Shown here in pieces: positions 1 through 37,729 of a DNA stretch of 37,729 nt. Under the pieces are notes generated by a model that saw only the letters and a program-made list of their open reading frames with translations, did no database searches and was not told the origin of the DNA. Source of the DNA: a virus; the IMG/VR virus record IMGVR_UViG_3300030339_000129, positions 1 through 37,729 of that record. One strand, given 5' to 3'. The translations under genes and the position numbers were made by a program. Position 1 is the stretch's first letter. Every line of letters begins with the position of its first letter.

Positions 1-357
1 CTTAATATTAACGAGAAGCAAGCGTGGGTTTGCAAAAATGCAGATAACTACGCAAGTAATGTGTTCGCGGCACCTTACGAGCAGTTAGGATATGTCAACG
101 GAAATACTGATGGATGTACAACGGCAATGGGTTATGATGCAAATTTACCGTTTTGTGAACTACCAGTGGCAGTCGGCGGCGCATCAACAACTTATTACTC
201 GGATTATTATTATCAGACCACCGGTCAGAAGGTGGCCCGTGTTGGCGGCAGCTGGAGCGGTGGCGGTGCGGACGGTTTGTTCTTCTGGTCTCTGTACTAC
301 TCGTCCTCCTTTGCCGGCGTCGACCTCTCCTCCCGCCTTCTTAGAAAAGCCCTATAA
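1..357 (+). CDS. Tail fibre / receptor-binding protein, C-terminal part (C-type-lectin fold, DGR-target-like)
   Basis: The reading frame is open from base 1, so the start lies outside the window; 118 residues remain. The segment has the features of the formylglycine-generating-enzyme-like C-type-lectin domain at the tip of many phage fibres: the glycine- and tyrosine-rich run near residues 55-80, then GGSWSGG, GLFFWSL and RLLRKAL at the end. In this family the C-terminal pocket contacts the host receptor. The last 40 codons are much richer in G and C than the DNA around them and mostly end in C or T. The right end of the window (37105-37729) holds an N-terminal fibre part of the same family that breaks off where this one would roughly resume, so both may be one split gene. 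A second fibre gene is the alternative. Confidence 0.75.
   Translation, partial: LNINEKQAWVCKNADNYASNVFAAPYEQLGYVNGNTDGCTTAMGYDANLPFCELPVAVGGASTTYYSDYYYQTTGQKVARVGGSWSGGGADGLFFWSLYYSSSFAGVDLSSRLLRKAL
225..354 (+). other. Candidate DGR variable repeat in the fibre C-terminus
   Basis: The fibre's last ~40 codons include many of the form NNC (GAC, TTC, TAC, TAC, TCC, GCC, GGC, GTC, CTC, TCC) at the positions that are AAC in the template repeat of diversity-generating retroelements, where adenines are mutagenised. The frame GGSW...GLF.W.L...SS......RLL matches the known shape of such variable regions. No reverse transcriptase, Avd gene or adenine-rich template repeat was found in the window, so activity cannot be claimed. 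The call rests on pattern recognition only. Confidence 0.5.
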
Positions 358-384
358 TAACTTAATTGCCTCGTATATTCTTAA

Positions 385-546
385 AGTTGCTTTTATGGAA
401 TAAGAACTCGCTCAATAAACGAGTGTTTAAATCATAAGCCACATTGTAAAAAAGAGTATATCGCTACAAATTCGACAGTAGAACAAGTGTTGAATTATTC
501 GCATACAAGAAACATAGCTGAATACTACGAAAAATTTATAAAATAG
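385..546 (+). pseudogene. Start-less open frame behind the fibre gene, possible gene remnant
   Basis: Between the fibre stop and the next gene lies ~200 bp. One frame stays open for 53 codons and ends in a TAG at 544-546 just before the next ribosome site; its translation looks protein-like (ends NIAEYYEKFIK). It has no ATG, and its only GTG/TTG codons lie near the end without a ribosome site. It could be the worn 3' end of a gene lost or exchanged with the fibre tip. A short inverted repeat (ACTCG/CGAGT, 407-423) lies near its start. Chance openness is possible at this length. Confidence 0.25.
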
Positions 547-561
547 AGGTGGTTAGTAACC

Positions 562-816
562 ATGCCAAAAGAAATAAGATATGCAACAATACCTGAAACA
601 TTTGACGAAACAAAGCACTATATTGAGCAGTTGCCAGCAGTAGATATGGGCGAATATATGTGGGTGGATGTAGTAGTTAAGGATTTAGATTTAACGGACG
701 CACCTGTTGAACCACACGCACCAATAGAAAATGAGCCTTATATGCCAAAGCCTACTACGGAGGAAGTGCTGAATGAAGTCATCGCAGTGCTTATAGACAA
801 GGGGGTGCTGTACTAA
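562..816 (+). CDS. Small tail-fibre-associated protein, function unknown
   Basis: An 84-residue acidic protein with a good ribosome site (GAGGTGG) before the ATG. Its position directly behind a fibre gene and its acidic, proline-containing sequence resemble the small proteins that follow fibre genes in Firmicutes prophages (fibre assembly or XkdW-like), but I see no diagnostic motif. Its stop overlaps the next start (TAATG), implying translational coupling with the 50-residue gene that follows. Confidence 0.6.
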   Translation: MPKEIRYATIPETFDETKHYIEQLPAVDMGEYMWVDVVVKDLDLTDAPVEPHAPIENEPYMPKPTTEEVLNEVIAVLIDKGVLY

Positions 817-968
817 TGGGACACGATAAATTAGATAAGTATCTTAAAGACAAAGGTTTAAAAATCAAAGAAAAAATTAAGCCCACAAAAGCATTTAAGG
901 ATTTAAAAGTAGATGAAAAGTGGACTTTAGTCGAACAGATGCTGAGGGATTTAAAGTATATCGATTAA
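816..968 (+). CDS. Small lysine-rich protein, function unknown
   Basis: A 50-residue gene starting in the TAATG overlap with the preceding stop. The product is highly charged (about a quarter lysine) and probably helical, with no signal peptide or membrane segment. Coupling to the upstream gene and closeness to the tail module suggest a small structural or assembly role. The ~90 bp behind it contain a short palindrome (ATATTGC/GCAATAT around 980-996) and no convincing U-tract terminator. Confidence 0.55.
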   Translation: MGHDKLDKYLKDKGLKIKEKIKPTKAFKDLKVDEKWTLVEQMLRDLKYID

Positions 969-1060
969 TCGCCATAGATTAATATTGCGAGCAATATGTA
1001 AATGTCTCTATTTGAAACAAAATGAATAAATATAAATAATTAAAGGAGGTGGCCTGAAAA

Positions 1061-1651
1061 ATGACACTTGCCGATTTAGATATAAAAATCCTTCAATTAA
1101 TAAATCAGTATAGCATTAATGGCAGCATAACCCCTCTCTCAGATGGAACAGTAGAAGATTATACGCTGAGGACCAGAAACCTTATAGATGATTGCCAGAA
1201 GGAAATAGCCGGGATATATCCGGTAGTAAAAACCGCTGAATATTCTCAGGTAGCAGCTAACACAGGCGAAAGTTTTGTTTCTTATGCCTTGCCTGAGGAT
1301 TGCGACAAGGTTCTGAGCATGGAGGTACTTAACTTCCCGGACTTCAAACCTGCTCAGTACAAAGTATATGATGGCTTTTTCTATGTGAGCCCTTATCTTA
1401 ATGGAACCTTGATATTGACCTATACTAAGAAATTAGTTGAAATCAATTCAAGTACTCTATCAACTGCAACGCTGGAAATAGACACAGCATACCAGCCGCT
1501 TGTAGCTTATTATGTGGCAGGCCATGTTTACCTAGAAGATAATGCAACAATAGGCACTATGCTTATGAACGAATATGAGCAAAAACTCTCTAGGTCAAAG
1601 CCAAAGCCTATAGTTCAGCAAAGTACCGTAATTAATTCATGGGGATGGTGA
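1061..1651 (+). CDS. Head-tail connector / adaptor protein
   Basis: A 196-residue protein preceded by a strong AAAGGAGGTGG site. An N-terminal helical stretch (residues 1-50, with D/E at helix starts and a YTLRTRNLIDDCQ segment) is followed by a beta-rich middle and a helical C-terminus. This matches the podovirus adaptor family (gp6-like connectors) that sits between portal and tail nozzle. The neighbour supports this: a nozzle-like protein follows after 6 bp. The portal is at the far right end of the window, so head and tail genes would be adjacent only if the molecule is circular. Confidence 0.55.
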   Translation: MTLADLDIKILQLINQYSINGSITPLSDGTVEDYTLRTRNLIDDCQKEIAGIYPVVKTAEYSQVAANTGESFVSYALPEDCDKVLSMEVLNFPDFKPAQYKVYDGFFYVSPYLNGTLILTYTKKLVEINSSTLSTATLEIDTAYQPLVAYYVAGHVYLEDNATIGTMLMNEYEQKLSRSKPKPIVQQSTVINSWGW

Positions 1652-1657
1652 TAGCTT

Positions 1658-3520
1658 GTGTTTAATGTACCAGCTCCAAAGGCAAACCCGGATATAAGAC
1701 TAGGGGCAGATGGAAAGTACGCCATCGATGGAGGTATCAATCTATGGAGACAGGAGACTGCTCTCCCTATGAGCCAAGCGGCCAACATCCTGAATCTTAA
1801 TGCAGACGATAGAGGCACATTGCTAAAAAGGAAAGGTCAGGCCTACCTAGATACAACACTAGGTAGCGGAGGATGCAACGCTGTAGTGTTCAATAACAAA
1901 ATCATAAAAAAGTGGTCCACATTCCTATACAAGGAAAACCTAGATGGTAGCAGCCCGGTCCAGATATATAGTGGACTAGCCAGCGGCCCAGCCTTTATGT
2001 TTCCTTTTCAGGGCCTATTGTATATATTCGATGGAACTAATTACATTCAATGGGATGGTTCAACAGCAGCAGTAGTAGTGCCTTATATTCCTATAGTAAG
2101 TCAGGGAAGAAAACCGGATGGCACAACATCAACGCTTTATGAACCGCTGAATCTATTGACAGGAAGTTTCACAGATATGTTCAGCCCTAATGATGGAACA
2201 ACTTTAAACTTTGTTCTCAGCTTTACAAATCTTGATGCAGCAGCGGTTACAGCTATAGTCAATGGTGTGGCCAAGGCCGAGACAACAGACTTCACAGTAA
2301 ACAGGACAACAGGAGTATTAACATGGAACTCAGGAAAAGCCCCGGCAATAGGAACGAATACTGTTAAAATAACTGCAGCCAAAACAAATGCCTCAGACCA
2401 ATTACAGATTAAGAATTGTACTTATGCCGCAGAATTTGACAGCAGGCTTTTCATAACAGGAAATCCTAACTTCCCAAACAAGCTATGGAAAACAGGATTG
2501 ACTTCTAATCAGGCCGGAATACAGGCTAATTATTTTCCAGCAAGCGGATATAGCTCGTTCGATTCAGTAGGTTCAGTAGATACAAAGGTTACTGCATTTA
2601 TAAAGAAGTTTGAAAAATTTATCTACTTCAAGGAAAAATCCACGCACTTGACTTATGCTCAGACTGAATCAGATGGTTCAGATGGTTTTCCTATCACTAG
2701 CCTTAACGCTAACATAGGATGCGATATGCCGGGAAGTGTCCAGCTAATTGACAATATGCCTATATTCTTCAATTCAATTAACGGAGGATATGCGATACTA
2801 TCCACAACAGTTTTAGGCGAAAACATAGTGAAGAACTTCTCACATTGCATTAACGGAACAATCACAAGACCGGGCCTTCTCCAAGAAAGTTTGTCAGACC
2901 TACAAGGGTGTGCCTCATTCAATGATGGCAAGAAGTATTATCTATGTATGCCGACAAGTGGCAAGGTGTATGTATGGGATTATAGCATGGGCTATACTGT
3001 AAATAATCCAGAATCCTTCCATTGGTTCATATACGATAATATCCACGCAAGAAACTTCTTCATGGTTGGAAATGTTCTCTATTATTCATCCAGCGTTACA
3101 GGAGCTATAGTCAAATTCATAGATGCTCAGAATGATTTTGGTAATCCTATAAGCGGAGTATGGAAATCAAAACTTATGGATTTTGGTTTACCGGAATACT
3201 ATAAAAACATAACCGATTTATGGCTAACAACCAGAGCAAACTCAGGGAGCGTTATCACTATAAATCATTATGATGATAACGATACAATAATAAATAGCAC
3301 AATAATTCCTAGCAGCTTAACAAAATCCTTTGATTGGGATAGTTGGGATTGGGATAATTTTACATGGGATTATCAAAGGTTCGCTCCTACGCTTAGATTC
3401 AAGCCGGGTATTAAGAACATAAGATATTACCAGATAGAAATAACAAATAACGAATACAATGTAGATTTATCCATAGTTAGCTTAGTGCTTAAATGGGTTC
3501 CTACAAGAAAGGTAAGGTGA
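1658..3520 (+). CDS. Tail nozzle / stabilisation protein (P22 gp10-like)
   Basis: A 620-residue, beta-rich protein starting at GTG six bases after the previous stop. The order (short N-terminal arm, repeated blade-like strands, a variable insert around residues 165-250, and a C-terminal W-D rich stretch near 550-575) is typical of the podovirus tail-tube nozzle that docks under the adaptor. The aromatic WDSWDWDNFTWD segment has parallels in P22-like tail-tube proteins. No enzymatic motif is visible. It reads as one unit with the adaptor before it and the collar protein five bases downstream. Assignment is from fold-like pattern and gene order, so it is moderate. Confidence 0.5.
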   Translation: MFNVPAPKANPDIRLGADGKYAIDGGINLWRQETALPMSQAANILNLNADDRGTLLKRKGQAYLDTTLGSGGCNAVVFNNKIIKKWSTFLYKENLDGSSPVQIYSGLASGPAFMFPFQGLLYIFDGTNYIQWDGSTAAVVVPYIPIVSQGRKPDGTTSTLYEPLNLLTGSFTDMFSPNDGTTLNFVLSFTNLDAAAVTAIVNGVAKAETTDFTVNRTTGVLTWNSGKAPAIGTNTVKITAAKTNASDQLQIKNCTYAAEFDSRLFITGNPNFPNKLWKTGLTSNQAGIQANYFPASGYSSFDSVGSVDTKVTAFIKKFEKFIYFKEKSTHLTYAQTESDGSDGFPITSLNANIGCDMPGSVQLIDNMPIFFNSINGGYAILSTTVLGENIVKNFSHCINGTITRPGLLQESLSDLQGCASFNDGKKYYLCMPTSGKVYVWDYSMGYTVNNPESFHWFIYDNIHARNFFMVGNVLYYSSSVTGAIVKFIDAQNDFGNPISGVWKSKLMDFGLPEYYKNITDLWLTTRANSGSVITINHYDDNDTIINSTIIPSSLTKSFDWDSWDWDNFTWDYQRFAPTLRFKPGIKNIRYYQIEITNNEYNVDLSIVSLVLKWVPTRKVR

Positions 3521-3524
3521 TAAA

Positions 3525-4199
3525 ATGAGTTTTGTATGGTCTCCTACGGATGGATTAAACAATATTTCTCAGTTTCCAAGAACAGATGCAGGTATTAGAG
3601 CCCACTTGCAGGCTTTACTTCAGCAAATACCGGATTATTACGATGCTCTAGTGAATCCATTGACCGCATTTATGAACGCAGAGGTGGGTAAAATAGAGTT
3701 CTTCCCCGGCACAGTAGCTCCTTCTGGATATTTAGTGGCTCAGGGGCAACTAGTGTCCAGAACAACTTATGCAGCATTATGGGCCTACGCAAACGCCAGC
3801 GGTAATATCGTAACGGATGCAACATGGTTAGCTACAGGCCACGATGGACAATTTAGTTCTGGTGATTTATCAACAACATTCAGGCTCCCGGACCTAAGAG
3901 GAAACTTCGTAAGAGCATTCGATAATGCTAGGGGCGTGGATTCAGGCAGGACCATAGGAACAAATCAGGTAGATGGGTTTGGAGCTCACTCGCATAATGT
4001 CTATGGACTTCCAGAGGCAAACACAGCCAGCGGTTCAACTTCATACCACATCATGCAGAGGTATAGAGATGGATGGAATGGATTGACAAGAGGTGGAGCA
4101 TGGGATGGGGCAGCCGGAGAACAGACAGGCCTTATGAACTCAGGTATTTCAGAGACAAGACCAAAGAATATAGCGTTACTTGCTTGTATAAAATGCTAG
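3525..4199 (+). CDS. Phage tail collar domain protein
   Basis: A 224-residue protein with the classical tail-collar domain: VGKIEFFPGTVAPSGYL at about residue 54, then FRLPDLRGNFVRAFD near 122, a GAHSHNV segment and the C-terminal ETRPKNIALLACI. In this family the domain trimerises at the tip of short tail fibres. The N-terminal ~50 residues are helical and probably attach it to the tail. It lies four bases after the nozzle gene. Confidence 0.85.
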   Translation: MSFVWSPTDGLNNISQFPRTDAGIRAHLQALLQQIPDYYDALVNPLTAFMNAEVGKIEFFPGTVAPSGYLVAQGQLVSRTTYAALWAYANASGNIVTDATWLATGHDGQFSSGDLSTTFRLPDLRGNFVRAFDNARGVDSGRTIGTNQVDGFGAHSHNVYGLPEANTASGSTSYHIMQRYRDGWNGLTRGGAWDGAAGEQTGLMNSGISETRPKNIALLACIKC

Positions 4200-4210
4200 G
4201 AGGTGAATAG

Positions 4211-5149
4211 ATGAGCATATATGATGAACAGATAGCAGCAGAAAACAGCAGTTATGATAATATAGTAAATAACCTTAACAAATCAGTAGATATTACCAAA
4301 CAGCAATACGGTAATTCTCAGGCAGACTTGACTAATAAATACAATAATTTATACACCGGGCTAGACCAAGATACAACAAAAGCTCAAGATACAGCATATA
4401 CAGGCGACAATACAGTAGATACAACTGTAAATGAAAATCTGAATAGAGTTAATAACATAATGGCCAGAAATGGATGGTTAGGTGGTGGAGAGAACCTGCA
4501 GGCTCAACTCAATTCCAATAGTGATAGGATGAACGGTAGAGGTAGAGTTGGTGGAGAACTAAGCGGAACGCTACAGACCATCCTTAACAACAGGAATACA
4601 TACAAGGCCAATCAGACTTCTGAGGCCAACAAAATAAACACAGACCAGCAGAACGCTCTCAATACACTTAACGGACAATTAAGCTCAGCATTGGCCGACA
4701 AGTTATCGAGAATAAATTCCATTAAGGCAGCAGCACAACAGGCAGCAGCAGCGGCAGCTCAGGCGGCAGCATCAAGAGCGGCAGCATCCGCAAAATCAGC
4801 CAAAGCATCCGCAGATAAAGCTCCCACAAGTGCTCAACTATACAATGCCGGACTTGAAAGTTTGGCCGGAGCTATGGATTCAGGAGAAGGATATTTGTTC
4901 CTGAGAGACCAGAAGGGCAACCTCATAAACGATATGGGGCAAGTAAACTACAATAAACTGGTAAAATATTATCAGGACAATGCTTCAAACGGAGATTATG
5001 GAGCCTACACTACATCCGCTACGCTTGATAAATATAGCAGCAGTATTTTAGCTCATAACCAAGCGAACAAAGGAACTTATGTAGCAACGCCAGCAGTAAA
5101 GCCTACAACATTTACAAATACACCATTATTGGGTTCATTCTTTAAATAG
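4211..5149 (+). CDS. Probable internal virion / ejection protein
   Basis: A 312-residue, Asn/Gln/Ala-rich protein with a ribosome site overlapping the previous stop. It contains long predicted helices, an MARNGWLGGGENLQAQL segment around residue 84 and an alanine-rich stretch near 175-200. These properties and the place between collar protein and giant virion protein fit a podovirus internal core protein released with the DNA. No catalytic motif is seen. A scaffold-like or chaperone role is the alternative. Confidence 0.45.
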   Translation: MSIYDEQIAAENSSYDNIVNNLNKSVDITKQQYGNSQADLTNKYNNLYTGLDQDTTKAQDTAYTGDNTVDTTVNENLNRVNNIMARNGWLGGGENLQAQLNSNSDRMNGRGRVGGELSGTLQTILNNRNTYKANQTSEANKINTDQQNALNTLNGQLSSALADKLSRINSIKAAAQQAAAAAAQAAASRAAASAKSAKASADKAPTSAQLYNAGLESLAGAMDSGEGYLFLRDQKGNLINDMGQVNYNKLVKYYQDNASNGDYGAYTTSATLDKYSSSILAHNQANKGTYVATPAVKPTTFTNTPLLGSFFK

Positions 5150-5159
5150 GAGGGAATAA

Positions 5160-8100
5160 ATGGCTATAGATAAAAGCAAATATTCATGGGCTAATTGGGG
5201 AACATTAAGTAGCAAACCTAAATCAGGGGCAAGCTCAGCCCCTCTCACAACAAAGACCTATAAGAGTACATCGTGGGCTCAATGGAAACCTACAAAATCA
5301 AAGGGTGCTGCAATTCCTATACCAAGCGAAAAGGCACCATCGAGCATAACTTCATTACCACAACCGCTCCCTAAGATATTGCCTACACAGCAATCAAACT
5401 TAATCATAAGCAAATTGAATAGTGCTGATAAGATAGCTAAATACAAAGCCGCAAATCCTGCGGCTACTTCCCTTCCCAAGCTACCTACAGCTAAGATACC
5501 TGCAGCTAAATTGACACTCAATAGTGATAAGGCCCCTAGCTTGCCAAAACTTTCAAGTCTTAAAGTTCAGGCCCCGGCAACAAAGATGGAGCTCAACAAC
5601 TCGGACCAGTATAAAGCGGTAAGCAATGAAATTGAAGGGCTCAACAATGCCATTATAAATAATCCAATAAGGAAAGCCCTTGCTGATACAGCGGTTAATA
5701 AATTCATAATGAGGACCGCTCAGGAAGTAGACACCAACCTGAATAGAGCTGCAGGCGTTGACGATGCAGAGAATGAAACTAGCAAGCCGGATTTAGGGCC
5801 TATAGCTAATACTCTTGCAAACTTAATAGGATTCGGAATGACCATGAAAGGCAATTTTGCAGGAGTTACCGGACCTGTAAACAATATCGAAACCTCCCTT
5901 GCACCAGTAGGAAGAACAGCCGGAGCCGGAGCAGCTAAGTTATTAAGCAAATTTGAACCTGCTTTACCAGCCGCCAATACACTAGGAGCAAAAGCAGCGG
6001 TTACCGCATCGAAAGTCGCAAATTATGTTGTTCCAACCGTAGCTAAAGAAGCGGCAGAAGGAGCTCTATTCGGAGCATCCCTAGGAGTAGGAGCCAAGGA
6101 TGGTATAGTCAAGGAAACACTTAACGGAGCAGCTATGAACGCTGGATTCGGTCTAGGTTTAAAAGGCCTAGGAAGTGTAGCCAAAGGAATAACCCATTAC
6201 ATAAAGGGAGCAGATGGACTTGAAGTTCCTGTAACAGTAGTTAAAGATGATGGACACCATATTACATTTGTTGACCAGCAAGGCAACCACAGTCAGGTTC
6301 AAAAGTCAGTATTCGACAGAGTAGCAAAACCTGTATCGGTCCATGAAGGTATGAATACTCTAAATAGCAGAGTGGGAGATATGCCTCAGTATCAGGGAAC
6401 TTTCAAGAAGGAAACAGCACCATCAGAAGTTCCTGCAGCCGGACCTGTAAAACCAGTAGAGAATGTTGACTACACTAAAATGACAGATGAAGAATTGAGC
6501 AGCAATATGGATAGCGTAGGCAAAGAAATAGATGCTAACATTAACGATAAGAGCCCGGAAGTACAGACTAAGGTAATGGCACTAGCCGAACATTATGACA
6601 ACATGGCAAGGGAACAGGAAAATAGAGGTACTGCTAAAACTTCACCAGAGGGCTCAGGAGCCCCGGAAGTAGTTAAAGAGGAAAGTACACCACCTGCAAC
6701 AGAAACTCTTGCTACGGAGCAGCCAGCAAGGGAGAATCCGGCCTCGGCTCCAACAACCAGAAAAGACTTGCAGAAACACCTTGAATACCCGGACACCCAC
6801 GAACACAATGTCAATGATGATGCAATGTTTGTGGACCACCTCGACAGACCTAATTCAGGTAAAATTACAAAGGTAAATGCTGATGGTTCAATGGAGATTG
6901 AAACCCTAGAAGGAGATACATACAAGGTAAAGAAGGTAGGTAATACTCTTGAAAGCTATACTGAGGGAACACCTAAAGACCAGATTAAAATTGAGGACAG
7001 ACAGGATGCAGATAAAGCTGATTTAAAACTCAAAAAGGTTAAACCATATCAGGAATTGCACCCTGAATTGAAAAGTTATATCCAGCATGAGGCAGCAGTA
7101 TTACAGGCCGAATTGAAGGAAACCACAAGGGGAGAGCATTTTGTAGGTAAACTAGGACATGGAGAACTCAAAACTACAGGCCTCAAAAGAGTAACCAGCA
7201 GCTCTATAGCTAGACTCAGGGATGAATACGATATTAAATACCGAGACATTGAGATAGCCCTGAAAAATATAATAGAGGACCATGATTCAGAGAATACTCT
7301 TGTTGCCAAAAGGATAGAGGCTCTTATAGATGAGAGACTTAAAGGCGGCTATTCTGATATGTCCGGCCAGTATGAAACCCCTCCGAACAAAGAATATATC
7401 AAATTAATGGAACAGATAGATGCAGCAAAACCTGCAGAGACACCTGCGGTTAAGACTACCCCGGCTAAAGTTAAAACAAAAAAGGATGTAATTGCCGAAG
7501 GAGCAAAGGGGAAAGCTACAAAAACCAATCCTGCAAAATACCGCTACTACCTTGCAGAGAGACCGCCTTCACTAGGTACACATCCTAAAGGAACCGTTGA
7601 TATGAAAGGTTTTGACAACAAAACTGATGTTCCAGAGATAGGCGGCAAAGCGTGGGGATATGTAGAATATGACCATCCATTAACGGACAAGCAGGTATCA
7701 GACTATGAACTAAAGCCAGCTCCGGGAATAGACCTGCAGACCTTTGGCCATAAAGCAGAGACAAGCAAGAACCCATTCGATGAGCCTAGGTTCCATCCAT
7801 TCAAGCAGGCAGATGAGTTCGATGCACAATTTGACCGTAAAACAAAGTGGATAGAGGATACAATTAAGGACCAAGAGGCGGTTAAATTCTCTAAAGAAGG
7901 TAGCAACCAGTATTTAATCTTCCATCCTTCAACAAAAGGCAACAAATATCAGCTCACTATCTTTGATGATAAGGGAGCAATCATGGACAGCCAATCAAAT
8001 GATTTACAGGATGCAGTAGACTTCATTATGAGAGAGGGCTATGGCAAGACCGTAGATGAAAGTATTCCTAAAGGCCAGAGCGTAGACCTGCAGACATTCG

Positions 8101-11100
8101 GTAGACCTAAAGGCACTAAGGCAGAACCTCCAAAGGAAGAAATCAATGTAGGATTTAAACTTGAACTAAGAGAAAAAGGGGATAAAGCTACCAGCAAATT
8201 CTACTCTAACAGCCTTAAAAAATCAGAGTGGCTCCCAGAGGATGTAGACAGGCTAGTAAAAGAGGCAGACCATATTTACACTAAGCATACCAATGTTGGA
8301 GACCTAGAAAAAGCTGCATCAGTAATCCGCAACAATGGTATAAATGATGAAATTGACAGACTTCTTAAAAAGCCCTCCCTCGATGATTCAATAGACACCA
8401 CGGAACACTTCTTAATCACTAATGAATTAATGGCACAGGCTAAGGCCACAGGCAGGCCAGAGGACTACAACAAGGTAACCAGATGGCTACACTATACCAA
8501 CAGCAAAATAACAGGAGCAGCACAGGCCCTCCAAGCTGTATCAGTAGTAAAGAAGTCAACACCTGCAGGTATGCTAACAGCCGCAGAGAAGGGAATATCC
8601 AAGGCAGTTGAAAAGATAGAGGCTAAAAACCCTAAGCTCAAAAAACAGGTAGATGATAAAGCAACCGAAGTTAAAAAGGCCATGGATGATATTAACAAAG
8701 AGGCCTCAGATACAGTCGGTAAAGACATAACGGACAACATAGACCAGATACTAGAGAAGGGCAGAGCAGAGGTAGAGGCTAAGAGGAAAGCAGCGGCAGC
8801 AAAGAAAAACGCTGCAGGCAAGAAGGTAGTCAAGCCAGCTCCGGGAAAAGAAGAACCTATAGTGCCACTCACAGAGGCACAAAAGAGAGCCAATGCAGCA
8901 GAAGTTTTGGCCCGGAAGGTAGACAATGCAACAAAGCCTAAAACCCCTAAAGAAATGGATGTTGAGGCCGAAATGGTCAAGACACTATTCAGGGTAGCAA
9001 AGAAGAACCTTCCTGAAACCGAAAAGATACCGCAGGACCCCCTTCAATTTGTAGCTATGGCCATAAAGGGCCGGGATAAATACAAGGATGTATGGAGAAA
9101 AGCACAGAACATCCTGCAGGAGGCGTACAGAAATGAGCCTGAGAAGTTAGAAATCCTGCAAAAATACCTTGACGATAACCTGAAACCTACATTTGAAAAA
9201 GACAAAATGGAAAAGGTAATCTCAAAGAAGTTAAAAGATATGGGAGTGAACCTAGGCCAGATAGTTAAAGAGCATTATACAGTCAACAAGCAGATGAAGG
9301 TAGAAATAAAGGAAAGACTTATCAGAGAGGCCGGGTTATCAGGAGAAGATGCCAACATCCTAGGAAACTACATTGCCAAGAGGATGAAGGAATTGACCAA
9401 TGATAAGAAAATGAAGGTCCTAGAACGATTAATGGCCGACAAGGAAACCGTAAAGGGAACACCAAAGAGCCCGGTAAAATCAATTCAGGAACTTTCAAAC
9501 CTAGGAGCCTTTAATAATACCAACTATACAGGCAAAATCGTTGGTAAAGTCAGTCCTTTAGTAGACAAAATAATAAAATCCAAGCTGGATATAGGCAAAA
9601 TGGTAAAATCTTTGTCAATGGATAAGCAGGAGCTAACTAAGGTTAAAGTTTTGAACCATATTTTAGAGCAGACAAACCTTGCAAGAAGTGATGCAGAAAA
9701 ATTAGCACAGATAGTGCTTGACAGGTTCGACGAACTCTCCGGGATAGCAAGAGAAAAGGCAGTAGGTTCTAAGCTAGACAAGATTAAATTCGTAGGTCCT
9801 AAGCCTAAAGTAGTTGCTAATCCAGTTAAATCAATCCAAGAGTTATCAAATCTAGGAGCCTTTAACAACAAAAACTACCTTGCAGAGGCTAGATACCAGC
9901 TAGGGATTGAATCAGGCAAGATGATAGCAGAAAAAATTGACCTAGGCAAGATGGTTCGCCTCCTATCACAAGAGGACCAGAACTTGACCAGAGAACGAAT
10001 CATTAACTACATCCTCCAAAAGACAGACCTTAATGTAAAGGATGCCTCAATACTATCTAAGGTAGTAAAGGAACGGTTCGATGAACTAGCAGGCAACAAG
10101 AAGGAAACCATATTAAAGGGTATATTTGAACCTAAGAAACCTGCAAAGCAAACCAGCATGATTGAAAAGATAGTTGAACTTTCACATTTGGGAGCATTTG
10201 ACCATGCAGATTATAAAGGCCTTATATCTGATAAATACGGAATACCTTCACTAACAGCGGATGATGCAAAATTCATAGCAAAGACAATGGAACGAGCCCA
10301 AGCCATGCCGGAAGGTAGAGCAAGGGATATTGAAGTGGCAAGAGCAGTAATGTTTATTGCAAACAAGTTGCCTAAGACTATGGAGGATAAAATCAAGAGC
10401 CTGCAGAGAATATCCATGTTGCTGAACCCTAAGACGATGCTGAGAAATGTATTCGGTAATGTGTTCATGGGTACTGCTGAAACCATAAAGGATGTTCCGG
10501 GAGCGTTAGTTGATAAGGCAATCAGTAAATATGGTGTACCGGGGATGCTAAAGCCAACAAGGGAGAGGACCACGCTAGAACCTTCACTTAATTCTTTAGC
10601 AACATCCGGCAAGGCCATTAAACAAGGCTTTAAAAATGTAACAGAAGATAGAAAACTAGGGATTGACACTTCTCCGGGCAGAGGTCAGTATGAAATTCCA
10701 ATGGGTAAAGTTTTCAATGAGGACAAGGTAGGCGGCAAGCTATTAAATAAGTTGGACAGTATGACTAAGTATGGCCTGCAGTATGGTGATTCGCCATTTT
10801 ATAATGCAGCATACAAGGAATACCTGAGACAACAGATGAAGATAGCTAAGGTAACCCATCCGACAGATGCTATGATTAAAAAAGCCCACGCAATAGCCGA
10901 GGAAAGGACCTTCCAGAACATAACAGAAATATCAAAAGGTTTTGAGGGCCTAAGAAAGTCAATGAATAGAATAGGTTCTAAAGTTGCAGGAAATGAAAAT
11001 TTTGGTCTAGGAAATATAGTTGTTCCATTTATCAAGACACCAGCCAACATTCTTGACAAGGCCATTGACTATTCGCCAGTATCAGCAATAAAGGCCATTA

Positions 11101-12221
11101 ATATGCTCAGGACAGCCAAGAACACCGGAACATTTGACCAGAAACACTTCTGCGACACCGTAGGCCGAGGCGTTACAGGTACAGCGGCCATATTGCTAGG
11201 CTATCATTTAGCTAGTAAAGGATGGTTAGTGGGCCACGCAGATACCAATACGAATGTAGCGGCTCTCGATAAATCAACAGGGAAAAGCCCTTATTCGTTC
11301 CATGTGGGAGATATGTACTACACATTTGACTGGGCTCAGCCAATGTCATTACCGTTTGCAATCGGAGCGGATGTATTTCAGAACGGACACACCAAGCAGC
11401 AGGCCATGAATATAGTTGTTCAGGCGGTCCAATCAGGCGGCCAGACATTATTAAACCAGACTGTCTTTGCAGGAATAACTAAGTTTATGAGCGGCTATGA
11501 CCTATCAAGCAATATAGCAAGCACAGTAGCAGGATTCCCTACACAGTTTGCTCCAACCTTCCTGAAACAGATAGCTCAATTAACGGACACAACTCAGAGA
11601 AGTAGCTATGAGGACAATGTAGGAGCATCAACGCTTAATACAATCAAGGCGAAACTTCCGGGATTAAGTAGAACGCTAGAGCCAAAGGTAGACACTCTAG
11701 GAAAAGAAGTAAAGTTGTTCCAAGGCAGCACGAACCCGGTAACTAACTTTATAAACACATTCCTAAATCCGGGAACCTTCACTGCAGCTCAGACTAATCA
11801 AGCAGTAGACCTTGTAAAGAACATTTACGAAAAAACAGGCGAGACTAAGCAATTTCCAAAGGTAGCAGCTAAATATTTCGATAATACTGATGGAGAGAGA
11901 ATAAATCTAACAGCAAAGGAATATACTGCATACCAGAAGTACCTAGGTCAACACACTATGGATTATATAAGCACATTAAGTGATTCAGGCCTCAGCAGCG
12001 AAGATGATTACCTGAAACTAGCAAACAAAATCAGCAATGAGATAACTAAAATCAACAAGGATGCTAAGGATGAAATCTTATCAAGCAGAGGGCTAGACAC
12101 AAGCAAGACCGCTCTAAAGAAAACAACAACCAGCAGTAGCAGCAGCACCAACAGCCGCACTACTACACACAAAGATAGAGTTCTAATTGATGGTGCCAGC
12201 AGGAGAACAACGAGGAATTAA
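5160..12221 (+). CDS. Giant polyvalent virion / ejection protein (2353 aa)
   Basis: The largest gene in the window. Residues 1-150 are low-complexity (Lys/Ser/Pro/Thr). Hydrophobic, glycine-rich segments lie near 215-240, 295-340 and 1995-2020 (ILLGYHLASKGWLVG) and could cross or perturb membranes. A Lys/Glu/Ala-rich helical central region follows. From about 1360 to 1700 there are at least three related modules; the phrase QELSNLGAFNN recurs at about 1440 and 1557 and in weaker form near 1672, each followed or preceded by LGKMV... and RFDELxG units of ~115 residues. SMLLNPKTMLRNVFGNVF near 1755 is typical of phage large polyvalent proteins. The context, last in the tail block, suggests a T7 gp16-like ejection protein. 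No protease, transglycosylase or ART motif could be confirmed by eye. Confidence 0.6.
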   Translation: MAIDKSKYSWANWGTLSSKPKSGASSAPLTTKTYKSTSWAQWKPTKSKGAAIPIPSEKAPSSITSLPQPLPKILPTQQSNLIISKLNSADKIAKYKAANPAATSLPKLPTAKIPAAKLTLNSDKAPSLPKLSSLKVQAPATKMELNNSDQYKAVSNEIEGLNNAIINNPIRKALADTAVNKFIMRTAQEVDTNLNRAAGVDDAENETSKPDLGPIANTLANLIGFGMTMKGNFAGVTGPVNNIETSLAPVGRTAGAGAAKLLSKFEPALPAANTLGAKAAVTASKVANYVVPTVAKEAAEGALFGASLGVGAKDGIVKETLNGAAMNAGFGLGLKGLGSVAKGITHYIKGADGLEVPVTVVKDDGHHITFVDQQGNHSQVQKSVFDRVAKPVSVHEGMNTLNSRVGDMPQYQGTFKKETAPSEVPAAGPVKPVENVDYTKMTDEELSSNMDSVGKEIDANINDKSPEVQTKVMALAEHYDNMAREQENRGTAKTSPEGSGAPEVVKEESTPPATETLATEQPARENPASAPTTRKDLQKHLEYPDTHEHNVNDDAMFVDHLDRPNSGKITKVNADGSMEIETLEGDTYKVKKVGNTLESYTEGTPKDQIKIEDRQDADKADLKLKKVKPYQELHPELKSYIQHEAAVLQAELKETTRGEHFVGKLGHGELKTTGLKRVTSSSIARLRDEYDIKYRDIEIALKNIIEDHDSENTLVAKRIEALIDERLKGGYSDMSGQYETPPNKEYIKLMEQIDAAKPAETPAVKTTPAKVKTKKDVIAEGAKGKATKTNPAKYRYYLAERPPSLGTHPKGTVDMKGFDNKTDVPEIGGKAWGYVEYDHPLTDKQVSDYELKPAPGIDLQTFGHKAETSKNPFDEPRFHPFKQADEFDAQFDRKTKWIEDTIKDQEAVKFSKEGSNQYLIFHPSTKGNKYQLTIFDDKGAIMDSQSNDLQDAVDFIMREGYGKTVDESIPKGQSVDLQTFGRPKGTKAEPPKEEINVGFKLELREKGDKATSKFYSNSLKKSEWLPEDVDRLVKEADHIYTKHTNVGDLEKAASVIRNNGINDEIDRLLKKPSLDDSIDTTEHFLITNELMAQAKATGRPEDYNKVTRWLHYTNSKITGAAQALQAVSVVKKSTPAGMLTAAEKGISKAVEKIEAKNPKLKKQVDDKATEVKKAMDDINKEASDTVGKDITDNIDQILEKGRAEVEAKRKAAAAKKNAAGKKVVKPAPGKEEPIVPLTEAQKRANAAEVLARKVDNATKPKTPKEMDVEAEMVKTLFRVAKKNLPETEKIPQDPLQFVAMAIKGRDKYKDVWRKAQNILQEAYRNEPEKLEILQKYLDDNLKPTFEKDKMEKVISKKLKDMGVNLGQIVKEHYTVNKQMKVEIKERLIREAGLSGEDANILGNYIAKRMKELTNDKKMKVLERLMADKETVKGTPKSPVKSIQELSNLGAFNNTNYTGKIVGKVSPLVDKIIKSKLDIGKMVKSLSMDKQELTKVKVLNHILEQTNLARSDAEKLAQIVLDRFDELSGIAREKAVGSKLDKIKFVGPKPKVVANPVKSIQELSNLGAFNNKNYLAEARYQLGIESGKMIAEKIDLGKMVRLLSQEDQNLTRERIINYILQKTDLNVKDASILSKVVKERFDELAGNKKETILKGIFEPKKPAKQTSMIEKIVELSHLGAFDHADYKGLISDKYGIPSLTADDAKFIAKTMERAQAMPEGRARDIEVARAVMFIANKLPKTMEDKIKSLQRISMLLNPKTMLRNVFGNVFMGTAETIKDVPGALVDKAISKYGVPGMLKPTRERTTLEPSLNSLATSGKAIKQGFKNVTEDRKLGIDTSPGRGQYEIPMGKVFNEDKVGGKLLNKLDSMTKYGLQYGDSPFYNAAYKEYLRQQMKIAKVTHPTDAMIKKAHAIAEERTFQNITEISKGFEGLRKSMNRIGSKVAGNENFGLGNIVVPFIKTPANILDKAIDYSPVSAIKAINMLRTAKNTGTFDQKHFCDTVGRGVTGTAAILLGYHLASKGWLVGHADTNTNVAALDKSTGKSPYSFHVGDMYYTFDWAQPMSLPFAIGADVFQNGHTKQQAMNIVVQAVQSGGQTLLNQTVFAGITKFMSGYDLSSNIASTVAGFPTQFAPTFLKQIAQLTDTTQRSSYEDNVGASTLNTIKAKLPGLSRTLEPKVDTLGKEVKLFQGSTNPVTNFINTFLNPGTFTAAQTNQAVDLVKNIYEKTGETKQFPKVAAKYFDNTDGERINLTAKEYTAYQKYLGQHTMDYISTLSDSGLSSEDDYLKLANKISNEITKINKDAKDEILSSRGLDTSKTALKKTTTSSSSSTNSRTTTHKDRVLIDGASRRTTRN

Positions 12222-12229
12222 CATTAATA

Positions 12230-12251
12230 GGGAGCCTCCGGGCTCCGTTTA
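12230..12251 (+). terminator. Terminator-like hairpin after the giant virion gene
   Basis: GGAGCC (12231-12236) pairs with GGCTCC (12241-12246) around TCCG, followed by a weak T-run (GTTTAGTT). It lies ten bases behind the virion-gene stop and before the lysis cassette. The short T-run makes termination probably partial. Confidence 0.5.
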
Positions 12252-12387
12252 GTTATACTATAAGGAGACAGTATATTAAATTAGAACGGAGGTGAGGGCC
12301 TATCTGGTGGTGGTATTGGTTTTTATCAATAACGAGTATGCTTTAAAATCCTACATAACATCATTTAATGGCTTATAGGAGGTGGCT

Positions 12388-12732
12388 ATGACAGAGACAA
12401 TGGACAGTAGCCTTGCGGTTAGAGTTGACCACATGGAAAAGGATATTGCAGACCTGAAAAACAATGATAAAGACATTTTTAGAGAAATGGGTATCATAAA
12501 GGAAAGCTATATCGAAATGAAGTTTTATTCAAAACAGACACAAGAAGGGCAGGCAAATATGGAAAAGAAATCAGAAATCAATCAAGAGTTAGTGTTAAAG
12601 AGCTTGCAGGAATTAAGAGATAAACCTGTAAAAAATTATGACCAAATAAAAATGGCAGTATGGATTTTCATTGCTACCTATATCATAGGTAATATTTTTG
12701 GATTGATGAAGATTTTCACGCCCGCCAGCTAA
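12388..12732 (+). CDS. XhlA-like coiled-coil / C-terminal membrane protein
   Basis: A 114-residue product. The ATG at 12388 is chosen because AGGAGG ends six bases before it; an in-frame GTG at 12382 overlaps that ribosome site. Residues 1-85 form a charged coiled-coil (heptads with DHMEKDIADLKNN), and residues ~90-110 form one hydrophobic span (VWIFIATYIIGNIFGL). This is the haemolysin XhlA layout, an accessory membrane protein found with holin and amidase in Firmicutes phages. The amidase and holin genes follow. Confidence 0.65.
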   Translation: MTETMDSSLAVRVDHMEKDIADLKNNDKDIFREMGIIKESYIEMKFYSKQTQEGQANMEKKSEINQELVLKSLQELRDKPVKNYDQIKMAVWIFIATYIIGNIFGLMKIFTPAS

Positions 12733-12756
12733 AAAGTAACGAAAGGAGACGATATT

Positions 12757-13482
12757 TTGATTGACGAACATATTGTATGTCTAAATCCATCCAAACAGGG
12801 TTCAAACATAGGCGTGGATGATTACGGAACAGAGAAGGACAACGCCCACATCATAGGCTATCGTGTCAAAGATATTCTGGACTGGAACGGTGGCTTTAAA
12901 AAAGCATATTGCACGCCTAAGACAATGACATTATCCGAAGGTATCAAATTCAGCAACGATGTTAAAGCTACAATCCATGTAGATATACATAGTAACGCAT
13001 GGATGTATAAAAACAGAGGATGCCAAGCTTGCTACAAGTCGGCAAAGGGCAAGGTCCTCGCAAAGTGCATATATGATGAAGTTGCATCCGTTACACCAAC
13101 AGCAGATGAAGGACTTAAATACAGAGATGATTTAGGAGCCCTTAATCAGACAAATGCAACAGCCGCATTGGTCGAAATGTTCTATCACGACAACTATGAC
13201 GATGTGGAATTTTACAAAAACCACAAAGAGGAATTTGCAAGAGCAATAGCTGCAGGCATTATGAAATACGCTGGGGTTCCAGAGAGACAGGAAACAGTAT
13301 ATAAAACTGTAACAGCTACGCAACTTAATGTTAGGGACACACCATCAGCAGCAAGCCCTGATACTATTATTGGCCATTTAAACAATGGAGATAAAGTTCA
13401 TGTTGGTTTTGAAAAGAACGGATGGGCCAACATATTCTTTGGTAACAATGGTGGCTGGGTATCATCAGCATACTTAAAATAA
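12757..13482 (+). CDS. Endolysin: N-acetylmuramoyl-L-alanine amidase (Amidase_3) with C-terminal SH3 domain
   Basis: A 241-residue lysin with a TTG start and an AAAGGAG site eight bases upstream. Residues ~5-170 are an Amidase_3 domain, a zinc enzyme that cuts the bond between muramic acid and L-alanine. Visible ligands or catalytic residues are Glu26 (GTEKD), His78 (DIHSN) and Glu140 (ALVEMFYH). The usual first histidine of the GHGG motif appears as PSKQG, so one zinc ligand is atypical, as in some clostridial phage lysins. Residues ~184-241 are a bacterial SH3 cell-wall-binding domain (LNVRDTPS ... GWVSSAYLK). There is no signal peptide, so export depends on a holin; the LLH holin gene overlaps its stop. 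Confidence 0.85.
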   Translation: MIDEHIVCLNPSKQGSNIGVDDYGTEKDNAHIIGYRVKDILDWNGGFKKAYCTPKTMTLSEGIKFSNDVKATIHVDIHSNAWMYKNRGCQACYKSAKGKVLAKCIYDEVASVTPTADEGLKYRDDLGALNQTNATAALVEMFYHDNYDDVEFYKNHKEEFARAIAAGIMKYAGVPERQETVYKTVTATQLNVRDTPSAASPDTIIGHLNNGDKVHVGFEKNGWANIFFGNNGGWVSSAYLK

Positions 13483-13499
13483 TGGGAGGTACAGAAGAA

Positions 13500-14099
13500 A
13501 TGCAAGATTTAATAAACCAAATTGCAGTTGTTATACTTACATCAATTGCAGCTTATACCGGAACGATTCTTACTCATTGGTGGAATGAAAATCAGGCCTT
13601 GATAGAATCAAAAATGCAGCAGATTCAGCAGGCTATGGGAATAGAAAAGTACAATAAAGACATTAAGACAGCAAAAATTCTCATAGGCAGCATAGAACAA
13701 CAGGCCATTAAAAATGATTGGATAGGAGTAACCAAGAGGTCCAAGGCTTGCAGCCTGATACAACAGTACACAGGCCTCACTAATGACCAAATAGGCCACA
13801 TTATAGAATCAACAGTCAATGAATTTAAGATGAACACCAGCACCATTGACTTGAACAAATTAACGGTTCCGGGAACAGATACGAAGGAGGTTACAGTTTT
13901 AAGACTAGCCGATGATGGAAAGTACAAAGAAGAAAAAGCGACCATCCCGGTAGAAGTAGCCTCCTTAGAAGAACCTGCAGCAGTAGAAGAAGTTCCGGCA
14001 GCAGAGCCAGTAGCAGAGGCAACCCCGATAGTAGAACCAGTAGTAAATCCACAGAGTATCACAATTAACGGAATAGAATATGTTCCTGCAACCGCTTAA
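13500..14099 (+). CDS. Phage holin, LLH family
   Basis: One N-terminal membrane span (IAVVILTSIAAYTGTIL) is followed by a charged helical domain ending in IIESTVNEF, the pattern of LLH-family holins. The ATG at 13500 is preferred because GGGAGG lies ten bases upstream; an in-frame ATG at 13482 overlaps the amidase stop and would add six residues. An extra C-terminal tail of ~70 residues rich in Glu, Pro, Ala and Val is longer than usual and may face the cytoplasm. A strong terminator follows. Confidence 0.7.
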   Translation: MQDLINQIAVVILTSIAAYTGTILTHWWNENQALIESKMQQIQQAMGIEKYNKDIKTAKILIGSIEQQAIKNDWIGVTKRSKACSLIQQYTGLTNDQIGHIIESTVNEFKMNTSTIDLNKLTVPGTDTKEVTVLRLADDGKYKEEKATIPVEVASLEEPAAVEEVPAAEPVAEATPIVEPVVNPQSITINGIEYVPATA

Positions 14100-14109
14100 T
14101 ATAGAAGTA

Positions 14110-14140
14110 AAAAGCCTTGAGTTAAATCAGGGCTTTTTTT
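14110..14140 (+). terminator. Rho-independent terminator closing the lysis module
   Basis: AAAGCCTTGA (14111-14120) pairs with TCAGGGCTTT (14127-14136), ten pairs with one G-T, loop GTTAAA, followed by a run of seven or more T. It lies ten bases behind the holin stop and separates late genes from the regulator promoter. Confidence 0.9.
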
Positions 14141-14163
14141 ATATAATTATTTAGCCAAAACAC

Positions 14164-14192
14164 TTGACATAACGGAAACGGTAGTTTACACT
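14164..14192 (+). promoter_or_regulatory. Promoter for the XRE regulator operon
   Basis: A perfect -35 TTGACA (14164-14169) is followed after 17 bp by TACACT (14187-14192). An alternative -10, TAGAAT at 14193, gives too long a spacer. Two ACGG steps (AACGGAAACGG) lie between the boxes and could be an operator for the encoded repressor. Confidence 0.65.
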
Positions 14193-14221
14193 TAGAATAA
14201 TGAAAGTTTGGAGGTGATTAG

Positions 14222-14425
14222 ATGAAAAACAGACTAAAAGAATTAAGGGCTAGACACAATATAACTCAGCAGGAACTAGCTACTAATGTGGGCGTAAGCA
14301 GACAAAGCATAAACGCAATAGAGAATGGAGATACTACCCCGGCAGGAGACACAATGCTTAAAATAGCTAATTACTTCAATATGAATGCAAGCGAAGTATT
14401 TGAGCTTAACGAAAAGGAGGTCTAA
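14222..14425 (+). CDS. XRE/Cro-CI family transcriptional regulator
   Basis: A 67-residue single-domain DNA-binding protein. The helix-turn-helix spans residues ~14-36 (TQQELATNVGVSRQSINAIENGD split over two helices) and is followed by the usual dimer helix (MLKIANYFNMNASEVFEL). It has no effector domain, like Cro or small plasmid repressors. It is the first gene after terminator and promoter and is followed by a membrane peptide, so it may autoregulate this early operon. Confidence 0.85.
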   Translation: MKNRLKELRARHNITQQELATNVGVSRQSINAIENGDTTPAGDTMLKIANYFNMNASEVFELNEKEV

Positions 14426-14429
14426 AATT

Positions 14430-14555
14430 ATGACATTCGATTTTGGAACATTAACCCCACAGGAACACAGAAAAGTATCTGAAATAATATCCATAATAGC
14501 TACAATAACATTCTTGTCAGCAATAATAATAGGTCTAGCGGTTTACTGCTCATAG
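14430..14555 (+). CDS. Small membrane protein (41 aa), unknown
   Basis: ATG at 14430 behind AAAGGAGG. A soluble N-terminus of ~20 residues precedes one hydrophobic span (IISIIATITFLSAIIIGLAVY). Its stop provides the ribosome site of the next gene, so it sits in the operon. No family is recognised. Confidence 0.6.
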   Translation: MTFDFGTLTPQEHRKVSEIISIIATITFLSAIIIGLAVYCS

Positions 14556-14564
14556 GAGGAAAAT

Positions 14565-14813
14565 ATGGAGCAACAGCCAAATTATGATGAAAAAGGAAGG
14601 ATGAAGTATAGCCCTGAATACCATAGCAAAAACGGAACTTTATGGACTTATGATGAACTTGACTACTTAATAACATGGTATGCAAAAATAGGCCCGGTAG
14701 AAATGTCTTTTGCACTTGAAAGAACAGTAGCATCCATTAACAAGAAGGTAGCAGACTTGAAAAAATCCGGCAAGATGGAAGATAAACCGAATGAAAAACA
14801 TTTTACAAGATAA
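14565..14813 (+). CDS. Small Myb/SANT-like helix-turn-helix protein
   Basis: An 82-residue protein with a CATAGGAGGAAA site. Residues 26-68 (LWTYDELDYLITWY ... ALERTVASINKKVADLK) have the spacing of a Myb/SANT-like three-helix fold used for DNA binding in phage regulators. The stop is followed directly by a stem-loop linker (14815-14834). A regulatory role is inferred. Confidence 0.5.
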   Translation: MEQQPNYDEKGRMKYSPEYHSKNGTLWTYDELDYLITWYAKIGPVEMSFALERTVASINKKVADLKKSGKMEDKPNEKHFTR

Positions 14814-14814
14814 T

Positions 14815-14834
14815 CGCAACCTGAATAAATTGCG
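14815..14834 (+). repeat. Intergenic linker stem-loop (copy of a family)
   Basis: CGCAA (14815-14819) pairs with TTGCG (14830-14834) around a CCTGAATAAA loop, two bases after the stop codon and just before the next ribosome site. Related linkers occur at 15587, 16533, 17689, 21753, 22689, 22892 and 23060. Confidence 0.6.
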
Positions 14835-14848
14835 TCCGACTTTAGGAG

Positions 14849-15580
14849 GTGGGGAAAATCGAACAAAATAAAATATATTTAGGTGATTGTTTGGAATTGA
14901 TGCCTAAAATAAAAGACAAATCGGTGGATATGATACTATGCGACCTTCCCTACGGAACAACACAAAACAAATGGGATAGCGTGATACCTTTGAATGAACT
15001 TTGGGGGCAGTATAACAGAGTTATAAAAGACAATGGAGTAATTGCATTATGTTGTGTTGAGCCTTTTACATCAAGCCTTATAATGAGCAATTTGAAGCAT
15101 TTTAAATATAAATTAGTATGGGAAAAGTCGAAAGCAACTAATTTTTTAAATGCTAAAAAACAACCTTTAAGGAAATATGAAGAAGTAGCAATATTTTATA
15201 AGAAACCGCCTGTATATAATCCGCAAATGAGAGCAGGAGAGCCATACAACAAAGGAATAAGGAAAGACCAACTAACAGGTAGTTATGGTGATTTTAAGCC
15301 CGTAGAAGTTAAGAGCGGAGGGTTAAGATACCCAACCGACATATTGTATTTTAAGACAGCAGAAAGCGAGGGCGAAGTTTTTCACTCAACACAAAAACCT
15401 AAATCTTTGTATGAATATTTGATTAGAACATATAGCAACGAAGGTGATTTAATACTTGATAATGCTTGCGGTAGCGGAACAATAGGAGTTGCTCAAAGTA
15501 TAGGTAGAAACTTCATGGGAATAGAAAAAGACGAACATTATCACGAAATAGCAGTAAACAGAATTAAGGATTTTAAATAG
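14849..15580 (+). CDS. DNA methyltransferase, N6-adenine / N4-cytosine type
   Basis: A 243-residue amino-methyltransferase of the N6_N4_Mtase family. The catalytic motif is DLPYG at residues 32-36 (D-P-P-Y variant) and the AdoMet-binding motif is NACGSGT at ~205-211, the order of the beta class. The start is uncertain: GTG at 14849 overlaps the AGGAGG ribosome site, while an ATC nine bases downstream has ideal spacing. The target base and site are not readable from sequence. No cognate endonuclease is next to it, so it is an orphan enzyme, possibly protecting phage DNA or acting in regulation. Its base use resembles the right part of the window, and stem-loop linkers flank it, suggesting an inserted cassette. 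Confidence 0.85.
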   Translation: MGKIEQNKIYLGDCLELMPKIKDKSVDMILCDLPYGTTQNKWDSVIPLNELWGQYNRVIKDNGVIALCCVEPFTSSLIMSNLKHFKYKLVWEKSKATNFLNAKKQPLRKYEEVAIFYKKPPVYNPQMRAGEPYNKGIRKDQLTGSYGDFKPVEVKSGGLRYPTDILYFKTAESEGEVFHSTQKPKSLYEYLIRTYSNEGDLILDNACGSGTIGVAQSIGRNFMGIEKDEHYHEIAVNRIKDFK

Positions 15581-15586
15581 TAAATC

Positions 15587-15612
15587 ACGAACAATTCAAA
15601 TATGTTTTTCGT
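15587..15612 (+). repeat. Intergenic linker stem-loop with GAACAATTCAAA loop
   Basis: ACGAA (15587-15591) and TTCGT (15608-15612) enclose a loop beginning CAATTCAAA. The same CACGAACAATTCAAA string follows the genes ending at 16934 and, in the decayed copy, 17995; a close version follows 23057. Confidence 0.6.
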
Positions 15613-15640
15613 AATAAATTAAATGAAAGAAGGTATAAAA

Positions 15641-15883
15641 ATGAAAAAATTATCAGTAACAATCAATTCAGGATTAATGGAATTGTCCAGCTACAGCAAC
15701 GAAGTGAGAATTGAAAATATCAGAATCGAAGAAATCATAAGGTATAACTTGCCAAAAGAAATTCAAGTATCAAAGCCTTATATTGTAAACGCAAAGATTG
15801 AAATTGAAATCATAGAATCAGGAATACATGTTGATTCTGAGGGCTACGAAAATAAGGAGGGTATCACAAATGGAGAAGGTTAA
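15641..15883 (+). CDS. Unknown small protein (80 aa), upstream of erf
   Basis: ATG at 15641 is preferred over an upstream in-frame ATG at 15623 because AGAAGG lies seven bases before it. The product is a mixed alpha/beta, acidic protein without membrane spans. Its end overlaps the Erf start by 14 bases, implying coupled translation and perhaps a role in the same recombination step. No family is recognised. Confidence 0.55.
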   Translation: MKKLSVTINSGLMELSSYSNEVRIENIRIEEIIRYNLPKEIQVSKPYIVNAKIEIEIIESGIHVDSEGYENKEGITNGEG

Positions 15884-16535
15884 TAAGGAACTTGAATTAA
15901 AGCCTGCAACAATGAACATATACCAGAAAATCCAGAAATGTAAATGTGAGCTTGGCAAGGCAGACCTGAAAAAATCAGGGAAGAATACCTATAGTAACTA
16001 CAATTACTATGAATTAGGAGACTTCCTCCCAAAGATAAATGATGTAATGGACAAATACGGATTGACAGCAATATTTAACTTCAAGGAGGATTTAGCCTCC
16101 CTCACAGTAGTAAATTGCGAGAACCCATCCGAGACATTATATTTTAGCACACCAATCTCAATAGCAACTTTAAAAGGGACCTACGCAATCCAGAACATAG
16201 GAGCTACACAGACCTATGCTAGGAGATACTTGTATGTAATGGCCTTTGAGATAGCTGAATCCGATGTACTGGACGAGAAGGAACATGACGAGGACCTTAT
16301 AGAGAGAGGCCAAAAGATTAATAAGGTTAGAGCAGCAAGCATAAATGCTATGTTGGAACAGACCGGAGCGGATGTTAAGGGATTCCTGAGATACTACAAG
16401 CTAAAGGAAATCGAGGACATAACAAATGACTTATTCCCGGACATAATGGCAGAACTGCAGAAGAAACTTGAAAAGGTAAAGAAAGCTCCGCTCCCGGAAG
16501 TAGGTAAAAATAAAGTACCGGACCTTGGTATGTAG
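15870..16535 (+). CDS. erf: Erf-family single-strand annealing recombinase
   Basis: A 221-residue protein whose first ~130 residues match the ERF superfamily: YSNYNYYELGDFLPKIN, the central SIATLKGTYAIQNIGATQ and TYARRYLYVMAFEIAES. These proteins form rings that anneal complementary single strands and help phages circularise and recombine. The C-terminal third is charged and variable. ATG 15870 is chosen for its AAGGAGG site; the frame is open further upstream. There is no visible exonuclease or SSB partner, which is unusual. CCGG steps place it with the left-half base style. Confidence 0.85.
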   Translation: MEKVNKELELKPATMNIYQKIQKCKCELGKADLKKSGKNTYSNYNYYELGDFLPKINDVMDKYGLTAIFNFKEDLASLTVVNCENPSETLYFSTPISIATLKGTYAIQNIGATQTYARRYLYVMAFEIAESDVLDEKEHDEDLIERGQKINKVRAASINAMLEQTGADVKGFLRYYKLKEIEDITNDLFPDIMAELQKKLEKVKKAPLPEVGKNKVPDLGM

Positions 16536-16572
16536 CACAACATGAATATATGGTCCGTAATTAGAAAGGAGA
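16533..16572 (+). repeat. Linker of the CACAACATGAATA type
   Basis: Directly after the Erf stop, CACAACATGAATATATGGTCC repeats the loop consensus seen at 14820 and 22690, followed by the next gene's AAAGGAG site. Here the right arm of the stem has degenerated. Confidence 0.45.
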
Positions 16573-16577
16573 AAAAT

Positions 16578-16934
16578 ATGAGAACAACGGAAAAAAATAA
16601 AGAAATGGCAAATGCCTTACTTAAACTAATAGCGGAAAATCCAGAATTAGAAGTAGTCCCAATGGTGGACACAGAGTGTATTTTTGATGATAGCTACAGC
16701 ACTTGGATGGCTAGATGGGGCAGTGCAGACATAGATGAATACTGGTGTTCAAATGAACGAGTGTATTTCAAATCAATAGATTTCGATACTTTAGTCGAAG
16801 AATTTATTGATAACAACTACGAAGATTATCCGACACTTTCGGATGAAGATGAAGAATTGCAAAAGTTAGCAGAAGAAAAAATAAATGCCTACGATTGGAT
16901 TAAGGCAATATCGGTCAATATTGTACATTGCTAA
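16578..16934 (+). CDS. Unknown acidic protein (118 aa)
   Basis: ATG at 16578 follows AAAGGAG. The product is strongly acidic (C-terminal stretch with DEDEELQKLAEEK) and contains tryptophans and cysteines but no paired zinc motif. The 3' end (YDWIKAISVNIVHC) and the following linker occur again, decayed, at 17957-18011, so a second copy once existed. An anti-restriction or DNA-mimic role is possible from the acidity but is not shown. Confidence 0.6.
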   Translation: MRTTEKNKEMANALLKLIAENPELEVVPMVDTECIFDDSYSTWMARWGSADIDEYWCSNERVYFKSIDFDTLVEEFIDNNYEDYPTLSDEDEELQKLAEEKINAYDWIKAISVNIVHC

Positions 16935-16950
16935 TCACGAACAATTCAAA
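16896..16950 (+). repeat. 55-bp direct repeat, copy 1
   Basis: Covers the last 13 codons of the acidic gene, its stop and the CACGAACAATTCAAA linker. Copy 2 at 17957-18011 differs at four positions. Confidence 0.85.
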
Positions 16951-17020
16951 GCTATTTCGCTATATGAAAAAATGGCGCACGATTCACAACTGCATAAAAT
17001 TTTGAAAGAGGTGTATGAAT

Positions 17021-17239
17021 ATGAATTATGACAAAATGCCAAGCAGGGGCAAAATAACTTCTGATGGAGAATGGGCTAAGGATTGTGGTTGCGGTGGCAA
17101 AGCCTATGTCTTTTATGATGAAGATGCCACATACAATGTTGAATGTGAAAATTGCGGTACAGTTCTCAGGCTTATAACATCAAGCTTGGATGGGGCAATA
17201 AAGTTTTGGAATAATACATTAGAAGTTGGAGGTAATTAA
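17021..17239 (+). CDS. Lar-like zinc-ribbon protein
   Basis: A 72-residue protein with a split zinc knuckle: CGCGGKAYV near residue 20 and CENCGTV near 44, ending in DGAIKFWNNTL. This is the pattern of the Lar restriction-alleviation family (C..C/G ... C.NCG ... A...WN). Lar of the Rac prophage modulates type I restriction. Function here is inferred from pattern only; the first knuckle lacks the usual CPFCG form. ATG 17021 is preferred for spacing to GAAAGAGG; 17015 is also possible. Confidence 0.55.
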   Translation: MNYDKMPSRGKITSDGEWAKDCGCGGKAYVFYDEDATYNVECENCGTVLRLITSSLDGAIKFWNNTLEVGGN

Positions 17240-17497
17240 ATGAGTGCTGAAATAGTAATGGGAAACCTTGTTATGTGTAATATATGCCATAAAAGAATAG
17301 CCACAAAACTATGTGATATGCCTGTTAGAAGAACAAAAAACTTTCACATAAAGATTAATGGAATGACAGATACAAATTTGAGCTTTAAAGAATATACCGC
17401 AACTTGTGACAAATATATCTGCGACAAATGTGCTGCAGAAGTTGGAAACGGAATACACTTTTGCAAATCGTGTATGTCAAAGCTAAAAAGGGTATGA
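17240..17497 (+). CDS. Zinc-ribbon protein (85 aa), unknown
   Basis: The start follows the previous stop directly (TAAATG). Three pairs of cysteines (CNICHKR, CDKYICDKC and CKSC) indicate one or two zinc-binding sites. No enzymatic motif is visible. It may bind nucleic acid or a host protein, as is common for small early phage proteins. Confidence 0.6.
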   Translation: MSAEIVMGNLVMCNICHKRIATKLCDMPVRRTKNFHIKINGMTDTNLSFKEYTATCDKYICDKCAAEVGNGIHFCKSCMSKLKRV

Positions 17498-17499
17498 CC

Positions 17500-17688
17500 A
17501 TGATAAATAAATACAATTTAAACGATATTGTTAAAATTGAAAAAGGAAATGAAGTTTACAAAATAGTTGGAATGCACTTAAACACATACAATAACCCCAA
17601 AAAGGTATGGTATTCGCTATATCGTTTATCGGATGGATATATATGCAATATTGCCGAAAATATACTTACACCTGTTATTGCTGTTTAG
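17500..17688 (+). CDS. Unknown small protein (62 aa)
   Basis: ATG 17500 is eight bases behind AAAAAGGG; ATG 17494 is an alternative in the same frame. The beta-rich sequence (LNDIVKIEKGNEVYKIVG ... VWYSLYRLSDG) looks like a small SH3-like barrel. The frame overlaps the end of the zinc-ribbon gene by a few bases. Confidence 0.55.
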   Translation: MINKYNLNDIVKIEKGNEVYKIVGMHLNTYNNPKKVWYSLYRLSDGYICNIAENILTPVIAV

Positions 17689-17727
17689 TGCGCAATACAA
17701 AAATATTCTACATAAGGAGGTCTCAAC

Positions 17728-17868
17728 ATGGGTGGAAAGTATGAAGTACGATATTGTTACAACGATACATTGCAAGTTTATCTATCGGAATATACAAACA
17801 GCTGGTTCAAATTTATGATACTGAGGTTCACCAAAAAGGTCATATATTACAAGGTACAAATGTTTTGA
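17728..17868 (+). CDS. Unknown small protein (46 aa), possibly truncated
   Basis: A strong AAGGAGG precedes ATG 17728. The product (starts MGGKYEVRYCYND) is basic and aromatic at its end, where it meets a TGA; an alternate frame stays open for ~70 more bases, so an ancestral frameshift is possible. No family is recognised. Confidence 0.5.
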   Translation: MGGKYEVRYCYNDTLQVYLSEYTNSWFKFMILRFTKKVIYYKVQMF

Positions 17869-17891
17869 GCAAGAGAGATTGGATGGATGAA

Positions 17892-17995
17892 AGGAACAGA
17901 AGAATGCGGAGAGAGAAGAATATGGATGCAAGCTAAAAGAAATCAGCATTAAAGGCTGGATTAAGGTAATATCGGTTGATATTGTACCTTGCTAA
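17892..17995 (+). pseudogene. Remnant of a second copy of the 16578-16934 gene
   Basis: A start-less frame ends IKGWIKVISVDIVPC plus TAA, matching the end of the acidic protein (YDWIKAISVNIVHC). The identity continues through the stop into the linker. Upstream of this the similarity fades, so only the 3' end remains. Confidence 0.65.
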
Positions 17996-18011
17996 TCACG
18001 AACAATTCAAA
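17957..18011 (+). repeat. 55-bp direct repeat, copy 2
   Basis: Second copy of 16896-16950 with four differences. It ends 19 bp before a consensus promoter, so the recombination that left it probably joined the mazF cassette here. Confidence 0.85.
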
Positions 18012-18030
18012 AATATTATTCACAATGTAC

Positions 18031-18059
18031 TTGACATACCCAATATATCATGCTATAAT
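18031..18059 (+). promoter_or_regulatory. Consensus sigma-A promoter for the MazF-like gene
   Basis: TTGACA (18031-18036), 17-bp spacer, TATAAT (18054-18059): perfect hexamers and spacing. Expected to be constitutive and strong unless repressed. Confidence 0.9.
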
Positions 18060-18092
18060 AAGTTATAAAGTTAAATAAAGGAGAGATAAATT

Positions 18093-18413
18093 ATGAAAAG
18101 AGCAGAGATATATTGGGTAGACTTAGGGGAAACAGTAGGTAGTGAACAGAGGAGATGTAGACCATGCTTAATAATACAAGCCAATTTAGGTAATGCAACC
18201 TCGCCTACAGTAACAATTGTTCCAATAACGTCTGCTACCAAGAGTTTCACGATAACTCATGCCCCAGTAGATGGTCTTATTAAACCATCAATAGCATTAT
18301 GTGAGCAGATAAGAACAGTTGATAAGAAAAGAGTAAAGGGTTATATTGCTACGGTAAGTGATTATACTATGATTAATATATCTGAAACAATAAGGTTGAC
18401 ATTAGGCTTATAA
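18093..18413 (+). CDS. MazF/PemK-family endoribonuclease toxin
   Basis: A 106-residue protein of normal family length. It has RAEIYWVDLGETVGSEQ at the N-terminus, RRCRPCLIIQ, the VTIVPITS strand and the ALCEQIRTVDKKRV segment that carries the family's conserved residues. MazF toxins cut mRNA at short motifs and are usually held by a MazE antitoxin encoded upstream. No antitoxin gene is visible here: the 220 bp before it hold only a remnant and the promoter. Possibilities are host shut-off, superinfection exclusion, or control by a host antitoxin. The nrd promoter lies inside its 3' end. Confidence 0.85.
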   Translation: MKRAEIYWVDLGETVGSEQRRCRPCLIIQANLGNATSPTVTIVPITSATKSFTITHAPVDGLIKPSIALCEQIRTVDKKRVKGYIATVSDYTMINISETIRLTLGL

Positions 18414-18424
18414 TGTGGTATAAT
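18396..18424 (+). promoter_or_regulatory. Consensus promoter for the nrd operon
   Basis: TTGACA (18396-18401), 17 bp, TATAAT (18419-18424). It overlaps the last codons and stop of the MazF-like gene and drives the glutaredoxin-nrdD genes. Confidence 0.9.
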
Positions 18425-18458
18425 GATTACAGAAGTTAAATTTAAGGAGGATTAATAA

Positions 18459-18662
18459 TTGATACTTTATAGTAACGGATGCACAAACTGTGAACGATTG
18501 AAAGAGCAACTGGATATATCTAAAATTGAATATCAAGTTTCAAGTGATTACAGAAGGTTGATTGAATTGAATATAAGGTCTGCACCATGCTTAGAATTTG
18601 AAGATGGAAGTTTCATGCTCTATGATGAAGCCATGATGTATGCCATAAAGAAAAGGGGATAG
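18459..18662 (+). CDS. Glutaredoxin / NrdH-like redoxin
   Basis: A 67-residue mini-redoxin with a TTG start behind AAGGAGG. The active-site motif CTNC follows the first strand (ILYSNGCTNC), and SAPCLEF near residue 46 supplies the cis-proline-like turn. Together they form a thioredoxin-fold dithiol donor. It ends three bases before nrdD and shares its promoter, so it is probably the reductant for that reductase. Confidence 0.8.
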   Translation: MILYSNGCTNCERLKEQLDISKIEYQVSSDYRRLIELNIRSAPCLEFEDGSFMLYDEAMMYAIKKRG

Positions 18663-18665
18663 ACA

Positions 18666-20444
18666 ATGGAAAAGCAATTATTAGATTCTAAAACATTAGT
18701 GGAGGATTATTTATTCAATAAAGATTGGAGGACAAAAGAAAATTCAAACGCACCTAGAAGTTTTGGCTCGCTCAATAAATATATAATTGGAGAAGTTAGT
18801 AAAAACTATTGGTTGAATGAAGTATACAATAAAGAAATAAAATGTGCATATCTTAATGGTGATTTTCACATCCATGATTTAGGGGCATTAACATTATACT
18901 GCGTTGGATATTCATTAGAAAACATACTATTAATGGGGGTACAAGGTATAAGTAATATACCAGTATCAAGTCCACCTAAACATTTCAAAAGTGCTTTATC
19001 ACAAGTTGTAAATTTGGCAACAGTATACCAAAATGAACAAGCTGGAGCAGTAGCATTCAATTCCGTAGATACGTTATTAGCACCTTTTATACGAGAAGAT
19101 GATTTGGATAAAATCCAAGTTAAACAAGAATTACAGAATTTTATATTTGCCTTAAATAGCAATTCAAGAATGGGGGCAGAACCAGCATTTACAAATATAA
19201 CATTAGATATAACTCCTTCACCAGATATGTTGCGTAAAAATATAATCATAGGTGGAGATTATAGATTGGATGTATATGGTGATTTTCAAAAGGAAATGGA
19301 TTTATTTAATGAATGTTTTGCTGAAATAATGCTAGAAGGAGATAGTAAGGGTCAGCCATTTTCATATCCAGTATTGACTTATAATATAGGAAAGAGATTT
19401 GATTGGAATAATCCTAAAAATGATAAAATATTTGAAATGGCTGGTAAGTTTGGATATCCATATTTTTCAAATTTTATAAATTCTGAAATGGATGAATCTG
19501 ATATAAGAAGTATGTGCTGTAGACTTAGATTAGATTTAACCGAGTTAAGAAGAAGAAATGGTGGATTATTTGGAGCAGGAGATTCAACTGGTTCAATTGG
19601 TGTAGTGACTCTAAATATGCCTAGAATAGGTTATATATCATCAAATGAGATTGAATTTTTTAATAAACTAGATATTATATTGAATTTAGCAAAAGATTCA
19701 TTAGAACTCAAACGAGTATTCTTGCAAAATGAAGTATTGGATGGTGGATTAATTCCAGCTTATTCTCAATATGTTGGAACGATTGATAATCATTTTAGCA
19801 CTATTGGTATAATTGGGTTTAATGAAATGTGTGAAAACTTTTTAGGAAAAGACATACTATCAATAGAAGGTAAAGAGTTCTCCGTAAAAGTTGGTGAATA
19901 TATCTTAAATAAAATAAAAGAATTTCAAGTAGAAACTGGTCATCTATATAATTATGAAGCATCACCTAGCGAATCAACTTGTTATAGACTGGCTAAAAAA
20001 GATAAAGAGTTATTTCCCGATATAATAACACAAGGTAATTCAGTTCCATACTACACTAATTCTTCTCATATACCAGTATCCAAAGTAACTACTATCAATG
20101 ATATGATGGCACATCAAGAAGCTTTACAAGTTCAATTTACTGGAGGATGTGTAAATCATATATATTTAGATGGAGCAATATCTGGTGAACAAGCTAAACA
20201 TATGGTTAAAACTTGTTTAACAAATTATAGAAATCCATATATAAGCCTTTCTCCAGTAAATAGATATTGTCCAGAACATGGTTATATTGAAGAACGAGTT
20301 GAAAATTGTCCTAAGTGTGGTATGAAGTTGGATATTATGCAACGCGTAACTGGTTATTTAAGGAAAGTTGAAAATTTCAATGATGGTAAAAAAGAAGAAT
20401 TTTATGATAGAAAACAATTTAATGGTATAATTGATTTAAAATAA
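18666..20444 (+). CDS. nrdD: Anaerobic (class III) ribonucleotide reductase, NrdD2-like
   Basis: A 592-residue glycyl-radical enzyme that makes deoxynucleotides without oxygen. Visible residues: Cys79 (LYCVGY), Met283-Cys284-Cys285 (SMCCRL), a zinc site C535-PEH ... C548-PKC551, and the radical glycine Gly563 in RVTGYLR. It lacks the N-terminal ATP-cone seen in Escherichia coli NrdD. The methionine with tandem cysteines is the described mark of the NrdD2 subgroup, which uses a redoxin rather than formate; the adjacent glutaredoxin fits this. The NrdG activase follows after a short gap. The gene is more AT-rich than most others here, suggesting separate acquisition. Confidence 0.92.
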   Translation: MEKQLLDSKTLVEDYLFNKDWRTKENSNAPRSFGSLNKYIIGEVSKNYWLNEVYNKEIKCAYLNGDFHIHDLGALTLYCVGYSLENILLMGVQGISNIPVSSPPKHFKSALSQVVNLATVYQNEQAGAVAFNSVDTLLAPFIREDDLDKIQVKQELQNFIFALNSNSRMGAEPAFTNITLDITPSPDMLRKNIIIGGDYRLDVYGDFQKEMDLFNECFAEIMLEGDSKGQPFSYPVLTYNIGKRFDWNNPKNDKIFEMAGKFGYPYFSNFINSEMDESDIRSMCCRLRLDLTELRRRNGGLFGAGDSTGSIGVVTLNMPRIGYISSNEIEFFNKLDIILNLAKDSLELKRVFLQNEVLDGGLIPAYSQYVGTIDNHFSTIGIIGFNEMCENFLGKDILSIEGKEFSVKVGEYILNKIKEFQVETGHLYNYEASPSESTCYRLAKKDKELFPDIITQGNSVPYYTNSSHIPVSKVTTINDMMAHQEALQVQFTGGCVNHIYLDGAISGEQAKHMVKTCLTNYRNPYISLSPVNRYCPEHGYIEERVENCPKCGMKLDIMQRVTGYLRKVENFNDGKKEEFYDRKQFNGIIDLK

Positions 20445-20447
20445 AGA

Positions 20448-20476
20448 TTGACAATGTATAAGTGACATAAATAATA
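20448..20476 (+). promoter_or_regulatory. Possible secondary promoter before nrdG
   Basis: TTGACA (20448-20453), 17 bp, ATAATA. The -10 is poor, so this may only add to read-through from the upstream nrd promoter. Confidence 0.4.
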
Positions 20477-20500
20477 ATAGAAGGTGGAGGTATACAACAA

Positions 20501-21058
20501 ATGGTTAGATATAAATATATAGAACATGAACGCAGTGAAGATGCTAATTTTATTGGAGCATTGATAGTAGCATCTGATTGCAAAATAAAATGTAGAGGAT
20601 GTTTTAACCGTGACATCAAAAAGATGGAAACGAAGAAGGATACTGCACAGAATATCATCAAGGAGGTGCTTTCTAATCCATTCAACGAGGGTATTATACT
20701 AGCTGGCTTGGAGTGGTCTAGCACACCTACAGACCTCGTAGAACTGGTCACAGAAGCCGATAAACATGGTCTGAAGATAATGATATACACAGGATTAGAT
20801 TTGGGTGAGTTTGAAATGAGGATAGGCAAGGCTTGTTGCGATAAGGTTGGAATTAAAGAACTTCCAAAAGATTACAATGATACTTCAATGATGTATGCTT
20901 GTATTGGTGGGATGGTTCTTGATAATGCAATCCATAGTGATTATTATATAAAATCTGGAGCATATGTAAAGGAACTGGAAGTAACTGGTAGAGAAGCATT
21001 TGGTGTGACATTGGCAACAAGTAATCAGAATGTTATAAAAATTCAGAAAGAGGTGTAG
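20501..21058 (+). CDS. nrdG: Anaerobic ribonucleotide reductase activase (radical SAM)
   Basis: A 185-residue radical SAM protein with the cluster motif C27-x3-C31-x2-C34 (DCKIKCRGCFN). It also has the IILAGLEWSS segment that replaces the usual GGEP turn, and KIMIYTGL near residue 90. NrdG uses S-adenosylmethionine and a [4Fe-4S] cluster to make the glycyl radical on NrdD. Ribosome site GGTGGAGG. It is followed after one base by the dUTPase gene. Confidence 0.9.
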   Translation: MVRYKYIEHERSEDANFIGALIVASDCKIKCRGCFNRDIKKMETKKDTAQNIIKEVLSNPFNEGIILAGLEWSSTPTDLVELVTEADKHGLKIMIYTGLDLGEFEMRIGKACCDKVGIKELPKDYNDTSMMYACIGGMVLDNAIHSDYYIKSGAYVKELEVTGREAFGVTLATSNQNVIKIQKEV

Positions 21059-21059
21059 T

Positions 21060-21560
21060 ATGGAGAGGGAGATATGTTTCGCAAAAATGAGAGTGGATGC
21101 AATCATTCCTAGTAAGAATCTGGAAAATGCTGGGTATGATGTGTATGCCAACTTTCCAGAGGAATATATAGTTATAGAGCCACATGAAACCAAGATGATA
21201 CCAACAGGAATTGCTAGTGTCCTTCCAGATAGCCTAGTGTTCGTTCTAAAGGAGCGAGGGTCTACTGGTACTAATGGTATGGGACAGAGGGCAGGAGTCA
21301 TTGATAGTGGCTATAGAGGTGAATGGTTTGTACCTATCACCAATCACAATGATGTTCCACTGGTAATCTATAAATGTATAGAATTGTTGGACTCAGACTT
21401 ATTTCCAATAGATACCATATTCTATTCTTATAAGAAAGCAGTCTGCCAAGCAATATTGGTGGATGTTCCAGTTGTAAGAATCAAACAAATTCACAAAGAC
21501 CAGCTTTCAAATTATGTGTCCGAGCGAGGTTCGGGGTCATGTGGTTCGTCTGGTAAATAA
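21060..21560 (+). CDS. dut: dUTP diphosphatase (trimeric Dut family)
   Basis: A 166-residue protein with the five dUTPase motifs in order: NAGYDVYA (I), ERGSTG (II), GVIDSGYRGEWFVPITN (III, catalytic Asp), KAVCQAIL (IV) and a relaxed C-terminal glycine/serine arm SERGSGSCGSSGK (V). It hydrolyses dUTP to dUMP, keeping uracil out of DNA and feeding dTMP synthesis. It completes the dNTP cassette. The arm has a cysteine where the family normally has phenylalanine, an unusual detail. Confidence 0.9.
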   Translation: MEREICFAKMRVDAIIPSKNLENAGYDVYANFPEEYIVIEPHETKMIPTGIASVLPDSLVFVLKERGSTGTNGMGQRAGVIDSGYRGEWFVPITNHNDVPLVIYKCIELLDSDLFPIDTIFYSYKKAVCQAILVDVPVVRIKQIHKDQLSNYVSERGSGSCGSSGK

Positions 21561-21604
21561 TCATAATATGAATAAATGGCGAGCAACTATATGGAGGTTC
21601 AAAA

Positions 21605-21754
21605 ATGGGAGATAATAACTATATTGTTTGTAACAATGATTTGTGCAAATATTGGCGAACAGAGGGTAAATGCACATATTGGAAAACAGGAAACTGTGTA
21701 GAAATTGAAGTTGAAAATGGTGTATCAATATGCAAATCTTTTGAAGCGGATTAA
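21605..21754 (+). CDS. Small cysteine-containing protein (49 aa)
   Basis: ATG 21605 behind TGGAGG. Five cysteines (CNNDLC, C, C, C) spaced through 49 residues suggest a small metal-binding fold. No family is recognised. Its stop runs directly into a stem-loop linker and then a terminator. Confidence 0.6.
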   Translation: MGDNNYIVCNNDLCKYWRTEGKCTYWKTGNCVEIEVENGVSICKSFEAD

Positions 21755-21778
21755 TCGCAATACAAAAATAGTGTGATT
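21753..21778 (+). repeat. Intergenic linker stem-loop
   Basis: AATCGCA (21753-21759) pairs with TGTGATT (21772-21778), seven pairs with one G-T, and overlaps the stop codon of the upstream gene. Member of the linker family. Confidence 0.6.
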
Positions 21779-21808
21779 GAGAGGGGAGGAATCCTCTCTT
21801 TTTTATTT
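21779..21808 (+). terminator. Rho-independent terminator
   Basis: GAGAGG (21779-21784) pairs with CCTCTC (21793-21798), followed by a run of T. It ends the nrd-dut transcription unit and is followed at once by a promoter. Confidence 0.85.
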
Positions 21809-21818
21809 TTAAAAAGGG

Positions 21819-21847
21819 TTGACATGGTGTAATATTCATGGTAGAAT
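21819..21847 (+). promoter_or_regulatory. Sigma-A promoter
   Basis: TTGACA (21819-21824), 17 bp, TAGAAT (21842-21847). Drives the 33-residue membrane peptide gene. Confidence 0.85.
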
Positions 21848-21881
21848 AAGGTATAGTCAAATTAAAGAAGGAGTGAGATAC

Positions 21882-21983
21882 ATGAGTGGTCAAGAAATGG
21901 TAGTGGTTTGCATAATTAAATTATGGTGGATAATAATTCCATGTATCATAGGTGGAATATTAGTCTACAAAACTGAAAAATAG
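21882..21983 (+). CDS. Small membrane peptide (33 aa)
   Basis: AAGGAG precedes ATG 21882. One hydrophobic span (IIKLWWIIIPCIIGGILVY) fills most of the peptide. It has its own promoter, and the next promoter starts four bases after its stop, so it forms a one-gene cassette. Membrane-acting roles such as superinfection exclusion are possible but not shown. Confidence 0.6.
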   Translation: MSGQEMVVVCIIKLWWIIIPCIIGGILVYKTEK

Positions 21984-21986
21984 TTG

Positions 21987-22015
21987 TTGACAAGTACACT
22001 TCAAAGTGGTATACT
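21987..22015 (+). promoter_or_regulatory. Sigma-A promoter for the SprT-like gene
   Basis: TTGACA (21987-21992), 17 bp, TATACT (22010-22015). Confidence 0.88.
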
Positions 22016-22055
22016 AAGTATAGAAAGTTAAATAAATCAAACGGAGGTAGTTAAA

Positions 22056-22688
22056 ATGAAAGCATCAATTAGACCAATGATAGAAAACCTAGAGTTATTA
22101 TTTGTAGTACTTAATGAAGAATACTTTAATGGTGAATTGGAAAAACCAGTTATAACAATCGCACCAGACACTACTAAAGGTGCTTATGGATGGCTGACTA
22201 ATTGGAGGGCATGGCAAGAAGAAGGTACAGAAGGTTACTATGAAATCAACTTGTGTGCAGAACATACTGCAAGAGGTTACAAAGCATTAGCTGAAACATT
22301 ATTACACGAACTAGTTCATCTGTACAATCTCCAGAAGGGTATAAAGGACTGTTCAAGAGGTGGCACTTACCATAACAGGAAATTCAAAATCATGGCTGAA
22401 ACAAAGGGACTCATGGTAGAGCAGAGCCAGAAAAACGGATGGGCATACACACAGTTGAACCCAGAAACCAACAGATTCCTTGACACTGTAACAGGAATAG
22501 ATTTTGTACTATTCAGAAGCAAAGTTGAAAGTTCATCTTCAACAAAGAAGTCAAGTAGTAGAAAATACGTATGTACACAATGTGGTCAGTCAATCAGAGC
22601 CACTAAAGAAATCAAAATACTTTGTGGTGAGTGTTCAACAGAAGATGATTTATGGATGATGATATGCGAAGAAAGTGATGAAGATTAA
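22056..22688 (+). CDS. SprT-like zinc metallopeptidase
   Basis: A 210-residue SprT-like family protein. The zinc-protease motif HELVHLYN has ligands His84 and His88 and catalytic Glu85; a further His in YHNRKF is the expected third ligand. A C-terminal zinc ribbon (CTQCGQ ... CGEC) follows. Relatives such as Spartan cut proteins crosslinked to DNA, so a repair or DNA-clearing role is plausible, but phage members are not characterised as far as I know. It has its own promoter and an ACGGAGG ribosome site; a linker stem-loop follows its stop. Confidence 0.8.
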   Translation: MKASIRPMIENLELLFVVLNEEYFNGELEKPVITIAPDTTKGAYGWLTNWRAWQEEGTEGYYEINLCAEHTARGYKALAETLLHELVHLYNLQKGIKDCSRGGTYHNRKFKIMAETKGLMVEQSQKNGWAYTQLNPETNRFLDTVTGIDFVLFRSKVESSSSTKKSSSRKYVCTQCGQSIRATKEIKILCGECSTEDDLWMMICEESDED

Positions 22689-22710
22689 TCACAACATGAA
22701 AAAATTGTGA
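22689..22710 (+). repeat. Intergenic linker stem-loop
   Basis: TCACAA (22689-22694) and TTGTGA (22705-22710) enclose CATGAAAAAA. It starts at the base after the SprT stop. The sequence differs from the 14815 copy by paired changes (CGCAA/TTGCG versus CACAA/TTGTG), which supports a real stem. Confidence 0.65.
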
Positions 22711-22732
22711 CCGATTGAGGGGGGGTATGATT

Positions 22733-22894
22733 ATGAAAAATAGATATGATGGAGTATGTGTATTTTGCTCTTGCAAAGTGCCTAAAAAAGATGGTATATG
22801 CTTTGAAAATAAAGAAAAAGGTTGGGTAATATCATGTTTTAAATGTGCTAATGTAGGTGTTAATTTAAACAAAAGATTAGATAAATTACGTTAA
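22733..22894 (+). CDS. Small zinc-ribbon protein (53 aa)
   Basis: ATG 22733 sits seven bases behind an unusual long G-run (GAGGGGGGG). Cysteines in CVFCSC, C and CFKC form a likely zinc site. It is followed by another linker (TCGC/GCGA at 22895-22909). Function unknown. Confidence 0.6.
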   Translation: MKNRYDGVCVFCSCKVPKKDGICFENKEKGWVISCFKCANVGVNLNKRLDKLR

Positions 22895-22925
22895 TCGCAA
22901 TTCGAGCGAGCAAGGAGATAAGTTT

Positions 22926-23057
22926 ATGGAAACTGTAAAAATTGATTGTAGATGTAAAGATTGTGAACACAGTGAAATTAAAGGTGATGGAGTAGGTAAT
23001 GACAATATCATAGAATGTGACAGCTACGCATCGAAAAATGAGGAATGGGGAAAATAA
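22926..23057 (+). CDS. Small cysteine-rich protein (43 aa)
   Basis: ATG 22926 follows AAGGAGA. The CRCKDCEH motif plus a later cysteine suggest metal binding. Acidic and unknown. A linker stem-loop follows. Confidence 0.55.
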   Translation: METVKIDCRCKDCEHSEIKGDGVGNDNIIECDSYASKNEEWGK

Positions 23058-23059
23058 AG

Positions 23060-23089
23060 TTACGAACAATTCAAATAAATTATTCGTAA
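23060..23089 (+). repeat. Intergenic linker stem-loop
   Basis: TTACGAA (23060-23066) pairs perfectly with TTCGTAA (23083-23089); the loop begins CAATTCAAA as in the 15587 copy. Confidence 0.65.
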
Positions 23090-23105
23090 TTTGAAAGGAG
23101 AAATC

Positions 23106-23402
23106 ATGGAAAAGAAAAATTGTTGGAACTGTAAACACTATGTGTTTTCAATGATTGTTTTACCTTGTTGTTATTGTAAGGATTGTAATAAATGGGAAAG
23201 AAGAAATTATGATGATTCAAAATGTCCATGTTGCCCTAAGTGTGGTTCAGAGGATTATGTTGAAGTAGAGGAAGGTATCAAATGCCCATTCTGTGGTCAG
23301 ATAGATGATAGGGGTGATAAAGAATGTTCAATGTGTAGAAGGTCATTGGATGATGGTATAGAAGTGGTGTACGGTGATGGCGAAGTATGGGAGGTAGAAT
23401 AA
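23106..23402 (+). CDS. Multi-zinc-ribbon protein (98 aa)
   Basis: GAAAGGAG precedes ATG 23106. Fifteen cysteines lie in successive knuckles (CWNC, CCYCKDC, CPCCPKC, CPFC, CSMC), giving probably three zinc sites. The form resembles double-zinc-ribbon adaptor proteins. Function unknown. Its stop overlaps the next start. Confidence 0.65.
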   Translation: MEKKNCWNCKHYVFSMIVLPCCYCKDCNKWERRNYDDSKCPCCPKCGSEDYVEVEEGIKCPFCGQIDDRGDKECSMCRRSLDDGIEVVYGDGEVWEVE

Positions 23403-23560
23403 TGAGTATTCTTACAATTGATTATGGTTTAATTCCAATAGTATTAGTAGAGAATAGAAGGGGAATTAGATGTATAGATGGTGTTGAAACCTCAGAAGGG
23501 GAGTATTATGATATAATTCAAGTAGCCGATGAATTTTATGCAATGAAGGAGTGTGTGTAA
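23402..23560 (+). CDS. Unknown small protein (52 aa)
   Basis: Coupled to the preceding gene through TAATG. A beta-rich N-terminus (SILTIDYGLIPIVLVENRRG) and acidic C-terminus without clear motifs. It also supplies the AAGGAG site for the next gene. Confidence 0.5.
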   Translation: MSILTIDYGLIPIVLVENRRGIRCIDGVETSEGEYYDIIQVADEFYAMKECV

Positions 23561-23561
23561 T

Positions 23562-23768
23562 ATGGGTAGAAGACCAAAGGAAGACCTAAGTTTTTTTGAA
23601 AATGCAAAAGGTGAGATAGAGTATCTAAAGTGTTGTAATGAGTGTCCAGAGGCTTGTAAACAGTCACACAAGGTAGTCAGTATTTGTTGCAGGACATATA
23701 ATGAAATGAAAAAGAATTTAAGAAAAAAGAAAAAAGATGTTGACAAGATACTACCTCGCATGGTATAA
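23562..23768 (+). CDS. Basic cysteine-rich protein (68 aa)
   Basis: ATG 23562 is used; a GTG nine bases upstream is also in frame. The CCNECPEAC ... CC cluster suggests metal binding, and the C-terminus is very lysine-rich (NLRKKKKD), so nucleic-acid binding is plausible. The next promoter lies inside its 3' end. Confidence 0.55.
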   Translation: MGRRPKEDLSFFENAKGEIEYLKCCNECPEACKQSHKVVSICCRTYNEMKKNLRKKKKDVDKILPRMV

Positions 23769-23769
23769 T
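23740..23769 (+). promoter_or_regulatory. Sigma-A promoter
   Basis: TTGACA (23740-23745), 18 bp, TATAAT (23764-23769), overlapping the upstream gene's end. Confidence 0.85.
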
Positions 23770-23796
23770 AAGTTCATAAGGTTAAGGAGGTAGCAC

Positions 23797-23976
23797 ATGA
23801 GCAAGAAAGATATACACATAGGCACAATAAACGGAATAGACTTACTACTGCACAGGAGAGGTAAGGTTGATAGGACAGATGATAATGTCAAGAGAGGGGT
23901 GGGAGTACATATTCCCAACAAGTACAAGACCAAGACAAAGCAACGAGAACAGAACGAACTAAGGAGGATGTATTAA
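23797..23976 (+). CDS. Basic small protein (59 aa)
   Basis: AAGGAGG precedes ATG 23797. The product is rich in Lys, Arg and Gln, especially at the C-terminus (KTKTKQREQNELRR), suggesting nucleic-acid contact. Its stop overlaps the start of the 411-residue gene (TAATG). No family is recognised. Confidence 0.6.
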   Translation: MSKKDIHIGTINGIDLLLHRRGKVDRTDDNVKRGVGVHIPNKYKTKTKQREQNELRRMY

Positions 23977-25211
23977 TGAAAAAGTTTAGAAAAGGTGACA
24001 AAGTAAGGTTTATAAATAACGCATCATTCGTACCAAAAGGATACACCGGAACAGCAATGGGTGATGATAGAAAAGATTGTGAGGTATTAGTTGAGGTAGA
24101 TAACTGGCATGATGGTCATGGTGGACATGAATTTGGAATTGGTGGAGATAGTTGTTGGTACTGCTGGACTGATTCATTGGAACTGGATAGAAAATTCAAG
24201 GCTGGAGATATCGTAAAGATAATAAATAATGGTGCTTCTTATACTACCTACAGAGATTGGTATGAAGAATACTTAGCAGATTGTGGTTTTTATGAAGACA
24301 ATGCATCACCAGAAGATGGCGAGTATGAGGTCATGGTAGTAGCAAGTCATGGTAGTTGGAGTGGAACTCTTTATGGAATAAGAGAAGCCAAAGGAGATTT
24401 TTCATCACAAGTTTATATCATAGGTGAGAATGGTTTGGAGTTAGTTTCAGAAATAGTGAAGGAGGAAGTTGAATTGAAATCAGACGAGAATCCAGTATAT
24501 AAAATGGGAGAATTTGTAAGATGTATCTCCAGAACAAAGGACAATGTCGAGGGTCTTATCCTTGGCGAAGTTTATGAAATGGTCGGAGCAAGTATGTATG
24601 ACGGTAATTTGATACTCTCAGTAAAAGGAAAAGATGGTAAGTTGTTCCATTCCATAGATAGATTTGAAAGTGTAGATTCAGAAAAGGTTACAGAAGATGA
24701 TTTCTATATCATGAAGTGTGATATTGCTCCATTGGGTAAGGTTGGATATAAAGAAATGGGAATCTGTGAAATTGCTCCAGATATGGTCAACGAGCCACCA
24801 CACTACAAGACTGGTGGAATAGAGTGTATCGACTACCTTGAAGCCAAGATGGGTATAGAAGCCTTTGAGGGATTCTGTATAGGTAATACACTCAAGTACC
24901 TCTCAAGGCTTGGACAGAAGGGTGACAGGCTTGAAGATATGCTCAAGGCACAGTTCTATCTGAATAAGGCAATTAGTCTTCATACTGCCCCTACAGAGCC
25001 TACAGAGGTGGATGGTGCTTGTAATAGACCAATAACCTCCAAGCAGATAGGTTATATAGCAGGACTTACCAAGAAATTAGAAATAGATAGGTATGACCTA
25101 CCAGAATATATCTCACCATTATACAACTACAAAGAACTATCAGAAGCAGAAGCAAGCATAGTCATAGACAAGCTTATAGCAATTAAAGATTACAAGGAGA
25201 TTGGGTTATAA
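23976..25211 (+). CDS. Multidomain protein with DUF3310 module (411 aa)
   Basis: Three small beta-barrel-like units fill residues 1-250 (FRKGDKVRFINN, FKAGDIVKIINN and YKMGEFVRCISR each start one), resembling SH3-like/Mib repeats. Residues ~272-336 are a DUF3310 module (NEPPHYKTGGIECIDYLEA ... GNTLKYLSRLGQKG), common in phage proteins annotated as nucleotide-kinase-like. A C-terminal helical unit (TSKQIGYIAGLTKKL ... ASIVIDKLIAIK) resembles the helical ends of other phage accessory proteins. The combination looks like a fusion. Catalysis is not evident. Confidence 0.6.
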   Translation: MKKFRKGDKVRFINNASFVPKGYTGTAMGDDRKDCEVLVEVDNWHDGHGGHEFGIGGDSCWYCWTDSLELDRKFKAGDIVKIINNGASYTTYRDWYEEYLADCGFYEDNASPEDGEYEVMVVASHGSWSGTLYGIREAKGDFSSQVYIIGENGLELVSEIVKEEVELKSDENPVYKMGEFVRCISRTKDNVEGLILGEVYEMVGASMYDGNLILSVKGKDGKLFHSIDRFESVDSEKVTEDDFYIMKCDIAPLGKVGYKEMGICEIAPDMVNEPPHYKTGGIECIDYLEAKMGIEAFEGFCIGNTLKYLSRLGQKGDRLEDMLKAQFYLNKAISLHTAPTEPTEVDGACNRPITSKQIGYIAGLTKKLEIDRYDLPEYISPLYNYKELSEAEASIVIDKLIAIKDYKEIGL

Positions 25212-25315
25212 TGTTCTGGGCAATAGTATTCAATCTAATAATGATAGGCATAACGGGTGGATGGTGGATATTAATAATGCTCATAGCATTGTTTGTAAAA
25301 TTAATGAGGGGGTAA
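25211..25315 (+). CDS. Small membrane peptide (34 aa)
   Basis: Starts in the TAATG overlap with the previous stop. Nearly all residues are hydrophobic (MFWAIVFNLIMIGITGG, then a second stretch), giving one long or two short spans. Unknown function. Confidence 0.55.
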   Translation: MFWAIVFNLIMIGITGGWWILIMLIALFVKLMRG

Positions 25316-25319
25316 TAAA

Positions 25320-25535
25320 ATGGAAGAATTTGTAAAGTCACTAGTTGAACAGGCAATATTACTAGAGGAAACCCTGATACAAACCATAAAAGTTATGGAA
25401 GTATTTGAGGAAATGGTTGAGGGTGCTAGAAATAATCCAGACATGGATATAGACCGACTCTCTGATGAAATTGACATATATCCAATATTCGACAGGATAG
25501 CTAAACTTGTAGATAATTTAAGTAGTAGATTATAA
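25320..25535 (+). CDS. Acidic helical protein (71 aa)
   Basis: ATG 25320 follows GAGGGGG. The sequence is a run of acidic amphipathic helices, possibly a coiled coil, without cysteines. Unknown function. A promoter follows after seven bases. Confidence 0.55.
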   Translation: MEEFVKSLVEQAILLEETLIQTIKVMEVFEEMVEGARNNPDMDIDRLSDEIDIYPIFDRIAKLVDNLSSRL

Positions 25536-25542
25536 AAAACAG

Positions 25543-25571
25543 TTGACAAAGTTCCTTGCTTATAGTATACT
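25543..25571 (+). promoter_or_regulatory. Sigma-A promoter
   Basis: TTGACA (25543-25548), 17 bp, TATACT (25566-25571). Confidence 0.88.
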
Positions 25572-25684
25572 TATATTAGTGGCAAGGGATTGCTACATAA
25601 CAGAAAAGGATGGTGTTGGGGACGGTAGAAATGTGGATTGATTTAATGGACGAGAATAAGGTGTATATTAAGGAGGAATTTATA

Positions 25685-25876
25685 ATGGAAATTAATGTAG
25701 CAGGAGATTGGAGAGAAGTAATAGACATTCACAGCACAGCAATATCATATCGAAAGGTAGTCAAGGGTAGTCCAGATGTATTTATAATCGGCTCATGCTC
25801 ACCAGATAAAGCCAAACTTAGATTCCAAGACCAGTTTGATGGTTGGGTATACTTCAAACTTGAAAGAGGGTTATAA
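25685..25876 (+). CDS. Unknown small protein (63 aa)
   Basis: ATG 25685 is chosen because AAGGAGG lies eight bases upstream; the frame is open back to 25610 with another ATG at 25631 but no ribosome site. The product is beta-rich (EINVAGDWREVIDIHST ... FIIGSCSP). The ~110-base leader between promoter and start could hold regulation. Confidence 0.5.
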   Translation: MEINVAGDWREVIDIHSTAISYRKVVKGSPDVFIIGSCSPDKAKLRFQDQFDGWVYFKLERGL

Positions 25877-25877
25877 C

Positions 25878-26051
25878 ATGGAAGGGAGAACACTTACAAT
25901 CATAATGTTCATTATCCTATTGATATTAAATATAATAACAACAATTATGTTTGTACTTTCCAATGCTGGTATAGTAAACATAATAATAGAAGTGGTATCA
26001 ATTGTAACTTGCATCGCATTATTAATTTCAACAATAAGAGGAGGAAAATAA
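25878..26051 (+). CDS. Membrane protein with two spans (57 aa)
   Basis: ATG 25878. Two hydrophobic stretches (LTIIMFIILLILNIITTIMF and IIIEVVSIVTCIALLIS) with a short polar turn and a basic end (TIRGGK). Its stop overlaps the next ATG. Confidence 0.6.
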   Translation: MEGRTLTIIMFIILLILNIITTIMFVLSNAGIVNIIIEVVSIVTCIALLISTIRGGK

Positions 26052-26251
26052 TGGAAAAGAATAGTTGTATGGAGTGTGGAGATACAGTCAGAAAATCATG
26101 TGGGTGTGGTAAGTCAGTCATGGGTGTACCACTTTGCAATCAATGTTTCTTCGGTAGCATCAAAGTGAATGACTATCCTTGCAACGATTGTTCTGGAACA
26201 TTAGCCACAAGTAAATGTCACTTTGCTCCAAAGAATTTGGGAGGTTATTAG
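26051..26251 (+). CDS. Zinc-ribbon protein (66 aa)
   Basis: AGGAGGA precedes ATG 26051. Cysteine pairs CMEC, CGC, CNQC and CNDC indicate two zinc sites. Unknown role; similar cysteine-rich genes recur at 17.0-17.5 and 22.7-23.8 kb. Confidence 0.6.
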   Translation: MEKNSCMECGDTVRKSCGCGKSVMGVPLCNQCFFGSIKVNDYPCNDCSGTLATSKCHFAPKNLGGY

Positions 26252-26572
26252 ATGATTTGGGTTAAATCACAGGAAGGTAATGCAATACACGAATGTTCTG
26301 GTGTATTTGTCAATGAATGTTCGCTTAGGGTATTCAGTGGGGAACAGTGGAACACAGTTGGTAGATATGATACTCCAGAGATAGCACAGGATGTTATGAG
26401 GATTGTCTGGAGGGCAATACAGAGTGGTGGTAATGCAGTAAACTTACCTATCAATTCGGATGGCTCATACACTGACAAAATAGATGTAACTTCCTTTGAA
26501 GGTGGTAAAAGAGAGATAGATGGTTTGAAACATAGTCCCGATGAATATATTATAAATTTTGCGAGGGTGTGA
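26252..26572 (+). CDS. Unknown protein (106 aa)
   Basis: ATG 26252 behind GGGAGG. A mixed alpha/beta sequence with an amphipathic helix in the middle (EIAQDVMRIVWRAIQSGG) and a strand-rich N-terminus. No motif is recognised. Confidence 0.55.
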   Translation: MIWVKSQEGNAIHECSGVFVNECSLRVFSGEQWNTVGRYDTPEIAQDVMRIVWRAIQSGGNAVNLPINSDGSYTDKIDVTSFEGGKREIDGLKHSPDEYIINFARV

Positions 26573-26576
26573 GATA

Positions 26577-26906
26577 GTGGATACTAATAGATTAAAGGTC
26601 ATGCTAAATGAGGTATCTGACATAAAAGGTAAACGAAAAGCTATGAATTATTGGTTTAGGTGTGAATGTGAAAAGTTAAAACCAACTACTGTAAATTGGT
26701 GGTTGGGAACTTCACCTAAAATACTTGACAGAGTTATTATAGATGTGTATAATGAATATGTAGAGTATTGTCATGTAAAACACAAAAGACCATTCAAAAG
26801 GACAAAGTTTGGAATTGAAATGACATCGTTTGGATATGTGTCAAAGGTAAAAACTATAAAAGGTGCAAATTACCGAGTGTATGATAAAGTTACAGATTAC
26901 AATTAA
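26577..26906 (+). CDS. Winged-helix-like DNA-binding protein (109 aa)
   Basis: GTG 26577 follows GAGGGTG; a TTG at 26559 is in frame. Residues ~75-105 (RPFKRTKFGIEMTSFGY ... GANYRVYD) resemble the C-terminal winged helix of phage primase/D5-type helicases (F..L...G.....G..Y), here without any ATPase. It may be a regulator or replication initiator acting on the repeat-rich DNA directly downstream. Confidence 0.45.
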   Translation: MDTNRLKVMLNEVSDIKGKRKAMNYWFRCECEKLKPTTVNWWLGTSPKILDRVIIDVYNEYVEYCHVKHKRPFKRTKFGIEMTSFGYVSKVKTIKGANYRVYDKVTDYN

Positions 26907-27273
26907 ATTACAGACCAGTTACAAGTTGAATTGAAATCAGTACAATGATTGGTATCACTGGGTTACAACTACTATTATAATTTTAATATATTAAAAAGGT
27001 TGTAACCTTCTGTAATTATTGATATGACTGGATGGAGCATATATATTACTATATAATACAACTATTTCTTCTAATAAAAAGTAATATAAAGTAATATATA
27101 AATGATATATATAGAGAATAGGAAAGTTGCGTAATCTGTAATTTGAAATTTAAAGAATTAAGCTATTACTTGCTTGCGAGGATTTCAAAAATTACAAAAT
27201 TACAGAACGATTTTCGACTATTCTAATTTTCGACCAAAACGGTTATAGTATTACTGAAAAGGAGTTGATATAA
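26907..27273. other. Non-coding AT-rich region with TTACAG/CTGTAA repeats before terS
   Basis: 367 bp without a gene. It contains forward ATTACAG-like elements (near 26907 and 27193-27206), reverse CTGTAATT elements (near 27010 and 27137), a GGTTACAAC/GTTGTAACC inverted repeat and runs of TATA. Its position next to terS suggests a packaging (pac/cos) site or replication control region. No tRNA was seen. Confidence 0.5.
26961..27007. repeat. Perfect 9-bp inverted repeat
   Basis: GGTTACAAC (26961-26969) and GTTGTAACC (26999-27007) are exact complements, separated by 29 AT-rich bases. There is no U-tract, so a protein-binding or structural site is more likely than a terminator. Confidence 0.7.
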
Positions 27274-27795
27274 TTGGCAAATAAAGGAATTCATACTTCG
27301 CCAGAAACTGCTGGTATACAAAATATGCCACCAAATTATCCAGATACACATAAAGATGATTTAGGAACAATGAAAGGCTTAATGCCTATATGGAACAGAG
27401 GATTTCAAAACAGAGAGAATTATAAAGGCCTTTGGACTCCAGAAACTTTGAAAATGGAAATTAATGCCTTTTTTGAATATTGTTTCGATAATGAAGTCAA
27501 ACCAGCTAAAGTGGGGCTATCACTATGGTTAGGGGTTACGAAACAAACTTTATGGGTTTGGGAAAAAGAATCTACGGATTTCAAATCTGACCTTATAAGA
27601 TGGGCAACATCATTAATTGAAATGTCTTATGTGGGCAGAGCCGAGAAATACCCAACTGCAAACATATTCTTGCTAAAATCATCTCATGGTCATGTTGAAA
27701 CTTCCAGATTGGATGTAGTTGCGACAAATGAGCAGATGCAGACTGATGAAGTACAAGACAGAATTGCACAACTTGGACTAGATAAGCCTAAATAA
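27274..27795 (+). CDS. Terminase small subunit
   Basis: A 173-residue protein with a TTG start behind AAAGGAG. It has the TerS layout of a flexible N-terminus and a helix-turn-helix region (EINAFFEYCFDNEV ... TKQTLWVWEKES). An oligomerising helix with ANIFLLKSSHGHVE, as in the DNA-packaging gp3-like family, follows. TerS recognises the packaging site and loads TerL. It is separated from TerL by 4.2 kb and followed by its own terminator. It contains GGCC, rare in this half. Confidence 0.75.
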   Translation: MANKGIHTSPETAGIQNMPPNYPDTHKDDLGTMKGLMPIWNRGFQNRENYKGLWTPETLKMEINAFFEYCFDNEVKPAKVGLSLWLGVTKQTLWVWEKESTDFKSDLIRWATSLIEMSYVGRAEKYPTANIFLLKSSHGHVETSRLDVVATNEQMQTDEVQDRIAQLGLDKPK

Positions 27796-27803
27796 TGTAA
27801 ATT

Positions 27804-27826
27804 GCACTCAGAAATGGGTGCTTTTT
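27804..27826 (+). terminator. Rho-independent terminator after terS
   Basis: GCACTC (27804-27809) pairs with GGGTGC (27816-27821, one G-T) around AGAAAT, followed by TTTTT. Confidence 0.85.
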
Positions 27827-28028
27827 CTATGCCCAGAAATAATAGGGGTAGAGTGGTCAAAATAGGCATTTTTACGATGGGGCTATAGGCTGATTCCCAG
27901 ACTTGATATTTTGATTTGCTCAACGGAGAGCATAGGGAAATGTGTTCAACGTATACTTTGTTCACTAAGGGGGTAAAGTCGCTTAGAATGGCTCTAAATC
28001 GCATAAATAATCATTCTCCGTTAGACCT

Positions 28029-28102
28029 ACTTTCAAACTCTATAGGTTTATGTGAAAGTTTACTTTCAAACTCTATGGGTTTTTACTTTCAAACCCTATA
28101 TG
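28029..28102. repeat. Three direct repeats (iterons)
   Basis: ACTTTCAAACTCTATAGG (28029-28046), ACTTTCAAACTCTATGGG (28062-28079) and ACTTTCAAACCCTATATG (28085-28102). Between the first two lies the palindrome TGAAAGT-TT-ACTTTCA. The arrangement resembles initiator-binding iterons. Confidence 0.75.
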
Positions 28103-28120
28103 TCTATGACTGGATGTGCG

Positions 28121-28340
28121 AATGTTTCGAAAATTGTGAATCTTCTGAATATTGTGAATGTTTTGAATTTTCAGACAATTCAGATTAGTGTGGGTTGTGC
28201 GAAATGTTCAAACAATTCAAACAAATAGAACAAATGAAATAATTCAGAATATTGTGAATGTTCGGAATGGTACGAACGTTCGTGTTTTTTCCAATAATTC
28301 GAATAGTTCATACAATTCAAACAATATATCGAATTGTGTT
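28121..28340. repeat. Degenerate 9-nt periodic array A
   Basis: About 24 consecutive 9-mers keep one register, for example AATGTTTCG, AATATTGTG, AATGTTTTG, AACAATTCA, AATAATTCA, GAATATTGT, GAATGTTCG and GAACGTTCG. The common core is GAAT/ATTC-like. A related array lies at 30264-30398. Confidence 0.65.
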
Positions 28341-28373
28341 GTTGGAGGTAGGTTTTGGATTGGATAACTACCC

Positions 28374-28415
28374 TGTGGATAACTCTGTGGATAAGTATCA
28401 TAAATCTGTGGATAA
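28374..28415 (-). promoter_or_regulatory. Cluster of three perfect DnaA boxes
   Basis: TGTGGATAA occurs at 28374-28382, 28386-28394 and 28407-28415, the exact complement of the DnaA box TTATCCACA. A near match (TTGGATAAC) lies just upstream. The cluster directly precedes a promoter, so it could start replication, titrate DnaA or control transcription. Confidence 0.8.
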
Positions 28416-28421
28416 AATATG

Positions 28422-28450
28422 TTGACATTATATACTATGGATGTTATACT
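28422..28450 (+). promoter_or_regulatory. Sigma-A promoter next to the DnaA boxes
   Basis: TTGACA (28422-28427), 17 bp, TATACT (28445-28450). It lies six bases behind the last DnaA box and drives the small-gene operon from 28508. Confidence 0.88.
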
Positions 28451-28507
28451 ATATTTAGAGGTTAGGAAAACGGTAACCTACTAAATGGTAAAAGGTGGTA
28501 ATACATT

Positions 28508-28720
28508 ATGAAAAGATTTGAATTAGTACTGAAACAAGGTAACATGGAGGTTTTGGTATCATTTGACAAAATAGACAATGACACGTCCGAGCAGTTCATG
28601 TTTTTAAGAGTCGCTAATAAGTCAATAGCTTTACTGGATAAAAAAAGACAGCAGTTGACTTATAAGTTCCAAACAGTAGATACCGTATTCTTCACACTAA
28701 CAGAAAAGGAGGTGAAATAA
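28508..28720 (+). CDS. Unknown small protein (70 aa)
   Basis: ATG 28508 after AAAGGTGG. A beta-rich basic protein (FELVLKQGNMEVLVSFD ... FFTLTEKEVK), first gene of the operon behind the DnaA boxes. No family is recognised. Confidence 0.55.
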   Translation: MKRFELVLKQGNMEVLVSFDKIDNDTSEQFMFLRVANKSIALLDKKRQQLTYKFQTVDTVFFTLTEKEVK

Positions 28721-28721
28721 T

Positions 28722-28859
28722 ATGGAAGAAGAAAAAATCTACTATATTACATGGGTTGATATGTTTGGAGAAATACAAGAATTCGAATATGACGAGCAGG
28801 GCAAAGAAGACGTACTAAAATATGCTAAATTGATTATTGAAATAGAAGAAATAGAGTAA
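28722..28859 (+). CDS. Acidic small protein (45 aa)
   Basis: AAAGGAGG precedes ATG 28722, one base after the previous gene's stop. Very acidic, with aromatic residues at the N-terminus and a Glu/Ile helix at the end. DNA-mimic behaviour is conceivable; no family is recognised. Confidence 0.55.
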   Translation: MEEEKIYYITWVDMFGEIQEFEYDEQGKEDVLKYAKLIIEIEEIE

Positions 28860-28914
28860 CAAAAAATAATGGTTCGCTGGTTCATCCATAAAGTCAGTAA
28901 ATAAAGGGGATAAG

Positions 28915-29136
28915 ATGAAAAATACAATTGTTGGATATGATAGTATCAGCAAAAAGAAAATTGAATTAGAATATGAGGATATCTATTCTGTTAACTGTTG
29001 GCACAATGTCTACGGTAATCCACAGTATGGTGTATACATGAAGAATGGAAAAAATTATATATTAGTCGATAACTACTCATTATGCAGAAGTTATGTGAAC
29101 AACTTACATTATGTATCACGCAAAAAAGATTTATAA
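28915..29136 (+). CDS. Unknown small protein (73 aa)
   Basis: ATG 28915 behind AGGGGAT. A strand-rich, tyrosine-rich protein (VNCWHNVYGNPQYGVYMKNG) probably forming a small barrel. A promoter for the next unit begins eight bases after its stop. Confidence 0.55.
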   Translation: MKNTIVGYDSISKKKIELEYEDIYSVNCWHNVYGNPQYGVYMKNGKNYILVDNYSLCRSYVNNLHYVSRKKDL

Positions 29137-29143
29137 AAAAGTG

Positions 29144-29173
29144 TTGACAGGATGCAAAATTACATGGTATAAT
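29144..29173 (+). promoter_or_regulatory. Sigma-A promoter
   Basis: TTGACA (29144-29149), 18 bp, TATAAT (29168-29173). Transcription would start close to a G/C-rich hairpin. Confidence 0.85.
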
Positions 29174-29181
29174 TAGTTATA

Positions 29182-29210
29182 GGGTTTTGGGGGATTTGAG
29201 CCCCCGACCC
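29182..29210 (+). promoter_or_regulatory. GC-rich 5' leader hairpin
   Basis: GGGGG (29189-29193) pairs with CCCCC (29201-29205) around ATTTGAG, and outer GGG/CCC (29182-29184 and 29208-29210) may extend it. It sits at the predicted transcript start, three bases before the AGGAGG site. No U-run, so a leader structure (stability or translation control) is more likely than a terminator. Confidence 0.6.
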
Positions 29211-29225
29211 ATAGGAGGTAATTAC

Positions 29226-29381
29226 ATGAATAATGAATATATTTTAAAATGTGATAGAATTTGTGCCGAAAATTCAATAACTTTAAGTGGTTGTAAAGGT
29301 TGTCCGAACTACGCAAACAAAAAAATAAGTTGTAGTGAAATAATGAATTTAGCTAGAAAAATTAAAAGGGGTGTAAAATAA
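29226..29381 (+). CDS. Small cysteine-containing protein (51 aa)
   Basis: ATG 29226 is chosen for its TAGGAGG site; the frame is open upstream through the hairpin. Four cysteines flank CKGC, suggesting a metal site. The stop overlaps the start of the GP88-like gene (TAATG), so the pair is coupled and may act together. Confidence 0.6.
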   Translation: MNNEYILKCDRICAENSITLSGCKGCPNYANKKISCSEIMNLARKIKRGVK

Positions 29382-30013
29382 TGAAAATATCTAAAGGCAA
29401 TTCAAAACTTGGCAAAATAGCAAATTTTAACATTACTCCATTGAGAACTTGTTCCCCAGAAGCTTGTAATACATGTGGTAAAAATGGTTGCTATGCTTTG
29501 AAGGCTTATAGGCAATATCCAGCAGTTAGGACAGCATGGGACGAAAATACCGAACTAGCAATAAATGACATTCCTACATTATATCAGGATTTAAGAAAAT
29601 ACTTTACTACATTTAAGGGAAAAATATTCCGTATCCATTCAGCAGGTGATTTTGTATCAATTGACTATTTAAAAATGTGGGCTGATATAGCGTTTGAATT
29701 TAAAAATATCAACTTTATGGCGTATACAAAACAATTTAAAATATTGCAATATTTTATAGATATCTATGGTCGCAATTACATGACACGTAACTTTAAAATA
29801 ATACTTTCTTCGTGGACTGGATTAGATATACCTTCAGAACTCTCTTACAAGTTCTCTATTGCATGGTTATGTGAAGACGGACAGAACGCCCCTGTTATGG
29901 TATATAATCTTAAAAAGGCTGGTAGAAGTGTTAGGATATGTGGAGGGGATTGCACTGTTTGCAAGTACTGTTATGAACCAACTGGATTAGATGTTATATT
30001 CATAAAGCATTAA
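29381..30013 (+). CDS. GP88-family phage protein
   Basis: A 210-residue protein that matches the phage Gene Product 88 family: GNSKLGKIANFNITPLRTC, CNTCGKNGCYALKAY, PAVRTAWDEN, the RIHSAGDF segment and a C-terminal cysteine cluster (C ... CTVCKYC). The family is widespread in phages and its biochemical role is unknown to me; the many conserved cysteines suggest an iron-sulfur or zinc site, and a radical-SAM-like nature has been considered. Here it is coupled to a small cysteine protein and led by a hairpin leader. Confidence 0.7.
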   Translation: MKISKGNSKLGKIANFNITPLRTCSPEACNTCGKNGCYALKAYRQYPAVRTAWDENTELAINDIPTLYQDLRKYFTTFKGKIFRIHSAGDFVSIDYLKMWADIAFEFKNINFMAYTKQFKILQYFIDIYGRNYMTRNFKIILSSWTGLDIPSELSYKFSIAWLCEDGQNAPVMVYNLKKAGRSVRICGGDCTVCKYCYEPTGLDVIFIKH

Positions 30014-30048
30014 TAACATATACCTAATACTATAAAGGAGGGCATTAT

Positions 30049-30123
30049 ATGTTTACTGTGCTGGTGTATATACTCATAATACCGATTGTTATAATAAAGA
30101 ACTTAGTTAAGTTTAATGGTTAA
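30049..30123 (+). CDS. Tiny membrane peptide (24 aa)
   Basis: A strong AAAGGAGGG site precedes ATG 30049. The peptide is almost one membrane span (MFTVLVYILIIPIVII) with a basic end. At this length the call rests on ribosome site and composition. Confidence 0.45.
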   Translation: MFTVLVYILIIPIVIIKNLVKFNG

Positions 30124-30160
30124 CATGATATAGATAACTACATTACATGATATAATATAC

Positions 30161-30195
30161 TGTATAGTTATACACTAATAATGTATAGTTATACA
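30161..30195. promoter_or_regulatory. Paired palindromic operator-like sites
   Basis: TGTATAGTTATACA occurs exactly at 30161-30174 and 30182-30195. Each is a palindrome (TGTATA/TATACA), with start-to-start spacing of 21 bp, two helical turns. A TATAAT hexamer ends five bases upstream. This is the layout of cooperative dimer binding by a repressor. Confidence 0.6.
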
Positions 30196-30263
30196 GTATT
30201 ATTATGCCCTATTATTGCATACTAATTGTATGTATAGTGTACACAATGCACACTAATCTGACT

Positions 30264-30398
30264 ATTCATAATATTATTAATTATTTTAATTGTTTCGTTT
30301 GTACGAATTGTTTGATTTGTTTTAATTGTTTAAACAATGGTGAATTGCGTGAATATTCATACCCCTCCCACTATTCAGAATATTCTGACAATGACTAA
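30264..30398. repeat. Degenerate 9-nt periodic array B
   Basis: About fifteen 9-mers in one register: ATTATTAAT, TATTTTAAT, TGTTTCGTT, TGTACGAAT, TGTTTGATT, TGTTTTAAT, TGTTTAAAC ... TATTCAGAA, TATTCTGAC. Its core reads as the complement of the AACAATTCA units of array A. Confidence 0.6.
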
Positions 30399-30561
30399 TC
30401 AGTCCCATTACCAACTTCTAAATTTTCTGAACAGTTTTAGTGACCTCAAAAAATTCTCGGAAAATTCTATAACAGTTTTTGCAAGTTACCGACAAGTTAG
30501 CAAAGCCAGTTATATCAATGGTTGTAGGGTTATGAATTAGTAGCAAATTAGTAGTTGCAAG

Positions 30562-30738
30562 TTAAACTACCATTACACCTCCAGTCATTATATTCCATGC
30601 CCATTTATGTCCTCGCTCATATGTGATTTCAGTTGAGTGCATTGTGGAGTAAAAGTATTCCCCATCCCAGAAAATTACTTCCTCCTCAAAGAATGTGTTT
30701 ATGATTTCCATTATTGTGTATGGTGTTTTATTTGGCAT
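30562..30738 (-). CDS. Leftward small protein (58 aa), unknown
   Basis: On the minus strand from ATG at 30738 to TAA at 30562, with the strong site AAGGAGGAGG upstream. The product starts MPNKTPYTIMEIINTFFEEE and is acidic and aromatic (FWDGEYFYSTM). It overlaps the end of the preceding leftward gene by 11 bases. No family is recognised. Small, acidic and separately promoted genes of this kind are often host-takeover or anti-defence proteins, but that is only a hypothesis. Confidence 0.7.
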   Translation of the reverse strand: MPNKTPYTIMEIINTFFEEEVIFWDGEYFYSTMHSTEITYERGHKWAWNIMTGGVMVV

Positions 30739-30877
30739 TTTTATCTTCCTCCTCCTTAATTGATTCTACTAATTGTGCATATGTGGTTCTAATTTCTATT
30801 GGTATCCTATTATCCATTAACATCAATCCTAGAACTCTACATATTGATGCTAATGTTTTTTTATGTTTATCTTCCAT
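30728..30877 (-). CDS. Leftward small protein (49 aa), unknown
   Basis: On the minus strand, ATG 30877 follows AGGAGGTGAGGGA. The frame is open further upstream but crosses the promoter. The product is helical (KTLASICRVLGLMLMDN ... RTTYAQLVESIKEEED), perhaps a small three-helix domain without an obvious DNA-recognition helix. First gene of the leftward pair. Confidence 0.75.
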   Translation of the reverse strand: MEDKHKKTLASICRVLGLMLMDNRIPIEIRTTYAQLVESIKEEEDKNAK

Positions 30878-30896
30878 TCCCTCACCTCCTAAACAT

Positions 30897-30925
30897 ATTA
30901 TACCATATAGGATAGGTAATGTCAA
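30897..30925 (-). promoter_or_regulatory. Consensus leftward sigma-A promoter
   Basis: On the minus strand TTGACA (30925-30920), 17 bp, TATAAT (30902-30897): perfect hexamers. It faces away from the late genes. Confidence 0.92.
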
Positions 30926-30934
30926 GAAATATTT

Positions 30935-30964
30935 TTGGAAATGTAGGTTAAAATGAGGTAAAAT
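30935..30964 (+). promoter_or_regulatory. Possible rightward promoter for the packaging block
   Basis: TTGGAA (30935-30940), 18 bp, TAAAAT (30959-30964), back to back with the leftward promoter. Weaker than the accessory-gene promoters, so a late activator may be needed. Confidence 0.4.
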
Positions 30965-31031
30965 CAGTTATAGTAGTTATGAGAAATGACATAGGAAGAA
31001 AGAAGGGATTAATATTTTAAAAGATTACGAA

Positions 31032-31787
31032 ATGATAGTGCATAAATTTGGTAGGGATGTTGACCATATAAATCTGTATTCGCTGGGAGATTTGCATATA
31101 GGTTCTAGTGAGTTTTCATTGGAACAGTGGTATAAGTGGAAAACCAGAGTTATGGAGGATGAATTTGGATATATAGTAGTTTTAGGTGATTTAATGGACA
31201 ATGGTTTAAAGAATAGCAAGACTGATTGTTTTGGAGCAACTATGCGACCAAGAGAGCAAAGAGAATGGCTTGTAGAGGAACTTAGACCGTTAAAAGATAA
31301 GATATTATGTATAACCAGAGGAAACCATGAAAAAAGGTCGGCTGACTTATCAGATGATTGTCCCATTTATATAGTGGCTTGTATGCTAGGTATAGAGCAT
31401 TTGTATCGTGAGAATATGTGTTTTGTCAAGGTATCTTTGGGTGACAAGAATAAAGAAAGGCAGTATTCTTATGGAATAGCAGTTGGACATGGCTCGTCAA
31501 GAGGTAAGGCTAAAAATTTCAGCTATTCAATTGACAGCATGGATGTATTTTTTACTGGTCATACTCATACTCCAGAGGAAAGTTATCCAGCTAAACTGGT
31601 TATGGACTTGAGAAATGAAACTGTAGCACAAGTAGGCTTTATACACATGATAGTGCCAAGTTTCTTGGAATTAGGTGGGTATGCCCTTGCTGGGATGTAT
31701 ATGCCCACAGACTTTAGAAGGATACCATATGTATCGTTGCTTGGAACAAAGAAACAAATAGATGTACACAATTTAGGGGGGATGTAG
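31032..31787 (+). CDS. Calcineurin-like metallophosphoesterase
   Basis: A 251-residue dimetal phosphoesterase with all family motifs: GDLHIG (Asp20, His22), GDLMDN (Asp53), RGNHE (Asn98, His99), GHGS (His153) and GHTH (His177, His179). Phage members include phosphatases and nucleases related to Mre11/SbcD or lambda phosphatase; the substrate cannot be read. ATG 31032 is 24 bases behind AGAAGGG; an ATT at 31014 in frame has better spacing and would add six residues (LKDYE). It leads the block that continues to TerL. Confidence 0.88.
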   Translation: MIVHKFGRDVDHINLYSLGDLHIGSSEFSLEQWYKWKTRVMEDEFGYIVVLGDLMDNGLKNSKTDCFGATMRPREQREWLVEELRPLKDKILCITRGNHEKRSADLSDDCPIYIVACMLGIEHLYRENMCFVKVSLGDKNKERQYSYGIAVGHGSSRGKAKNFSYSIDSMDVFFTGHTHTPEESYPAKLVMDLRNETVAQVGFIHMIVPSFLELGGYALAGMYMPTDFRRIPYVSLLGTKKQIDVHNLGGM

Positions 31788-31788
31788 G

Positions 31789-32031
31789 ATGGATATTAGA
31801 AATATAATGATTTTGTTTGATAAAACTAAATTTACAAAAGAGGAAATAGTAGCTGAATTAAAAGCTGAAGGTTATAAGCATAATTTCATATTTGCGAACA
31901 AGATAGATTTGGATTATGCGAAAGATTATATGCGAAAGTGTGAAGAAGTGTGGTGCTTCGGTGACTGTGAAGAAATGTTTATGTATATGATGGCAACAGA
32001 TGAAGGTATGGATATATGGACAATGGGTTAG
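31789..32031 (+). CDS. Unknown protein (80 aa)
   Basis: Starts two bases after the phosphoesterase stop. Helix-rich; KEEIVAELKAEGYKHNFI resembles a small helical domain, followed by an acidic, methionine-rich end. Its last 16 bases overlap the TerL start, so it may be translationally coupled to packaging. Confidence 0.6.
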   Translation: MDIRNIMILFDKTKFTKEEIVAELKAEGYKHNFIFANKIDLDYAKDYMRKCEEVWCFGDCEEMFMYMMATDEGMDIWTMG

Positions 32032-33572
32032 AATTAACTAAAGTAGAGGAATTGGTGAAGGTGGTAATACCTAATCTTGAAGATGAACTTTCAAGAGAGG
32101 GTGTTGCCCCTTCTGACCTTGTAGAATTATATAACCTCTATGTGGAAGTATTGAGAATGGTTGCTCCATATGATTTTGTTTCTTATAACAAATATCTAGA
32201 ATTGGATGAAGACCATTCGTCACCAACTAAAGCATTTTATCACCACAGGAAAAAGCACCTAGCTGAAATGTTTGAAGCTTTTAATGATATGGAAACTTAC
32301 GATAAGTATGATGTATTATTAATTTCACTTCCTCCAAGAACTGGTAAGACCACTACTGGTATACGGTTTTTGTCTTGGATTATAGGAAAGTACCCAGAGC
32401 ATACTGAAATGGCAACTTCCTATTCAGATAGTATAACAACTTCCTTTTATATGGGAGTCATGGAGATAATTCAGAACCCACGATACAATGAGATATTCCC
32501 AGATGCTCCACTTGTATCACAGAACGCAAAAAGGGAAGAAATCTGGTTAAAGGTGGCAAAGAGATATCCATCTATAACCTTTGTTCCTATTGGTGGTTCA
32601 ATGACTGGTAGATGTGAAGCTGGTAAGTATTTGTATTGCGATGACTTGGTGTCTGGTATTGAAGAAGCACTTTCAATTACTAGACTTGATAAATTATGGC
32701 AGATGTATACAGTTAACTGTAAACAGAGAAAGAAGGATAAATGCAAGGAAGTACATTTGGCTACAAGATGGTCTGTCCATGATGTAATCACTAAACTTGG
32801 AACTGCACATGAGGATAATCCTCGATGCAAGGTTATTAATGTATCGTGTTATGACGAGAACGAGGAAAGCCAATTCGACTTCTTAGGTGGTTTTGGAACT
32901 GATTATTACAAGGACTTAGAAACTACAATGGATGAAGCCAGTTTTGGAGCATTGTATAAACAAGAGCCTATAGAACGAGAAGGATTATTGTACCATAAAG
33001 AGGACTTGCAGTATTTCTTTGACCTTCCAGAAGAACCAGCCGATTCAATCGTTGCGATATGCGATAGTAAGAACATGGGTAAGGATTTTGTGTCTGCTCC
33101 TATTGGATATGTATATGGTGATACTGTATATATTGATGATGTGACTTATAGTAATGCCCTTCCAGATATAACTAGACCAATGGTTGCTAATAAATGGGTA
33201 GAGCATAAAGTAGTTCGTGCTGATGTAGAGGTGAACAATGGTGGCAACTACTATGCCGAGGATTTGGATGAACTAATTAAAGCCAAAGGTGGTAGAACCA
33301 GTATTAGGACTTTCTTCAGTAGCAATAACAAGCAAGTAAAGATTATAACATATGCTGATTATGTTGTGAAGCATTTCGTGTTCAAGCATCCTAGTAAATA
33401 TTCACCGAATAGTCAATATTCCCAATTTATGAAAGATATGCTAAAATGGACACAAATGGGTAATAATAAACATGACGATAGTGTTGATAGTATTGCGATG
33501 TTGGCACAATTAGTGCAATCATTATCAGATGGACAGATTAAGTTTTTAGACCGTAGAAAATTAGGAATATAG
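32016..33572 (+). CDS. Terminase large subunit
   Basis: A 518-residue packaging motor. ATPase domain: Walker A LPPRTGKTT from residue 105 (Lys111) and Walker B YLYCDD (Asp209-Asp210). Nuclease domain of RNase H type: first acidic residue Asp350 (AICDSKN), a middle Asp in VRADVEVNN, and the C-terminal Asp487-Asp488 (KHDDSVDS). It translocates DNA into the prohead through the portal encoded just downstream and cuts it. The start overlaps the upstream gene. Confidence 0.93.
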   Translation: MDNGLELTKVEELVKVVIPNLEDELSREGVAPSDLVELYNLYVEVLRMVAPYDFVSYNKYLELDEDHSSPTKAFYHHRKKHLAEMFEAFNDMETYDKYDVLLISLPPRTGKTTTGIRFLSWIIGKYPEHTEMATSYSDSITTSFYMGVMEIIQNPRYNEIFPDAPLVSQNAKREEIWLKVAKRYPSITFVPIGGSMTGRCEAGKYLYCDDLVSGIEEALSITRLDKLWQMYTVNCKQRKKDKCKEVHLATRWSVHDVITKLGTAHEDNPRCKVINVSCYDENEESQFDFLGGFGTDYYKDLETTMDEASFGALYKQEPIEREGLLYHKEDLQYFFDLPEEPADSIVAICDSKNMGKDFVSAPIGYVYGDTVYIDDVTYSNALPDITRPMVANKWVEHKVVRADVEVNNGGNYYAEDLDELIKAKGGRTSIRTFFSSNNKQVKIITYADYVVKHFVFKHPSKYSPNSQYSQFMKDMLKWTQMGNNKHDDSVDSIAMLAQLVQSLSDGQIKFLDRRKLGI

Positions 33573-33583
33573 GAGGTAAATAA

Positions 33584-35077
33584 ATGATTCTCAAAGGACG
33601 TAGAAAAATAACTAGTGAATTAACTCCAGAAGAACTTCACGATAAGTCTAAGTTGGCTAAATTACTTAATACTAGCCGAGTAATTCACTTACAGAATAAA
33701 TCTGAGATAGATTATTTGGTTAATTATGGTAAAGGTGACCAGCCTGTTTTATTAAAAACTAAGGTAGTCAGAGATGAAATAAACCATAAGATAGTCATGA
33801 ATCATGCTCAGATGATAACTAGAAGTGTTAATGGATACTTTCTTGGAACACCAATTCAGTTTATACAAAGTGGATATACGGATAAGAAAGAACAGATAGA
33901 TATGCTCAATAGGTTTGTACAGTATGAGGACAAGTCCTCGTCTGATAGTGAACTTGGAGTATTTCAAAGTATGACTGGTACTGCATATAGGATAATCTAT
34001 ACCGATGGATTATTTGCAGATGAAGTTCCATTTGAGGAAAGAACTCTTGACCCATCAACTACTTATGTGGTATATCAGAATAATATTGCAGAGAAACCAT
34101 TATTGGGGGTAACTTATTATACCATAGTTAATGAGGATAATGCAATAGTTGGAATGAAAATATATGCATATACTGATAAGGGTAGATATGAAATAGTAAC
34201 TGACGATTTAAGTGGACTTGTAAATGAAGATTCAATGATTGACTTTCTTCCATACTCAGTTGGTGGTATTCCAATAATAGAATATCCTAACAATATGTGG
34301 AGAATAGGTGACTGGGAATTATGTATTGGACTCATGGATGCCATAAATGATTTACAGTCTGGCAGACTTGATGATATAGACCAAGTTATACAGTCATTGT
34401 TAGTATTTATAAATGCTGATGTAGACCAAAATGGATATGACCAGATGCGTGAGAGAGGTATCGTTCTACTGAAGAATACTACTGGAAATCCAAGTTCCGT
34501 TCAGACTATGAGTAATGAACTTGACCATACTGGTATGAATTTGTTTTCACAGGAATTAGAATCTATGTTGTATGCCTTGATTGGTATACCAGATAGGAAT
34601 AACCGTTCTGGTGGAGGTGGAGATACTGGACAGGCAGTTGAACTTAGAGATGGCTGGGCAGATTTGGAAACACTTGCTAGGAATAAGGAACTTGCATTTA
34701 AGAAGTCAGAGAAACAGGCTTTGAGAATCATTCTCAATATAGTGAATGGTAAGTTAGGTTTTGACCTTTCTTTATTGGATATTGATATTAAATTCTCAAG
34801 AAATAAGAGCAATAACCTTTTGGTTAAAACACAGGGATATACAACTCTGTTGGCTACAAAAACTCTTAGTCCAGAAGATTGCTTGACAATCGTTGATATT
34901 GTTTCAGATGTAAATGAGTATATATCAAGAGGTAAAGCTTTTTGGGGAACTGCATTTGCTGGATTAGAACAAGCTACTGTTGCTGTTGATTCTAGTAAAG
35001 TAGCATTGGAAACTGCAAAAAATCCTCCAGAACCAGTTGTACAGAAGGAAGTAGTTAAAAAGGAGGTTAGTAAATAA
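33584..35077 (+). CDS. Portal protein (SPP1 gp6-like)
   Basis: A 497-residue protein behind AGGAGG. The sequence KIVMNHAQMITRSVNGYFLGTPIQF, the acidic wing and the DLQSGRLDDIDQV stem helix match the SPP1 gp6 portal family. The NRSGGGGDTGQAVELR region and a C-terminal helix also match. Twelve-fold portals form the DNA channel at the capsid vertex. The next gene starts in its stop codon. No scaffold or capsid gene follows, which is unusual. Confidence 0.85.
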   Translation: MILKGRRKITSELTPEELHDKSKLAKLLNTSRVIHLQNKSEIDYLVNYGKGDQPVLLKTKVVRDEINHKIVMNHAQMITRSVNGYFLGTPIQFIQSGYTDKKEQIDMLNRFVQYEDKSSSDSELGVFQSMTGTAYRIIYTDGLFADEVPFEERTLDPSTTYVVYQNNIAEKPLLGVTYYTIVNEDNAIVGMKIYAYTDKGRYEIVTDDLSGLVNEDSMIDFLPYSVGGIPIIEYPNNMWRIGDWELCIGLMDAINDLQSGRLDDIDQVIQSLLVFINADVDQNGYDQMRERGIVLLKNTTGNPSSVQTMSNELDHTGMNLFSQELESMLYALIGIPDRNNRSGGGGDTGQAVELRDGWADLETLARNKELAFKKSEKQALRIILNIVNGKLGFDLSLLDIDIKFSRNKSNNLLVKTQGYTTLLATKTLSPEDCLTIVDIVSDVNEYISRGKAFWGTAFAGLEQATVAVDSSKVALETAKNPPEPVVQKEVVKKEVSK

Positions 35078-36261
35078 TGGCAGAACAGAGAGTAATAGCA
35101 ATTGATTTAGATAATATATCCACTACACTGACCTCCGATACCCTTATTAGACAGGGTGAGAGTAAAGCTTCAAGGCTTGAAATCACTCTCAATGAGGAAT
35201 TTACTGGATTTGATTATGTGCTTGTATTCCAAATTAATGATAACATACCTTATTCGGCATCTGTAACACCAAGTGAAGGTATCTTATCATTTGAATTAAG
35301 TAATACAGTAACTTTTGATTCTGGATATTTAAAAGTTGAACTTCAAGCATTTAATGTTGATGATGAGATATTAATAAAAACTTGTGTGTTCACATTCAAA
35401 ATTAAAATGTCGGTAGAAGGAACACCTATTGATATACCTATATCTGATTACACAGCTTATATTCAATTGGTCGAGTATTATATGAATAAAGATATATATG
35501 ACCCACAGGGTATAGTATCTGACGCATTTGATATGGATAATATGACCGATGGTGTGGATAAAGTGGCAATGTTAGTTAGTGAACGAATAAAATTAAATGA
35601 ACTATCTACTGGTGGTAATTCGGCATATGCTAATCAAATTGATGCCCCACCTATTGACCCTAATATTATAGATGATGAGTTTGATGGTGATTCTCTTGAT
35701 GATAAATGGATATGGGTAAACCAAGGACTATCAAGTGTTTTAGTTGATAATAGTATTATTGAATTAACTGCTGAAAATCAAGATAATGGAGTTGATTGTA
35801 GGGGTATAATTCAACCAGCACCTGATAGTATAGATTTCACTATTGTGACTAAATTTTTAGGTACTAATCTTTGGAAAGATTATTCCAAAACTGGAATATT
35901 AATATCTGAATCTCCAACTGGTAAACAACTTGGTATTTGGCACGCATATGATGGTAGTTGGAAAGGCTTGATGGGTGAATTTTTCGCAACTCCAGCTACA
36001 AGAGGTGCTTATACTTATTATGGTACACCAGTTCAAGCACAAGGTGGATATATTAAGACTAGGATATATAAAGTTGGTGAAATATGGTATGTTGATTTCT
36101 ATTATAGTTTAAATGGATATGTTTGGATAACTTCCAAAATAGGATTGGAAATTGGGTTTACTCCAAATTATGTTGGTTTAGGATGGGACTTTGAAACAGC
36201 AGAAGTAGGAAAATCTTACTTTGATTGGTTTAGGGTTACAATTTATAATATTGGGTTATAG
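35077..36261 (+). CDS. BppU-like N-terminus with concanavalin-like lectin C-terminus
   Basis: A 394-residue structural protein. Residues 1-150 follow the BppU baseplate-upper pattern (LIRQGESKASRLEITL ... YLKVELQAF ... IDIPISDYTAYI), used to attach receptor-binding proteins. Residues ~200-394 have the DDEFDGDSLDDKWIW start and jelly-roll strands of concanavalin-A/DUF1349-like domains, which bind carbohydrate. So it is a fused adaptor and carbohydrate-binding protein. The stop of the portal overlaps its start. Confidence 0.65.
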   Translation: MAEQRVIAIDLDNISTTLTSDTLIRQGESKASRLEITLNEEFTGFDYVLVFQINDNIPYSASVTPSEGILSFELSNTVTFDSGYLKVELQAFNVDDEILIKTCVFTFKIKMSVEGTPIDIPISDYTAYIQLVEYYMNKDIYDPQGIVSDAFDMDNMTDGVDKVAMLVSERIKLNELSTGGNSAYANQIDAPPIDPNIIDDEFDGDSLDDKWIWVNQGLSSVLVDNSIIELTAENQDNGVDCRGIIQPAPDSIDFTIVTKFLGTNLWKDYSKTGILISESPTGKQLGIWHAYDGSWKGLMGEFFATPATRGAYTYYGTPVQAQGGYIKTRIYKVGEIWYVDFYYSLNGYVWITSKIGLEIGFTPNYVGLGWDFETAEVGKSYFDWFRVTIYNIGL

Positions 36262-36296
36262 TGTAAATGAATAATTAATAAAGGAGATTGATAAAT

Positions 36297-36833
36297 ATGG
36301 CAATAGTAAAAATATCAATAGATAATTTAGAAAGCAATGTAAAGCATTATGTATGTCTTCCAACAGATGCAGTTTCTACCTTCGCAACGGATATAGGTGA
36401 TGGGTCAACAATGTCGGTGAGAAATGCAGTATCACTTAAGCAAATTGCTAGACTTAGATTCGATGGAGTTGTTTGGCAGTATATTGAAGAACCAGAAGTT
36501 GAAGATTTATTCGATGTTAAAATAGTTGCTGGAAGTGGTACTGGTTTAGACACTTATGCAATTGATTTGGAGAACAAGGCATTTAAGTATATCCAGATAG
36601 CAATAGCTGATACGGATTCCAAAACCTTGACAGTAGCTAATGTTCCTACGGAAGCACAGTTTGAACTTAAAGTAGTAACAACTGCAACTGGTACAATGGG
36701 TGCATGGATGGCTGGAATAGTATGGGATGCTGGAACTGCTCCTACTCTTACAACTGGTAAAACTATTAGATTGAAATTCTACACAGTAAACGGTGGAACT
36801 GCTTGGCATGGTAAAATACTCGGTACTTGGTAG
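36297..36833 (+). CDS. Minor tail / fibre accessory protein (178 aa)
   Basis: ATG 36297 behind AAAGGAG; a TTG nine bases upstream is also in frame. Residues 1-60 (NVKHYVCLPTDAVSTFATDI ... RLRFDGVVWQYIEE) are related to the whole of the next gene, and the remainder is beta-rich and threonine/glycine-rich. Placed between BppU and fibre genes, it is probably a tail-tip component. Confidence 0.55.
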   Translation: MAIVKISIDNLESNVKHYVCLPTDAVSTFATDIGDGSTMSVRNAVSLKQIARLRFDGVVWQYIEEPEVEDLFDVKIVAGSGTGLDTYAIDLENKAFKYIQIAIADTDSKTLTVANVPTEAQFELKVVTTATGTMGAWMAGIVWDAGTAPTLTTGKTIRLKFYTVNGGTAWHGKILGTW

Positions 36834-36897
36834 TGAATAGGGAGATTAAATTATCCCTTTCCATTGTAATAAATAATTGTAAATTTAGGAGGTTAAT

Positions 36898-37092
36898 ATG
36901 AGTGTAAAAGAAGTATTTAGAAATGAAGGAAGTAATATAAAAACATATATGTGTTTGACAACTGATTTATCATCTACTTATCCAACTAATATAGCGTGTG
37001 ACCCATTAAGTAAAATGATAGTGGTCAATGTTAGTACACATATAACAGATAAGTATTTATTCTTTGATGGTACTAATTGGAATGAAGCATAA
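36898..37092 (+). CDS. Short paralogue of the preceding tail protein (64 aa)
   Basis: AGGAGG precedes ATG 36898. NIKTYMCLTTDLSSTYPTNI ... YLFFDGTNWNEA parallels the N-terminal domain of the preceding product, so it is a stand-alone copy of that module. It may cap or exchange fibre attachment. Confidence 0.6.
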   Translation: MSVKEVFRNEGSNIKTYMCLTTDLSSTYPTNIACDPLSKMIVVNVSTHITDKYLFFDGTNWNEA

Positions 37093-37104
37093 AGGAGGTA
37101 AATT

Positions 37105-37729
37105 ATGGAAAGACAAGATGATTTTAAAACAATATTAGAGATGCACAATGCTAATATTGGAAGATTAAATAGCAAACAATTGGAAAATATTGTTCGTGAA
37201 CAGTACAAAGTTTACGGTTGTTTTTGGAACAAAGGCTCAAGCCCAACATTGACAAGAATGCAGGACGCAAGGGGAGCAGTGGCAAACGCAGGAGTTGATG
37301 CAGTAAAAGCCTACAACGAATTTGATTTAACGCCGTTGTTTAAAGACTTTACGGAGGTTACTGACAGCTACGGCAATGTGTTTGTAAGAATCCCTAAGAT
37401 GTATATTAAAAAGGTTGATGCAAGTGGCTACAAATCAAGACAGATAAGCAGAACGCCATTTACAGGAGCATATCTGCCAGAATGCTTTAAAAACCAAGCA
37501 ACAGGCTTAGAACTTGATTATATTGATGTGGGTAAATATGTAGCCACTACCACGGACGGTACAAAGCTTGAATCAAAAGCTGGCGCATATCCCCTGATAA
37601 ACAAAAATATAGTACAGTTCAGGGATATGGCAAAAGCTAATAATATTGGCGCGATAAAAGGTTATCAGATAATGGACATCCATGTTATGGATTTATTGCA
37701 GACATTGTTTTTGATAGAGTTTGCAACGA
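37105..37729 (+). CDS. Tail fibre N-terminal part (C-type-lectin fibre), runs off the window
   Basis: Open to the end of the window: 208 residues. The first ~35 residues are phage-specific. The rest follows the conserved core of DGR-target-like lectin fibres: VFVRIPKMYIK, LPECFKNQ, GAYPLINKNIVQFRDMAKANN, GYQIMDIHVMDLLQTLF. It ends at LIEFAT, just before the family's usual middle segment. The left end of the window resumes at a later point of the same family pattern, so ~70-90 residues would be missing if both are one gene. Base composition becomes more GC-rich after ~37200, unlike the AT-rich genes before it. Confidence 0.75.
   Translation, partial: MERQDDFKTILEMHNANIGRLNSKQLENIVREQYKVYGCFWNKGSSPTLTRMQDARGAVANAGVDAVKAYNEFDLTPLFKDFTEVTDSYGNVFVRIPKMYIKKVDASGYKSRQISRTPFTGAYLPECFKNQATGLELDYIDVGKYVATTTDGTKLESKAGAYPLINKNIVQFRDMAKANNIGAIKGYQIMDIHVMDLLQTLFLIEFAT

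Follow-up and report, generated by a model that had tools for sequence, protein, structure and literature searches.

The locus raises a two-part question: what is the 2353-residue protein encoded at 5160–12221, and what is the repeated sequence in its middle? The window, meaning the whole stretch of DNA analysed here, is an entire IMG/VR-type virus record of 37,729 bases. The gene, as a sequence-only reading had claimed, is real: a single reading frame that starts with ATG and stays open over 2353 codons. Near-identical pieces of it are held by two other IMG/VR contigs, L002 and L003, so the gene is not an accident of assembly. Comparison of the window with L002 over 11,660 bases gave 14 differences. 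Eight of the 14 fall within the 248 bases at 8680–8927 (residues 1174–1256, early in the insertion described below) and three of these eight change a residue; the stretch is a local recombination tract or a fast-changing spot.

We consider it probable that this giant serves a short-tailed phage as its large internal virion (ejection) protein, that it belongs to the P-SSP7 gp16/ProddE class, and that it carries polyvalent cargo and a helical spacer insertion. Its last ~620 residues are the conserved ejection domain, recognised by homology of both sequence and fold. The ~1700 residues before that domain would be variable payload and spacer, comprising the DarA_C domain, the region of residues 625–747, and the helical insertion of three units. 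The earlier reading missed both DarA_C and the C-terminal domain. Its low-complexity start is borne out by composition (Table 1); its "several hydrophobic segments" were overstated, as the best 19-residue Kyte-Doolittle mean is 0.94 and the giant has no canonical membrane helix. This does not exclude membrane insertion, since T7 gp16 is a soluble monomer on purification despite two predicted membrane regions, according to the available text of PMC8954989. The giant as a whole has no match in NCBIfam.

Table 1. Features of the giant gene and its neighbours in the window.
Feature	Coordinates	Strand	Residues	Remarks
SU10_adaptor head-tail adaptor	1061..1651	+		E 1.3e-8
620-aa structural/tail protein	1658..3520	+		by homology
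312-aa Q/N/A-rich protein	4211..5149	+		just upstream of the giant; no family match at E ≤ 0.01
Whole gene	5160..12221	+	2353 aa	probable giant gp16-type internal virion (ejection) protein
S/K/A/P-rich low-complexity start	5160..5609	+	1-150	entropy 3.54 vs mean 3.91
Unnamed domain	7032..7400	+	625-747	44% identity to L102/L103; no named family
DarA_C (PF18789)	7536..7724	+	793-855	E 9.1e-21, 74.6 bits vs cut-off 27
Conserved anchor 1 (AAQALQA...TPAGML)	8517..8576	+	1120-1139	
Insertion with repeats	8598..10250	+	about 1147-1697	from alignment, left edge approximate; absent in 10 relatives with both anchors
Helical "preamble"	8898..9245	+	1247-1362	one copy here and in L098, two in L102/L103
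Repeat unit 1	9246..9554	+	1363-1465	
Repeat unit 2	9585..9908	+	1476-1583	
Repeat unit 3	9936..10244	+	1593-1695	
Conserved C-terminal ejection-protein domain	10251..12095	+	1698-2312	
phrog_6651 (internal virion protein) match	11022..11492	+	1955-2111	E 2.7e-7; E 7e-9 in the scan of A7 members
Endolysin, Amidase_3 + SH3_3	12757..13482	+		

The class assignment is carried by the C-terminal domain. A tblastn search of 50,697 phage records with the whole protein found seven, five of them in this domain, including the ProddE "internal virion protein D". We aligned the window protein with that of ProddE and with a Bordetella phage plasmid protein (alignment A4) and searched IMG/VR, which gave at least 457 confirmed relatives, the best 80 of which were used. 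These 80 ORFs reduce to 74 when those with identical first 300 residues are dropped; 17 are truncated 5' and 4 are truncated 3'. Three of the best 80, of 1048–1117 aa, match residues 1698–2312 or slightly more at 42–43% identity. The Bordetella piece used as a tblastn query reached 64 records, many of them annotated as internal virion protein (P-SSP7, Syn5, P60, pelagiphages) and others as hypothetical. The Bordetella bronchiseptica plasmid pA reads as a phage genome, and its homologue (L013:7950-10927) is spread over two overlapping ORFs, whose matches to the family profile follow one another.

That profile was made from a family alignment, A7, 61 of whose 70 members, the window included, are matched by phrog_6651. 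Within the TPAN motif at residues 1960–1963, the T, P and N are invariant in 70 aligned sequences. At a nominal database size of 100,000, the A7 profile finds P-SSP7 gp16 with E 2e-68 (residues 575–1153) and ProddE protein D with E 1.5e-124 (residues 644–1192). Neither protein is a row of A7, and P-SSP7 is the cleaner test because ProddE was one of the three A4 rows by which the A7 loci were found. Of the 127 further sequences included as background, 13 were reversed, and none of these 13 came up; the background sequences that did are two longer readings of the Bordetella ORFs, both truly related, one ORF of Caulobacter phage S2B, and one sequence at E 90. The S2B ORF (L011:5143-6162) lies just upstream of that phage's homologue and matches profile positions 154–263 at E 9e-5, as a second partial copy or by chance.

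T7 gp16, on which most work in this functional class has been done, goes undetected: its hhalign probability against the A7 profile is 0.3, and it is absent from the hmmsearch --max matches at E ≤ 100. We therefore claim class membership with P-SSP7 and ProddE only, limit the likeness to T7 gp16 to role and position, and rest the functional transfer on members of the P-SSP7/ProddE type. P-SSP7 gp16 in turn owes its annotation to "synteny and size".

The AlphaFold2 model of the C-terminal domain, built with 70 sequences, has a mean pLDDT of 90.6 and a pTM of 0.87. It matches 48 entries of BFVD, a set of predicted viral structures, at E ≤ 0.001, including internal virion proteins (by name) of pelagiphages and cyanophages and polyvalent ART/LPD proteins. 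Foldseek found no solved structure in the PDB at E ≤ 0.001, and sequence comparison of the domain with the PDB gave nothing convincing. The best VIA-align score, Z 5.8, went to an unrelated carrier; the ejection protein gp72 of phage DEV (Z 5.4, rmsd 2.9 over 76 residues) ties with unrelated helical chains and was not used. A confidently predicted fold for which no solved relative was found makes this domain a good target for structure determination.

The N-terminal part has one named domain, the anti-restriction-related DarA_C. The same site is matched by phrog_23451, of unknown function (E 6.7e-15), and the region aligns with residues 400–491 of the P1 DarA chain 9ukm_I (E 0.0027). A tblastn search of plasmids places the DarA_C region in a Mycoplasmatota plasmid, where the match reaches residue 965, and in plasmids of Lactobacillus crispatus and Subdoligranulum. 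None of the 80 homologous ORFs has it (best E 0.71). The N-terminal DarA domain, of which Pfam includes a model, has no match in the giant by profile or by comparison with P1 DarA. On these sequence comparisons the giant is classed as carrying the C-terminal DarA domain only, and not as a DarA.

Residues 625–747 have no blastp match among the 80 other ORFs at E ≤ 1e-3 and are shared, together with the repeat unit and the C-terminal domain, by L102 and L103. Named cargo in the family was surveyed with Pfam in 28 long relatives: L103 and, from the 74 distinct ORFs, the 27 of greatest length. ART-PolyVal occurs in two of them, and DUF7831, ddrB-ParB, FtsK_gamma, RadC, LPD3 and LPD23 in one each. 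Since L030 alone holds three of these domains and L023 two, at most five of the 28 carry any named domain. Judged by these Pfam matches, "polyvalent" is a minority signature, with no named cargo in most members. DarA_C, together with ART-PolyVal, ddrB-ParB, RadC, LPD3 and LPD23 in a few relatives, nonetheless supports the term as the sequence-only reading had applied it, and the named domains in relatives fit the polyvalent-protein theme as set out in the accessible part of PMC5512222. That reading had seen no enzymatic part, and we likewise found no lytic transglycosylase, peptidase or other enzyme with Pfam, either in the whole protein at E ≤ 1 or in slices at E ≤ 10 (residues 800–829 lay outside the slices). 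A literature search combining polyvalent or DarA proteins with internal virion or ejection proteins, mostly covering titles and the starts of abstracts, returned no title describing such an architecture.

The repeat was proposed as three diverged helical modules. Its best two copies, segments 1436–1556 and 1553–1672, align with a score of 233, whereas 500 shuffles never exceeded 59 (Z 31); the repeat is real. The motif SIQELSNLGAFNN is found twice (residues 1441 and 1558) and ELSHLGAFDH once (residue 1673); IGKMV lies at 1478 and LGKMV at 1595, and RFDEL at 1522 and 1639. Phasing that starts from the motif yields two complete copies only, flanked by a helical half (about 1361–1436) and a motif-only half (about 1668–1692), and as a framing of three copies it was rejected. 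Re-phasing the unit as the helical half DLGKMV…RFDEL, a linker and ELSNLGAF gives three full tandem units, so that the count stands and the framing does not. This unit fits all three copies in the window and that in L098; the unit profile was built from these same four sequences, and their own scores against it are circular. The preamble and unit 1 are predicted to be all-helical, with modest confidence (pLDDT 70.5, pTM 0.55).

Searches with the module region stayed below the curated cut-offs of both Pfam and NCBIfam, and neither the PHROG comparison nor that with solved folds gave a convincing match. Profile searches of slices, which had been suggested as a check, returned for the modules weak matches to PF18325 (about residues 1642–1716; E 0.001, 19.9 bits, below the cut-off of 30.6) and the winged-helix family PF15977 in unit 2 (about residues 1493–1512; E 0.093, below the curated cut-off), neither of which was used. 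A phrog_29169 match at about residues 1649–1692 (E 0.0062) is weak, near chance, and was likewise set aside. The model of the preamble and unit 1 matches nothing in the PDB by Foldseek at E ≤ 0.001, and the best VIA-align score for the module model, Z 6.0, is to an unrelated structure. The modules match no phage record at E ≤ 5, and single-protein queries of viral contigs returned only near-identical contigs. None was found in genome contigs, a weak negative given the few exact peptide patterns used (six, one). The string KSIQELSNLG in an ORF of L017 that we read as terminase-like was treated as chance, as that contig had been preselected by the search pattern. A literature text search for the repeat motif found no paper. 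Within the limits of these searches, an inserted repeat of varying copy number appears to be undescribed.

The units lie in an insertion of ~550 residues. We examined 17 proteins for two anchors, a conserved helix GQAxQA…TPEGML and the sequence LLNPKT or a variant of it; both were found in 12, and the pattern missed an anchor in the other five. In 10 of the 12 the second anchor follows 84–119 residues after the first, as compared with 626 in the window and 549 in L103. L060, among the five with a missed anchor, has 215 residues between the anchors and lacks the unit. Other extra sequence thus also occurs at the insertion point, which is not constant among other members. At E ≤ 0.01 the unit is absent from all 80 homologous ORFs, the best being L025 (0.049) and L064 (0.074).

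Unit-bearing relatives are a small sample of three distinct proteins. The 1235-aa protein of L098/L101 (IMG/VR 3300033067_002195), found by a motif pattern scan, has one unit with its preamble. It aligns with residues 1236–1510 of the window protein (29% identity, E 5.7e-25) and again with residues 1574–1718 (E 4.5e-13), and on this alignment it is independent support for the re-phased unit. Its C-terminus is different and goes unmatched by A7 up to an E of 1000. L103 and L104 have identical unit-bearing proteins; these and that of L102 have one full unit and a diverged half repeat of preamble and helix of about 200 residues. The copy number is therefore one in L098/L101, one plus a diverged half in L102/L103, and three in the window.

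We read the repeats as probably a length-variable helical spacer. It is somewhat unlikely that they are instead a near-neutral tandem duplication at a tolerant site, without any selected role. The extra sequence in L060, the absence of the unit from the 80 homologous ORFs and the range of copy number from one to three agree with such an expansion, but the ELSxLGA core is kept in the three window units and in all three distinct relatives (as GAF, but GAL in L102/L103) at an overall identity of 24–30%, which implies constraint. An array that binds or condenses DNA, in the head and during ejection, is unlikely. The helical repeats are basic (38 K+R against 23 D+E over residues 1401–1600), unit 2 has the weak winged-helix match, and gp16-type C-terminal domains bind DNA, as stated in the available part of PMC8954989; against this, no DNA-binding family exceeds its curated cut-off, no PHROG or fold is convincing, and the 80 ejection homologues examined do without the units.

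The sequence-only reading had suggested a new scaffold for membrane or DNA translocation, formed by the modules in their own right. The modules are an insertion without a convincing family or fold match, and they directly precede the ejection domain. The translocation role is nevertheless improbable: the domain of translocation type is at the C-terminus and occurs without modules in the 80 ORFs; the eight 19-residue stretches of the giant with the highest hydrophobicity all lie outside the units; and the one-unit protein of L098/L101 has a C-terminus that A7 does not match.

The gene order around the giant is adaptor, 620-aa tail-type protein, collar-domain protein, 312-aa protein, giant, 116-aa protein, endolysin. 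From its position, the 312-aa protein may be a second ejection protein. L020 has a homologue of the 620-aa protein upstream of its ejection protein and an endolysin homologue downstream. The ProddE homologue comes after tail tubular protein B and internal virion proteins B and C, that of ctgrD200 after a putative internal virion protein, and that of CRP-113 after tail tubular proteins and unnamed genes. The virion role predicted by the earlier reading is well supported, by the homology of residues 1698–2312, by the confident predicted fold and by a position between tail genes and endolysin.

The portal matches mostly phages of Gram-positive bacteria (e.g. Streptococcus, Staphylococcus), so that it is the adaptor and ejection genes that carry the podovirus assignment. 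TerL gives a mixed list (Microbacterium, Streptococcus and Lactococcus, but also Bacteroides, Xanthomonas and Yersinia); its best match is Eggerthella phage EL753P1, which is also among the best portal matches. The endolysin matches gut contigs and Vibrio phages. According to the accessible text of PMC8954989, ejection genes are a common feature where podophages infect Gram-negative bacteria but are not found in the phi29-like group; a Gram-positive host, if there is one here, would therefore be notable. We give little credence to a further possibility, in which the unit is a copy-number-variable spacer cassette of phage-injected proteins whose copies set the reach of gp16-type proteins through the envelope and which, in this phage with its portal like those of Gram-positive phages, adapts the machine to a different, thicker wall. 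It is very improbable that the giant is the tape measure of a long-tailed phage. Its size and helical content, the portal matches (many of the Streptococcus, Staphylococcus and other Gram-positive phages among them are long-tailed) and the best TerL match might suggest one; against it stand the C-terminal match to internal virion proteins, the SU10-type adaptor and the lack of any named tail tube, sheath or tail-assembly chaperone in the 25 window ORFs scanned of the 102 listed.

Several features of the remaining window were recorded. An anaerobic ribonucleotide reductase large subunit (NrdD, 592 aa) is followed by an activase-like Fer4_12 protein and a dUTPase-like protein (18666–21560), a cluster suggestive of an anaerobic host. 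In the non-structural region, at 22056–22688 and 29381–30013, lie proteins of the SprT-like and GP88 families. Positions 1–357 encode the end, and 37105–37728 the beginning, of two very similar tail-type proteins, probably two paralogues; comparison with the L002 gene at 2531–3907 gave 95.9% DNA identity over 556 bases. A quick look found in the window no diversity-generating template copy of the 3' end of the 1–357 gene, and no exact direct terminal repeat of 10–199 bases was found. The window is without a stretch that in L002 encodes a 319-aa protein, read as a putative major capsid protein.

In the mechanism that we propose for an ejection protein of this kind, the giant would be packaged in the head near the portal and would exit, unfolded, ahead of or with the DNA. 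Its C-terminal domain would refold at the inner membrane into a hub that aids DNA entry, as has been modelled for gp16-type proteins (PMC8954989, in the part available). DarA_C and other N-terminal parts would enter as early anti-host cargo, and the tripled helical units would form a spacer, weakly basic and adjustable in length, that separates the cargo from the ejection hub; these units may have arisen by tandem duplication of one that is present once in a relative. The class of the giant is known and the repeat cassette looks novel. Little is understood about podovirus ejection proteins, which are seldom recognised except in model phages, and this case joins three elements that usually appear in separate descriptions: a gp16-type ejection domain, polyvalent anti-host cargo, and a length-variable repeat cassette whose insertion is at one conserved point. 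If the cassette is a spacer, relatives with zero, one and three units make the relation between ejection-protein length and envelope crossing testable.

Among the closest known systems, gp16 of Escherichia phage T7 has an analogous position and proposed role, but it has no detectable sequence homology to the giant, in which no transglycosylase domain was found. Phage P1 DarA has the DarA_C domain alone in common with the giant, the match covering only DarA 400–491; this lies within the C-terminal region, 383–639, that was not resolved by cryo-EM (PMC12810830, in the part available). The L098/L101 protein has one unit and preamble as in the giant, and differs in its C-terminal part. The polyvalent proteins of Iyer et al. 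2017, as described in the available text of PMC5512222, are likewise very large late-gene products with conflict-type domains; the giant adjoins late/virion genes, as that class does, with DarA_C as its one named domain where L030 and L023 have several. There remain the internal virion protein D/gp16-like proteins of P-SSP7, Desulfovibrio phage ProddE, pelagiphages and roseophages (phrog_6651). DarA_C and the repeat unit set the giant apart from the 80 IMG/VR relatives examined, and it is about 1000 residues longer than proteins of the phrog_6651 class; it shares with them a C-terminal domain of ~550 residues and a location in the late/tail gene cluster, beside the tail genes.
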